From positions 1 through 64,000 of the forward strand of contig JALLLT010000024.1 in the NCBI GenBank assembly GCA_025266875.1: a DNA stretch of 64,000 nt, in the 5' to 3' direction. The translations under genes and the position numbers were made by a program. The stretch comes from Fennellomyces sp. T-0311 (Eukaryota > Mucoromycota > Mucoromycetes > Mucorales > Lichtheimiaceae). Of this stretch, positions 1 to 64,000 are shown in pieces (within the stretch, counting starts at the first letter, position 1; the number at the start of each line of letters is the position of its first letter). A model generated the notes under the pieces. That model did no database searches. It worked only from the letters and a program-made list of their open reading frames with translations, and was not told the origin of the DNA.

Positions 1-1058
1 TTGAGATGGTCAAAGAGGGCAAAGGCGCCGTGACATTGGCCGTTGGTGACGGTGCCAATGATGTGAGCATGATCCAAGCTGCCAATATCGGTGTGGGTAT
101 CGCCGGTCAAGAGGGTGTCCAAGCCTCCATGGCTGCTGATTATGCAATTGGCCAATTCCGGTTCTTGCAAAAGCTGATCCTGGTTCAAGGCCATTGGAAC
201 TATCATCGCATATCTGAAATGATTCTCAATTTCTTCTACAAGAATGTCCTGTGGGTCTTTCCGTCGCTATGGTATCAGATCTACAGTCGTTTCTCCGGCA
301 ATATCTTTTACGACTATTCCTTCCTACAATTATACAACGTTATTTTCACAGTGGCTCCTGTCGTCGTACTAGGTAACCGTTCTAGCGCTTTAATTGTTGT
401 TTTTGCTAAGTTTTCTTACTATTATTATTATGATACAGGATGTACCGACCAAACCATCACTGCGCCTTACTTACGCAAATACCCTCAAGTCTATGAAGTT
501 GGCACAGATCACCGATTATATACCCGATGGAGATACTGGTTATACTTTGGCGACGCAATATGGCAATCGCTCGTACTATTCTATGCGTATTTCTTTGCCT
601 ACGATGGCTTCGATCCAAATCCCAACGGTCATCCAGCATCTACTCTCCAATTCTCAACGGCTGTTGGTCTTGCGGCCGTCCTTGTTGCCAATCTAACACC
701 TGGCTTTAATACTTACTACTGGACCTGGTTCCAATTCTTCTTCGTGTCACTTGAACTCTTGGTGGCATTCTTATTTGTCCTGATCTATGGATTATTCCAA
801 TCAGTTAATCTTTACGGCATGGGTACCATTCTTTACGGCGGCTGGTCGTTCTGGTTAATATTGTTGCTTTCCGTTATTATCTCCTTTATGCCGCGTTATA
901 TTATTAGCTTTGTCAAGCAATGGTGGTATGCCGATGTCATGCACACTGTTCGACAGGTTGAGAAATATGACAAGCAGCAACGTAAGAAGGCAAAAAAGAA
1001 GGAACGGCTGAAAGATGGTGAACGGTCTATCAGCAATTGGTTCCAAGCCTTTCGTTAA
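1..1058 (+). CDS. P4-type ATPase (aminophospholipid flippase, Dnf/Drs2 family), C-terminal part
   Basis: The 5' end lies outside the window; the frame is open from base 3 and ends at TAA 1056-1058. The start of the visible part carries the P-domain hinge GDGANDVSMIQAAN, followed by GIAGQEGVQASMAADYAI and the FRFLQKL stretch typical of P4-ATPases. The remaining ~300 residues hold the last transmembrane helices and a basic Lys-rich tail (KKAKKKERLKDGER). Such enzymes flip phospholipids to the cytosolic leaflet of the Golgi, endosome or plasma membrane, normally with a Cdc50-type partner; which organelle cannot be told from this fragment. A 66-nt intron is likely at 373-438 (GTAACC...ACAG). Splicing it gives the expected continuous helix-loop, but its length is a multiple of three and it contains no stop, so the unspliced frame also stays open. 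Confidence 0.93.
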   Translation, partial: EMVKEGKGAVTLAVGDGANDVSMIQAANIGVGIAGQEGVQASMAADYAIGQFRFLQKLILVQGHWNYHRISEMILNFFYKNVLWVFPSLWYQIYSRFSGNIFYDYSFLQLYNVIFTVAPVVVLGNRSSALIVVFAKFSYYYYYDTGCTDQTITAPYLRKYPQVYEVGTDHRLYTRWRYWLYFGDAIWQSLVLFYAYFFAYDGFDPNPNGHPASTLQFSTAVGLAAVLVANLTPGFNTYYWTWFQFFFVSLELLVAFLFVLIYGLFQSVNLYGMGTILYGGWSFWLILLLSVIISFMPRYIISFVKQWWYADVMHTVRQVEKYDKQQRKKAKKKERLKDGERSISNWFQAFR

Positions 1059-2787
1059 TTTACTTTTTGTGATATATACCATTGCCTTCCATTCACACCC
1101 TTTCTCCTTTACTTTTATTTGTAATTTTATGATGCGTTTTCGATCGTTGTACAAAGATTTCTTGACACTAGATTGATACTACTTTCCGTTTGTATTTTAT
1201 AAGTGGCATGTCTTTTTTGACCATTTTATATCTCTCAAGTACTGTAGCTTATGTAATACACCTTGGGATATTCGATAATGAGAGGTTCCAGGCCTGAGCA
1301 TGTACATACGTCAGGGTGTGACACGGGGCAGCTATGGTTAATTCACATACTCTTTTCTGAAACTTGTGGTACAGCGGTTGACAGTAGTAGATTGATTATT
1401 TCCTTTTAAGCACTTTGCATATTTTAGATGCTCCGGTCACCCCGTATTGCGTACGGCTTTTCTTTGTCAAGAAACCGAGACGATGAGAGCACGTAACTGC
1501 AATCGTGCAAACGGATGTCCACGGAGTTTCTGACCAAAGTGATGTAAGTAGTTTTTTGGGCTATTTACGTAGAATTCTGTCATATCTTGATTGGGAGACA
1601 TCTTTCCTGTGGACAGATAATATGTATCTCACTGTGATCGACTTTAGGCTTACATCGACTAACGATTATTATAGGGTGAAGGATACAATATAGTACAGGA
1701 GCTCAGTGAGCGTCCATACTACCGTATATAAAGAGAAATCTTTTACCATATGAACGTAATAACAGGGTAATTGAACTTTTTTTGACAGCTTTGTAAAACG
1801 TTTTGTTACAATTGTCGTGTACCTTTTGGAAGGCATACAAATCTTCTTTATAAAAAAAATAGTCAATTGCCAACCCAATTTTTATTATGCCTATGATCTA
1901 ATGGAGGTTCACTGAACTCTCCTAATATCATTATGCATGCATTGACACCGACTTTCCTCACCTAATCATTCAATGCCACAAGCGACGCCATATCTTTGTC
2001 GTGACGATAAGCAACACTGTACTAACGCACAGATTGGCTACAGACTGTAGCTTTTATGACAACACAACACCTGGGTCTCGCAAATATACTCGGTTGTGTA
2101 AGTCGCTTTGCTTTATTTAGATATGTAATGCTGTCAAGTGGAACAATTTCGTCGTAACATCACGCAGCGGCGCGTAGACACAAGAGGGTCGTGTCCAATT
2201 TCAGTGTTGAGACGGTATGGTATACTTTTCATACACCAACATGTCGAGGTTTTTTCTGTTGATACGAACATAAATATTGGTCAGTATATGTACGTATAAA
2301 AGATAAAGTGATGATGAGCGGTATATAAAGAGAAGCACAACGACAATAATAGATGTAAATGCTGTAATTGACAACAACCTGTCCTTTTCCGGATATTACG
2401 GGTGCCCAGCAAATTAGACATCACCTGGTCATTTGATGGACTCACTCATTTATTGTGTAACTATCTGTGCAGATGCCCCGTCATTTACGTGATACATAAT
2501 TAGACATACTGTTCCTTGAACATTCCAAAGGAAACTCGAAAGTAATAAAATATATAAAAGTGTTTCGGTTTATTTTGAATTTTTTTCCCATGTGGCTGGC
2601 ACAGTGGGATGAAATGGTTATACAAGTAATGAACCAGCATTAGCAAATAATCTCCTTGATTGGCCAGCAAAAGAGATCCAGAAAGCACTGCTTTCCATTC
2701 TACTAATATGTATAAATGAATGTGACGAGATGGGATAATACAGATGAAAGAAAGGTTGCGTGGGGAATAGATCAAAGATCGGGTTCT
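1059..2787. other. Intergenic, no gene seen
   Basis: About 1.7 kb between the convergent flippase and RlpA-like genes. Only short frames without family motifs or plausible splice partners are present. It holds the 3' untranslated regions of both neighbours and otherwise nothing recognisable. Confidence 0.6.
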
Positions 2788-3758
2788 TTAGGCGAAAGAC
2801 CACTTAATGTTGATGCGACCATCATCCAAATCAGCAAGCTGGGCGAATGCTGCAGGACTCAAATCAACGTCACCGTACGCACAAGTGGGGCACTAAACAT
2901 CAACGAGTTAGTATGACATCATTTTGGATGATTTGTTTAGTAAACATTTACCGTGTCAACAATCGTGACTGTAACCGAGCCCTTGGGACCATTGATCCTG
3001 AGCTTGTCACCGCACTTGGGGTTGTTGTTGGGATTGGCACCGTTCGCCATTTGAATATAATTCAATGCAGCAACATATTCAGAGTTGCTGTTGGTTGTAC
3101 CGCAAGATCCAAGACCGACATCGTACCAGGTACCTTCACCGCTGTAAGTACCGCCGCCGCCACCGCTACCGCCGCCATTGGTTGGCTCAGGCTTTTCAGT
3201 TGTAGTAGTGGTTCGGGTTCGGGTGGTAGTGGTCGTGGGCTCCCATTCGTCCTCAGTTGTGGTGGTTGGCTTGGGTGTATGGGTCGTGGTCGTGGTCGTG
3301 GTAGTCGTGGTGGTAGGCTCCCATTCATCTTCAGTTGTGGTAGTATGAGTAGGCTTGGGTGCCCAGGTCGTGGTAGTCGTGGTGGTAGTTGTAGGCTCCC
3401 ATGCTTCGGTTGTGGTGGTAGGTTCCCAATCTTCGGCTTCGGTTGTGGTGGGATGGCTATCTTCTTCATCATCGTCGTCACGGTGACCTCCGCGATGACC
3501 GCCATGGCGACCGCCATGATGACCTCTGTGACGTTCTTCATCATCATCATCGTCACGATCATGTCGTCCACGGTGTTTACGATCATTGTCCCGGTCTTCG
3601 CGATCATCATCTCGGTAATAACCAGAATTGTTCTCATGGCTCTTCTCCTTTTGACAGCGCTTCTGAAGCGAATGACGATCCACTGGCAATGGAGCGGCCA
3701 AGACCAAGCTCAAGCACGCAACAACCAGAAGAATAACAATGAGTTTTGCAGATGCCAT
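2788..3758 (-). CDS. Secreted RlpA-like double-psi beta-barrel protein with His/Asp-rich and Thr-rich linker
   Basis: Two exons: 3758-2952 and 2892-2788, with a 59-nt intron (2951-2893). Joined they encode 303 residues. The start at 3758 opens a clean signal peptide (MASAKLIVILLVVACLSLVL, then AAPLP). An upstream in-frame ATG at 3818 lies before the TATA-proximal region and is disfavoured. After the signal comes a strongly charged His/Asp/Arg-rich stretch, then Thr-rich blocks with repeated WEPTTTT units, a Gly linker, and a C-terminal domain with GTWYDVGLGSCG, CGDKLRI and VTIVDTCPTC. The second exon supplies DVDLSPAAFAQLADLD and the terminal IKWSF, completing the RlpA/expansin-like fold. Fungal relatives are secreted, wall-associated proteins with no proven catalysis. 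The Thr blocks should be heavily O-mannosylated and the His/Asp stretch could bind metal; both are inference. Confidence 0.88.
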
Positions 3759-3811
3759 TTGTGTGTATATGAAAAGGGAATGTAATGGGTTGAACTTTCG
3801 ATAGAGAATTG

Positions 3812-3845
3812 GACCCAAAGAAAAATTTGGGTCTTTATATATAAA
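3812..3845 (-). promoter_or_regulatory. Core promoter of the RlpA-like gene: TATA box plus 8-bp inverted repeat
   Basis: On the minus strand a TATATATAAA-type box (3833-3845) lies about 80 nt upstream of the chosen ATG (3758). Next to it is a perfect 8-bp inverted repeat, GACCCAAA (3812-3819) and TTTGGGTC (3826-3833). The position fits a start-site-proximal element or a 5'-UTR hairpin. Confidence 0.5.
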
Positions 3846-6800
3846 TTTTTTTGATAGGTGGCCCGGGTGCCAACCTTTGCGTAACCATGGTTACTGCTGT
3901 TTTTTTTCTGTTCCTGACAACATGCAGCTCCGTTTCTTCGAATTCACCGATATTTCCGCCCAACCGATCCTTTAATTGCGTAACCATCCATCCCGAACTA
4001 GAAGTTTGTTTATCGACAAAAGGTCAATCTAATCTAGGATTTAACGTCGATGGAACAAAAAAAATAAACTTGCATTAGAAAAGCGAATGGAGAGAGTTTA
4101 ACTACTACACTACGGTAAAACGGGTTAGAGTAAAAGGGGTCGCTTTTTTTACCATTGAGTGCACCATCATTCATAAAAAAACGTGAATGAGTGGCTTGAT
4201 TTGTCATTTCGCCTATTGTTGTTGATTACTGCTCCTTTTTTGGGAGGACCGGGCGGACCACATAACGTTGCACCCGATTTTTCATATATGGCTAATTACC
4301 ATACAACTCTATTTTTCTCAACCTTCTCTTTCTTTCATATATACAAAAAAACAGGTTCACGATTCACTTGAGGCTAAGCAACATGGCCAAACAATTTTTG
4401 AGGCGGCGGTTGGAATTCGTCATACAGCCCAATTGATCTGGGCAACTCTTTCATTGCAGATCTATTCAAAAATAAAGCGCGTGCCTCAACTTTTTTTTTC
4501 ATTATTGCATGATACAATGCCTAATTATTCCTTGTAAAGTCTTTTATTTCGTAAAAGCGTAAATATCATTCACGCGTGCGCGCGCCACACATAAAACGTG
4601 TCCTACCCCTTGGATCGTTTCAAAACATAAAGGCGCATCAAGTAGTGTTACCCGTGTTCTCTTCTGTTCTACAAAAGAAAGGGTACCCGAGTTGATTAAG
4701 CATTAGTGTAAATACCTTTTTTCATGTATACGCACATTATCTTACCATTCGTACCCACCTTGCCATTGGTAATTAAGAGCATGCTTATTACCGTACCACA
4801 TACCAATTTGCTACATATCCGCGAAGAAAAAACGTATGCCGCCATTAAAAAAGCATGCTGTGATACGAAGAAAAATCCAGGGCAATGACAAGAAGCACCC
4901 CGATCAACTTTTTTTGAAAACAATGCGCCTAGAACAACAACAGTATTATAACCGTCGCGGTTACACCATGAAGGGATCCCGATCTTAAAACGTGTTCTTG
5001 TGTGTCGATATAGATTGATAGATATAGATAATAGGAAGCTTATGCTGTGGAACCCATTCATTATTTTTTTGCCAGCCATAAAATCCAATCCAGGAATATA
5101 TATGTAAAAAAAAAACAAGAAATGCTACGTATGTGTCAATTGCAATAAAGGACGATCGTATCCACGAGGTCAGAACGTCATTCTTTAATATAGACTCCAT
5201 TTATTTTGAAAAATCTAGATTCGCGGCTAAGTAATATGCCGGTACACGTTGGTGGGCTTTGTTTGTTCTGGGCCATCGATATTTTAAGGAAGCGCGCTTT
5301 TGCCACAGGTACCCAGTCCACAACTACATGTATGAATCACAATGGATTTTTAGAAAGAAATCATTATAGACCCCAACAAAAAAATTTGAACGGTCAAAAA
5401 GCTTATTTTTTACATTATGAATATTGAATCCAACATCAACAACCTGAGGATGTCGACTTTTTTTTCATACAACATTAATTTGAGTGTAAAAATGGCACGG
5501 AAGCATCGTAATTAACGTTGCATTTCGTGTCGTTATAGGTTACCATTTGTTTCAGCCATTGCGCTCCAACAACACGATTACTGGCGTATACAAAATACGT
5601 AATCTCATCAGCTCTTGTTTTGTTGTGAATTCATTAAAGATTGAATCAAGATTCGATGAGATACGTGATATACGTCGCCTACGATTCCAATTGTTTCCGA
5701 TTTTCGGTATAAAGAACATTCTCTTTGCATTGATAGCGCGTCTACGTATAGTACGTAATAGAAATAAGATTAGTTATGCATGATGCCCTTGAACCGGATG
5801 CGTCATGGAGAGATCGGAAATCTTATCATAAAAGGAAAACCGATCAGGGATCATCAAGAAATTGACAATATTCCCACATGTCTCGCAACAAAGGAACCGG
5901 ATCATGCTGTGTAATCTAATAGGAATCCGATCCTGATACTTCACACCAGTTCCGTTATGTAGGGCATATCCGAAGGTCCTATTTCTATCATATATCTATC
6001 GAATATTCATAATGTATCTATATCAAAAAATGTATCTCCTATTGTTAAAGATGATGCCGGTTGTACCGGAGCGACGCGATCTTGTGCATTGATGCTGGGG
6101 AATCAGATATAAATATACAATCAAGTGCGTCCAAGGTGTGCACGCAATTGGTAGACTTTCGCAATTTTTTCTTTGAAGCAGCCAGCCAATTGATTTTTCA
6201 TGAAACGCATTGTACATGTAGTGTACGTTTGTTATTAGCGAGTCGTATCGTATTAGGAGGTGTTACCGCGCCCATCAAAACTGTTTCAAGGCACCCGGAT
6301 AGATAGAGGTCCCGGTGCATTCAATCCGACTATATAATGCAGCTCTTCTCGCACATGGCTTTGCCTTCAATGCCAAGCATGTGATGAGTGCACGATCTAT
6401 CTGGGTAACAATGCAAGTCCATATACAGGTGATGCCGATGGCCGCCACTCAGTCGTGACGGAAGCAGCTCTTTTTATCCATGTCAGCGTAACCTCGCAGT
6501 TTAGTAAGCTTATATCGTAAGACTGCTATGTAAAAGAGCTAATAGGGCTACTAGTGGTATGGTGATGGCACCCGTCGATTACCTTTTGACTGTGTACACG
6601 TATCTTAGCTAGTACATACGACATGAGATTTTTTTTTGTTGGAATTGCAATGGGCTTATACGGATATGCTGTAGATAACGAAGCAATCCTTGCAAGATGG
6701 TCATGTAGTTCGATACAACTGATGCAAGTGTATGTGAGTAGCATATAAAACACGCATCGATCATCAAAGGCATTGCAATGCACGATGTATTCTGAGAACG

Positions 6801-7321
6801 AAACATGATCGCGCATAATAAATAATGAGAAGACGGACAGGATGATCAAAGGCAAGGCATCAATCCGGATACCAGGTCAGTTACGGCGATATGTGTTGTT
6901 TGGCAAACAATGCAATAAGTTGACACATTGCAACAGTCAATCCCAGATCGATCCAGGAAAACAATGGAAGACACGAACCAGCAGGCGAGATTTTGGGAGC
7001 GATGATCAGTGATTCGCATACAGCAAGGTACGTAGGAATTATCTTATCGCAATTAGTGACGATTGGCGACTAACTAGGAGCGCGCAACCAAGCAAGTCTT
7101 CAGTGAACGTATGTTAAACTGGGGTTTTCAGTTTCATGGTAGCCCCACACAGGTGACGGAAGTACATTATCCCGTCTTTTTTTGGGTGCCCCCTTCCTTC
7201 GTTCGGTTGCTTCAACTTTTTTTTTCTTAACGACACAACACACCAAAGGAACACACGAAAAAATAAAGGACATTAACGGCATCCTACTCCTTTTTTTTCC
7301 TGACGTTTTTGCATTTGGCAT
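3846..7321. other. Long intergenic region, no gene seen
   Basis: Nearly 3.5 kb without a convincing coding frame on either strand. Frames of 60-140 codons exist but are AT-driven, lack motifs and cannot be joined through splice sites into a recognisable protein. Homopolymer T/A runs are frequent. The right end contains the 5' region of the amino acid transporter. Confidence 0.55.
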
Positions 7322-9537
7322 ATGGAACGTTCATTGACCGTTGATTTGCCAGTGGAGCAAGTGGCCAAGGTGGTGAAACGACATCTTGTCATTCAACCAA
7401 CTCGGTCACAGCACGATTCATCGTCGGATTCGGCACGTATTGCTTCACAGATACCCCGACGAAAACAGCATAACCATCGCGCACCTGTGGCGCCGCCGAC
7501 GTCGTCTTCACTATACAGCACACATCACCTGTTACCGGGTGGGGCGATTGTGGACGAAATCTACAAATGGACAGCACGAGTAGAGAACGAACAGCGATGG
7601 CGACGACAGCGCGCGGAATCGATCTCACTTCCTGCCATACGGACCAGCGTGAGTGATCCACTATTACAGTCACTCAAGCAGCCAGGCGGGTTCCGACGAC
7701 ACTATGTGCTTACCAAGGCGGCTCGTCAAGGCAAGACGCCGCCCAACTTTGTGACATCCAGTTTTGTGGAATTTTTATGTTTGTATGGGCATTTTGGAGG
7801 GGAGGATCTGAGCGACGGTGATGAAGAGTCATCGTTGTCGTCATGGAGCTCGAGCGACGAAGAGGAGCAGGAGGAGGAGGGAATGGCGTATCGAGGCAAC
7901 CTGATTAGTCGCGGATCATATCAGGCCACAGACAACAATAGCAACACAAACGGTGAGCCGTCGTTGCCGTTACCCAGCACGTCATCCACCAAAAAATATC
8001 CAGTGCAGTATCATCAACTCCAAGCGCGTGAAACTATGCCCCTCATGTCGCGATCACGGCCAGGTCAGACGCTGCAGGGCAAGGCGACCCCGGGCAAGGC
8101 CATGTTTCTGTTACTCAAGTCATTTGTCACCACGGGTAAATAAGTCATTTGACTTTGATGTTTACGGAGTAAGCGAGCGACGGGGTAGTAACGAAATGGC
8201 GTTATTTTCTGTAGGAGTTATGTTTCTGCCCAAAGCGTAAGCATTCACATACAAACACCGTGCAACAAACCAATTGTTCAACGTAGGTTCTACAATGGCG
8301 GTCTGCTCTTCTCCACCGTGGGCATCATCGTGTGGGCCCTGATTTCATTGTGGTCGTTTTTGCTACTGGTGCAAACCAGGTTGGTGGTACACGCGAGTTT
8401 TGGTGACATGGGCGGGGTCCTGTACGGCCCGAAAATGAAGATGGCTGTCTTGGTCGCTATCACCCTGTCACAGATCGGCTTCGTGTGCGCCTACATGGTC
8501 TTCGTTGCAGAGAACCTGCAATCGTTGGTCCTAGCCTTCTCCAAATGCAGGCTGTTACTACCCATGCACCTACTCATCCTTGCCCAGAGCTTTATCTTCA
8601 TTCCCTTAGCCATGATCCGCAAGATCCAGCGGCTTTCAGTGTTTGCCCTGATAGCCGACGTGTTCATCGTCATTGGGCTGCTCTACCTCTTCTACTACGA
8701 CCTGAAACAGCTGGTCGTCATTGGTGTGGGAGATGTCACGCTCTTCTGGAACCCGATACATTTCCCCCTTTTCATTGGTACAGTTGCATTTACATACGAA
8801 GGAATTGGACTGGGTAAGTGTGTTTTTATCATGTGCTGCGTGGCTATCTCATCATCATTTGCACAGTGATACCGATCACCGAGTCCATGAAGGAGCCGCA
8901 AAAGTTTCCGAGCGTGTTGCGACGAGCGCTGATGGCCATCACCGGCCTGTTTATATCCCTAGGTGCGATCTCGTACCTGGCATTTGGCGAAGATGTGCAG
9001 ACGATCATCCTCCTCAATCTTCCGAGCAAGGATCCAATGGTTTCATCCATCCAGACGCTGTATTCCCTGGCCATTTGCTTGTCGATACCGCTGCAACTGT
9101 TCCCTGCTATCAGAATCATGGAGAACGGACTATTTACGACCCGGTCGGGCAAGAACAATGCAGTTGTCAAGTGGCAAAAGAACGTGTTTCGGGTTCTGAT
9201 TGTGTTTCTGTGCGCGTGGATCGCGATTGTGGGCTCTAGAGACAAGCTGGACAAGTTCGTATCGCTTATTGGCGCTCTGTTCTGCATCCCTCTGTGCTTC
9301 GTGTTCCCGCCCTTGTTCCACATCAAAGCTCTGTCCCTCCCTCCCATCCGACGGGCTGCAGATATTGCGCTTATTGCATTCGGCGTAGTTTGGTACGTGT
9401 GATGGATGCTAATGCCCGTGTGTGAGAACTGACGCCCGCCACTTAGTATGATATGTGTAATCAGCATGACAGTGAACCAATGGAACTCGGGCGATGTGGT
9501 GGACCCCATCAAGCAATGCATAGCTCATCGAACCTAA
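7322..9537 (+). CDS. Vacuolar-type amino acid transporter, AVT3/AVT4-like (SLC36/AAAP superfamily)
   Basis: Five exons give a 659-residue protein: 7322-8135, 8215-8236, 8287-8813, 8867-9392 and 9447-9537. Introns are 50-78 nt with GT..AG ends. The splices restore the family signature KSFVTTGVMFLPKAFYNGG, EGIGLVIPITESM and a final helix. About 265 hydrophilic residues precede the transporter core, including a Ser/Asp/Glu-rich stretch (SDGDEESS...SSSDEEEQEEE). The core has the roughly 10-11 membrane helices of the AAAP family. Yeast AVT3 and AVT4 export neutral amino acids from the vacuole to the cytosol, and the long acidic N-terminus matches that group, so vacuolar efflux is the best guess. 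The second exon is only 22 nt. Substrate cannot be read from the sequence. Confidence 0.9.
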
Positions 9538-9632
9538 ACTATGATAACCCTCCCATCTCATGAATATACCAGATATAAAACCAATATTTCCATCCCCATT
9601 TGTTACAGATAAAATAAAAACAAGAGTGTGTA

Positions 9633-10011
9633 TTACGGATTAGACTTGTCGTCTTGGATCGGCAGCCGCACGAAGCTCGGCTCTTGGTTCATCGATGCCA
9701 TGATACGGAACACATGGTTCCAGTTGGCAAGCATATCCGACGTTCCTATCGCGTAACAGCCTTTTAGCACGTGTTTCTTTTTTATGCCACTGTTGTCAGA
9801 AACCTTGTACGTCCTGAGATAGCATCTGCATGCTTTTCTGCAATCCATCAAAGTAATGGACCAGATCTTCGCTTTGCTTCTTAATCTTGGACAGTTCGCG
9901 AAATTCCTGAGCTTTTTCACGAATCAACGGCGATTGGGAATTCGGTGGTTTTGCGGCATGGCTAGCACCACCACTGTGCGATCGGTGGGGCTTACTTGAT
10001 CCCCGGTGCAT
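9633..10011 (-). CDS. DASH complex subunit Dad2-like protein
   Basis: Two exons, 10011-9804 and 9760-9633, with a 43-nt intron (9803-9761, donor GTTTCT), encode 111 residues. The first exon carries a basic N-terminus and a heptad-rich coiled coil (FRELSKIKKQSEDLVHYFDG). The second carries MLANWNHVFRIMAS and ends near SFVRLPIQ. The pattern LANWxxVFRxxxxAS...VRLP is the Dad2 signature. Dad2 is part of the fungal DASH/Dam1 ring that couples kinetochores to microtubules. The intron is short and its donor is weak; it was chosen because it joins the two frames at the conserved spot, while unspliced reading stops at once. The family call is from a short motif and is moderately sure. Confidence 0.62.
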
Positions 10012-10192
10012 CCGCCAGTTTTATGTGTAAAAGAGGGTGCAAAATTTAACAAAATATGGTGCGACAAAAAAGTTATGACCGACGTTGTCATGGAGGCGAC
10101 GTACAAGCCGTAACCATGGGAATTAATATGGTAAAGAAGGTGATTTTTAATATAAAATACAATTTTTTGAGGGTATCAACTGTACAAGATAA

Positions 10193-10609
10193 CTACTGTT
10201 TGAAGTTTGGAGTGGAGCGAGCCATTTTCAGCGATTTAATATTACTAGACCTGTACAGGGAGAGTGGGCGTGGCAACCGTCGCAGAGACCGATGGGGTGC
10301 ACGTTCCAGTTCCTGCAGTTTCTGTTGGTGCTGTTTTTGCTCCAGCAAATACTGGTCGTACGCAGGGAATGAAGGTGTCACTACTGGCTGATCCGACCAA
10401 TTGTTGAGAGTGAGAGCAAGCTCTTGGGAGGCTTTAAATTCTAGGCTTTCGACATTGACACTTGTGCTGCTGGTAATGCTGGCCCTTGGTTCGGAAAGGA
10501 CGACGGGTTCTTCTGGAACGGAAGATTCGGGCTGAGGTGATGGCGATTTTGTTGTGACCTTGCGCCTTCGTCGGTTGAATGGAGAGAGTAAAGTAGTTAA
10601 AAAAGACAT
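10193..10609 (-). CDS. Small basic, Ser/Pro-rich protein of unknown function
   Basis: Single-exon frame of 138 codons from ATG 10609 to TAG 10193. No family was recognised. The N-terminus is hydrophobic/basic (MSFLTTLLSPFNRRRRKV), followed by a Ser/Pro/Glu-rich segment, a Gln-rich heptad-like stretch (YLLEQKQHQQKLQELE) and an Arg-rich C-terminus (RSLRRLPRPLSLYRSS). It sits 78 bp beyond the stop codon of the PHO80-like cyclin on the same strand, so it could be a separate small gene or a mis-called trailer. The uninterrupted frame with biased composition favours a real, probably disordered protein. Confidence 0.45.
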   Translation of the reverse strand: MSFLTTLLSPFNRRRRKVTTKSPSPQPESSVPEEPVVLSEPRASITSSTSVNVESLEFKASQELALTLNNWSDQPVVTPSFPAYDQYLLEQKQHQQKLQELERAPHRSLRRLPRPLSLYRSSNIKSLKMARSTPNFKQ

Positions 10610-10687
10610 TGGTGTGTTTTGGGAAGCGGCAGGAGAAAACTTAAAGTGGTTTTTCGTGCAACCAAGGGTTATTTTTTCTTTTATCGA

Positions 10688-11477
10688 TCAACGACGTCGC
10701 TTGATAGCTCTTGGTGATGTGGTGGTATAAGGAGGTGTTAAAGGAAGATGTACATGATGATATGATGAATGCGAGTTTTTGATGGTGATGATGGTATGTT
10801 CTTCGGAAGATGATGTTCTGCTTCGCTTGCGATTGACCGGATCCACTGGAACTTCTAGCTGCTGCTGGCTTCGGCTGTGTGCGAGCAAGTTGTCCCCATA
10901 TTCTTGCATGGCTTCGAGACGGACGTGCAGCTCGAAATCGCACAGAAACAAAAACTCCATCTCGAGTTTATTTAGCTCTAACAGCGGTAAGCCGCCGACC
11001 TAATGTTGTGCATAAATTAGTGTTTGCGACAGTTTAAGGGCATATCTCTGCTTGCCTTAGCATAGCGTGAATTGGGGTAAAAGACGTCTGACGTGAATTT
11101 GGAAGCAACGACAACACTGATTTGTTTGTTTGAGTTTACAAAATAATCATACTGTCTTAAGAAAGTGCAGCATACCTGGCAATCAGTAATCGGTGGATAT
11201 TGTATGAGTTTACAATAAATGTGCCTGGTCGTATCTGTGCAATCCGGTCGAAATAGACCAAAATGCACAGCAAAACTTCATTGTTGAATGGCGTGTATTT
11301 CAGTATTCTTGAAAGGTACGCTTTGACTTTGATGTTTGGCACAGCTCGAGAATGAAACACAGTGACGCTATCCCCACTGCGAGATGATACAAGACGATCG
11401 TTGGCATCAATAACGGATTCTAGCAAGCTGGCAACCATGCTGAGCAGAGTGGAGATTGGGAACTCTGCTATATTCAT
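10688..11477 (-). CDS. PHO80/PCL-type cyclin
   Basis: Three exons, 11477-11176, 11116-11056 and 10999-10688, encode 224 residues. The cyclin core is clear: ISRILKY-like helix 1 (read as LSRILKYTPFNNEVLL), YFDRIAQ, FIVNSYNIHRLLIA, VVVASKFTSDVFYPNSRYAK, then GGLPLLELNKLEMEFLFLCDF. This is the PHO80 branch, whose members partner a Pho85-type CDK in phosphate sensing, glycogen metabolism or cell-cycle control; the exact role is not readable. The tail is basic and Ser-rich and ends in IKRRR, a possible nuclear localisation signal. The second intron (11055-11000) begins GCAAGC, a GC-AG intron; the first (11175-11117) is GT-AG. Confidence 0.9.
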
Positions 11478-14400
11478 GCTAACATGAGTGAAAAGGAGAA
11501 AAGAGAGAGGTAGAAGAGAGAAAAACGAAATAAAAAAAGAAAAAAAAACTCTCTTTCAAAATATAGCCTATTGAGAGCGGAAAGGAAGAAGAGGAGAGAG
11601 AGAGATGCGTGAAATGGTTGGTTGGAGGGGTTGATTGTGGAGGCGATCGGTTTACTCGGACCGACCAACCATGATGGACGGCCTCTTGTTCGAAGGAAGC
11701 CCACATAGCGCGCGTGCGTGCCTTGGGCTATTTGGTTGGCTGCTTCCAAACACAGCTAATGTCATGGATCCGCTGAAAATGGGAAGTCATATTTTCAGCT
11801 TTTTGAAACAAGGACCCTGCCTTTGGAAAATGTGGATTTGTTGTATCGAATGCCGCTGGCTGTTAGGTACCACGTGCACTCCTTTTCATTACGCCATTAC
11901 ACATCAAAAGAGAGGACGTTGTTAGTCCCATGTGGACATGTTCAAAAAGCTTTCAGGTGCAAAGCGCAGCCCAAAATACGTACAAGGGCGCTATTGATTT
12001 TTTCCCTTCCAGTGTTTCTCCTGGGACTGTAAAGTCCACCAATGGGGTCCTGTCACTGACCAACCCTTTTCCCAAAACATCCCCCCCTCCTTCTTTTTTC
12101 TGCAGTCATGACAACTCCCCAAAAACATGGTAGATTGCCTGTCACAATCCTGTTGCACTCAGCATGTCATGTATGAAAACGTGGGCATTAACAGATGGCT
12201 GCGCAATATCATGATAATATTTTCTTAATGCTTCTTTCCCATTTTCTTTTTGTTTGAGAACCTGTTGTAAGGTTTCCATAGAAGAAATTCTTTCTGTTTC
12301 TGGGGAGATTAAACCTAATGCACGCTGTACATTCCTCAAAAGCAAGTAGCAGGGTCATGTTTGAAGCACGACTTGCTTTCATGCTGTGTGATACGTTAAT
12401 TTCCGTATTCCATAAGGAAAAGTATATTCCTTTTTTCACTTTTTTTCTTGAGCCATCCTTGTTCGTTATCGATCCCGCTTTTCCCTTCGGAAACTCGTTT
12501 TGTTGTTTACGCACGTCGAACAAGTCTAAACGTGGATCAGCGTGCATGGACACACAAAACTTTGCTGCATCTTTATTATACTCACGTAAGCTTTTCCTGT
12601 TGCAGATGGGGTACTTTCATGAGGGATGTAGGAGCGATATTTTGTTACGAACCGACATCTTGGATGATCTACAATCATCAGTATCAGCCACCAACTTAAA
12701 ATATCATCTTTTCAAAATCAGTACTATTATCTTGGACTAAATGGATTGTTCTAATGATAATATTTGTTTATGTGATAAGATCAAGTAAAGCAACACTTGA
12801 ATGAATAGCTCAAATAATATTTTTGGAAATAATGATATGAACTCATGCGTACTGAATACATGCTGTACCACGATAAATCCTCTACCATTTATACCACAAC
12901 CAGATTTCCCCAAACGAAGCTGCCAAAACTGGATTTCTCTATTCTCAAGCTAGTTATGTGCATTGGAAAGTTATTTATGCGAAAGTATTTTTCCCAAATA
13001 CAAAAAGATGAGTGTACGTTGCGTGGATATTTAGCGAACTTGTATTGGAAGATAAGTGTAATACGGTGATCACTATTTCCACGTGCTTCCTCATGATTCA
13101 TTTAATGGAATGTAAGATGAACACATTATTCTCAGGTTATTTTAGCCGGCAGTTGCTCAAATGTGCTATATGGGAAGCAATCACCGTGAGATCAGAGGCC
13201 CTTCTCTTTTTGAAAACATGGAACGGTATGGTTCGCCTATCTCATGCATCAGGTGAACCGTGGGAAACTCTTATTGCATCTCGCATGTGTACTTTGATGC
13301 TTCGTCATGGTCTCAAGAACCACCTAATGTCACATTACGCACTTGACAAAGAAAAAAGCCTTTTTAATATCCTTTGCAGAGTTCAAATAGTAAATAATTT
13401 ATTGATTTACTTTCTGGAATTCAAACATCACTGTCAAAAGAACTCATGTATGTATAAACCATAGAGTGCGTGTATGTTATCATGTGCTTTAGAGGTGTTG
13501 ATCCACAGGGTCAAGCAATTTAATGCATGTCAATGTATAGCAGTAACAATTTGTCCGAGACCATTATGTATACATGTCGCGCTATGTGGTCTTACGAAGA
13601 AAACTCTTCCTGGAAACCAAAAAGAGGAATGTTTCTGAGATGAGTAGTACGTATCATTCTCAGCTTTCACATTATTCCTACAGGAATGTGATTCAATTTC
13701 ATGTTTAGGTACACAGCCAGTTATTACGTCGTTTCTGCTTATCAAATATCAATTAGGGCTATAAAAACAAGTGTAATGGATATACTGGGTGCATGTCTGT
13801 GTACGAAAGTGGCGACCTTGTGTCCAGCACATATGCTGATTCACGAGGAACACGCAACCATACAAGTAATGTGACTCTTGGTATTATAGCTCGACGTGCC
13901 TTACATAACGCGCATATTAGAATGTCCATTTGTTAAGCGATATAAATTAAAAAAAACTTTATCAAGTTTCAGATCACGCCACTTTTTTATAGATTTGGGC
14001 AATAAGGATTCTAGAAAGAATTGTCGAATCTCGATAAGCGTATACTTTCATTGTAGTGGAGAAAGGATAGGCGGGTCAGTTGACTTTTTCAGAAAGATTG
14101 ACAGCCTACCAACCAATACCTTTTTTCTTTTGGGTTTTGTATAATTGCGCGTTCTTATGATGCTTGGATACACTCCCTCGAATTGTAGTTGCTGAATTAC
14201 CCAGCATTTGTCCCAACTTTATATAACTTATTCTGATTACCATTCCCATGCCGTACTTTCTGTCGTTGTCGTCTACTAATACCTACTTATGCTTAGAAGC
14301 TATAGGCGGTCCGGTTTGTATGTTCTTCGACGATTTAGATAATTATTGGTGATGGTACTGTGGCTATTTTTGCTTAAAGTCCTCATGGGGTTCAATCTAT

Positions 14401-14558
14401 GGGCATGCCCGTCATTTGTACGATTCCATGTTTCAGTCGGGAGCAGCCTCTTCCAGCACCGATGTGGCTCAGTTAAGCAGTGGTATGGACACATTCCTTA
14501 GCCATATGGTTAATAGCAGCATTTAGTGTACAAAAGGAAAACGGCAAGAGGGAAATAT
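11478..14558. other. Intergenic with possible gene relics
   Basis: About 3 kb between the cyclin and the aldo/keto reductase pseudogene. Apart from a broken minus-strand coding-like patch near 12142-12553, no frame carries motifs. Base composition is AT-rich and many frames are short. Confidence 0.5.
12142..12553 (-). pseudogene. Possible relic of a coding sequence, frameshifted
   Basis: Two overlapping minus-strand frames look more protein-like than the background. The upstream one contains GIYFSLWNTEINVSHSMKAS. The downstream one reads RALGLISPETERISSMETL then KYYHDIAQPSVNAHVF. A single-base shift near 12345 would join them. The upstream frame has no ATG start and the downstream frame stops at 12142. 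I do not recognise the family. It may be a decayed host gene or a transposon fragment; it could also be chance. Confidence 0.3.
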
Positions 14559-14699
14559 TTATGCAATATCAAACATAGCATACATATTCTCAATATTTCT
14601 CAAACCATGAGGGTCGGCCTTGTTCTCCAATTCTCTCATTTCCACCATCTCATCCGCTGATAGCGTGATTTAACGACCCTTGACATTTTCTTCGAGATA

Positions 14700-14724
14700 C
14701 AGTGGCCGCTCGCTATAATGATAT
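14700..14724 (+). repeat. Left terminal inverted repeat of the pogo element
   Basis: Twenty-five bases matching the reverse complement of 16960-16984 with one mismatch (T versus C at position 20 of the repeat). Confidence 0.9.
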
Positions 14725-14873
14725 TTTATATAACGATATTTCGATATAACGATATAATTTCCAATTCACCGGGGTGGTACGCAGTGAAATATCGTTATTT
14801 TTATATAGCAATTAGTTATATCGCTCATCCGAAATATCGTTATATCGAGCGAACCAATGATAATATTTTATTT

Positions 14874-16720
14874 CTAAAAATAGGAAAAAATGCTGGTTTG
14901 CTTAGCGCTATTTCGCTCTTCTGAGTCAAGTTTCTGTATCTTTTTTCTAAGAAGTTGGACGATCTGAATATCCAATTCATCTTCAACTACCATCAAGTCA
15001 AGAAGGTTGTTCAAATAACGCTTTCTTTCCATTCTAGAGAAAATCGGAGTTTCCTCACCATCCTCATGTCGTCGTCTCTGTACAACTGCTTCTGGATTGT
15101 CACCTACCTTACACGTTAGCAATTAATCAGGATTAGATTTCACCCTTCTTAAATACTACATACCAAGCTCATTCTCAATCATCACATCATTAATCAGTTC
15201 ATCAATGGAGACTGTAGCATGAATGTCTTGCGACTCTTCATCTGGAATTAGATCAATACCCTTTACACCACAGGAATCGTTATGAACACCCAGAATTGCT
15301 GCGTCAAGTTCATCTTACAAGCGCTGATCATCTTCTTCAGCAGCCTTCTTCAACTCCTGCTCCTCAGCTGTTTCAAAATCCAGCAAGCCAGATTTGATCC
15401 AACAGTTTTGAATAGTTTCTGAAGAAACAGAGTTCCATGCATTGGCTGCCCAATTCATACCAGTCAATTGATCCACATTGTAAAGGTCGGTGAGTTGGCC
15501 TTTTCTAAACTGTACACCGGCTTGGCGGTATTGAATTGCCCTAATAATTATCCATTAACAACACTACGTTCGGATGTATATTAGTATATTGCTTAAGATT
15601 AGTAGCTTACCGATAGTGCTTTTTAAAACTTTCAATAATACCCTGATCCAAAGGCTGAATCTTAGATGTAGTATTGGGAGGAAGAAACATAACTTCAATG
15701 TTTTGAAGCTCTGGAACCTTATGGCTTGATGCGTTGTCCATTATCAGCAGTATCTTCTTGTTCAAGTTTCCCATTATAATATCCAAGCGACGAACCATCT
15801 GAGTAAACAGATCAGCTGTCATCCATGCTTTGGAATTATTCCAATACCAATGGAGTTTTGCTTCACCTAAAACGATGTTAATATGTATTTCAGTTAAACG
15901 TTTTCTTATATAAATTATTAAATAATTTACCAGGTCTTTGCTTGAAGCAACGAGGCTCTTTTGCATGGCCAATGAAAAAAATCTTTAGCTTATGCGAGCC
16001 GTCCGCATTGCATGTCATGACAACCATGAACCGCGACTTGTCATCTTTCAATCCAGAGAGCGGTCGCTTTGAGATTGTTCTGCGCGGGACTTGGGCATAG
16101 AACAAAGCTGACTCGTCAAAGTTATAAACGTTTGGCAGTCCATATTCTCTGATTTTCTTCTTGATTTCAGAAATTTGTTCCTGAACAGTAGCACTCATGA
16201 CATTGACTGATGCTGCTTCGTCGTGCATAGCTCGAGACTTATACCCAAAGCGCCTCTCGAATCCACTGAACCATCCATCTGAGAATTGAAAGTCTTGAAT
16301 GTTCATTTCTTTTGCAATTGCTTTTGCTTGAGCAGTAATTGCATCACAGTTTAAGGGCACATGGCATCTCTCCATTTCGTCGACGTAGCGTGCAAGTACT
16401 TCTTCCATATCAGGTTGAGCACAGGACCTTGCTTTTTTGCTACTAAGCTGCTCATCGGTCATGGCCAAGTACTTGTCAGAATCTGCGATGGTAGCAGAAA
16501 TGGTAGGCTGCTTAGGAACGAAGTCAAGGTTGAACTTCTCTTTTGCCCAGTCTGCAAGTGGCTTTTGCTTCCAGTGGGTTTGTCGGTACTTGTATACAAT
16601 TGCTAGTTTTTGGCGATTGGTCAGGGCATTGCGCTTTTTAGGTTGATTGGGCTCTTCGCCGTTGATGATACGCTTGGAGCCAGTGGCAATTCGATCAGAA
16701 GTAATAAGACGAGACGACAT
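14874..16720 (-). CDS. pogo-type transposase (CENP-B-like HTH plus DDE domain), one premature stop
   Basis: Four exons, 16720-15931, 15866-15611, 15540-15164 and 15103-14874, span 551 codons including the stop. Introns are 60-70 nt with GT..AG ends. The N-terminal third has the CENP-B-type DNA-binding region (ALTNRQKLAIVYKYR, then DWAKEKFNLDF). The DDE catalytic core shows YNFDES (first Asp), LLIMDNASSHK (second Asp) and PPNTTSKIQPLDQGIIESF (third Asp). The third exon has an in-frame TAA after DDQRL; CAA to TAA, a single C-to-T change, would explain it. The first 400 or so residues, including all catalytic Asp, precede the stop, so a truncated product could be made but a fully active enzyme is doubtful. 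Confidence 0.9.
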
Positions 16721-16959
16721 AGTGGAAATAAGTGATAATGATGTATGCTAAAAGAACATCTGTACTTTATTACCGCCCATTAAACTATTTAATAAACACG
16801 TTTGCATTTCTTTGTAAGATTCTAGAGCTTTCTTTTCGCTTCTTACATGCGGAGATGCTAATGAGCTATGGGTAACTATTTAACCAGATGCATCTTTTCG
16901 GAGTGTTAATTTTATATAATGATAATTCGCTATAACGATATAATTTTGGCTGCACCATT

Positions 16960-16984
16960 ATATCGTTATAGCGAGCGGCCACTG
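16960..16984 (-). repeat. Right terminal inverted repeat of the pogo element
   Basis: Inverted partner of 14700-14724; the following bases TA (16985-16986) are the target duplication. Confidence 0.9.
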
Positions 16985-17097
16985 TAGTTCATACGCTTTG
17001 TTCCAGGAATAACAATAAAGCTCTGACCTTGGTGAAGCACCCACGAGAGAACAAACTGGGATGGGGCGGTATCTTTGTTTTTTGGAAACAAGCGCAT

Positions 17098-17131
17098 GGA
17101 TACCCTCCGCTAGGGGATACCCTCCGCTAGG
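17098..17131. repeat. 17-bp perfect tandem duplication inside the pseudogene
   Basis: The unit GGATACCCTCCGCTAGG occurs twice back to back. Being 17 bp it shifts the aldo/keto reductase frame and is one of its inactivating lesions. Confidence 0.9.
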
Positions 17132-18289
17132 TTCAGATTCTTAGAGAAATTTTCAGGCAAAAAGCATGGAGTAAAACGACGGTAATCGCCCTCCGTCAAA
17201 TCATCTATGGGCTTCATGGATCCTATCAAGAATTCACGTCCAATAAGCGAGCTTTAAAATGTACACTTTTTAAGAGACTCAAATTAAGAAAGTGATGCTT
17301 TAATGCTTACTAGGCTACAATTGCTACTCCAAGTTCACCAGCCACTTCAACTAGTCCATTGGCTTCGATAGCCAAACTCAAGGCGAGTATTCAGTCTGAT
17401 GAAGAGCATCTTTAGCATTGAAAAGTAAACCCACGCTTATGACCTACCTACTTGAACCCCGCTTACCGGTAAACCTCGTGAGCTCTTCGAAGAGGGCCTG
17501 CGATGAACTCGGAAAGGCCAAGGTTTCGTACTTTCCCTTCCTTGACAAGTTCAGCCATTGCAGCGGCGGTTTCTTCAGTGGAACTACACACATTTCCGAT
17601 TATTACCGATTGCGATGTATAAAAAAGCAGTGTTAATAGACATACTTGTTAGGATCAGCGCGATGACGAAAGTACAAGTCGATTACATCGACACCGAGAC
17701 GTTCCAAGCTTTTTTTTCGTATGATTATTGAACATATTCCGGTGTTCCTGAGACACGACGAATTCACCTGTTTGCGGGTCATAGAGGCCGCCAAACTTGG
17801 TGCATATGAATACTTGGCCACGGTGCTTCTTCAAAATCTTGCGTAACAAAATGTCACTGCGTCCGGGACCGCATGTATCAGCAGTATCTCAAAAGGTAAA
17901 ATCAACCTCAATGGCGCCTTCCAAAACCTTGATGCTTTCGTTTTCATCACCAGCACCATAGAATTCGCTTATATTGAATATCAGTTCTTAATACCAGGTT
18001 GTGCTTTGGAATGTTTTCTAGTAGAATACCTCATGCATCCTAAACCAAGAAGATTGACCTTCGGTCCATCTTTCCAATTTGGCAAAGGAGATCTGTTGTT
18101 GTCATTGCTGGGGCGTTGTGTATTACCACAAAAGTTTTATAAACTTGTTTGCCTATACATTTCTCTCGGTTATTTCATCCTACGCCAACACCAGTCTATA
18201 AGCAAATGAAAACATAGTGGAAGCGAAGAGCGGCGGATACGTGGTACAACTTCTTAGGACTTGGGACGGTATGCTGACATAGAGGTGAA

Positions 18290-19190
18290 GCAGCACTTAT
18301 TTTGGGAGCCGGGTACTTGGTATTCCCCAAATGGTAGAAAGCACCGGTTGACGTTTATAATTTCGTCCAAGGTATCGCACACGATCCGGTAAAGGAGCTG
18401 TTGAAAGCCTGGATATCTTTGGAACTTCAGAAGAATTTGACTTGGAGAAGATTTTGGAGAGCGACCAGCTGTACGAATTGTGGTCGCTCGTCAAATCCGT
18501 TGTTGCAGGAAGCAACATTGTTTCAGCTGGGTGAGTAATACTAAAGCTTGGTATCACATTAGCTAAGGTTGTTAACTCTAATTTGTCAATAGCAAAGAGG
18601 CATCGAGCAAAGCGAACGCAGATACTACCAACAATAAAAGATCGATTGCGGCGTTAAATCCAACTTGTCACAAGAAAACGGGACATAAGATGGATATCAT
18701 TTACCGCACAAGCCGAAACGAAGTAGGTTGTGTTAAAATCGGAAAGGACGGCGGTCAGACGAAGGAAATGAAAGATGGTCTGACGAAAATGCCAATTGTC
18801 ATGCATGACATGCTCGCGCAGATCGCTGGAACCGAGCAGATACTCAGACATGCGCATGTAATCGGTTCCGTAATCTCTGGTTTGTAGAATGCTTTGATAT
18901 CTACGATGATTTTGCTGTTGACTTTACAAAATCGGTTACTACAGGTAGCAAGATCTGTCTGCTTGATATGGATTCTCCGGACGGTTACATCGCAAGGATT
19001 CAACAGTAGGGGCCTATCAAATACCCCAGTAACAGTGATGACTATGTTGCCAAGATCTTACCACTTTTGGAGGGTGCGTTGACTGCGTTTATTACGATGG
19101 AGAAGGCAAGAACTGCTTTGAATGGCGTACAACCGTCATTACAACGAGTACGAGCTGCCAGCGATTGGATTCTCCCTTCCCCCCACTTTC
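18290..19190 (+). pseudogene. Relic of an uncharacterised protein-coding gene
   Basis: Plus-strand coding-like stretches line up in order: DIFGTSEEFDLEKILESDQL, KSVVAGSNIVSAG, a likely intron (18530-18589), KMDIIYRTSRNEVGCVKIG, KDGLTKMPIVMHDMLAQIAG, HVIGSVISG, a second likely intron, CLLDMDSPDGYIARIQQ, a TAG stop, GPIKYPSNSDDYVAKILPLL and EKARTALNG. The TAG could be a C-to-T change of CAG. It resembles, from memory and with low certainty, a repetitive family of unknown function common in Mucoromycota genomes (patterns like KMPK...LKDML and MDSPxGYI). No intact start or C-terminus was found. Confidence 0.5.
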
Positions 19191-21288
19191 CTACTCATTT
19201 CTTTGTTACCTCTATCTTCTAGTTGAAAAGCATTGATTTTATTATGGAAGACTTGTTGACCTGCCCCTGTAGGTATGCGGTCGCTTCCTTTGGGTACGAA
19301 TGTTTAGAGATATACAAAATAGAGCACCTCTATCTTCTAAGTCATCATAATCATCTACTCCCAAAAGACAAAAAGCTTGAATAAACTATGCTATAATCTT
19401 TTGTATATAAAAGCAGGGTAAGATTATTGACAGCAACGCTCGATTCGAAAGTGACGGACATCTGTTACTGTGTATGCCTTGAATTAAGCTTATAAGCCTC
19501 CTTATGTAGACTGAGATGGATAAAAACATGACATTAAGCAGATAACTTGAATTGGTAACGACGTAGTATTCCTTATGCAATCCGGAAACTAGGTGTACAC
19601 AATTTCTGCCAACCAGCAAATGCAGATGGAATCCGATGAACTTTATGCCATATCGAGCGAGTCATTTTATTTTCCGATCAGGATTTTGCTCTACATTCGG
19701 CTTACTATATTCAAACCCAAAGTCGTTTCCCGGGTCTTACAACAATCAGCAGATAATGGTCTCTGGACAGCTTGCAAGCTGCAAGAACATATAGACTTTT
19801 GAATCCAAACGGCTTTTTACTTGACTGTCCCTGGACATACCCGCATGGCCACTGTATTACAAGGGCAGAGATGTGTAGTCCAATATGGCAAAGAGCGACA
19901 AAAGAGTAAAATCTTTGCTCATGATACACTCATCCCCTCAGTCACTTTGCAGTGTGTTATTGTGACACTCTACGTACAAATGTCCTTGTACGAAGCATGA
20001 TGTTTCCGGGAAATAAGCGTAGCATCGTCATGACGGATTCTGTACCACAATCAATGAGAAGAAAGCACGAAACAAAAGATATCATTAAAGGCAGCTCTAT
20101 TACGTATTGCAAGAAACGAGGTCGTCGTGAAAAGAAGTCAGTTCAGCGAATGCTCCGAAGAACTTACATACCGATCCAGCCACAGGTCTCTTTTACTTCA
20201 TAGCCGTATAGTGATTATTAGTTTTGCGTAGATCACTTGTCGTAGCAATCCAATTCGGCCACAGACTGAAAGCACACATATGCCAATTCAGTGCACGGTT
20301 CAATAAACGTAATGACATACTTATTGTTGTATACGCGGCTTCTAATAATTGTTCCAAATCAGCGAACGTACTGGTACACCGTTTACCGTGGCTGTGTGTG
20401 ACGCATATCGACCCACGGTTCTCGTCAGAAAAAACAATCACGTGAAAAATACTCTGGGTGAAGTCTCGTGTCCACTACGTATATTTGGATTGAGCTTCTC
20501 TTGCTGGAAGACGAACCATAAGCAAAGTATACCCGTTTTAATGATCGGTGAGCTCAACTCAAGAAAAGCCTTCTTCATAACTCATGCGGTATTGCAAGAC
20601 AGACTTCAAACACTACCGAAAAAAAGCATGTTTCGCTGCCGTTCGTAATGAAAAAACCCTGTTCCGCGGTAATTAGGCAGATGAGACAAAAAGTACAGCC
20701 ATGAAGGGAAACATGATAAACGTCAGTATCTTAATGTCGCATTGAGTACTGTGTGCTCCTAGCGGAGTGGCAGTGATCACAATGAAACCCTGTTTGGGAA
20801 ATGATAGACGTGATGTCCGTGCGCCTCCTGACACAAAATTTGAAACGTGGCGTACAGGCCATGTAGAGAGACGCGTCGAGTGTCTACAGAATCCTCAAAA
20901 CGTCTACTTTTCGAATAAAATACGAAGCGTTGAATCCGGGCTAATCTGTTATATGATAATTGTCTTCCGAGTGTATTACCACATATAGAAATTTTCATAA
21001 AAGATACCAGGATCTGTCCAGAATGAAGTCTTGGGCATGGCGACAAGTTTTGGACGCCATGGGAACAACTGCCATGACTACAAATGACAGTTTATCAAGT
21101 TGTTTCGCGGCATGGTGACATCTCATGCAAGGCAATGGTGGATCTCCATTGGCAAAAGGTGGTAAAGGGATGATCTTATGGCTCCATGTGTAACACGAAA
21201 TGGCCAACCTTCAAGTGCGTTCTGGTCATAGCAAAATAAATGAAAAAAGACTTTTTCCCTTTTTCTCTTTCTTTCCCCAGTTCTAACC
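19191..21288. other. Intergenic, possible weak relics only
   Basis: No gene could be supported. A plus-strand frame around 19800-19990 reads KIFAHDTLIPSVTLQCVIV and another at 20000-20200 reads MTDSVPQSMRRKHETKDI; both are interrupted by stops. They may be further decayed copies of repetitive genes, but no family was recognised. Confidence 0.4.
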
Positions 21289-21861
21289 ATGTTCTTCACC
21301 GCGCTTTTCGCTGCTGCTCTCCTTTTCGTTGCTATTCGCATTACTCAAGCCGTTCTCTCGCGTGCTCGTCGTGTGCCGCCTGATTCGCCATCACTGTTCG
21401 CATCGCCTGCGCTGCTTTCCGCAGCCATGTCACCGCTGTTGTCTCCCGTGCTTGCAGTCGTGTCTCCGCAATTGCCGTCTGTACCCGAAGCCTCGTCGTC
21501 CATGCTGGAGTTCCAGCCCATGTCTCCACCGCTGGCTGCGCTGATTCCTGAAGCCATGTCTCCGCCTTTGCCGTCCGAGCCGCTTCTTGAAGCCATGCCT
21601 CCGCCTCCAACAGTGGACGATGAGTTCATTGAGCTTTTTGACAACATGAACATCACTCCACCTGGCGAACAAGTGTACAGCCAAACCACTGAAATGTGGC
21701 GCGTTCCCGAGCGCCTTGCTCCGCAGGAGGAACGGGAGTTTGGTTTTCGCACCTTCCTGCGGTCCTTGTATCTCCGGGCCCGCAACCAAGATTACGAAGA
21801 TGTTGGCGACCCGCGTCGCTATGCCGTGGCCAACTACTTCCTTCAGCAACACCACGGCTGA
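21289..21861 (+). CDS. Small Pro/Ser-rich protein with N-terminal hydrophobic segment, unknown function
   Basis: Single frame of 190 codons, more GC-rich than its surroundings. The N-terminus is hydrophobic (MFFTALFAAALLFVAIRITQ), a signal peptide or anchor. Residues ~30-105 are Pro/Ser/Ala-rich with loose repeats of the type SPPLPSEPLLEAM. The C-terminal part is charged and looks folded (FGFRTFLRSLYLRARNQDY). A 61-nt GT..AG intron (21864-21924) lies just two bases after the stop, in the presumed 3'-UTR. No family was recognised. Frames on the opposite strand are shadows. Confidence 0.48.
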   Translation: MFFTALFAAALLFVAIRITQAVLSRARRVPPDSPSLFASPALLSAAMSPLLSPVLAVVSPQLPSVPEASSSMLEFQPMSPPLAALIPEAMSPPLPSEPLLEAMPPPPTVDDEFIELFDNMNITPPGEQVYSQTTEMWRVPERLAPQEEREFGFRTFLRSLYLRARNQDYEDVGDPRRYAVANYFLQQHHG

Positions 21862-21924
21862 AAGTAAGTTGATGTACAAACCGTCAAAATCTTAGCAACA
21901 GAATCACTGATGAATCTTCTATAG

Positions 21925-22230
21925 AACGGCCGTAACTAAAAACAAAAAAAAGCACAAAAAAAAAGGAAAAACAGAAAAAAACCCTCACAAAAAAGACCCC
22001 CCCCCCGACAAAAAACAAAAGCAAAAAAAAAGATACCCTCAAAAAAAAACAAAAAACAAAAAAAAAAACATCCCCTTAGTTTAGATATTCAGTGCCTCTC
22101 TCTCTCTCTCTTTCTCTCTCTATCTATATTTACTGGACTATACCCTCTCTATATACCCTCTTATATACCCTCTCCATATACCCTTTCTATATACCCACCA
22201 ATTTTGCACATATACCCACATTTCATGCTT
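21925..22230. repeat. A-rich tract followed by CT/TATACCC low-complexity repeats
   Basis: 21935-22070 is almost entirely A with scattered C/G. Then a CT microsatellite (about 22095-22120) leads into a degenerate repeat of TATACCCTCT units to about 22220. No coding content. Confidence 0.85.
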
Positions 22231-22449
22231 ATACCCAGGGCCTCGCCCTCTGCCCAAGCAGCATCTCGCATTGACGAGCAGTATGCCATGCCTATGGCAC
22301 AGGAATACCCAATTTTGGTGGTAAGTACATTGCTACTTGGATAATCAACACTTGAAAGCTAATGCTCTTTTATTTTATCAGTCGCAGGTGGCAAGTAGGC
22401 TGGGCCTAGCCCAGCGAGATCAGCGCCAGATCGTATGTGCACTGCCGCC

Positions 22450-23150
22450 CCATTGAGGACCTCATGTTGCCGCCATTCCGGTCTTTCTGCCGTGGGAAGG
22501 TGCGCAGTAATCAAGTGGTCGTATTCTGCTCGTTCTGTTGTTCAACGAGTTGCATCTCGGCCTCCTTGGGTCGTGAAGCTCTTGTCACTCTGGTGTATCT
22601 CTCAGGTAAGTTATATGAGATAAGACACTAACAGGTTTCGGTAAACCTTCCAGACTACGACTACACCTCTGTAGAGAAACTAGGCGTTAGTTTCTCCAGG
22701 TAGTTGACGCGAACAAATGCGTTTTGTGGCCAATGGACATTGAGTTTTCCCGAGTATTATTATCGTGATCAAAGGTACGTTTACAGCCAATAAGTATATA
22801 GCGATGTACTAACTGGAATATATTGTTTTGTAGAACCACCGGATCTGGTCGTGGACATTGGGAAAACTCAATGTCCATAGACCTGCAGAAACCCCACAAG
22901 ACACATTTGTTTGCGTCAGCTACCTGGAGAAACTAACGGCCAGTTTCTCTAGAGAGCTGCAGTCGTAGTCCGGAAGGCTTGCCGAAACATGTTAGTGCCT
23001 TACCCCATACAGCTTACCTGAGAGATACACCAGAGTGTCAAGAGCCTCGCGACCCCTACTAAAGGAGGTTGAGATGCAACTCGTTGAACAACAGAACGAC
23101 CAGGATACGCCGACTTGATTACTGCGGGCCTTTCTACGACAGAGGGACTG
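22450..23150. repeat. Large imperfect inverted repeat (foldback), arms about 300 bp
   Basis: The left arm (~22465-22760) and the right arm (~22848-23145, reverse complement) share long identical blocks, for example AGTAATCAAGT, CGTTCTGTTGTTCAACGAG, CTGGTGTATCTCTCAGGTAAG, TTAGTTTCTCCAGGTAG and GGACATTGAGTTTTCCC. The spacer is about 90-100 bp. Each arm carries a smaller hairpin around GAGAAACT...AGTTTCTC. Both arms encode similar coding-like peptides (CSTSCISxS, REALxTLVYLSGK), suggesting an inverted duplication of an unknown gene piece. Confidence 0.75.
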
Positions 23151-23699
23151 GTTTGGGGGGGGCCATGGGGCCTTTGGTGGGGTGCCAGTGTACATATGAT
23201 TCGGCGCTGGAGGCGCTGTATGGCGCGCAGATGGGTGTTTAACCACCCGAGTTTGGGTAAGTGATGAATCAGTTGTCATTGAAAACAAAACGAAACTCAT
23301 GTTCGTCTTATAGCGTAGAGAGCGCCGCATGAAACAAGCGTGTCCCTGGAAGGCACGCCAAGACGTTGAACGTTTTTATGGTGCCTCTGTCAGGCGTCTG
23401 CTACTCATATCCATCTCGGGAGCGGTGAACTCAAGGAACAGTGCCGGGAGCACACATTGGGGAACATCACCCGTCTGTTCATCCATGGCACTTTGGAAAC
23501 ACAGATTCGTCAAACACAGCAACGGTGCTGATGGCGCCACGGATCATGTACATCACATCCAACCGAGGAGAAACGAGCTCGTCGAACATTCTTATGGCGC
23601 TGAGGCTTTTCGAAACCAACAATCCCATTCAAGAGACAATCCAATGGATCGCCTTTATCAAGGCAACACGATGATTGCGTAGCCGCACAAAGGACTGAC

Positions 23700-24370
23700 A
23701 CGCAGGACACAAGCATTGGCACACATGGCATATGTTGAAACACATTGGCGCACATCATTGGTAAACACCATTGGCGCACGTCATTGGCAAACATCATTGG
23801 CAAACATAATGAGCAGAAACACACGGGCTTCGGCACACATGGGGACGACAGAATATACATCATTGGCATAATCAAGGGCACGGGCATACAAGGATTTGGT
23901 ATACAAGACGCATATTGACATACGCAAGGGCATTGTCACACCACTGGCACACAAATCGGCGCTGGCACATACAAGACATCTATGGCATACAAGAGACAAA
24001 CATTTGCATCACACACGCGCTCACGCACGCAATATGCATACACCGAAAAAAAGGAACACAAGAGACTCCAAAGAAAAAAAGCACAAGAAAAAAAAACACA
24101 AGAAAAAAAAAGCACAAGAGAAGGTTTCAAGGAAAGAAAAAACAGAAGAGAAGAAGGCGCAAGAAAAAAAAGCACAAGAGAAGGTTTCATATAAAAAAGA
24201 CACAAGAGAAGAAAAAAGCACGACATCTCACGCAAGAAGCATTCACTCAAGAATGATCCACTCAAAAAGCATCCATACAAGAAGCATCCATACAAGAAGC
24301 ATCCATACAAGAAACATCCATACAAGGCATCCACACAAGGCATCCACACAAGGCATCCACAGATATGGAA
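23700..24370. repeat. Degenerate minisatellites (CATTGGCACACAT-, GAA/AAC-rich and GAAGCATCCATACAA-type)
   Basis: 23700-24000 consists of degenerate units around CATTGGC(G/A)CACAT and GGCATACAAG. 24050-24220 is an A-rich AAGAAAAAAAGCACAAGAG array including two copies of AGAGAAGGTTTCA. 24240-24365 is a 15-bp array (AGCATCCATACAAGA) grading into a 12-bp array (GGCATCCACACA). The resulting plus-strand reading frame is a repeat translation, not a credible protein. Confidence 0.8.
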
Positions 24371-24888
24371 GCGCGAAAGTGCGCTGCTCGAAAAAAACAA
24401 ACACACAGTAAGTATAGTGCTTTGGATTGGCTCGTAAAATATGTCTAGGTTATTGACGAACATCTAATTTAGAAAAAAAAGCTCATATGCAGCCTTTGGG
24501 AACATGATGCTTAAGCGCGAAAGTGCCAATGTACTATACAAACACCATAAAGAATCTGTGGTTTCGAAAGTGTAGGATCCTGATCTGGAATGCAAAACAC
24601 CCTTGATGTATTGCTATCAGATGTTTTTTGTATGTAGTATTTGTATTCATAATTATTAAATCGTAAATCCATAATTTACTTTTCACTACGCGCAGATGTT
24701 GCATACATAACTGTGTGTAGTATACGTAAAGCATACGAAGACGTCTCATAGCTATTCTTCGAGGCAGTAGGGTCTATCCTATCGACCGATCCTCCAGGAA
24801 ACACAAGGCAAAATGTCATTTTTGTTTATTTTTGTTTATATAATATCATCGATCATTGGTATTAGTTTCTGCCGTAATTTCCCAGCGT

Positions 24889-25743
24889 TTATACCCCTTT
24901 TTCTAGTTCTTCCATTACAGCGTCAGTGTCCTTTGCCGGCTCCTCCTCCACATCCATCGTGCCTGGATCAGAGATCTTTTGATCAGGATCAAGCAGTGGT
25001 AGCGTGGTTTCCTCCCCAAAGGCATGGAGCATCTGTAACGTTTCTTTGCTTTTACTAGCGATATGGGTCTGTGCCTTTTCCGTGTGCTCAGTGTATATCC
25101 ATGTACCTCATCCGCTCTGCTGCCATTCGCTTCTTCTTTGTTATTTGGTTTTCCATCAGTAGGCGCAATGTTTCTCCCGTCTAGAAATGTCCGTTGACCT
25201 GGAGACCTGCTCCCTAATGAAATCGAGACCGGATGCGGTCTGTATTAGTTGAGGATATGATGTATGTTGATGAATATGGCGCCAATGTTTTCTATCCGCT
25301 CGCCATACTATCATCGCTCAGGTTAGTTACTGAGGTCCACCGAGGCGCACAACACCATCCTGATCTGATCTGGATTGTTTACTAGGATGTCAAGTAGATC
25401 AAGAAACTGTACAATGAGCGTGCTATTCAGCTTTTTGAGTTCCTGGATACGATCTTTAAGAATGCTACTGTCCGAAACAAGCGATCACGTCTTTTGCATA
25501 GTTGTTACCGATTGGTTCAGATGGAAACAGCTGCTTGACACGTAATTCGCTTAATGGCTGCAGTTGTTCATGAACTTGCCATCGCTGGTCGAAAATAGTA
25601 TATGGATCGGTAGGAGATGGCGGTTCCAGGGATTTTAAAGTGAAATCGCGACCTGGTGGTTGGCTGGTGGGTTCGTCTGTGAATTGCTTGTATAGATATA
25701 GCTGGTCCGGCCACGCGCTTCCTATGGTTTGTTTTTCGCTCAT
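24889..25743 (-). pseudogene. Mediator subunit Med7-like gene, disrupted
   Basis: The first block (ATG 25743) matches the Med7 N-terminus in order: WPDQLYLYKQFTDE, LKSLEPPSPTDPYTIFDQRW, LSELRVKQLFPSE. After a possible intron the strand reads DRIQELKKLNSTLIVQFLDL and LDILVNNPDQIRMV, then ERIENIGAIFINIHHILN, a TAA, and YRPH, which is the Med7 NEYRPHQARE block with the Glu codon replaced by a stop. A Glu/Asp-rich tail ends at TAA 24889. The frame change between LFPSEPI and DRIQELKK cannot be mended by any GT..AG intron I could find. Med7 is a core Mediator middle-module subunit, so an intact copy is expected elsewhere. Confidence is good for the family, moderate for pseudogene status. Confidence 0.6.
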
Positions 25744-26452
25744 AAAAGAAAGTGTCGTATGCAACCAGCGAATTGTCTGTCAGTTGCCGACTTTTAGACT
25801 GTGACCAAATGCATCACCGTGGACAATGAAACGTTGGCTTTGCGAGATCCGCTGTTCGTGTTTGCACCTGTTAATGGTCGCTCTCTGAAAGCTTATACAG
25901 CCATCGTGGCCAACGTTTGGAGCTTTTGCAAGCAGTACTATGCGTCGGTAAGCTTCTTTTTTAGACTGATGCACGTGAAAGCTCAAAGTACATGCTCCAT
26001 GTGCACTTACCATGATAGTAGAAATCCACTTTCTCGCTTACGAAAAGTTTACTTGCTACGTAGGAATGGATCTATTGACAAAAGAGGCCCACCGTATTAA
26101 TTTATATATCCTTTGATCGTCTTTGTTGCTATGTTCTGATTTATGTATACCATAGAAACGCTTCTCTCCTTACTAGAAGATGTCTGAACCTCTAAATTAT
26201 ATGCCATCTGAAGGCTGAAGATTTTGATTCTACTGTTAAAAAATGTGTACAAAACAGTTTAAGGAGCTTAGACAGATCAGGCAATAACTGTAAAAGAAAT
26301 ATGACGGGCTTTGGTGGTTTTAAACTTTCGGCAGTGCTTATTGGCAGCTGTATGTACATTTCGTCACAACTCCCTGAATTAATGTGTTTGTTACAGTATC
26401 AGAGAAACTCTCATAGAACTATGCGTCATAATGATCTTTTTCGGAGGATATA

Positions 26453-26596
26453 CAGTATTTCCAAAAATTAATGTCGCTACCCAAAGGAATCAATGTCGTT
26501 CCAAAAATGGAAGTCGCTGTATATTTTATATTATAAAAATTGGACCTTGGCGACATTGATTTTTATGGATAGCGACATTAATTTTTGGAAATACTG
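26453..26596. mobile_element. MITE-like palindromic element, 144 bp, TA-flanked
   Basis: Ends are perfect inverted repeats starting CAGTATTTCCAAAAATTAAT and continuing GTCGCTA (27 bases identical), flanked by TA on both sides (26451-26452, 26597-26598). Inner parts stay palindromic with repeated TCAATGTCG motifs. No coding capacity. Size, ends and TA duplication fit a Tc1/mariner-type MITE. Confidence 0.8.
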
Positions 26597-27813
26597 TATA
26601 TTGTATTTGTACCTATACACTCACTGCTACTATTATTATGTGCGGATTCCAAAAGGCGGTTGATGTACAGTTATTATCTTGTGATGATTGTGTAGCACAG
26701 CCCTCACTCAGCTTTTCTTCTTCGGTTGTTCGTCAATGGCAACTTGGATGATTACGAAAGCGACTTTGTATTGGTGAGAAAGGAGCAAGATTGTCGTCGA
26801 TGGGCTACATAAAATAGCTAGAGAACTAGTACACAAGTCGTCCAGGAAGCTCGATGGCGCGGTCAATGACTTTTATGTCAAATAAATGTACAGCATCACT
26901 ATGGCAGTTTCGACTCACTCACTGGCAGGAGCTCCACTTTCATTGGCTGAATCTTGACAATCGATGTGCATCGACATTCGCCGCCTACTTTTTGCTTTCT
27001 CGAAAGGAGAAGGGTCAGAATCGCAGTTAGTCTGTGAGAGTAGTGGTAATAACGACAACATGAGAATGAGCGAGCTATTATTGCGAATTTACTAATCCCA
27101 GACGAATACAGTTATACCCGGGAGGAAAATAGATTGTGAAAAATTGTTTACACTAAAGAAGTTACCACTAACTGTCTCTAGGATGATGAGCAAATATGAA
27201 TATACATTTACTTCTTTCCTTCCTCCACCCCGGTTTTTTTTTATCCTACTACATTTTAAAATAACTGTACGTACATGAAAAAGCATTCTGGGTACAACGA
27301 ACCCATCTCTGTAAAAACAAATATATAGGTGTCTTTATCGTTCAACAGACACATTCTTAGGTGTCTCAGCATAGAAATTCAATTCAGCCGACGTGGTTTC
27401 ATGTCGATTCCGTTAACAGACTGCACGATTGATCTACCAGAGTAGACTTTCGTGCGCTGTACCGAGAGTTGATTGCTGTAGGCGAGGTCGACCTAGTTTT
27501 GAATTCAACAATAACCCCATTTCGAGTAAAGCATGTATTACGATCTAGAACCAATAGAGCATACCAATATATACACACTGGTGCCGTGGAGCAATATGGC
27601 AGTAGATGAGCGTATATGTGCTTATTCACCTTGTATTCCTTGGTAATATCAGTATATTTTGGTAGGCTAGAGCTAGAGAGGAAGTTGCAATGATGCCATT
27701 TAGGATGGGCCGTAGACCCAAAAGCAGGAAACGTGGTTCCTTCGTACCCTAAGAATCAACCCATTGTAGGAAACCGCCGTTAAAATACGCCTTATAAAGG
27801 GCATAAGTATGTA

Positions 27814-27882
27814 CAGTGGTCCGCCAATTTTTTGCTAAGCTGGTGGAACGCCAAAAGCCGAGAAAAAAGCGGGGGCTCACTG
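27814..27882. mobile_element. Tiny TA-flanked inverted-repeat element, 69 bp
   Basis: Starts CAGTGGTCCGCCAATTTTTT and ends with the inverted partner of CAGTGAGCCCCCGCTTTTTT; TA lies on each side (27812-27813, 27883-27884). The repeats match imperfectly. It looks like an internally deleted mariner-type remnant. Confidence 0.55.
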
Positions 27883-28910
27883 TACGTCTTTCTGGAAATT
27901 TGTGAATACCAGGATAAAGTTGAAAGTAATATAGTTAAATTTTGTTACATGAAAATGGAAAAAAGACGAAGGTCAGATGGAAGTCAAGTAAATCTGTCTA
28001 CAATGGTACGAAATCAAACACTATATTGAGAGAGACAAAAGAAACGTTTTATTTAATGGAAGGGATGATGTGCAGTGGGATAATTACAATAACGATCCAG
28101 GGTTAAGTCAGAAAAGTGCTATAATTTCAACCACTGCATCATTATGTGGCACGTCTTGCAAATGCATGGGAGTTGATATTGATAGAGGTACTCCGTCGTA
28201 TAGATTGTGCCCAGGCTATTAGCAATAACTGGAGCAATGGGCGGGATAATGAAAGAAAAGTTTGCATCAAAGTGGTTGTTTGCTATAAAGGACAGAGACG
28301 GTAGCCAAGGAACGGATGGTTAGCTGATATGGTCGACGCAAACAGGCTCAAAATCAATGAGGATCCGAAACCCATCTACTTCTCACTCCCTACATGCCAG
28401 AGAGCTAGCCTTTGTAATCTATCTTGGACATTTCTCAGTTTACACGCAGGGCATCAGTTAACCATAACCACCAAACCATAATTTGAAATGACAATGTTAT
28501 CGGTATTCGTCATTCGAAGTGTGCGTAGTAACAGGGCAGATTTATCATAATATAAAAAAGGAAGCAAGTGTGCATCTCTATGCTTTGTATATACTACCAC
28601 GGCATTTTGTCGGCTTGTAGGAGAGCGAACGTTGCAACCATCTACAGGTACTGCGAAGGGAAGCCTTGCGGAAGGCCAATCACCAAAGACGGGAAAATTC
28701 TCTTCCGACTCTGGCCTAGTGATCGTACCAGCTAGCACCTCCTCGATCTGTGGAGTATAAAGAGCCAGTAATGTCGTATTTGAGCATTTTCCAGCTGTTT
28801 CCATTGAATTCTGACCAGACATACGTCGAGACAAACAACCCTCACACCTGCAAGGTTGCTAAATAACCGTGATCCATTTGAATCCCTTTATTATACATCG
28901 CGCGGATAGT

Positions 28911-29372
28911 TTAGGACATGTAATCGAGAGCAATCAAATCCTCAAAAGTAGGCTTGTACTTCTTCAAGAACTCCTGATGAGCTGCATGCTCGGCGTAAAT
29001 GGGAAGATCCTATCCCTCGAGTTAGAATCCATATTCTATTTACAGTATCATGCAACCCCTACCTCCTTCTTTTCGAGCTCAACGACCCATCCTAGTATAT
29101 TTGATAAGCTTAAAGCAAAGAAGCATTAATCGAAACGCGTAAACATACCCCACTCGTAGCCCTTGCTTCGATCAGTGAAGGTCTTGCCGGCAGTGCAGCT
29201 AATGATGAGGTCACCCATCGCGTCCTTGAGCTTCAACACTTCGTTGCAAGCCTCTTGGCGCGTCTCTTCGCTAATTTCGGGCTTGAACTTGGCAATGACT
29301 AGTGTAATACATTAACAAACAGTTGATTAGGCTTGGAATTAACTGCTGCTTACCAATGTGAACTAACTTCAT
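28911..29372 (-). CDS. Stress-responsive A/B-barrel (Dabb) domain protein
   Basis: Four exons, 29372-29354, 29298-29149, 29091-29063 and 29009-28911, with introns of 53-57 nt, encode 98 residues. The single domain fills the protein: MKLVHIVIAKFKPEISEETR, LKDAMGDLIISCTAGKTFTD, RSKGYEWGWVVELEKKEDLP, YAEHAAHQEFLKKYKPTF and a final LIALDYMS. The HIV.FKFKP start, the AGK.FTDRSKGY block and the H..HQEF segment are diagnostic. The family forms dimeric ferredoxin-like barrels; fungal members are small, stress-induced or metabolic, with no single activity assigned. The first exon is only 19 nt and the third 29 nt. Confidence 0.9.
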
Positions 29373-30079
29373 GATGCTGGAGACGAGAAACAGGTAATCG
29401 AGATGGATTTTGAAGGCCAGCGCCCAAAATGCGGGGGTCGGATCGGTCGGGTCCGGGTGAATATTATCTTAGGTAGGATCGCTCGAGGTATTATAGGTAT
29501 GTCATGCGTCAGATGAAGTGCTTACTTTACCAGTACACAAGGCTGGACGGTGGGCTTTTCTCCGAGATTGTTGCTATATTCGTTGCAAGCTCAGATCTGC
29601 TGTTGTACTCGTCTGGCACACGCATGTCCACTTGTGCTTGAATAATGCTAACGCTCCAGCGAGGCTCTCAGCGTTGGTAGCACTCAAGATAGAGTGCCTG
29701 TAAGGCGCACATGGGCATTTGTTGTCAGTATAATATCCGTATGCCAGTTGATGATAGTAGTATACATGCTCAAGTAGACGGACAACGAGTTACACTTTTC
29801 GCGCTTATTGTATCACCTAGCTTAACCTGTTTAGCTTATGTAATACTGTGACAATTTCAGACCTCTTGTCACGACGAGCGATTGGTAGGGAACGCATGAT
29901 ATCTAGCTCACAAAAATGGATAAGCATTTCCAGGAAGGCGAAACTTGCACAGACTAGGATGCCATTCTATAATTAATGCAGCGGATAGTTCTGTCAAAAA
30001 AAAAGTAAGTGAACAGGGCGCTAAACAAGTCGGGGTTGCGAGGGTATCTTGGTTCAGCTGCTCTTGCGCACATTTTTAA
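29373..30079. other. Intergenic between divergent A/B-barrel and SMG9 genes
   Basis: About 700 bp with no coding signal. It must contain both 5' regions, since the flanking genes point away from each other. Confidence 0.5.
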
Positions 30080-31720
30080 ATGGGATCATCTAAACGAAAG
30101 GATCGCCGCAACAAGGTTAGATAGAGTAAAGTAATTAGTATCATTGTATTGAATCATTAACAATAAATAGCAACAAAATGAGCCTTCAAAGCAATTTCTA
30201 CAAGCCCCGGTCATTCTGGAACGACGCGATCGAGTAGAGGAACAACCAACTGTGCGACATGCAGAAAACGACATTCGATTAGCACCTAAACTCAACAGTA
30301 CACCCGCTTCCACGCAACCTGAAACTGTCAACTTGACAGGCGCCGTACCCCTCTTTGGCAAACAAGGAAAACTTCCATCCGAGGCAGCTCATAAAGCAAG
30401 TTTCGATAAGCTTTGTGTGTTTCGAATCAAAACTGACATACAAGAATCCAGCTTTTAGGAGAAAGTCCAGGACATTTTGTTGTTGGTGTTGTTGGTCAGC
30501 AAGGTGTTGGTAAATCCACCGTGTTGTCATGGTTCACGCAGGATCCGTCCAATGTAAGTGGTTGTGGGATTAGAGAGAGGGGGAATGTGCGTTAATTCAA
30601 TTACCAATAGGCGTTTCCAGTCCAGTCTGATGAAACATCAGCGTATGGTCGGCATCAGACGTCAGGCATTAATGTTTTAGTGTCTCCTGAACGCACAGTA
30701 TTGTTGGACACCGAGGTAAAGTACGATTGGCGCTTTTATTTGATGCATGGACTGACGACCGAATCTAGCCACTGTTGAGCGCATCTGTGCTGGATGATAC
30801 GTTGCGCACAGGTTCGACAGATGGTTTGCATCCTGAGGTTTGGCTCGAGATTGAGGCAAGTGGAATTGAGCATGGACCCCATGATCAACTGACATATTGC
30901 TCGATATAGTCGCTGTACAATCTGGTGTTCATGTTGTCGATATGCAATGTTGTGATTGTTGTGTCAGAAGGAGCAGAGGTGGATTTATCAATGATCAAGC
31001 TGCTGAGAAGAGCAGAAATGGTCAAGTTTAATATACCAGATTTCCCTTTGATCCCAGCGGCCAACTTCGGTCAAACACAGATGGATACGAGCTATTTGCC
31101 TGACATTGGTAAGCTTCTTGAAAACATAAAAACAGTAAGACTTGGTAATAATTACAGGGATAGTGTTTGTTTGTAACAAATGCCGAGATTGGGAATTTCA
31201 GTGGCGAAAGTATGCCGATATACAGCTAATTCTGCATGAAGCATTTGCTGACTCGAACTTGAAAACTTCAGGTACGCGTAATTTTATTGTTAATTGACTA
31301 GACGCACTCACATGTCAAAAAAAAAGGTCTTGTCTCGTTGGAAAAAGTTTTACCGGGCTTCAAGATATCCGAGGTCGCTGAAAATCTATTCTTGCTACCA
31401 TATTCAGTAGATAATCCAGTACAAAGGAAGGAGCATGATATATGGAATGTTTACAATAGATCGCCATCAGGTGTAGAATCATTTGAAACTGTAATGCAGG
31501 CGCTTCGAGAACAAATAGTCGCTGCACCTCGACGACCTGGCAAAAAGGGTCAAGTGTCGGAAAAAGAATGGTAGGCAATGTAGGAGATAATTCATCGTAT
31601 TCCTAGACTAATATATGTGTATATAGGTATCGAAATGCGATCAAAATCAATGAGCTTATCCGGAAATCCGAGTACATTGCCGATTATATCAAGACTGCTA
31701 TGAAGATGGTGCAAAAGTGA
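30080..31720 (+). CDS. SMG9-like nonsense-mediated mRNA decay factor
   Basis: Nine exons (30080-30115, 30171-30399, 30459-30553, 30611-30715, 30769-30855, 30910-31108, 31158-31271, 31327-31570, 31627-31720) encode 400 residues. A disordered Gln/Pro N-terminus precedes a G-like NTPase domain: HFVVGVVGQQGVGKSTVLS (P-loop), the Walker B-like TVLLDTEPLLSAS, ICNVVIVVSEGAEVDLSMIK, FVCNKC, and a helical C-terminus (NELIRKSEYIADYIKTAMKM). SMG9 pairs with SMG8 to regulate the SMG1 kinase that phosphorylates UPF1. The fifth intron (30856-30909) starts GCAAGT, a GC-AG intron. The second junction (30400-30458, donor GTTTCG) is the least certain; an alternative donor could add a few residues. Confidence 0.85.
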
Positions 31721-33970
31721 TAGTCATTTTTTGGCTACTTTTCAAAAGAAGTGCTGATCATAGTGTGGGAGCGAAATCAGGGGTTTGTTCTTGCCAAAAG
31801 ACAGTTGGATTACATCCTTGTCAAAGCAGTAGAAGTGGTGCAAGGTATGTTTTGCTTCGAAAGTCAAATGAGAAACTGATAACATGTTTAGAAGCTTTCT
31901 GGTCGAAATATCAATTGAACATTGATGCTGTGCGATCTAAGCGATTGCGATTTGGAATTTTGGGAATAAATTGCAAGGCACGGCCATTTTTAAAGAGGAA
32001 ATATAAAAGTTAGAAGGGTCAGATTCACTTTTAGGACTTGCTGATAACAAAAATGGGTATCAGGACCAGCGCTATTTTCAGTGAAGGATGTTATCTTTCA
32101 AAAGTATTACGTGGGTCAACAGGAGAGATAACAAGTACGTAATAGAAATGGTTGGACTAGATGACACGCTAGTGTACGTACAGTGGCCGCTTTATATAAA
32201 GATACTATGGTGCAGCCAAAACTTTATGGTTATATCAAAATATTGTTATATAAAATGGGATTTGGCAGTGATTACCGTTTTGGTGCATCGAAAATTAGAT
32301 CGTTATATCGAATTATCGTTATATAAAATATCATTATATGAAGCGGTCACTGTAGGAAGCAGTAACTGGACTAGGAAATATACGTGCGCAGAAAGCCGAT
32401 GATCCTTGTACGTATAAGTGCTACAATCGTGAGAAATGTGATCCTAAGTAATGCCATACATAAGCACATAAACCAGTGTTCATGTATAAAGTATACTTGA
32501 ATACAGATAAAGCTATATTTACCTTTATGCTTTCGCTTACAAGATAAGATAGGAAATGCTTTTGTTATTGTCCATACTCCACCATGACCAAATTGGTTTC
32601 CTATCACGATTACAACATACACTTTGCATTATGTACGTTGTCGTTGATTTGACATGCTGTCCTTTCACTACATCAACGTTCTACGATCCTATATGTTTAC
32701 TTACCTTTAATCAAATGGTGACCCTACACTACTTAAACATACTCGTTTCCAGAGCCGACACTGAGCATTTTAGAGTCAAAAAAGTGTATCAATTCAACGT
32801 CGCATATAGAGTAGGCTACATAACCAATCTTGTTCCAAGAAGATTTCTGAAAAAATTATCGGACACCGAGATACTAAAAAGGATATCTATATTTTGGATG
32901 CAGCGAATATCATATTACGTAAGATGTTGCTTTGCGATGAGCTGATTTTGTACGTACAGTGGTCTATATTAGTTAGCAATGATGATTGGAGAACAGTTTG
33001 TATGCCCCCTCAAATACACGAGACTCAGGATATGCATCATTACGAAAAAACAACAAAACTGCTACGAGCATAATCGTAATCGAATCTTTGATGTTCAGGT
33101 GCAAACCTTGCTTTACTCACGATATATTATAGGAGCAGATCAAATAACTTTCAAATAGCACGTATCTTTTGAACTACTCTTTACAGTAAAAGCCATCTCG
33201 GGGAGCAACGCTAGTGCTATGGGATAGGCAGTACCCAACACTACTGACACGAGCGAGTTATAAGTTAGCTAATTAACAGAGCGAGAGGGATCGGATAAAT
33301 CCATAGGATAAAAGTGAGACGAAGGCAGAATGAGGTTTACAATGAGGTACTATATCTTTTTAAACAAAAGTATGGCTACGCTTGGGTGAAGGACATTCTT
33401 GCTATACCAAGTGAGGAAAGGGATGCGGTATTATCTCATCGCGATAATGGCAGTGTATTACCTTTTTTATGTTCTATGTCACGAACAATATAATCTCACT
33501 TATGACGATTACATAATAAATCCTTGTTGACTACGCATCTAGCTGCGCGGAACAAACCTAATAATAGCCATTATGTAAGGCCGTTAATGTGTGGGCAGTA
33601 CATACAGCCAAGAGATCTTACAACAGTCTCGATCTGCTTAGCTGGTAAAAAGAAAGCATTCTACAATTGGAACGAGATAAGAAAGAAACATATTAGGAAT
33701 AGTCTTGAAAAGATAGAATGAGGCTTAAAGTTTGTAGTGACTTTTTCTTGGGAACTAGTTCAGTGAGATTTGAGCGGCTTCAATCTTGCCTCTGAACTGG
33801 CAGTGCCGTCAAAGCAGGTGGAAGTAAAGATAAAAGAAGCATTTATTTTGACAGATCGCAATTGCTGATGATTTGCTTATATGCATAAATGTTTACAGTT
33901 ATATGCAGAGATAAAATACAAAGAGATGAGGGAAGTGTACGCAAACAAAAAACAAAAGATCATCTTCATC
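31721..33970. other. Intergenic, one MITE and an isolated coding-like patch
   Basis: Just after SMG9 a plus-strand frame reads WERNQGFVLAKRQLDYILVK then AVEVVQ and a GT..AG-like intron (about 31846-31890), but no further exon of a recognisable protein was found. A short pogo-related element lies at 32181-32352. The rest shows nothing. Confidence 0.45.
32181..32352. mobile_element. Non-autonomous pogo-related MITE, 172 bp
   Basis: Begins CAGTGGCCGC and ends with the inverted partner CAGTGACCGC, flanked by TA on both sides (32179-32180, 32353-32354). Its left arm contains ATGGTGCAGCCAAAA, also found at the same place in the right end of the full pogo element at 14700-16984, and both share TATAACGAT-type subterminal motifs. 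It has no coding capacity and is best read as an internally deleted derivative of the same family. Confidence 0.85.
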
Positions 33971-34723
33971 TTAAATATACTTGTACTTGAACGCCAAAAA
34001 CGCGACCAATCCGCCAACAATGGCGCCCAATCCAGTCAAACTCCACTGATCCAATGCGGGTGTACTGCTTTCCTTTGGCTGTACCGGGTTGAGATAGTAC
34101 TTGGCAAAATAATCGTTCTGGATCCAGAGCAACTTGTTGAAAGCGGCAAGAGCAGCCAACTCCTCAGCCTCGGGCAACTTGAGTGACAGAACACCACCGA
34201 CCAAAAGCGTTTCGACGTAGCCCATAAGTGCGTTAATATGGATGTAGTCCACATTGATCTTACTCTTCTTTTGCGGGGTATCGGTGTGGATCTTGGCTAC
34301 CCAATCCAGATAGCGTACCATACGTTCATCATAAGGACCGGACAACAGTTTGTTGAGGTACTTTGTGAGGAAATCCTTGCGGAACTTGATTTGAGGATGA
34401 TCCAGAGTAAGTTCTTCCAAAGTGGTGGCGACCTTGCCCTCAAAGCCTTCGTTCTTGGGAAGGAAATGTTTCTTGGTAATGTCATAGCTGAACAGTTTTT
34501 GATAGACTGCATCTACAATGGTGGGAACCAGAGGGCGGATCTTGTCTGCTACTGACTCGATAGCCTTGATATCGTCAGCACCTGAACACGCATTTGAGTG
34601 TTAAAGGAAGATGACAGCACAATGACAACGTGAAGTTCTCTTACCAAAGTCCATAAACTGACTGACATAGTTGAAGCGGTATTCACCATCAGCATAAAGC
34701 TGCTCGCGGTCAATGTGTTGCAT
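33971..34723 (-). CDS. Protoglobin-domain protein with C-terminal membrane anchor
   Basis: Two exons, 34723-34645 and 34581-33971 (63-nt intron), encode 229 residues. The globin-like domain runs over most of the protein: YRFNYVSQFMDFGADDIKAI, DKIRPLVPTIVDAVYQKLF, FLPKNEGFEGK, LTKYLNKLLSGPYDERMVRY. His125 in WVAKIHTD is in the place of the proximal haem ligand of protoglobins/HemAT sensors. The last ~22 residues (LTGLGAIVGGLVAFLAFKYK plus YI) form one hydrophobic helix with a basic end, typical of a tail anchor. Protoglobins bind O2, CO and NO; fungal versions are poorly studied. The 5' region has a TATA box. Role in gas sensing or NO/O2 handling at a membrane is inferred. Confidence 0.87.
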
Positions 34724-36041
34724 GATTTAAAAGGTTTAGAAAAAAGGTTGATGTGCTGTAACAAAGACAAGGGTTTGCAAGCGCTTATATATACAAAAAA
34801 GTTAGGATCGTGCGATCTTGACTATGACCAATCGGATAGATGCGTCTAACCCGAAGTGAAGAATTGTCCATTTTAGGATAACAAACAAATGCGCTGAAAG
34901 TAATCTTTTCCAAGTCAGCGAAACCCGATTTTCGCCAAATTGACTTTCCTTGTCGTTCCATGACTCATCCTTTGCCGGGTGCAACTCTTGTTACCATGGA
35001 AACCACAAAGCCATCACGCAATCACCGCGTAAGCTAGAGCTTTGACTGCTTACCGCACTGTCGGTTAACGAGATGAATTTGTAATGATGCCTTTTTGGTT
35101 TTAACATGGGAACTTTTTTTTTTACACTTCGGCAAAATATTGCCCCTTCGAAGAGTCTGGATATAGTAGTTGGAATGGGCGCCCGTACTTCTCCGAATCT
35201 TCCAAACGACCGATCCTCCGTAAAGTAAAGGGCTAAGCCGCAAACAGATCAACCAAGAAGCGGGTTCAGCCTTGGACAACGGCGGCTGATTGCCTAACAT
35301 GGTACCAGAACAAGCGTACAAAAGGTTGTTTTTTGAATAACTGGCAAGGTCACAAGCTTATCTTTCGCAGTGGATTTTGATTTGGAGTTTTTGATTAGCT
35401 TTGGTTACGTGCTGGTTGACATTAAGTGTGCTCTGTTGAGTGGGGCCGTCCGTAAATAAGGAAACGCACAGTCAGCAAAAGTTGACTGTGATACCGGACA
35501 GAGTCAATTGACGTTGTTCCAGTAAGTTGGATCTTTCGACGGCAAGCAGGCGTTTTGTGATCTGTAAGATTGCACAGCATTAGCCTGAGACACTCTGATT
35601 GCTGAGCATTTAATAGAATATAAAAATAAGCGATACGTGTGGCACATCAGAGGTAAAGCCATCCTATTGGCCATCCCCAGCCCACACTCTATTTTTATAC
35701 GAGGAACGTGGTAGTGCAACAAGCAAGAGATGTCGTGAGCAATAAAAACAATCCCAGCCAAGGTGTGTATGTGTGGCTGAAGGAGTGTCACCCCTATTAG
35801 CATAAACAAGCACAATGGAAAGACTCGCACGTTCGATTAAAGAAGTCCGAGGAATCACGGATGCGACGTTGCAAGAGGCGCAAGCTGGAGCAGCAATACA
35901 TTAGATCTGACAGCACTCCTTGATACGAAAATAGCACATACGATGCAAGACAAAGTGGCAGAGGCGTGAGCCAGAGGGGGTGATTAAATTCCTATAAAGT
36001 CAGCGCATAATCGGATACGTCGTTTCTTATACACTTTCTTC
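34724..36041. other. Intergenic between divergent protoglobin and coiled-coil genes
   Basis: Contains both 5' regions. A short plus-strand stretch at 35816-35968 reads MERLARSIKEVRGITDATLQ and, in another frame, LLDTKIAHTMQDKVAEA; it could be a decayed small gene but no family was recognised. Confidence 0.45.
34785..34794 (-). promoter_or_regulatory. TATA box of the protoglobin gene
   Basis: Minus-strand GTATATATAA lies about 60-70 nt upstream of the ATG at 34723. Confidence 0.5.
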
Positions 36042-37920
36042 ATGACAACATTGTCCGCACGCATTCACGATCAAGCCGCGCATTATCGGAAACTTTCGCA
36101 AGAGCTCGCGCAGGAGAGCACCGTCAGCATGCAGCTCGAAAGTTGCCTGGCTGAACGGGATCGCCTGACGCAGAAAATTAAGACAAAGCAAGTTGAATTG
36201 AATCAATTGACCGAGAATTCGTAAGTAGTCCTTGTTGGCCTGGGCTGCTGCGAAAGAAGACTTAATGTGGCTCGCTTCAGCAAGAAGGAATTCGAAGACG
36301 TGCGCAAGCTTCGACATCTTTCAGTAAAGTCGGTGACAGCGACTCTCACTGGGCAAAAGAAAGAAAAGGCAGCGATCACTGAAGCAAGATATCAGCACTC
36401 GTTTGAAATGGAACAGCGCTGCAAGCGTGACATTGAAGAGTTATCGAGAGAGCTAGGGATCGTATCTGATAAGGTAACGTCCAGACTCACCACGATTATC
36501 ATTGATTGCTGACCCCATTGTTCCAGCAAGAGCAGTTCGAACGCCAAGCAAACCATATGCGAGCAAGCCGGGAGCAGCTTAAACGGTTACTAGACGATGT
36601 ATGGAGCGGGTGGATCCAAAAAAGAGAATGCTACTCACTGCGACAAGTTGTAGATTTTTACTGTTGAAGATGCCAGTTACCCGCTCGAACCTCAGCTCAA
36701 GGCAGAAGTGCAGAATTTCCTTGGTCAGCAAGCCTCGGTGAGTTTCTGGCGTATTGCTCGATGCGTGACCTAACAGTTGATACCAGGCCTCGCGTGATTT
36801 GGGCCGTTTTAAGGATGCCGACCATAACCTGACTCACGCCAAACGCGAAATCAACAAGGTGCTGCGGCTGCTAGACACGGCCATCAGCTACGTCCCGTTC
36901 GATTTGTTTGGAGGCAACATGATGGATGCGCATCAGGCAGCATGTCTCGAAGGTAACAAAGGATGGCAGTTTGGCGACACAGGCTTCTAAGAAAGGAAAT
37001 AGGTGCCAAGAAGCAGACATATGAGGTGCAACGGCGGTTAAATGTCGCGCGTCAAATTCTTCCGGAAATCCCTCATCCAGGATTACTCGATGTGGTGACC
37101 AACAACCTGATACTGAACATGCAGGTCAACCTCAACTATGTCGATGTAGCATGGAAAGGTAAAGGCTTTTGGCGAGTCGATGGACTGGGTTACTGAATCC
37201 ACCTGTCTAATAGCCAAGACACAACATGCGTATGCCTTGATGGTCACGTGCCAGAAGAACATCGAGTCGTCGGTGCAATGGGTGCGACATTACATGCGTT
37301 ACACGGAAGGAGCATTAGATCGCCTCAAGGTGGCTATTGGATCGACGCAGAACGCGCTTGAGAATGAGCGTCGTCGTATCGTGGATGGCGTGCTTGCCGG
37401 TGAGCCAGTGGATGGTATGGTCGGTTATGATGTGCAAGAGGACCAGCCACCACCCATGTATGAGTCTCCTCCTGATACGAACATGGTCAATCAAGCGTCA
37501 GCCATCCCTTCCATCCCTTCAGACGTCCAGTTACCATCACCTTCGCCCTCGTCAACTTTTGAGAATGGATCACCACGTCCTCCGTCTACTGTAGATCAAC
37601 GTCCACCGAGTCAACCGCCTACTTCGTATCCTCCACCTGCACAATATGCTCCACCTACGCAGGACCCTCCACCAGCACAGTACGCTCCACCAGCACAACA
37701 CGCTCCACCAGCGCAGTATGCTCCACCCACACAGAATCCACCACCAGCAACACAGCATTCGCCGCCTACACAAGATCTTCCGTCTACACAACAGTATTCA
37801 CCGCCTGCCCAGTATCCTCCTCCTGCTCAATACCCCCCACCAGCACAGTATCCCCCGGCATCGCCAGCTTCGTCAAGCTCACCTTACGTTACACATAATT
37901 CACACAACCCATTCAAATAA
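36042..37920 (+). CDS. Coiled-coil protein with Pro/Gln/Tyr-rich repeat tail, unknown function
   Basis: Seven exons (36042-36220, 36281-36473, 36527-36598, 36654-36737, 36787-36952, 37003-37158, 37214-37920) join in frame to 518 residues. Residues ~1-130 are heptad-rich coiled coil. A motif LSVKSVTATLTGQKKEKAAI follows the first break and is conserved in fungal proteins of unknown role. The middle is helical (AKREINKVLRLLDTAISYVP, MRYTEGALDRLKVAIGSTQN). The last ~150 residues are disordered, with repeats of PPAQYAPP, PPTQ and PPAQYPP and a terminal SHNPFK, an NPF motif of the kind bound by EH domains of endocytic adaptors. A scaffold role in membrane traffic is possible but inferred only from NPF and the Pro-rich tail. 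Confidence 0.8.
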
Positions 37921-38565
37921 AATGTATCGCAGTATGCTTCCTGCCTTTTAGACTTCTTGCATCCGACCGTTATAAAGAACTTGGTTAAAGAACTTGGTCA
38001 AACACTATAATCTGCAACACCGTGATTGCGGTTGACCGTTCCTCTAGCCGAAAAAAGAGTTTGTTGTGTCCAAGATGTACGTAGCAAGAGAGGGTCTACT
38101 GGACTAGGCATTTTGATGGTAAAGTGTGCTTTTACAGTGGCAAGTTGTGCCCGCGAAAACCATTTTTCGATATGGATCATGACTAATTGCATCGAGAAAA
38201 CCTGCATAGATGATTCTTGTGCTCCATCCCGGTAATACACAAATGCACATGCTGGTAAAGATAGGTATGAATGCACTCGGTGCATATTATCACTAGAAGC
38301 TACGTATAAGCGCTGTCGCAATCAGCTGATAGTGCAAACTTCATTTCCACAACGTTCCACGACCGTGTTGATGCATCAGCATTTAGCTTTACGCCGAACA
38401 GGCATTAGTTCGGTCCAGCCTGCAACCACCAATCAATCACCTGCCCCGCTCAAACTGTTCGCAAGTAACTGCTAGGAGAAATAAGCTGCAATTTTTATTG
38501 CTTTTTTTGTACAAGGCACTTGGCAGCTAGAGAGAGAGTGTGAGAGAGAGGAAGAGGGAGCGGGT
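37921..38565. other. Intergenic, convergent 3' regions
   Basis: About 640 bp between the ends of the coiled-coil gene and the superoxide dismutase gene. No coding or RNA feature was seen; a GA/CT-rich patch lies near 38530-38570. Confidence 0.5.
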
Positions 38566-39293
38566 TTATTTGGCAACTAGATGGAAAAAATGCATGAGTA
38601 TTGGCCAACATGAATGCAAAAAAAGGAAAAAACAAAACACTCACCGCCAATGACACCGCAAGCCCAGCGGTCGCCAGCGTTACCGGTGGTCTTGGAGAGC
38701 TCGTGGCCACCCAAACCAAGATCATCCTCAGCGGCGTGGACGACGACGGTACGGCTTTGGAAGCAGAAACGAGAAATTAGAGTTTGGAACTAAAATAAAT
38801 GGAGACTTGCTTTTGCCTTACCCGATGACGGAGTGGGGGCCAATCAACTTGATTTGGCTGTCAGTGACCTTCAAGGTGGCCTTACCATCGGCACCAGCGA
38901 CGATGTTGCCCAAGTCACCAACGTGACGCTCTTCAGCCTCAGGAGCACCGTGGGTCTTGCCGAAGGGGTTGAAGTGAGCACCGGCCGAAGTGCAGCCTAT
39001 ATTATCAACAAGCCATGAGTTTCTCCGAGTTCTTTTCTCCAGTCTGTGGCATATTGAAAGCCCGCCAGCCGAACACGCGCGCAAATCGCGTCATGCTTCC
39101 CCAGGGTGGTGGGGTGGGGACACGTACCATTGGTGTTGTCGCCAAACTCGTGGACGTGGAAACCGTGCTTGCCCTCAGTCAAACCAGTGACAGTGGCCTC
39201 AACGGTGGTGGGGGCCGACTCGGATTCCTGAGTGAAAACGATAGTGCCAGTGACGGGAGAGTCACCACGGATAACTGCAACAGCCTTGACCAT
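38566..39293 (-). CDS. sod1: Cu/Zn superoxide dismutase, cytosolic
   Basis: Four exons, 39293-39128, 38996-38822, 38754-38645 and 38576-38566, encode 153 residues, the usual Sod1 length. All hallmarks are present: [18 protein letters not shown], the copper-site [37 protein letters not shown] with the zinc ligands, [24 protein letters not shown], the second disulfide Cys in WACGVIG, and the active-site loop Arg is outside the visible gap-free blocks but the tail [13 protein letters not shown] is canonical. The enzyme converts superoxide to O2 and H2O2. The first intron (38997-39127, 131 nt) is about twice as long as others here. The last coding exon is only 11 nt (VAK, stop). A CCAAT motif sits about 110 nt upstream. 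Confidence 0.95.
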
Positions 39294-39650
39294 TTTTTTT
39301 GTGTGTAAGAAGTGAAGAAAGTAAAGAGAACAAGAAAAAAAGCCCTTGTCGAGAGTATATGCGGCACTGGAGTGACTGGCAGCTTTGATCATCGCCGAGC
39401 GTATAGCCAATCAGCACCTTTGCTTATTGCTTTATAAGCGACTTCCGACGATCAAGGTTTGTTCCACTTCAAAATCTGATAGCAGATTGCTTTTTCCTTT
39501 GCTCGCACGAATCTACTTCCTTCATTTTACCTTCCGTTAGTTTATGTTAAAAAATAACTTCATTTATACATAAAACATAATATCACAATCACGGTCTAGT
39601 GTGTACACGCAACAATATTACATCACAATTGCATGACGCGGGCTGTGTTT
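39294..39650. other. Intergenic: Sod1 promoter and rhomboid 3' region
   Basis: Both neighbours are on the minus strand. The part next to Sod1 has an A/G-rich leader, and AGCCAATCAG at about 39404-39413 is a good CCAAT-type site for HAP-like factors. Nothing else seen. Confidence 0.45.
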
Positions 39651-41075
39651 TTAGACATCACACCAATTGGATACCGGGATACAAGAAAAGTATTTACAGT
39701 TGGGACAGATCTAATGCATCCATGAATGAGCATTATGGATGGCCATTGGATCTCTTTTACCTTGGTCGGGTCGCCAGCGGAGTAAAAGATATACAAAATG
39801 ATGACAAATCCAACCATCAGCATGGCCAACGCCGCCGCCCGTATGCCCCATGTGATCCATCGGCTAGTTGACGCCACAGGTGAAACCAATAGCACACCTA
39901 CAATGATTCCCGTTATGAACCCACCTGCAAACGTTCCATTTAATTTCCCTTTATCTTTGTTTTTCCATTCGCAATATATTTACCAAGGTGTGCAAAGTTA
40001 TCGATGCCTGGGAACAGACCATATGCAAATGCGATAACAACCGAAAGAAGAATACTAGCAAGCCGACGTGTTCGACGCCGAATAGTTTTCCAATTCGTTA
40101 ACGTATCCACAAGCAAATAACCCAGTAAACCTAACAACGCTCCCGAGCAACCCATCGATGCTGCTCAATCATATAGATGAGAAACCAAAACCTGCAGAAC
40201 GAAAACCAGTCTAAATTCAATATTACCTGTTTGGGTTGACGATACAATCGAACTCAATGCAAATCCCCAGGTTCCAGAAACCAAGTAAAGAAATCCAAAC
40301 CTGAGGAAGCCCAAGCTGCGTTCAATATCAGAACCGACTTGAAAGTGTACCAACATATTTACAACAATATGAATTACACCTGCATGAATAAAAATAGCAC
40401 TGAAGAGCCGGTAACCTTGGTTACTGTTGCCACCACACAGTTCTTGCAGTGTGCAGGTGGCGTTGTTCGCATAACAGCTATTAATCATTGTATTGGCCTG
40501 ATAATCCGGTAACGATCGCATACACGGAGTATATCGTGCACCACTGCTGATCAATATCTAAATTTAATTTTTTTTTGTTTAGCTATAAGCACAAATTCAA
40601 ACAAAGGGTTATACTGAACTGTAAACGTCGGTCCAATCATGGGATTGAAGGGATCTGTTTGGATCATGCTTCCTGTCGCATCGTGATTCTTGGCAAGTTC
40701 AAACACCATAATGACTATCATAGCTGTCGCCGAAAACCATGTAAACCAAGGCCGTGCTGTCGGTCCCAATAATATATCACGTATCTCGGCCCATTTACTA
40801 CCACCACTACTTGCTTCTCTCAAATTTCTGTTTGACGATAACCGCATAAACCCATCGCGTCGTTGAGAAGTGTTTTCGGAAGAATGCATATCTTGATCTT
40901 CTTCATCGACGTTTTGTAAATCGGAAAAGTTGTAGAACCCATCGTTATTATTGTTGTTCCGTAGGAAACGTCGTTGTTCTTCTGGTGGAGGTTGGATCAA
41001 TGTAGGCGTCGAAGATACCATAGATTCTGCATCATCATTGTTGTTCTGATATCTGTCGAGTCGTAAATTGCTCAT
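39651..41075 (-). CDS. Rhomboid-family intramembrane serine protease
   Basis: Five exons, 41075-40620, 40557-40227, 40160-39984, 39924-39761 and 39710-39651, encode 395 residues. The long cytosolic N-terminus is Asn/Asp/Ser-rich. The first helix (WFTWFSATAMIVIMVFELAK) is followed by the loop PFNPMIGPTFTILISSGARY and TPCMR, typical of the fungal/plant plasma-membrane or Golgi rhomboid group. The catalytic Ser is in SMGCSGALLG (about Ser268) and the catalytic His in NFAHLGGFITG (about His320). HxxxN-type and the Arg-rich loop after TM1 are present (IHAGVIHIVVNMLVHFQVG). The last exon gives a Cys-rich tail (CPNCKYFSCIPVSNWC). The first intron (40558-40619, donor GTTCAG) was chosen because it gives the family-length IGPxxxxLIS loop. 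Substrates unknown. Confidence 0.92.
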
Positions 41076-43660
41076 TTTTTTAGTGCAAAAAAGTAAAGAG
41101 GAAAGAGAGAGAAATAATAAAAAAGCACAAAGATGAGACGCCCCATCCTTATCGTCAGTAAACAATGGCTGTGTTTATTATTATGTAGTTTGATTCCTCT
41201 TGCATCTTAATTTGCGCCAAGTTATGCTTATTCGTTACACAAAGTATACTTTTAAGCTGTTTGGGTGCTTGATTCTGCTCCTTGTTTTCTCTTTCTATAT
41301 TGACATTCATGCATGTAAGCTGCAGATATCGGATGAAATATATGTGCTAAGCTGATCGACAACTTTTGTATTTATTATTGGCAAAACGTGCCGTTCCTTT
41401 AACGGTGGCTCCTCTATTATACGTACAAGCTTTCGTTCCTGATCCGCCGGTGTGATTCGCTTTATACAGATCGTACTTCCTTCTTTTTTGTGTACGTAGA
41501 GACGATTTTTGAAAGCTGCTAATTCTATTCTTGCACATGTTCCTGTTTCTACTTCGTACAGTAGCCTTTACATTCGATTTTACGTGAGACGATCCAAAAT
41601 TTATAAACACACGGATCTACATTGGTTTACGCGACCCGAGAATTGTACGTAGGCAGCTGCCAAGAAAATAAAGTCAGTTTGTATGAAACAATGCCATGTT
41701 AGTATATGGTGTTGATGTTGTGCCTTGTTCTTTACATTGAATTAAGGAAATGTGTTACTGCATTCCATTTTTTAATAGAAATAGCATGATCCGTCAAAAT
41801 ATAAAGGTGAGAAACAGCGGAGTGAAGCACATGTATGCTTGGCAATCTTCTAAAAGCGGGTATAGGAAATATCACCGGATAGTGCTTAGTCCCGAAGAAT
41901 GTCGCTGTATATTCCTTTGTTCTGCGGAGGTTACAGAAAGATCACGTACTTCCACGCCAGATGCGTATCTACCTTATATTAGAGGGGCACACGTACGACA
42001 CTTAAATAGCAATGGTATGGGCCTAAAGATACGTATCATCTAGGAGTGATTTTTAACATTAAAGGCTCCTTCGCTTTAGCCCCCTTCATAAATTATGAGC
42101 AGGTGCAGTTACTTGGTAAGATCATATAAGTTTCATTAACGTTAGCTACTGCTTGCATTTGCTGCTCTTCTCATTAGGTATATATCCTACTTTGTCACAC
42201 AATCGAATTGATAATTTCAAGCGATCAACTTCCATGATGCACAGCTCGCTTTACTCCTTGCGCTTGTTCCGTTCTGGAGAGAAAGAAAGTTTACAAAGAT
42301 CGTGCTCTCGGCTCAAAAGTGTATGTGCATTGGTTACACATTGTGCGCTCTTTAATCAATTGCCTTCTTGTTTTCTGATTTTTTCTCTCAATTTTCTTCT
42401 CAATTCTTATGACTTTATATTGTGTGCGTGACAAAACCACGAAACTACATATCGTGTAGCTATTACAATCAGACAGGATACAGAGGTGATCATGCTATTA
42501 AAAAGGAGATATCTAAGCTCATGAAGCTTAGCGATGGTGCCTTTAGTTTTCTATTGTTCAATGCCAGACGGCTTTACACGAGCCACAATAATTTAGTTAC
42601 GTAACTATTAGTGCCGAACGAATTTCTGCATAAAGTTGATAGCTACTTTAGATCTTCAAGAAATTAAGCACTTCTTTACCCGAACATAGCTTTGATTGTG
42701 GCGCGACTATTACTTATGATATCATGCACGCATTGAGGGACCAATGAAAAGAAAACATGCATTTGTGCTTGTACTGTGGTATCTACTGATAAGATTATCT
42801 AAACAAGGCTCATGGTGCTACCAAGGAGGGTTAACTATTTACATGGATTGGGCTCGCGGTTTTCTTACTCGATTGATAAAAGCCTCAAAATATGGTGGAT
42901 TTATTTGAGTACAACAACAAAATAGTAGCAATGGAAAAAAAGCGGTTTAGATCGGTTTTCTATTGAGGTGGTATGGATACACCAATATTACGCTAAACGT
43001 TAAACCTGCAAATTATCTGGGTCGTGCACAGCCCGTCTAATTGCCTAAAAAAGCACGTATCACTGTACATCAACCGGTTCCGAGGGTTAAACGCGGGACC
43101 TATTTGTGTCCCAACAAGCCAGAACGAAAAGATCAGCTAATGAGAAAAACGGGCACCGGAAAAAATTCTATCAGATAAAAACGACGTTTTGACCACAATC
43201 ATCGACGTAAAGTAAATCGCACGATTAATGAAAGAGCCGTAGGTTACACATAAGGATTCTGAAATATACTGCGAATATGAAACTTTCCCAGAGTTTAAAC
43301 AGAAACCACCTTACAAATGTTTTCAAGGCCTTACAAATTATCAACTAGTATCGTGATGTTACATCATTTGTTCATCATCTTCCCTAAACTGTCTGATCTG
43401 TCAATATCTGATGTAACATTAAGGGGAGCAACAGTAAGTCTTGTAAAAGAGCATGCTTCTGGTAGGAATCCAATTCCCGAATGGAAAATTTCTTTTTGTG
43501 TCCTTGACATATGATATACGCATTGAGAGATTCTCATCCTTCTTTTGATGCTTAGCAGACATGCGTTATATTTTAATGCTATGAAGATGGATACGTAGTA
43601 GATTATTTACATAGAAAAGGGTATAATAAGAAATTCAAGTATACTTTTTCAGCCCATTTT
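41076..43660. other. Intergenic, no gene seen
   Basis: About 2.6 kb. The best frame (minus, 41347-41610) is basic with scattered Cys but has no family match; the others are short and AT-driven. Nothing was supported. Confidence 0.5.
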
Positions 43661-44686
43661 CTATACTGGCTTATCGGGGTATGTAGAGTTTGCGAATGCA
43701 GGATTCGCATATGTAGGATTCGCATATGTAGGATTGGCGTATGTAGCTTCCGGTTTTTGTGTCGTGACCATGGCAATTCTGCTGCCCATTTTGTGTTCCT
43801 CATCATAGACAAATCGGTCTTCCGATAGCATGCTTGGCATGTACGTGTCCGGGATATTTTGGCTTAATGTGCCTGGAACGGTTTGAAGGTTATTGCCTTG
43901 TGATGATAGTTGTGATGACACACAATCAATAATCCATTTCGGCGGTGGCCATGTGAACATCAGACACAGAACAAATCGCATCGTATAATCGGCTGCTAAC
44001 ATGTTGTTAAACTGATCCCATGTGTTGACAGCGAAAAACCAAACGTATAGGACACCGTAAAGCGAGTACCATATGCCATCAATGGACAGATACCAAATCT
44101 AATTTAGACAGCGAGAAAAATCAATCATTGATTATTCATCACAGATCAAAATAGAACTTACACCATACGCCGTTGTTCGTGAATGGGCTTCTTGCGTTCG
44201 GTTTTTTCTCCATCGAATCAATGGCCAGAACGAAAAGAAAAATGCACAACATGCACCGACAATAGCCATACAGACACCGAATATAAACATCCATCTGATC
44301 GTAAATTCGCGATCTTGTTGGACCAAGACGAATACGATCTGGACAACCAAAATAGCAAGAACGGCAACTACAGTGGTCCAACTACCAAGTGCAAGGTACT
44401 TTAACCAGCTTGCCCTGACTTGCATTTTGTAACCAATGTCCAATGTTATGTAATGGTTCATCGCGACCATAATCATGGTCACAAGAAGATAACAGAGCGT
44501 GTTCCATCGGTCTCGGATAAGGCCTTCTGCAGTAAGAGTATTGACAATGCTTGCAGGTAAGGTGAGAAATGCGTAGACGGCGACAAAGTACCGAATCTTT
44601 TTGGGGTTTCGGTAAGCTTGATAGAAAACAATGCCCGAAAAGACGAAAGCTAGGACATTGCTGATAATGTAACCAGCATTCACCAT
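43661..44686 (-). CDS. Polytopic membrane protein, probably seven helices, with YANPT repeat tail
   Basis: Two exons, 44686-44162 and 44098-43661 (63-nt intron), encode 320 residues. Hydrophobic segments lie roughly at residues 5-22, 31-51, 62-83, 96-121, 131-153, 182-200 and 212-230, giving about seven helices with a charged loop (RWRKNRTQEAHSRTT) before the sixth. The C-terminal ~75 residues are polar and finish with repeated YANPT units before a YPDKPV end. The topology resembles a receptor or sensor, but no family motif was recognised. The DNA shows a matching 15-bp repeat near 43690-43745. Confidence 0.8.
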
Positions 44687-45192
44687 CGTGTATCGTGCAA
44701 CACCACCAAAAGCGAATGAAGAGCGGCGATCGAGAAAAGAAAAGGAAAAAGGAGTAAAAGAGCAAGAGATGGATCGAGGCCTGCATGAGGGGTTGCACCT
44801 TGTAATGAAGATTGCTGAGTATGTGCGCTTGTGGAACAGTCCCTATTGTCATGGAAAAAGTGGCATGGCCCCTGCCGACAACTTTATTTTTTCCGGTTGT
44901 GGGTATACCTGAGAGTGAATATTACTTTCTCTTATTAATGGGAATGACAGCTAATCTATCTTTTTACCACAAGTATCAGTAAAATATAACCGTGAGTAAT
45001 TTTGCACTTGCTGATGGTTCTACAAACCAATGGCGATACAGCACGGTGCCAAGTGTCTTTCTCAAGCATAGCAGCCCCAACCAAAAGTACCACAAATGTC
45101 GGACTATTACAATGCAGCCAAACGTTCTTTTTTTTAAAGCGATCTGTGCGTAAACTTTTATTCTTCTAATACAACCATTACCCATAATGTTA
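44687..45192. other. Intergenic between membrane-protein gene and UBR1
   Basis: About 500 bp. Contains the 5' region of the membrane protein and the 3' region of UBR1; no other feature was seen. Confidence 0.5.
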
Positions 45193-48100
45193 TTACAATG
45201 TTGTCCAACCTCCAATATCAAAGTTTGCTTCGATTTGGCGTGCAATATACACCGGTATGTTGTGCTGAAGCCATAACTTGCGTATCTCACCATACCTCTT
45301 TCGATGGAGGTATTGAGATTTCCCCCGCCTAAAAGGAATTTTTTTAGCACAACTAACACTTCGATTTCCCTCTAAATCACCAGTGAAAAAAACTTACCTT
45401 AATCCTTGGTCGACTTCTCCATGTGGGTCTAGATATGGTGCATTCACAAACCATCCGTTTCCGTTATGTAGTAGTATAACGACGCAGCGTTTGACAGATA
45501 AGTATAGGCCAATTTCACCACCGCATCTAATAGTGTTCACGTCCTAAGCTACAATCCCCATCAACCAGAGCCATTGTTACACTTACTCGAGACTGTGCAA
45601 ATTACATTCGCCTTCTTCGTCCTCTGCGCAACAGAAACTCTGGGCACACACGAATGTTCCACATAACAAGCACACAGCAGGATCACTGGGTACAGAGCCA
45701 CACTTTGTGCATATACGGCGCATGCTTTCATCGATAAGCTGTTCCAGTTTTTTGGGTAATGAAATCAGGTGCAAAGGTGTCGGTAGATCTAGCGTGATAT
45801 CCAAGAGACGTGACGCGTTCGGTTGCAACCGCATCGCGCGCTCAGATTCGGACACATGTTGACTGCACCAAGAGGATACGAGCTGTTCGCTTTCTGATTC
45901 GAGTTGTAAAAGCTCAGTCAAATCCGGGAGCCATAACAGGTTCAATAAGCGGTCAAACTCATTTGCGTCGGATAGATGCTCCTTAGGGGTGGGGATGTAA
46001 CCATAGCGAACTATCATTAGAATCATCGATCTCCGTAAGAAGGGCAGCGCGAATGATTGCAAAAGTTTGTAAAGCTTCTCGGCTCCGATCGCCTCATACA
46101 CAGCCTGAGCTTCTTGTTCCGAAAACTTGAGATTATCCATCACGAAAAGCACGAAATCCCTGATAGCTGTGACCTGTTCTTCTGAAAGTTCCTTGCCATC
46201 CATATCATCGTCGGACTCTTCATCATCATCGCTGTCTTGTGAAGAGCAAATCGACTCCACTCGATCTTGCACGACCGAAACCACAGTTTTGGTTAATTCC
46301 GCAAGTAAAAGGACGCGCATCAAAATATGAACGCTCATTTTGGCAAAAGGAATTCCATGGAAGGTTAATTCGGCTAGTACCATAAATGGATCATCTTGCA
46401 GCAATGGTAGGTTGTCGTACACGATCGTACGCTCGTAGCTGAGGCCTTGAAGATGTGCAAAATCCCCCACCTGGATATCCGCAAAGACTTGACGAAGACG
46501 TGCAAGTGCCAGCAAGTGAACGCGTATCAATGTTTGATTCGTATTTGCTTGCGGATAGCTCGATGAAATACTGGTGCCAGGTTCATGGTGACACATAATG
46601 CACGTGTAAGCAAGTATACTATCGCACAGAATTCGCAGAAGCATCCGGGTCTGTTGAGGGATCTGGTCGAACAAGGAGTCTGTGAATTCATATCCTTCCG
46701 ATTGTTCACTAGGTCGTTGTGCACCTCTCGTTGCAATCTCGACGCCTGCAACAGTGTAGCCCAGCAAACCCCACAAAAGATCAACGTTCTTTGCGTTTGT
46801 TGACATCTCGCGAATCGCGTCTTCGCTGCATATCTCCTTATAGATTGTCGATATAACCTCAAATACGCGAACATACATTTTCGATACGCTTGTTAAGTTA
46901 CTTGATGTGGACGGGTGCATGATGTCGCTATCGAATGGTCCAAAACGTTGATACGGGAATACATTTCCTGGAAGCATCGATCCTGAGGAGACTGAGGAAG
47001 AAGACATGATTGGCGTTGACGTGCTTCCCTCATGAAGAGACAGCTCGATGTTGGTGATTGGGGGACGTCGCACACCCTGCCATTCGTCATCGCCTTGAGA
47101 ACTAGTTCCTGTACTGGCACTAGTGCTCGTAGTGACTGTTCCAGGAGGCATAGTTCGAAGCGTTGGAACGAACGCCGCAAAAGCCTCTTTCAGTTTGCTT
47201 CCGCTACTACGTCTTCGCTGCGATTGAGAACGATTGATAATTGCCTGTTTAAGACGATCGATTCCTTGCTGCACATTGAATTGCAGAAAGTTGTAGAACT
47301 TGGAGCTCTCGTTGTACTGAATAATGCCTGGAAACGTCTCCTTGCGGCCCTTCCAATAGACAGGTAGCAAAATATTTCCAAGCGATTTGCACAGTGGACA
47401 CATGAATTCGTTCCGACTGCGATTTTCTGGATGGTTGCGGGTCAACTGGGCTGAATGACGGGAGTCTATTGACGAGCAATAGACTTCAAAGCATTGAATA
47501 TGCATCAGATGGCTGCAAGTTGACGCGTACAGGCCGGTTTTGTTCATATGAGCTGGCAGCCCAGGTATATTGCTCTCGTTCTCTAGTAGCTCTTGCTCAT
47601 CGGGCCATTCAGTGTCTAAGCTTCCGCCATTGCTTTTGAACTTGCTCAAAACGGCGCTTTCTTGCGATTGGTGTGCTTCGCGAATAATGTTTGAAGTTTG
47701 AATAAGTGCAAGCAAACCGTACGGTGCGGATTTTTCGCTGACTTCTTCTTGGCAAACAATGCACGTTCCTGTCGGATACGTGCATAAGCGGCTGATTTTG
47801 CCATCATCTTGCGGGGTATCATCGGCAGCGACCTCTTCTTTCTCTTTCTTTGTAGCCTGCTCGTCTTCATCCTCGTCTTCTTCGTCATATAGATCTTCAT
47901 TTAGCTCGATGAATTGCGACTGCGCCTGCGCGAACTGTGCCATAATCTTCATCTGACGCTCTTTGGCTGCGAGCTTCTTGGCCTGCTGTTCCGAGATCCC
48001 ATATTTTTCAGCAGATTCTTCGCTTTCCGTCTTAGTTTTGCTGTCCTTCCACTTTTGAACTTTGCGACGAGTTCGTCCAGGACCACGGGTAAGCAGTTGC

Positions 48101-51100
48101 TCAAAGATCCAGTCCAATTGGGTATGCAGCTCCTTGTAATCCTCATCGTCTCGGAATATCGACATGATGTCAAAAAGTGACAGGTCTTGGGTGTGATCGT
48201 CACCGGCAAACGCAAAGTAGTTGTCGCAGACGTATCTGTAAAATCCTCCGCGTTCGGGATCATCGTCATCGCTAGTTTCAATACTCGAGGTACGGTTGTT
48301 TTCGTCCGTCAGGGCCACCAAAATTAAGTGTAGAGCCTGCTCGAGGTTGGTGTCGCTCTTGTGGTTGTCATTTCTCCGAACATTCCAAAAGACGTACGCC
48401 ATCATTTGTGTAAACACGGTACAATGGAGGAAATCGCCCAGATATCGGAATGCGCCGCTTGCAATCTTCGTACAAGTCGGTAACAGGAAAAAATTGTTTG
48501 CGTCAGTGGATGGATTGGCCTGCTTCCATCGCTTCTTCAGCATATCAATGGCTTCTTCTCGGTTATTGCGGCTATAGTGGTAAAAATACGGATCGACATG
48601 TCTGAAATACTCCTCTTTGAGGCTGTATGTGCCAGTATCATTTACACCCGTGGGAGCCTTAAACTGACCGAGCTCAGAGAGCAAGTGATCGAACGAGACA
48701 TGTTCATGCAGACGATCCGGTATCCGTTTGATCAGTTCAGAGTATGCGATGGGATTCAGGCACAGACTGTGTATAATTTCTCGACGGATCCTGTCTTCGA
48801 TGCTCATACAGGTGATATTCGATCGCTCGCACGCACAGACAATCAGCAAATTCAGTAACTCTTCAACCATAAAGGTTGATTGTCCAGCGTCGTATTGCGT
48901 GTGATCTCGGTTGCCAAGGAACCAGGTTACTAGCCCAAACCGATCCATAAGTGTGGTGAGTAGTTGGTTGGAATCCACGGATGCAAACGCAAGCTGCAGG
49001 AGGAACATGTCGGCATCATACGTATTCTCACGTAAAGATACATCGCGATAATGCAGTGCCTTTTTGACATATTGTTAGCTTCGGCCACATGCAACGTCAG
49101 TCATTACCTTACTTGATTCCGTATGCCATATCCGTTCCTTACCCAGACACCTGCTCTGATCTGAGCAGAGAATGCTATGGTGCGGATGGGAAACTCAATG
49201 ATCGGTAACAGTGCTTCGGGTGTTGCCTTCTCTACATCATCTGCCTTGAACAAGGTGAAGATCTGCTGGAACCCACCAGGGAAGCCAGCTTCAATAAGCA
49301 TGTCCTCATCCACAGCCGAAATATGCTCAAGAACGAATGCGAGTAGCCAGTGTAAGGGATGGTGGAACGATACAGGTTGGGATGTGATATCGTATTTAAG
49401 GACTTTGATGGGCTGGTCAGTGTAAGGGAGTTGGATAATATGGTGATCTTGTTCTCCTGGTCCTGAAACACCTGGCTGTTGGGTTGGAGGGCGTATCTTT
49501 TTAGTTGAAGATATGTTGTCGTCTACCGAGCGTATATCATCCGGTTCGGTACCCCAGTCATCGATTTTTTTGAGAATGCGTGTTATGGCCCGTACAATCG
49601 TTCGGGTGGCGGATACTCGGTCGGAAACAAATGATAATTTACCAAAACATGCTGCAAACTGCCGACAACATTTTCCAAGCTGTAGAGTAACATTGAATGC
49701 GTTGACCCAGATCTCGGACTCATATTCGACGTGGGCGTCCTTCTGACAAAGTTGCGCATTCATGCATTGGAACATGCCGATCAAGTCGAGAAATTGTCGT
49801 AGGTAGAGTGGATCTTGTGCTAAGACACTCTTGATCATGTCAACGTTCATGATATAGCGTAAATCATGAAAGGCGTTAAAATATCGTCGGGTACGGAATG
49901 CTCGTGATTCGCAATTGACTCGTGCTGGATATTGTTTCCTTTCAGAGGGCAACACAAGGTATAGGCGATCGGTCAAAAAGAAGGCCGTCAGAGACGAACA
50001 GATAAGACCAAAGAAGTCGTACTGATTCACAAGGAGATCCGCAACTGATGGAACGGTCAGCAACTGGACTGAAAATAGGATGATGGAGCTCTCTGGTTCT
50101 CTGTCCTTCAGTAAAAATGACTCTGCTAATCGCGCATAATTCCTAGCCAACCGTCTCCCTGCAATAGCAATGTTACCATGGTGATACTAAGCAATTCATA
50201 GTTGCTATGGGAATTGCACTTACCTAATACTTTTCTGAAAGCAGTATCGGCAATGAGCGACGTGATATACAGCTCGCGCAATGCAACTCGCATTTCTTTC
50301 CACAGTTTGAGATCAGAAAGCAGCAAGTAATCGAGTCGAAGTCTCTTTTCGAACTCTCGTTGTATGGCTGATGGCATCATTTCTGGGGCAATCCTTTTTC
50401 CAGCAGCTGCTCCCAAGCTCTTGCCTTTCCCACTGACGTTGGTCATGAGTTCTTCCCAAAGTAAAAGTTCCTCCGTCCGCAGCGATTGGAATTCGTCTAT
50501 CATGGCTGCTGGATCCCAGTCTATGGTTGCTATGTCGGTGTTCGTAGTTTTATGCATTGACGACTGTTCCTTTATGCTTGTTTCCGGGTCAAACATATCA
50601 ATATCCTCCCCTACTATTTCTGCAGCAGGATAAGTGCTTGTTGTGCCCATCAGATCTTCGTTCATGTCATCGTTGTCGTCGAACATATCATCGCGAGGAA
50701 ATGATCGCGACTTCCACTCGGTACAAAGCTCCTCGCAGACGATGGTGCGAACGATAGCATCACCATTTGGATAGTCCGAGAAAAACCGGCTACATCCATG
50801 AACCAACTCCTTCAACCAAAACACGAGTAGACTGCATACATTTTCTCGATATACATCTCGCGCCGTTTTGATTGTAACACCGAGATTGATAGCTGCAAGC
50901 GGCTGGGCAACCTTTCGCAGTTGTTCCATGCTTGTTGACACTGCAATGATTTCACGACCCTACGCATCAATGTATTAGTGAGATTATTTCTCACGTTTCA
51001 CGATTGCTAAAACGTGATACAAACATGTAAATGAATGGAATCCACCACTTGTTTGGCTCGCTCCCATTCACATCCTGTGGCTGCCATTATACATTCGAGT

Positions 51101-52119
51101 ACATGTGAAAAAGCGTGACCTTCGTCATTCCAGGCAATGCATACATATTCCTCCACCGTGTCATTTTCCGTTTCCAACGACTGAGGAATTGAACGCGCTT
51201 TGCTCGCAAACAACTGCTCATTTTCCACTTGATCCATGTCCACGTCCTTATCGTTGTCGAGAATCGGATCGTCCAACCGGACAGAAATTTTGTTGCTGCC
51301 ATTGTCCTTGAGAAGCTCGCTTGTTGACGCAGATAATGAGATATCCTGTGGGCCTAATGCAAACGTATCCAGGATAAAATCCAAAGCTGACGATATACTC
51401 GCGCGAATAGCATCAAGTACTTTGCTCGAAACTTGTTTAGCGTGGTCGACTGCTTCATCCGGTTCAACAAACGCCGAATGAATGCTACATTGTAGTGGCA
51501 CCTTCCACGCCTCTGGATCTCCACAGTCGCAGCAGCCGCCTGAGCCGGGGCTGACTGAAAACAAGATATCATGGCCGTCATGGTTCGTGGCATGGAAACA
51601 ACGGGAGCAAAACACGGACGTGTCGTCCAATCCGCAAGTTCTGTTGGTAGACAATGTATGAGCTATCTCGTTCTCGCACTCTTATCCCTCACTGTCTTTC
51701 CTGCATCGATATACCGGCTCTCCTTTCCGGAACACACGGCCACACTGTCGCCCGTGCTCATTTGATAGGTCAGGGGCAGGCACAATGCCGTTAGTATGCC
51801 ACACCAGGAAAGGATCGTCATCTAGTGTGGTCTTAGATTGCTCTTTACCGCTCATGCTGTTTAACTGGGCGTGGATCGCATCTTGAAAGTCTTTTTGAGT
51901 GGCGAAAAAATACTTTGGCATAAGCGCTGGATTGTGTTGCCACAAAGACTGATAGCATTCGGCGATGATTGCTGCTCGGGTATCGTCATCGAAGCGACCA
52001 TTGAAAATGAAAGGAGTTCTCCAGAGGTATTCGGCAAGCGTCGCATAAGGATAAGGGGTGGACGAGTCCGCAGCGTCACCGGAGGATTGACCGTGCGACT
52101 TGAAGGTTGCAGCTGTCAT
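45193..52119 (-). CDS. UBR1/UBR2-type E3 ubiquitin ligase (N-recognin)
   Basis: Seven exons, 52119-51701, 51640-51025, 50959-50224, 50158-49113, 49059-45587, 45526-45398 and 45328-45193, encode 2184 residues. The start is the first ATG (MTAATF). The UBR box is split by intron 1: CGRVFRKGEPVYRC then TCGLDDTSVFCSRCF, with the Cys/His ladder HATNHDGHDIL and CCDCGDPEAW; it binds N-degron residues. A ClpS-like domain follows (YVCIAWNDEGHAFSHVLE). Around residues 1373-1500 lies the RING: CIVCQEEVSEKS, CSHLMHIQCF, CPLCKSLGNILLP. The C-terminus has the UBR autoinhibitory region with CTKCGSVPSDPAVCLLC and the last two exons (APYLDPHGEVDQGLR, KLWLQHNIPVYIARQIE). It ubiquitinates N-end-rule substrates with a Rad6-type E2. 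Intron 1 (51700-51641) begins GA instead of GT. Confidence 0.93.
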
Positions 52120-52489
52120 TTTGTCACCGGTATGTACACGGCACGGCAATCTCGGTCAATAAGAGAATGAGAACGTCCTTTGAAGGGGTGGTTCAAGGAA
52201 GGCTCGGGCGTAGTTCGACGATAGCTATTGACCGCTTGGATTCAGTGTCCGCGAGAGAGAGGAGCTCCGTTGCCCTTGACAACAACAACGATTAGGATTA
52301 AAGAGATCGACGAACTTGTTTCTTGTCTTTCGTTGCTACTCGGGTTCTATCGCAAACAACAGGCCGAGCTAAAACTTGCATATTATGCTGACGACATGGT
52401 CCCAAGAGATAAAAGGGTCATAAGGTCCCACGCCACCACTTTACCTATCCTTTTTCACATAGCCTTTCCCACCACATTGTTGCATAATA
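52120..52489. promoter_or_regulatory. Divergent promoter shared by UBR1-like and F-box genes
   Basis: Only 370 bp separate the two start codons, so the two transcription units must be driven from this segment. No clear TATA box was seen on either side; short pyrimidine stretches precede the F-box ATG. Confidence 0.6.
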
Positions 52490-54376
52490 ATGACCATGGC
52501 CTCTTATCAAGTTGAGCAGCCATTGCACACAACGGAGTACGAGACCAGACCAACACCTCAGCAAGACTTCCTTCTGCTCATGCCATACGATCTTATTGCC
52601 ACCATATTCTCGCTACTTCCAACGCGCGAGCTCGTTACCTGTACGGTTGTCTGTCAACGTTGGCGCTCCTTCGTCATAGATAACCCACACATACTATGGC
52701 GACAACTGCTACTTGGCAACACTATGCAATTTTTCAAATGCCCTGCGTTCGCCGGTGGACCGGCTGATTGGAAAACAAGACATATCCGCTCGTTCTCGAT
52801 GGACCATTCTCGGATCTGCATACCATATGCAAGCATCCGAGAAAGTGACATGGCTGCCATGTTCAAACGGCTTATCGATACAGGATGTCGATACCTTGAG
52901 CATATGGGTAAAACCCCTTTTCTATTCTCTTAATTAATGGATCAACCGATGCGAGAGCAGTAATAACTGATATAACTTTTGTTGTGGATTACAGAGTTCT
53001 ACGACTGCCCTCTATCGATAGTGGAATTCTTGCAGTATACACAGTTTTGTGGAGTGAACCTGCGCAGCTTGAATATCAGCAATTCGTACATTGATCCTCG
53101 TATAATCAGTATCATCCTATCTACATGCCCAAATCTCATCAGTATCGATTGTCATGACTGCACCCCTTATGTCAGTAGTGTACTATCTGTGTACCCGGCT
53201 GTATTTGAGATCCCAGTTTGTCGGCTAGTCAGTATGCAAATAATTGTGGACGAAACCACCGGACCAGGTTATTTAGCAAAATTACTGCGAAGCTGTCCCA
53301 ATTTGAGATCGCTTACCTTGAACAGTCAAGTGGATTGGATCGTTCGGGACGTCATCGACAGGCCACCGCCAGAGATAATGTTTGATGCCATATACGACAT
53401 AGTTCAGCAAACATGCACGAAGCTCGAATCCTTTACGTTTTCGTGCCTCCCCTATTGGACAGTATCAGAACATGCATTCATCACAAAAACTTCACCGGCG
53501 TCGCTTCAAGATCTTGCCCTACTGATCGCAGCTAACAATGATGATACTCCGAAATATGACATAGCCGAGGACAATGTCGTCAAACGGTGTTATGCAACTT
53601 TGGAATATTACGTTGGATGCCCTCCACCCCGAATGAAGAATGCAGCCTGGACGACGCTCTCCATTAGCGTTGACACGGATATCGCGCGAGTTGGATACAG
53701 ATTCTTTCCATTTACACTTGGATCGGTGCATAAATTTTTGACTGATCGCCCTTTTTTGACGACCGTTGAACTTTCCGGTGTTTCTCACAAGTACAATTAC
53801 AAACCATCTGGAAGGCTCATCCCCGCCGTTACCGGACTCCCCCTATTGAACCATCTGGTACTTACAAACTCGGACATGCAGACGGTTACATCGATATTGG
53901 GCAAGCACACATGTCGGACGCTGAAGAAACTGACAGTAAAAAACGCATTGTGGATGGGCGATCGTTGCTGGCTAGAAGATTTGAGTAAAGTGGTGACCCT
54001 CCGCGTTCTTACCATAGATAATTGTCCTCAATTCGATCAAATGGAATTAGGGTTACTTTCCCACCAAAATACGTGTATGTTGGAGGAGATACGTTTGGTA
54101 CGATTGGAATTACAACACATCGTCAAACCGACACGGAATCAGTTTTCGTCGACTTGCCCGCCAAAACATTGGGTTTTAGGTTTATCGTCTTTAAGAGGAT
54201 TGAAACGTGTACGGCTCGTCCAGTGTAGAGGTATTATGGAGGAAGACATGATGGAAATAGTAGATCGAACCAAGGGGCTAGTTGAGTTGCAAATTGTCGG
54301 CTGCGAAATTATCGGCAACATCAACAAAGCCAAAAGTTTATTTGAGGAGCGAGGTGGAAAGCTTATGATGCTATAA
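52490..54376 (+). CDS. F-box/leucine-rich repeat protein
   Basis: Two exons, 52490-52907 and 52995-54376 (87-nt intron), encode 599 residues. The F-box lies at about residues 27-75 (LMPYDLIATIFSLLPTREL, TVVCQRWRSFV, ILWRQLLL). The remainder is a series of degenerate leucine-rich repeats, for example LRSLNISNSYIDPRIISIIL, LRSLTLNSQ, LKKLTVKNALWMGDRCWL and LRVLTIDNCPQFDQMEL. Such proteins are substrate receptors of SCF (Skp1-Cullin-F-box) ubiquitin ligases; the substrate is not predictable. An in-frame ATG six bases downstream (MASYQ) could also serve as start. Large F-box/LRR families are common in Mucorales genomes. Confidence 0.9.
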
Positions 54377-54901
54377 TTATTATACCCCCTCATATTTACC
54401 TGTATGAATTGCTTTCAATTTTGATCATGATAACTATCTACTTTCCTGCAAAGTAACTTTAAGGATCGCTTTATAGTAGCATATTGTATACACTGTACCT
54501 TTGTTTAATAATGACATTGGTTTCATTTATTGACATAGCAGACTTGAAATCACCAGCTAACTTTCAACTGGTAAGCATTTCCTGCCTTTGATGACAAATT
54601 ATGCGCTATATTGGAAGTAATCACCATATTGTTTATGCAGTTTTATTGTAGCCTTTACATGAATGTATACGTAGTAGTGAATGAAAATTATATGTACGAT
54701 AGATGTTAAAAAATGGGAAAAGAGTCTTACAAAAGAACTAAAAGTAAAAGCAAGAGGCTCGATGTATCTAAATATTTACAGAAATGAATTCGTATAGTGG
54801 CATAGTGTACAAATAGAGGAGCAGAGGATATAAAAAGAAATTGCGGTGGACATCATAATAGCAGATTTCGTCTGTGAGGAATTGTATATTGGTGATCATC
54901 T
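54377..54901. other. Intergenic between F-box and WWE-like genes
   Basis: About 525 bp of convergent 3' regions. No feature seen. Confidence 0.5.
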
Positions 54902-55108
54902 TCAACAGCCGTCTCTTGTAAGTTGAACGGTTTCTTTCGTAACGTAGAAGCATAACTGAAGAGTATCGATATCTAACTCGGCTTGCTGATGATTTACGGT
55001 GACTTCGCCGCCTTTCCCTTTATAGAACATCTTCTCAATTTTCTGGCTGGCTTTAGGATCAACCTGCACCCATTGGCCGCCAGCTTCGTACTTCCATGTA
55101 AATGGCAT
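54902..55108 (-). CDS. Stand-alone WWE-domain-like mini-protein 1
   Basis: Uninterrupted frame of 68 codons from ATG 55108. It matches the WWE fold pattern end to end: FTWKYEAGGQWVQVDP, then SQKIEKMFYKGKGGEVTV, then AELDIDTLQLCFYV and a final VQLTR. WWE domains are normally modules of PARPs, RNF146, HUWE1 and Deltex-type proteins and bind iso-ADP-ribose units. Here the domain is the whole product, with no catalytic or RING part. A TATA-like box lies about 70-75 nt upstream. It lies about 1.1 kb from a similar gene on the same strand. The fold call is by eye; the ligand-binding residues cannot be confirmed without a structure alignment. Confidence 0.6.
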   Translation of the reverse strand: MPFTWKYEAGGQWVQVDPKASQKIEKMFYKGKGGEVTVNHQQAELDIDTLQLCFYVTKETVQLTRDGC

Positions 55109-56174
55109 GTCAACAATGAACAGTAGTGTAACGACTGGGGTATAAGATAAGTCAATATTTTGACATATTATCGTTCATATATAGTACGATATATTTGCGG
55201 TTTTGCCAAGAAAATGGCTAGAAGTTGGCATTAATATCATCAACATGGTGAGCGCCATCCTTGCTACGGAGGCCTTCCTCATTGGGAGATGCATGCTACG
55301 CGAATAATCTGCGTCTTGGTTACACTGGCCCGTGGCACATGTAAGTACATTGCGTCATAAGCACATCATTTTGATCACTTTGCACAAACAACCATAGCAC
55401 AGGTCGACAACTCTTTCTGTGATTTTTTCCAGGTTACTCAACTCACAGGCTAAGATGTATACATATCGGCTGGGCTCGCTGCCATATTCATACTTTCACT
55501 TGCTGCTGAGCAGTACCAATACGTAATTTGTCAGTACTCCCTGATATGATGATGGGCTTAGTTTAGTCTCGTAGGTTCTTTCCAAATCAGATATCCAACA
55601 GTAGTCAACGTTCTCGACTTCTACTGTCACTATGCCAAGGAATGTTTAACGTTGTCATTGTCCTTTGACACTCTCACGGATGTAAGCGCATGTTGTAAGT
55701 ATTAAATTATTGGCCGTGCGCGTCTGGACCCTTATTATTGCTTTCAACAAATTATAACCATCAGATGCTTGCACGCGCTTGAAGCATCTCTAAAAATAGA
55801 TACAATAATTTTTTCAAGCTCTTGTAAATCAAGCTTTTTTCGTTCACTGTACGTTGGTTAATCCTCAAATCACTCTTTTGATTAACATACTTTAGCTATA
55901 GCGGTTGTAATACATATCTTTAACATTTTAAGAATCAGTCATAATAAAACTACAAACAATCGATGATGTACATTGCAATGAAAACGAAAGGGCATAGAGA
56001 CTAGTCGTGGATGATATACATATAGAGGCAAGAAAATACGGTTGGAGCAATGAAGAGGATAAATTACATTGCTATAAACTAAAAGAAAAAGACGTGCCAA
56101 TCGAGTAACTTCTGGAAAAATTCAAACCTAAAGTGTTTGTTTGATGCGTCGTTGTACGTAGTGATTGCAGAAAA
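55109..56174. other. Spacer between the two WWE-like mini-genes
   Basis: About 1.07 kb. Holds the promoter of mini-gene 1 near its right of the ATG and the 3' end of mini-gene 2. No further WWE-like frame was found between them. Confidence 0.5.
55177..55183 (-). promoter_or_regulatory. TATA-like box of WWE-like mini-gene 1
   Basis: Minus-strand TATATAT within CTATATATG, about 70 nt upstream of ATG 55108. Confidence 0.4.
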
Positions 56175-56384
56175 TTATTTCCTGCAGATAACCAAATGCA
56201 TGCCGTTTAGGACCATCCAACCAGATAATGGCATAACGTAAGCAGGAAATTTCCCGTCCAGCATGATGTTTCCTTCTTTTCCAGCTCTCCAGTATGCTTC
56301 CACCATCCGATTCGAATTTGGATCGAAACGCCTCCAGCTATTACCGGCTTCGTAGTACCACTGGTAGAAATCCATTATAATCAT
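56175..56384 (-). CDS. Stand-alone WWE-domain-like mini-protein 2
   Basis: Frame of 69 codons from ATG 56384; a second in-frame ATG at 56375 (MDFYQW) aligns better with the start of mini-protein 1 and may be the true start. The sequence YQWYYEAGNSWRRFDP, NRMVEAYWRAGKEGNIML and PAYVMPLSGWMVL follows the same spacing of Trp, Tyr, Gly and Asp-Pro as mini-protein 1. The core is shared but the C-terminal half is more diverged. A strong TATATAAAG box lies about 55-60 nt upstream. Probably a paralogue of the neighbour; function unknown. Confidence 0.58.
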   Translation of the reverse strand: MIIMDFYQWYYEAGNSWRRFDPNSNRMVEAYWRAGKEGNIMLDGKFPAYVMPLSGWMVLNGMHLVICRK

Positions 56385-58520
56385 AGATGTGATATGGTTG
56401 CTAGTGATGCCCTATACTCGCGCAAGAACTTCACACTTTATATACGAATATTTTCGTGCCACATTTTATCCTCAGCAATAATGCACTGATATAGTTGATG
56501 CAAGTGGTCGACGCTCTACATACAGCAAATGTGCGCCACTACTCAGCATCAGAAAAGTATACTGTCAGGTTATGCAGTGAAGAGCGGGGACTACATAAAG
56601 ATATTTCAGGCACGTATTATTGTATCAGTATTATAGTCGTTAGCGAAAGAGTGCAATATGCTTGAAATGTACTAGTTACATACGTATCGCTCCAGTGAAT
56701 AGATAAATGTCAGCGCCCATGATAACAGCAAATATTGTGTGAGTACATGATCACTCTATAAATAAATGATGATATACGTAAGTGAGTGTAAAAGCGGCGT
56801 TGAAGACGGCGGCGATAGAGCAATTGCATATTACCTGGCATGACGACATATCAGGTGTGTAGCAGAAGTAAACACTACCGATGTCAAAAAGTGACCCGCC
56901 ACGAAACATGAGCAAAGTTACACACGATCGATCACGCACCACATTCAAGCAAGTTTAATTAGCTTGAAGGTCACGATCACGCCATCATGGTGGAGAGGTT
57001 CCGGGGCATGCTATTATTACCGCCACACATTTATAAGCTCCCTTTCAAACATTCCACGGACTTTTAGCTTCCACAATCGATAGTAGAAGTATTAAGCAAT
57101 TCAGGCAATTTTCTTGCCACCAAAGTTTCAGTATTTTTTGGCAGTGGCACATTTACTTCTGAAGCAGACTCGCTCCGTGATCATCTAGGCTATTTCATCA
57201 TTGTTCTTGTGTCGACGCTCCGACGAAATAGCGTCCATTGGTTGCGTTATTGCTAGCCTTTTGGCAGAAATAGAATATACTTTGCATTCTTAATTTCTGA
57301 AGATTCACGTACGTGGTCAACTATACATATTGTACCCTCAACTAAGACCAGCATTGATTAGCTATATTAATATGTAATCCCGTTTGGGGTGCTTCCTAGC
57401 AGCTTTGAGGATTAATTTGGGCAATAACGTATGCATAACCTGTTACAATTTAATAGATTCAATATCGGGAACATGCATTCTAAATATTCTGCTCTTTATC
57501 AAGATTCACATCTAGCACATAGGAAAGCTTCTTAATACTTAATCAACACGACATTATCAGCATGGAGTGCTTCCTTTTTTACGTACTACGTACACCATGA
57601 CCTCTTGTTTATTAAAAAATACGAGTATAGCCGATAATGTATCTGGAATACACTAATTAAAGGGATCAATGTTATCACGTACGCCGACAGCACCACTCAG
57701 TAAATCTTTTTCTCGGCAGAATACTGCTATACTCATTGCTTGCGAATGCCAAGAGAACGATTAGTGGCGATAGCCTATCCTGCGGCGCACAGTGGCCACG
57801 CATTACGTATGTACACAATGAGCCAAGTGTTCAAATGAGGAGGACAGTACGTACATACGGAATACGTACTTGGTGAAGTTAATACGCGGTAACAGGGGTT
57901 CTTGCTATCAAATTATGCAGACGGTATTGTCAATAATAACGAAAGTGAATCTGTATATGCATTTTGGTTGAAGCAGTAACACAAATGGACGCAGAGGGTA
58001 TTCTATTACCAACGACTCTGCAACCGTTGAACTTCAACTATTACGTTCTTCCCTTTTAGTATGACTATCAGCTACTGATTTTAAAAACTGTATACACAAA
58101 TGTGCTTTGGATTACCTTGTCAGACATATTTCGAATGTTCAATTTAAATGGCTTAAAATTTTTGGACAGACAATGGTCCGAAATTGGCGACTTAGTACGA
58201 CGTGGGCTTGGATCCCTTAAATAAAAATAGCTCCAAAAGGTCTGATACTGCCACAATTGAAAAATATAGAAGCTAAAATCTGTTTAACCTTTTTTCTACC
58301 GATTATAGATTGGCGTGGCTTTGACTACGGGGTGAAAGAATCTGGTGTTTCTTTTCGTTCAAAGTTACTTCGCCAAACTAGGAACCATTCAAATAGTGAA
58401 ATATTCCACAAGGCTTATTTAATAAGGGTTTCAGGCGGGACTTCCTGCATAAGCAATTAGTTTAAAACCAAGGAATTTACTACATACAAGGATACTTTAT
58501 TTGGTTCGTAATTATCAGAC
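56385..58520. other. Intergenic up to the retrotransposon, no gene seen
   Basis: About 2.1 kb of AT-rich DNA. A plus-strand patch near 58310-58460 (WRGFDYGVKESGVSFRSKLL) looks slightly coding-like but is isolated. Confidence 0.45.
56436..56444 (-). promoter_or_regulatory. TATA box of WWE-like mini-gene 2
   Basis: Minus-strand TATATAAAG, a consensus TATA box, 52-60 nt upstream of the first ATG. Confidence 0.6.
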
Positions 58521-58942
58521 TGTCGACAACGTTGTAACGAGTAAAGTCGGTTTGTGCTACCACAGTTTCCTAATCCAATTTTTCCATCAGATTTTTATCT
58601 TTTTTTCATCATATTCTTATCTTCTTTTTATCTTATTTTTATAATACTATACACATATATTCAACTTCTTTTTATCTTTTATTACTACTTCTTTATCAGT
58701 GTGTAACCGCTGAACAAGTATAAATAGCCCGATTTTGCAGAGCGAATAAAGCAGTTAACTTATACTCATTGTTTACACACAAACATTAGGCAAAGCCTTG
58801 ATATCTTTTTGATCTGAATAAGCCAAAAGTGCTAAGATCTATTATTTTTGTTAACTCACCCAGCCTACAAACCTTTTTTTTTTTCACTCTTAAACTTATA
58901 TTGTGAACTACCGTTCACTCTCCTACAAGAAATACTCTATCA
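58521..58942 (+). repeat. Presumed 5' LTR
   Basis: Boundaries are inferred: a TG start at 58521 and a CA end at 58941-58942, just before the primer-binding site. Inside is a TATA box (GTATAAATAG, about 58718-58727), then AATAAA at about 58746, as expected for the promoter and R/polyadenylation region of an LTR. The 5' edge could be tens of bases off because no 3' LTR is available for comparison. Confidence 0.55.
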
Positions 58943-58944
58943 AT

Positions 58945-58962
58945 TGGTGCTCACTACAGGGG
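58945..58962 (+). other. Primer-binding site
   Basis: TGGTGCTCACTACAGGGG lies two bases after the presumed LTR end. A TGG start is what pairs with the CCA end of a tRNA; the remaining bases would pair with its acceptor and T arms. Which tRNA cannot be named here. Confidence 0.55.
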
Positions 58963-59081
58963 AAAGCAAACATATTCCCAGTATAAACAACAAAGCTATT
59001 CAAAAACAAAAAAAATCGTAAAACACAATTCCACTCTACACTTTTAACCCAACGCTACCAAGCAAATTACTACCCGTCAAA

Positions 59082-60530
59082 ATGTCTATCCACAGCCAGG
59101 AACAAGTTATTACCGCTGATGATTCGAACAGAATCATCGACTCGACCGAAGGAAGTGAGATTCAAGAGGAACATCTGTATTCATCGGAAGTTTCGTCTCA
59201 CTCTGGAAAACGTTTGTCCGAACTAACTGTGTTGGATACGCGCCCTATCTACCCACCTCAAAGCCTTAGTTTTGGAGGCTATGAGAACGAGAACTTTATC
59301 AAGTTCCGAAGCGAGTTTCGCCAATATATGTTGTTGGCAGGAATCTTTGGTAACACCGCTCGGCAGATTCAAGTTCTGCATGCCATCTTGAGAGGACCCG
59401 CTCTTGCCTTTTTCGAAAGGAAGATCTTCCCACGTCTGGAGAGCAAAACTGATGCCGCAGTACGCACACTTGAAGATGTGCTAGAACTACTCGAGATCGA
59501 GTATGTAACCGATCATGACATTCTGCGAATGAAAGAAGAATTCAGTCGCATGACTCAACTTGCTGATGAAAGTCCACGCCAATTTCTCGGTCGTCTTCGA
59601 GAAGCATTGGATATGGTTAACATGGAAGACCAGGACGCCTTGTATACACGATTTAAGCAAGGACTATTGCCGGAAATCCGAGCTCATTGTTACTCTACCG
59701 GATTTTTGGAGCACAACCAATTCTTACAAGCCGCTGATGGATATTGGTTTGCGCACCGAGAAATGTTAAAGCGCAAGAATATGACGCCTCGTCATTATTC
59801 CGACGCACATGATTTATTGGCTACACAACTTGCCGATCTTAATTCGTGGCACGAAAATCGAGTTGTTAATGGCAACATTTCTGATGAAGAAATCAGCTTC
59901 CTTTTACAACAAGGATTTAAAATGACAGATGCTGTCAAGTATTTGGCTGCCAAAATGGCAGAAACGAACTTGAAAGGAATGTACTTTCAACATTGGCCCG
60001 AACGCGAAAACCGTGAGACACGTGCCCCACGTCAGCAACAACAGAATCGTTACCAACCCCAGCGACAGCAAAATCGCTACAATAATAACTACCGTCAGAA
60101 CAATGGACCACGACCCAACAACCAAGGGTACCGTCAAAATGATCGAGGAAACACTAACGATCAATGGGCAAGCCAGGATCATGAGGAAGCACAAGGCAAT
60201 CAGTCGCCTGTGAATGGCCAGAGATATGACAATCAGAATTCCGGATATGGTCAATATCCTAGAAAGGCTCCCCAAAACGAACCATTTTATCACTCCCGAA
60301 GACATGAATTTGGACGCAACAAATCGGTTCCTTTAGATAAGCGTTTTACTAGCATCAACGAGCAGACAGGTGCAATTGAGTACGACTACAAAGGTGCTTG
60401 GAAGGATGCCGATGAACGACTAGAACGTCGAGAACAAAACACTGAACGATGGAATCCGCCTGTGCAACGATTTGAAAATGACTATAGAAGAAATTTCAAC
60501 AATGGCACTCAAATGCATTCAAAAAACTAA
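59082..60530 (+). CDS. gag: Gag polyprotein of the Ty3/gypsy element
   Basis: 482 codons. The middle has the retrotransposon gag/capsid pattern: FIKFRSEFRQYMLLAG, LRGPALAFFERKIFP, LELLEIEYV, RMTQLADESPRQFLGRLREA and FKQGLLPEIRAH. The C-terminal third is Gln/Asn/Arg-rich (RQQQQNRYQPQRQQNRYNNN) and probably replaces the CCHC zinc knuckle, which is absent. A UBA-like stretch (ISDEEISFLLQQGFKMTDAV) precedes it. The frame ends at TAA 60528-60530 directly after the slippery heptamer A AAA AAC, so most ribosomes end here and a fraction shift into pol. Confidence 0.9.
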   Translation: MSIHSQEQVITADDSNRIIDSTEGSEIQEEHLYSSEVSSHSGKRLSELTVLDTRPIYPPQSLSFGGYENENFIKFRSEFRQYMLLAGIFGNTARQIQVLHAILRGPALAFFERKIFPRLESKTDAAVRTLEDVLELLEIEYVTDHDILRMKEEFSRMTQLADESPRQFLGRLREALDMVNMEDQDALYTRFKQGLLPEIRAHCYSTGFLEHNQFLQAADGYWFAHREMLKRKNMTPRHYSDAHDLLATQLADLNSWHENRVVNGNISDEEISFLLQQGFKMTDAVKYLAAKMAETNLKGMYFQHWPERENRETRAPRQQQQNRYQPQRQQNRYNNNYRQNNGPRPNNQGYRQNDRGNTNDQWASQDHEEAQGNQSPVNGQRYDNQNSGYGQYPRKAPQNEPFYHSRRHEFGRNKSVPLDKRFTSINEQTGAIEYDYKGAWKDADERLERREQNTERWNPPVQRFENDYRRNFNNGTQMHSKN

Positions 60531-63500
60531 ATGGCCCTGCCGCCTTTAGCGGTCGGCAGAACGGTCACCCACAAACAAAATCCGCTAGCTTAAATGCATA
60601 TATAATCAACAATGATAAAGACTCACAGTCTGACCAATATTTAGATGGATCAGATAATGAGTATTATACTAACAATTTCGCTAACATAAAGGAACCAGAG
60701 CCACATCAACAATATGAGTTGTTCACAGCTCAAAAACAGGATCGTCGCGATAAACAATTACGTTCGAGAGTAGTACCATACCAAATCGAGAAACCAACAA
60801 AGCCAAAGAAACAAACAAAGAAAGATCAAAAGATCCGATTTGTAGAACCCGTAGAAAACATTTTACCTTTCGCAGAACCAGGACCAAGCGCAATGCACAC
60901 TCAACCACAAACTAGCAATCAGCCAGAACGAAGCGTTGCAGTACCTTATAACCCGGATACCGAAATGATGGATATAGAAAATCAAACCCCATTGAAACAT
61001 CCAAAAGACAAAGGAAAAGGAAATGCAATTCGAAAAGCACGGTCTAAACCCAAGGTTGAATACGAAATTGCAAAGGATGCCATGAATCGAAGAGCGAACA
61101 TTACGTTTAAAGAATTGGTGAAGTTGTCCCCAGCACTGAGAAGAGAGCTGCATGCAGCAACCTCAATAAGAAAAAAGCCACAAACACTCAACCTTTTGGA
61201 CACAAGCAAGGATGAAATTGATTCGACAGCAGCATATGCTACCTTTTATGTAAAAGGACAAGCCATAAGAGGATTAGTTGATACTGGAGCTGCCAGATCA
61301 TGCATGTCCAAGGAGCTTTGTGATCGACTACAGCTGAAAATCGAAGAACCATCAAGAGTTGTATTTACTCTAGGAAATGGAACGAAGCAGGCCGCACTTG
61401 GAACAATACACAACTTACCTGTTCATGTGAATAATCAAGTGTCAATTGCAGCTGGTGTGGAAATTATTGCTACTTGTCCAGTACCCTTAGTACTTGGCAC
61501 CAACTGGCTAAGCACTGGCGACGCATCTATCAATTTTAAGACAAAGGAATTGATAGTACACCAAGGAAACAGAATGGCTAAAACTCCAATTACTTTTGTC
61601 AAACAATCTGTCAGCCAAATGCTACGTCCACAACTCCCCCCAGACTGGTACAAAATACGGGAATCCCCATCATCAGAGAGTGATGAGGAAATGGAATCAT
61701 CAGATGACGGACAAGAATCACAAGGAACTGATAGTGATGACGAACACTCAAGCGACAATGAATCAGAAGAAACTGATGAAACGGAAGAATTGACCAAGGA
61801 GTCGAAAGAAGTCGAATTCTTCAAGCTCGAGAACGATGAGTCTTTAGAAGGAGCTATAACAGTTGTACGCGAAGAAGACGAAGAAATTCAATATCTGATC
61901 AAGGCAGCAAGAGAAATCATAATACCAGAAAACACTCAACGGAGAATGCGATGCCGAGGACAATTACCAGAATACACGGATCAGGAAACATACCTCTTTG
62001 AACCCCTGATACAGCCATCAATACACGACTGGCGATTTATCGATGGCACACCGATAATCAGAGATGAAACTGATTTTACCATATTTTTTACAAACCCACT
62101 ACCAGAACCAAAGATAATACCAGAAGGGACATTACTTGGTGTGTATGAAGGAGATATTCTCGACGGAAGGAACGTTGAAACACGAGCCTACGATATCAAC
62201 ACCGATATGTTACAAAGAAGGGATATCACCATTGCAGAATTTACGTTCATGCATGCATCCATGGATGTTGGAGATGGTCCTCAACCATACCCAGAACATA
62301 CAACCAACCGCTATAAAGTACGAATAGTGGAAGTGGTTTCGATACCTCCTAAAGACAGTATCGCCGTAAAAGGAAGATTACTTATACCCCCAACGTCGAA
62401 ACTGAGATTCGTACCAAAGTACGGAGAATCTTCTCAGGACCTACGCCAGCATTCTTTCGAAGGATCTGATATACTGCCAGGAGAAACATCTTTTTGCATT
62501 ACAATTAGCAACGCTTTAGATACAAGTTTAATAATGGTGCCACCGAAACTAATCGGAATCTACCTTTCTGAGGAAGAGATCCATGCCGAAGAATTATCCA
62601 ATTCTTTCAAGATTCATCCAGTACCACTATCTGAAGAACGAAAACGAATGATCCCACCACCAGAGATAGATGATCCAGAAATCGTCAAGGACTTCTATGA
62701 GTTGATTCGTGCTTATCAAGATGTTTTCAACTGGGATGGTGAAACCGTTGGAAAAACAGACCTTTTGACCTTTAAACTCGATGTTGGTGATGGACCACCG
62801 ATTAGATCTCGCCCATATCGGCTATCTCACGCAGAATCACAAATAATGAAGCAAGAATTGGAAAAGCTACACCGAATGGGAATCATCCGTCCTAGCAAAA
62901 GTCCATGGGCATCTCCCGTCCTTCTTGTTCGAAAGAAATCCGGAAAATGGCGATGCGTGGTTGACTTGCGCAAGGTTAATAGCCGACTTAAAGGCGACGG
63001 TTACAGATTGCCTCGCGTAGAAGATTTATTCGATAAACTTGGAACAGGAAGATACAGAAGTTCAATCGATACAACACATGCATTCCATGTCGTACCGATT
63101 GAAGAAAGCAGCATCCCAATTACCGCTTTTGTCACAGACACAGGTGCTCTTTGGGAATATACCAGAATGGTCCAAGGATGTAAAACGAGTGCATCCTACA
63201 TGCAACGTTTAAGTGATTTGGCATTCAAAACAGTGGTGGATATGCAAGCAGCCGTCATATTCGTCGATGACGTATATGTGTACAGTAAAACGGCCCGTCA
63301 ACATTTGTTCCATCTACAATGTACATTCCAGGCCTTACGAAATGGAGGACTTACCATATCACCATCAAAGACCTTTTGTTTCAAAAAGGAATTGACCTTT
63401 TTGGGGCACATTTTCACAGACGAAGGAATCAAACCGGATAACAGCAAGATCCAGAAGATCAAGGATATCCCAATTCCAAGAACGAAAACGGAGATTAAAT

Positions 63501-64000
63501 CATTCTTGGGACTCGCCTCTTATTACCGCCGTTTTGTACCAAGATTTGCAGCCATAGCAAGGCCATTACATAATCTTACCAAGGATGGATTACAAACATG
63601 GTCGCCAGCAGCAACAGAAGCCTTTAATAAGTTGAAGGAATGTCTGACTACTCCACCAATTTTAACATTACCGGATTACGAGTCAAAATCGCCAATTATC
63701 CTCCAAACGGATGCATCAAAAGATGGACTAGCTTGCATAGTTTGTCAAGAAGATGAAGAAGGAAGAGAAAGAGTGATAAGCTATTTATCCAGAGCAACAA
63801 ACAAGGCCGAGTCAAAGTACAGTGCAGTGCGATTGGAGTTATTATGTGTCTATTGGGCATGTTGCAAGTTACGCCCAATGCTATATGGACGCAAATTCTT
63901 ACTCGAGACAGACAATACCGGAATTGTTGGACTTATCACTTCATCTGACAAGCTAACAGGTGCTGTCGCACGTTGGGTTATGTACCTAAGTGAATTCGAT
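60488..64000 (+). CDS. pol: Pol polyprotein (protease, linker, reverse transcriptase, RNase H start), partial
   Basis: Open frame in the -1 phase relative to gag, from after TAG 60485-60487 to the window end without a stop (about 1170 codons). A basic spacer is followed by the retropepsin motif LVDTGAARSCMS (about 61275-61310) and LVLGTNWL. A Ser/Asp/Glu-rich stretch (61660-61800) comes next, then two similar beta-rich linker segments. Reverse transcriptase begins about 62780: RSRPYRLSHAE, GIIRPSKSPWASPVLLVRKK, KWRCVVDLRKVN, the catalytic FVDDVYVYS, FLGHIFTDEGIKPD and SFLGLASYYRRFVPRFA. RNase H starts at about 63700 (LQTDASKDGLACIV). No ATG in a good place, consistent with expression by frameshift. 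Confidence 0.93.
60521..60559 (+). promoter_or_regulatory. Programmed -1 ribosomal frameshift signal between gag and pol
   Basis: Slippery heptamer A AAA AAC (60521-60527) lies in the correct gag phase (TCA AAA AAC), immediately before the gag TAA. After a 9-base spacer comes a GC-rich hairpin: CTGCCG (60537-60542) pairs with CGGCAG (60554-60559), with additional inner pairs possible. Slippage by -1 enters the pol frame exactly (AAA CTA AAT GGC). Confidence 0.85.

What the first reader, a model, noticed from the sequence alone, without database searches (positions are those of the whole stretch)
60521..60559. Textbook -1 frameshift cassette in a fungal Ty3/gypsy element
The gag stop is preceded by A AAA AAC in the right phase, followed at 9 nt by a 6-bp GC stem, and pol is open only in the -1 frame. 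Many fungal gypsy elements use a single fused frame, and Ty3 itself uses +1, so this arrangement (as in several retroviruses) is notable for this lineage. The tight spacing, phase and stem make chance unlikely.
Basis: partly seen in the sequence, partly recalled or inferred. Interest (0 to 1): 0.78.

Follow-up and report, generated by a model that had tools for sequence, protein, structure and literature searches.

The report
Fungal retrotransposon frameshift, split-off integrase
A fungal mobile element carries a well-supported ribosomal "slip" signal with a conserved RNA pseudoknot, which is an ordinary trick, but its integrase has been cut off into a gene of its own, which is unusual for this kind of element.

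Summary
The -1 frameshift cassette is real. A_AAA_AAC (60521-60527) sits in phase at the gag stop; protease-RT-RNase H is open only in the -1 frame. All seven copies of the junction found in the genome keep it. Two other families (RT about 61% and 42% identical) keep heptamer, spacing and structure. This kind of signal is not rare: published fungal Tf1/sushi elements mostly use -1 shifts (PMC10085805, passages).

The unexpected part lies past the window's end. The shifted product ends after RNase H; integrase is a separate ORF with its own ATG, 109-334 nt on in 17 of 18 copies read. None of 26 RT/integrase pairs of this clade share an ORF, against 47 of 72 other gypsy pairs here. Seventeen public relatives, five named Rhizopus, also stop just after RNase H. 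A 19-base motif recurs in the spacer of four of six families. How integrase is expressed is not shown; I favour a transcript of its own or independent initiation.

The parts
58533..58942 (+). 5' LTR (about 410 bp, TG...CA), preceded by target-site duplicate ACGT 58529-58532
   Evidence: identical to the 3' LTR of the same copy, which lies beyond the window; ACGT on both sides
58945..58962 (+). primer-binding-site-like stretch TGGTGCTCACTACAGGGG after the LTR
   Evidence: the start of the same stretch also occurs upstream of gag in L051 of family E; the tRNA was not identified
59082..60530 (+). gag ORF (482 aa), stop TAA 60528-60530
   Evidence: no Pfam match
60521..60527 (+). slippery heptamer A_AAA_AAC in gag phase
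   Evidence: identical in all 7 copies found and present in families B and C
60533..60536 (+). pseudoknot stem 1, lower helix, 5' strand GGCC (partner GGTC 60563-60566)
60537..60542 (+). pseudoknot stem 1, upper helix, 5' strand CTGCCG (partner CGGCAG 60554-60559)
   Evidence: four of six pairs changed on both sides between families
60547..60552 (+). pseudoknot stem 2, 5' strand TAGCGG in the apical loop (partner CCGCTA 60582-60587)
   Evidence: kept in three families, one pair G-C in A and B, A-U in C
60554..60566 (+). stem 1 3' strands: CGGCAG 60554-60559, bulge AAC 60560-60562, GGTC 60563-60566
60582..60587 (+). pseudoknot stem 2, 3' strand CCGCTA
60527..64000 (+). pol in the -1 frame: protease, RT, RNase H; runs past the window to a stop at contig C100:64079-64081; no integrase
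61244..61513 (+). aspartyl protease domain (PF13975)
62927..63412 (+). reverse transcriptase domain (PF00078)
63599..63997 (+). RNase H domain (PF17919/PF17917), up to the window end

Best explanation
The site is a working-type -1 programmed ribosomal frameshift signal of a recently active Ty3/gypsy retrotransposon of a fungus that I infer to be mucoralean. Ribosomes translating gag pause at an H-type pseudoknot whose core helix begins 5 nt after A_AAA_AAC. A fraction slip back one base and continue into protease-RT-RNase H, so that Gag exceeds Gag-PR-RT-RH. Shown: phase, overlap, spacing, conservation and covariation. Inferred: that slippage happens, and its rate. The shifted product ends just after RNase H. 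Integrase is encoded by a separate downstream ORF with its own ATG. It is therefore expected to be made apart from Gag-Pol, from an RNA of its own or by independent initiation, and to enter the particle in trans. Shown: separate ORFs throughout the clade members examined. Inferred: the route of expression.
For: Heptamer, phase and overlap. Seven copies keep the junction. Families B (L045, L046, L048) and C (L050, L052, L053, L054, L056) keep heptamer, spacing and pairing. Family-level count in my hand register: 48 of 48 cells paired, 6 of 16 pairs changed on both sides. Tool count on the unedited alignment (6 rows, 4 distinct): 48 of 48 cells for the two main helices; covariation score and percentage paired reached by 0 of 500 shuffles; slid versions 15-42% paired. 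Recent activity: identical LTRs in 4 of 5 copies examined (the fifth differs in a T run) and 4-bp duplicates in 5 of 5. Separate integrase: 0 of 26 clade RT/integrase pairs in one ORF versus 47 of 72 others. ATG opening integrase after the spacer in 17 of 18 copies read, in frames 0, 1 and 2 relative to RNase H. Integrase domains in the separate ORF. Seventeen public relatives end 3-6 residues after the RNase H LSR/MSR motif. One RT clade, support 99/99.
Against: No frameshift product or RNA was measured. Only three families carry the cassette, so the pseudoknot rests on six changed pairs. Weaker measures of the same counts: pairs with a change on both sides were reached by 16 of 500 shuffles and 5 of 500, and further pair types by 327 and 236 of 500; the tool says these are not probabilities. 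With the lower helix, MAFFT leaves family B one column out of register and 2 of 64 cells fail. Plain folding prefers two inner loop pairs to stem 2, and no pseudoknot energy was computed. Families D and E have gag and pol in one frame. L055, fetched where a family C junction was expected, had no heptamer. For the split: the 26 pairs are near-copies from a few families, not independent events; two of the three family B copies used for the frame argument have interrupted pol; in family C no stop lies in the integrase frame within the spacer, so a shift is not excluded there; other, unrelated public pols without integrase also appear. Near-identical copies differ by single-base indels, so some frame breaks may be assembly errors.
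Confidence: 0.85

Rival explanations
1. Gag and pol are joined by splicing of a small intron across the junction rather than by frameshifting; the heptamer and stem are incidental.
For: No RNA data were available here. Public gene models sometimes place an intron at such a junction; PMC10085805 (passages) calls the one in Tcn1 a wrong annotation.
Against: The heptamer is exact and in phase in three families at the same spacing, with pairing kept by compensatory change; an intron needs none of this. I did not scan this junction for splice sites.
Confidence: 0.04
2. The gag/pol frame difference is an assembly indel or a dead element.
For: In three of the six comparisons with the window copy (L011, L012, L013) indels outnumber substitutions.
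Against: All 7 copies found and two diverged families have the same frame relation. Gag, pol and integrase are all open in at least two copies.
Confidence: 0.02
3. Integrase is joined to RNase H after all, by a spliced intron that removes the stop and spacer.
For: Phase-compatible GT/AG pairs exist in each of the 11 copies tested, and family D has a GTAAGT donor 44 nt before the stop with a compatible acceptor.
Against: Copies of families A, B, C and E have no consensus donor in the 240 nt before the stop; the consensus-like donors of F have no phase-compatible acceptor. Donors further upstream, and a leader spliced straight to integrase, were not tested.
Confidence: 0.12
4. Integrase is made by reinitiation after the RNase H stop on the full-length RNA, without an RNA of its own.
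For: The ATG has a purine at -3 in 5 of 6 families and G at +4 in 10 of 11 copies; spacers of B, C and D hold no ATG.
Against: Spacers of E and F hold 6 and 3 ATGs and that of A one, inside the motif; over all families ATG counts are near expectation. Spacers reach 334 nt.
Confidence: 0.3

Closest known systems
-1 frameshift Gag-Pol junctions of fungal Ty3/gypsy elements: Tf1/sushi elements (PMC10085805, passages) and Verticillium VdLTRE2/3/4 (PMC3441728, passages)
   Same: Ty3/gypsy of fungi with pol in the -1 frame of gag
   Different: pol of VdLTRE2/3/4 is described with integrase and a chromodomain; here pol ends after RNase H. Sites and structures of those elements were not compared here.
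Retroviral gag-pro -1 signals with A_AAA_AAC and an H-type pseudoknot, such as mouse mammary tumour virus (recalled, no call)
   Same: same heptamer, short spacer, H-type pseudoknot
   Different: host and protein order; here stem 1 carries a 3-4 nt bulge and stem 2 pairs a conserved loop hexamer
Saccharomyces Ty3 (PMC5009743, passages)
   Same: Ty3/gypsy order of gag, PR, RT, RH (recalled)
   Different: Ty3 shifts +1 without standard re-pairing; its integrase is part of the polyprotein (recalled)
Foamy virus expression of Pol from its own spliced RNA (recalled; PMC7828637 seen only in a search listing)
   Same: enzymes made apart from Gag
   Different: there the whole of Pol is separate; here only integrase is, and its RNA is unknown

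Membership tests
-1 programmed ribosomal frameshift signal | X_XXY_YYZ heptamer in the zero-frame phase inside a gag/pol overlap | tested here: met
-1 programmed ribosomal frameshift signal | short spacer (about 5-9 nt, recalled), then a stable structure or pseudoknot | tested here: met
   5 nt to the core of stem 1; covariation in three families
-1 programmed ribosomal frameshift signal | measured shift product | not testable with these tools
   no expression data
Ty3/gypsy LTR retrotransposon | LTRs, primer binding site, target-site duplicate | tested here: met
   the primer tRNA was not identified
Ty3/gypsy LTR retrotransposon | order PR-RT-RH-IN along the element | tested here: met
Ty3/gypsy LTR retrotransposon | integrase as the last domain of one pol polyprotein (usual, per PMC3248453 passages) | tested here: not met
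   0 of 26 clade pairs in one ORF; separate ATG
Chromovirus (Tf1/sushi and kin) | chromodomain at the integrase C terminus | tested here: not met
   Pfam scan of the 493-aa integrase ORF of L012 gives no chromodomain at E <= 0.1
Element of Mucorales | host identity | tested here: inconclusive

The most novel reading that the evidence does not exclude
A clade of Ty3/gypsy elements in Mucorales has split integrase off from Gag-Pol and makes it from a subgenomic RNA of its own, started by an internal promoter that contains the conserved spacer motif CGGGANGTCNTTAAANTCA. Integrase dose is thus set by transcription while the ratio of Gag to PR-RT-RH is set by frameshifting, so the enzyme must be loaded into particles in trans.
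Probability: 0.35. Interest if true: 0.8.

Novelty: new variant of a known kind. Interest (0 to 1): 0.58.

Why it matters
The frameshift cassette adds a covariation-backed pseudoknot signal from a fungal element and can be assayed at once. The split integrase matters more: LTR retroelements are understood to deliver integrase as part of Gag-Pol (recalled). A clade that does not do so would let one ask how integrase is counted and loaded, and whether fusion to RT is needed at all. The conserved spacer motif gives a concrete handle for that test. Annotators may also be calling such pols integrase-less or broken.

Tried and rejected
Rejected: assembly error as the cause of the gag/pol frame change (same in 7 copies and two diverged families). 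Rejected as a general route: a fixed second frameshift or readthrough into integrase, because the integrase ATG lies in different frames relative to RNase H between families (A 1, L021 0, D 2) and among three family B copies (0, 2, 1), two of which have interrupted pol. Disfavoured: a conserved intron joining RNase H to integrase.

Led nowhere: viral contigs and genome-contig scans gave no relatives, so no Rhizopus DNA was seen and the cassette could not be checked there. The 18S rRNA search, meant to test pairing with the spacer motif, did not complete. The motif has no complement of 9 nt or more elsewhere in the L012 stretch. A tRNA scan of the window and seven loci found none (bacterial code). 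The only Rfam match in 58000-64000 is RF01417 at 21 bits against a cut-off of 105, taken as chance. A PDB sequence search with gag gave one non-significant hit.

Row choices: one search used 87 of 139 RT rows and 85 of 150 integrase rows (0 of 24 against 45 of 56); one search repeats it with all rows, and its figures are the ones quoted. Of the 33 integrase rows at 39% identity or more, pairs 26; the other 7 had no RT partner of their own. In one search the integrase ATG was chosen by a pattern that I wrote from the families already seen; L008, the window copy, gave none because its integrase start is broken. The tree used 24 chosen loci and public proteins with at least 200 aligned residues, the group of other public proteins cut to 18. 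L057, L058 and L059 were fetched but not analysed.
Full report
WHAT IS THERE. The window's last 5.5 kb hold the left part of an LTR retrotransposon on the + strand. A 5' LTR of about 410 bp (58533-58942) starts after a 4-bp duplicate ACGT, and a primer-binding-site-like stretch follows. Gag runs 59082-60530 (482 aa, no Pfam match). Pol is open in the -1 frame from 60488 and holds aspartyl protease, RT and RNase H. The window lies in contig C100 of an unnamed 45.6-Mb genome in 182 contigs. Nearest named relatives are Circinella minor for integrase (48% over 74% of the query) and Rhizopus arrhizus and R. delemar for pol (41-45%), so I infer a mucoralean host; this was not tested further.

THE CASSETTE. 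With 14 codons drawn from gag's own, an in-phase AAAAAAC occurs in 0.0029 of draws. A second in-phase heptamer, AAATTTC at 60491, also lies in the overlap; its conservation was not examined.

COPIES AND RELATIVES. A 301-base query finds 7 copies, six at 100% and one at 99%; all 7 read the same over heptamer and stem. An RT query finds 139 matches (the tool calls such counts lower bounds). Junctions were then read in family B (RT 54-62%, C117 in pieces; L045, L046, L048) and family C (RT 41-42%, C130 in pieces; L050, L052, L053, L054, L056). These eight all have AAAAAAC with pol in -1. Two further stretches did not: L047, at a family B relative, has no gag ORF in the stretch read, and L055, at an expected family C junction, has no heptamer. 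Families D (L049) and E (L051) have one open frame across gag and pol; for F only the open-frame length of 1535 aa in one copy suggests the same.

THE STRUCTURE. From the three families I derive: heptamer; 5-nt spacer; lower stem of 4 bp; a 3- or 4-nt bulge on the 3' side; upper stem of 6 bp; a loop that ends in TAGCGG (A, B) or TAACGG (C); and its exact complement CCGCTA or CCGTTA downstream. In my hand register 48 of 48 family-by-pair cells pair, and 6 of 16 pairs differ on both sides between families. On the MAFFT alignment as it came (6 of the 9 junctions, 4 distinct rows) the two main helices give 48 of 48 cells. The covariation score is reached by 0 of 500 shuffles, pairs with a change on both sides (5) by 16 of 500, and further pair types by 327 of 500; versions slid by 1-3 columns pair in 15-42% of cells. 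With the lower helix 62 of 64 cells pair, the misses being family B, one column out of register. The stem-2 complement appears in shuffled downstream sequence in 0.002-0.007 of trials. Folding alone gives stem 1 with z of -2.2 to -2.9 (6 of 200 shuffles as good) and prefers two small inner pairs to stem 2, as programs without pseudoknots must. These data make a frameshift pseudoknot the best reading; the shift itself is inferred.

HOW COMMON IS THIS. PMC10085805 (passages) states that Tf1/sushi elements outside fission yeasts predominantly use -1 frameshifting; PMC3441728 (passages) reports pol in -1 in Verticillium gypsy elements; PMC5009743 (passages) says +1 and -1 are less skewed in fungi than in animals. 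Gao et al. 2003, which PMC10085805 and PMC3441728 cite, is not held. So a -1 junction in a fungal gypsy element is a new member of a known kind.

THE SPLIT INTEGRASE. Pol stops right after RNase H, 81 bases past the window end. Integrase (H2C2 and rve domains, 493 aa in copy L012) is a separate ORF. In 17 of 18 copies read the RNase H stop is followed by 109-334 nt and then an ATG that opens integrase; the exception is the window copy. Starts: MEDKQYDALKYYLETLEYP (A), MDNSYYEALKYY (B), MDEQQYNDLKHYL (C), MDPAKLSHLQYYL (D), MDPVKLSLLQYYL (E), MDPTKLSLLQYYL (F). Relative to RNase H this ATG lies in frame 1 in A, 0 in L021 (B), 1 in C, 2 in D, 0-2 in E copies, 2 in F; three family B copies show 0, 2 and 1, though two of them have interrupted pol. 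This speaks against a fixed frameshift or readthrough. In family C no stop lies in the integrase frame within the spacer, so there a shift cannot be excluded by stops alone. Pairing every RT match (139) with every integrase match (150) gives 98 pairs; in the clade (integrase identity of 39% or more) 0 of 26 share an ORF, in the others 47 of 72 do. The 26 are near-copies from six families, not 26 independent events, and some of the 25 other pairs in different ORFs have stops inside their matches. The window copy's integrase is itself broken by private single-base indels; copies with gag, pol and integrase all open exist.

BEYOND THIS GENOME. A pol search (RT-RNase H part, candidates by whole-protein length, so fused pols are eligible) lists the best 120 of 343 hits. 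Of the first 18, 17 have no integrase domain; the exception is a Cordylochernes record. All 17 end 3-6 residues after the RNase H LSR/MSR motif. Of the other 102 listed, by my count of the table, 82 carry the rve domain; the 20 without it include a Rhizopus record that is cut short (P0060) and pols of other lineages, so lack of integrase in a record is not by itself a mark of this clade. In an RT tree one fork, support 99/99, holds the 13 split-integrase loci used, the 17 integrase-less proteins and P0060, and none of the 10 fused loci used (midpoint root, and the tool warns of long branches elsewhere). Three of the four best integrase hits (P0002-P0004, unnamed) start with MD in the same place; P0001, Circinella minor, starts inside. 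That search could not have found fused pols, since it limits length. Families A/B branch first, and C lies with D, E and F (90/82, not starred), so the cassette may be ancestral and lost by fusion in D-F; this is inference, and the Rhizopus junctions are unknown.

A CONSERVED SPACER ELEMENT. CGGGANGTCNTTAAANTCA with up to one mismatch has 25 places in the genome (22 exact) and none for the reversed pattern. Comparing by hand, 23 lie within about 250 nt upstream of an integrase match, one lies after an RT match at a contig end, and one (C157:74071) stands alone. It occurs in families A, B, E and F, is doubled in L021, L032 and L033, and is absent in the C and D copies read. Since A and E contain an ATG inside it, a DNA or promoter role seems likelier to me than a scanning or IRES role; nothing here proves that. 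No consensus donor was found in the 240 nt before the stop in families A, B, C and E, while D and F have some.

PRIOR REPORTS. Ten paper searches were answered. Those aimed at a separate integrase and at retrotransposons of Mucorales showed no description of a separate integrase ORF in the titles and abstract starts listed (searches gave 0 papers; the others list only part of longer hit lists, such as 25 of 159). Passages of PMC3248453 (12 of 18 places) say that integrase is usually last in pol of Ty3/gypsy and that the Rhizopus oryzae element clusters with nothing else; the passages shown of PMC2699053 and PMC11943222 do not mention a split. Subscription papers and preprints are mostly not in that library.

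VERDICT. The finding is confirmed and enlarged: a covariation-supported -1 pseudoknot signal, ordinary in kind, in an element clade whose integrase is no longer part of pol. The second point lifts the interest; its mechanism is open.

Noticed in passing
contig C100:64082-64220 (beyond the window), and other copies: Non-coding spacer between the RNase H stop and the integrase ATG with the motif CGGGATGTCATTAAACTCA at C100:64099-64117; 25 places genome-wide, 23 just upstream of integrase matches.
   Followed up: partly
window 58529-58532 and four other copies: Target-site duplicates are ACGT in 4 and CCGT in 1 of 5 copies examined, suggesting a sequence preference of integration.
   Followed up: partly
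contig C100:66048-67001: An extra ORF of 318 aa (MADNNREQ...) before the 3' LTR, found in 8 copies and otherwise only as one weak 51-residue match; no Pfam family above cut-off.
   Followed up: partly
L065 (C94:753300-756100): A distant gypsy element (RT about 31%), outside the clade in the tree on a long branch, also seems to have integrase in a separate frame with a start like MDYPYYLSLYFY; a second copy on C155 also has RT and integrase in different ORFs.
   Followed up: no
window 60491-60497: A second in-phase slippery-type heptamer, AAATTTC, in the gag/pol overlap.
   Followed up: no
L008-L014: Some near-identical copies differ by single-base indels with no or one substitution, which looks like assembly error in short runs.
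   Followed up: partly
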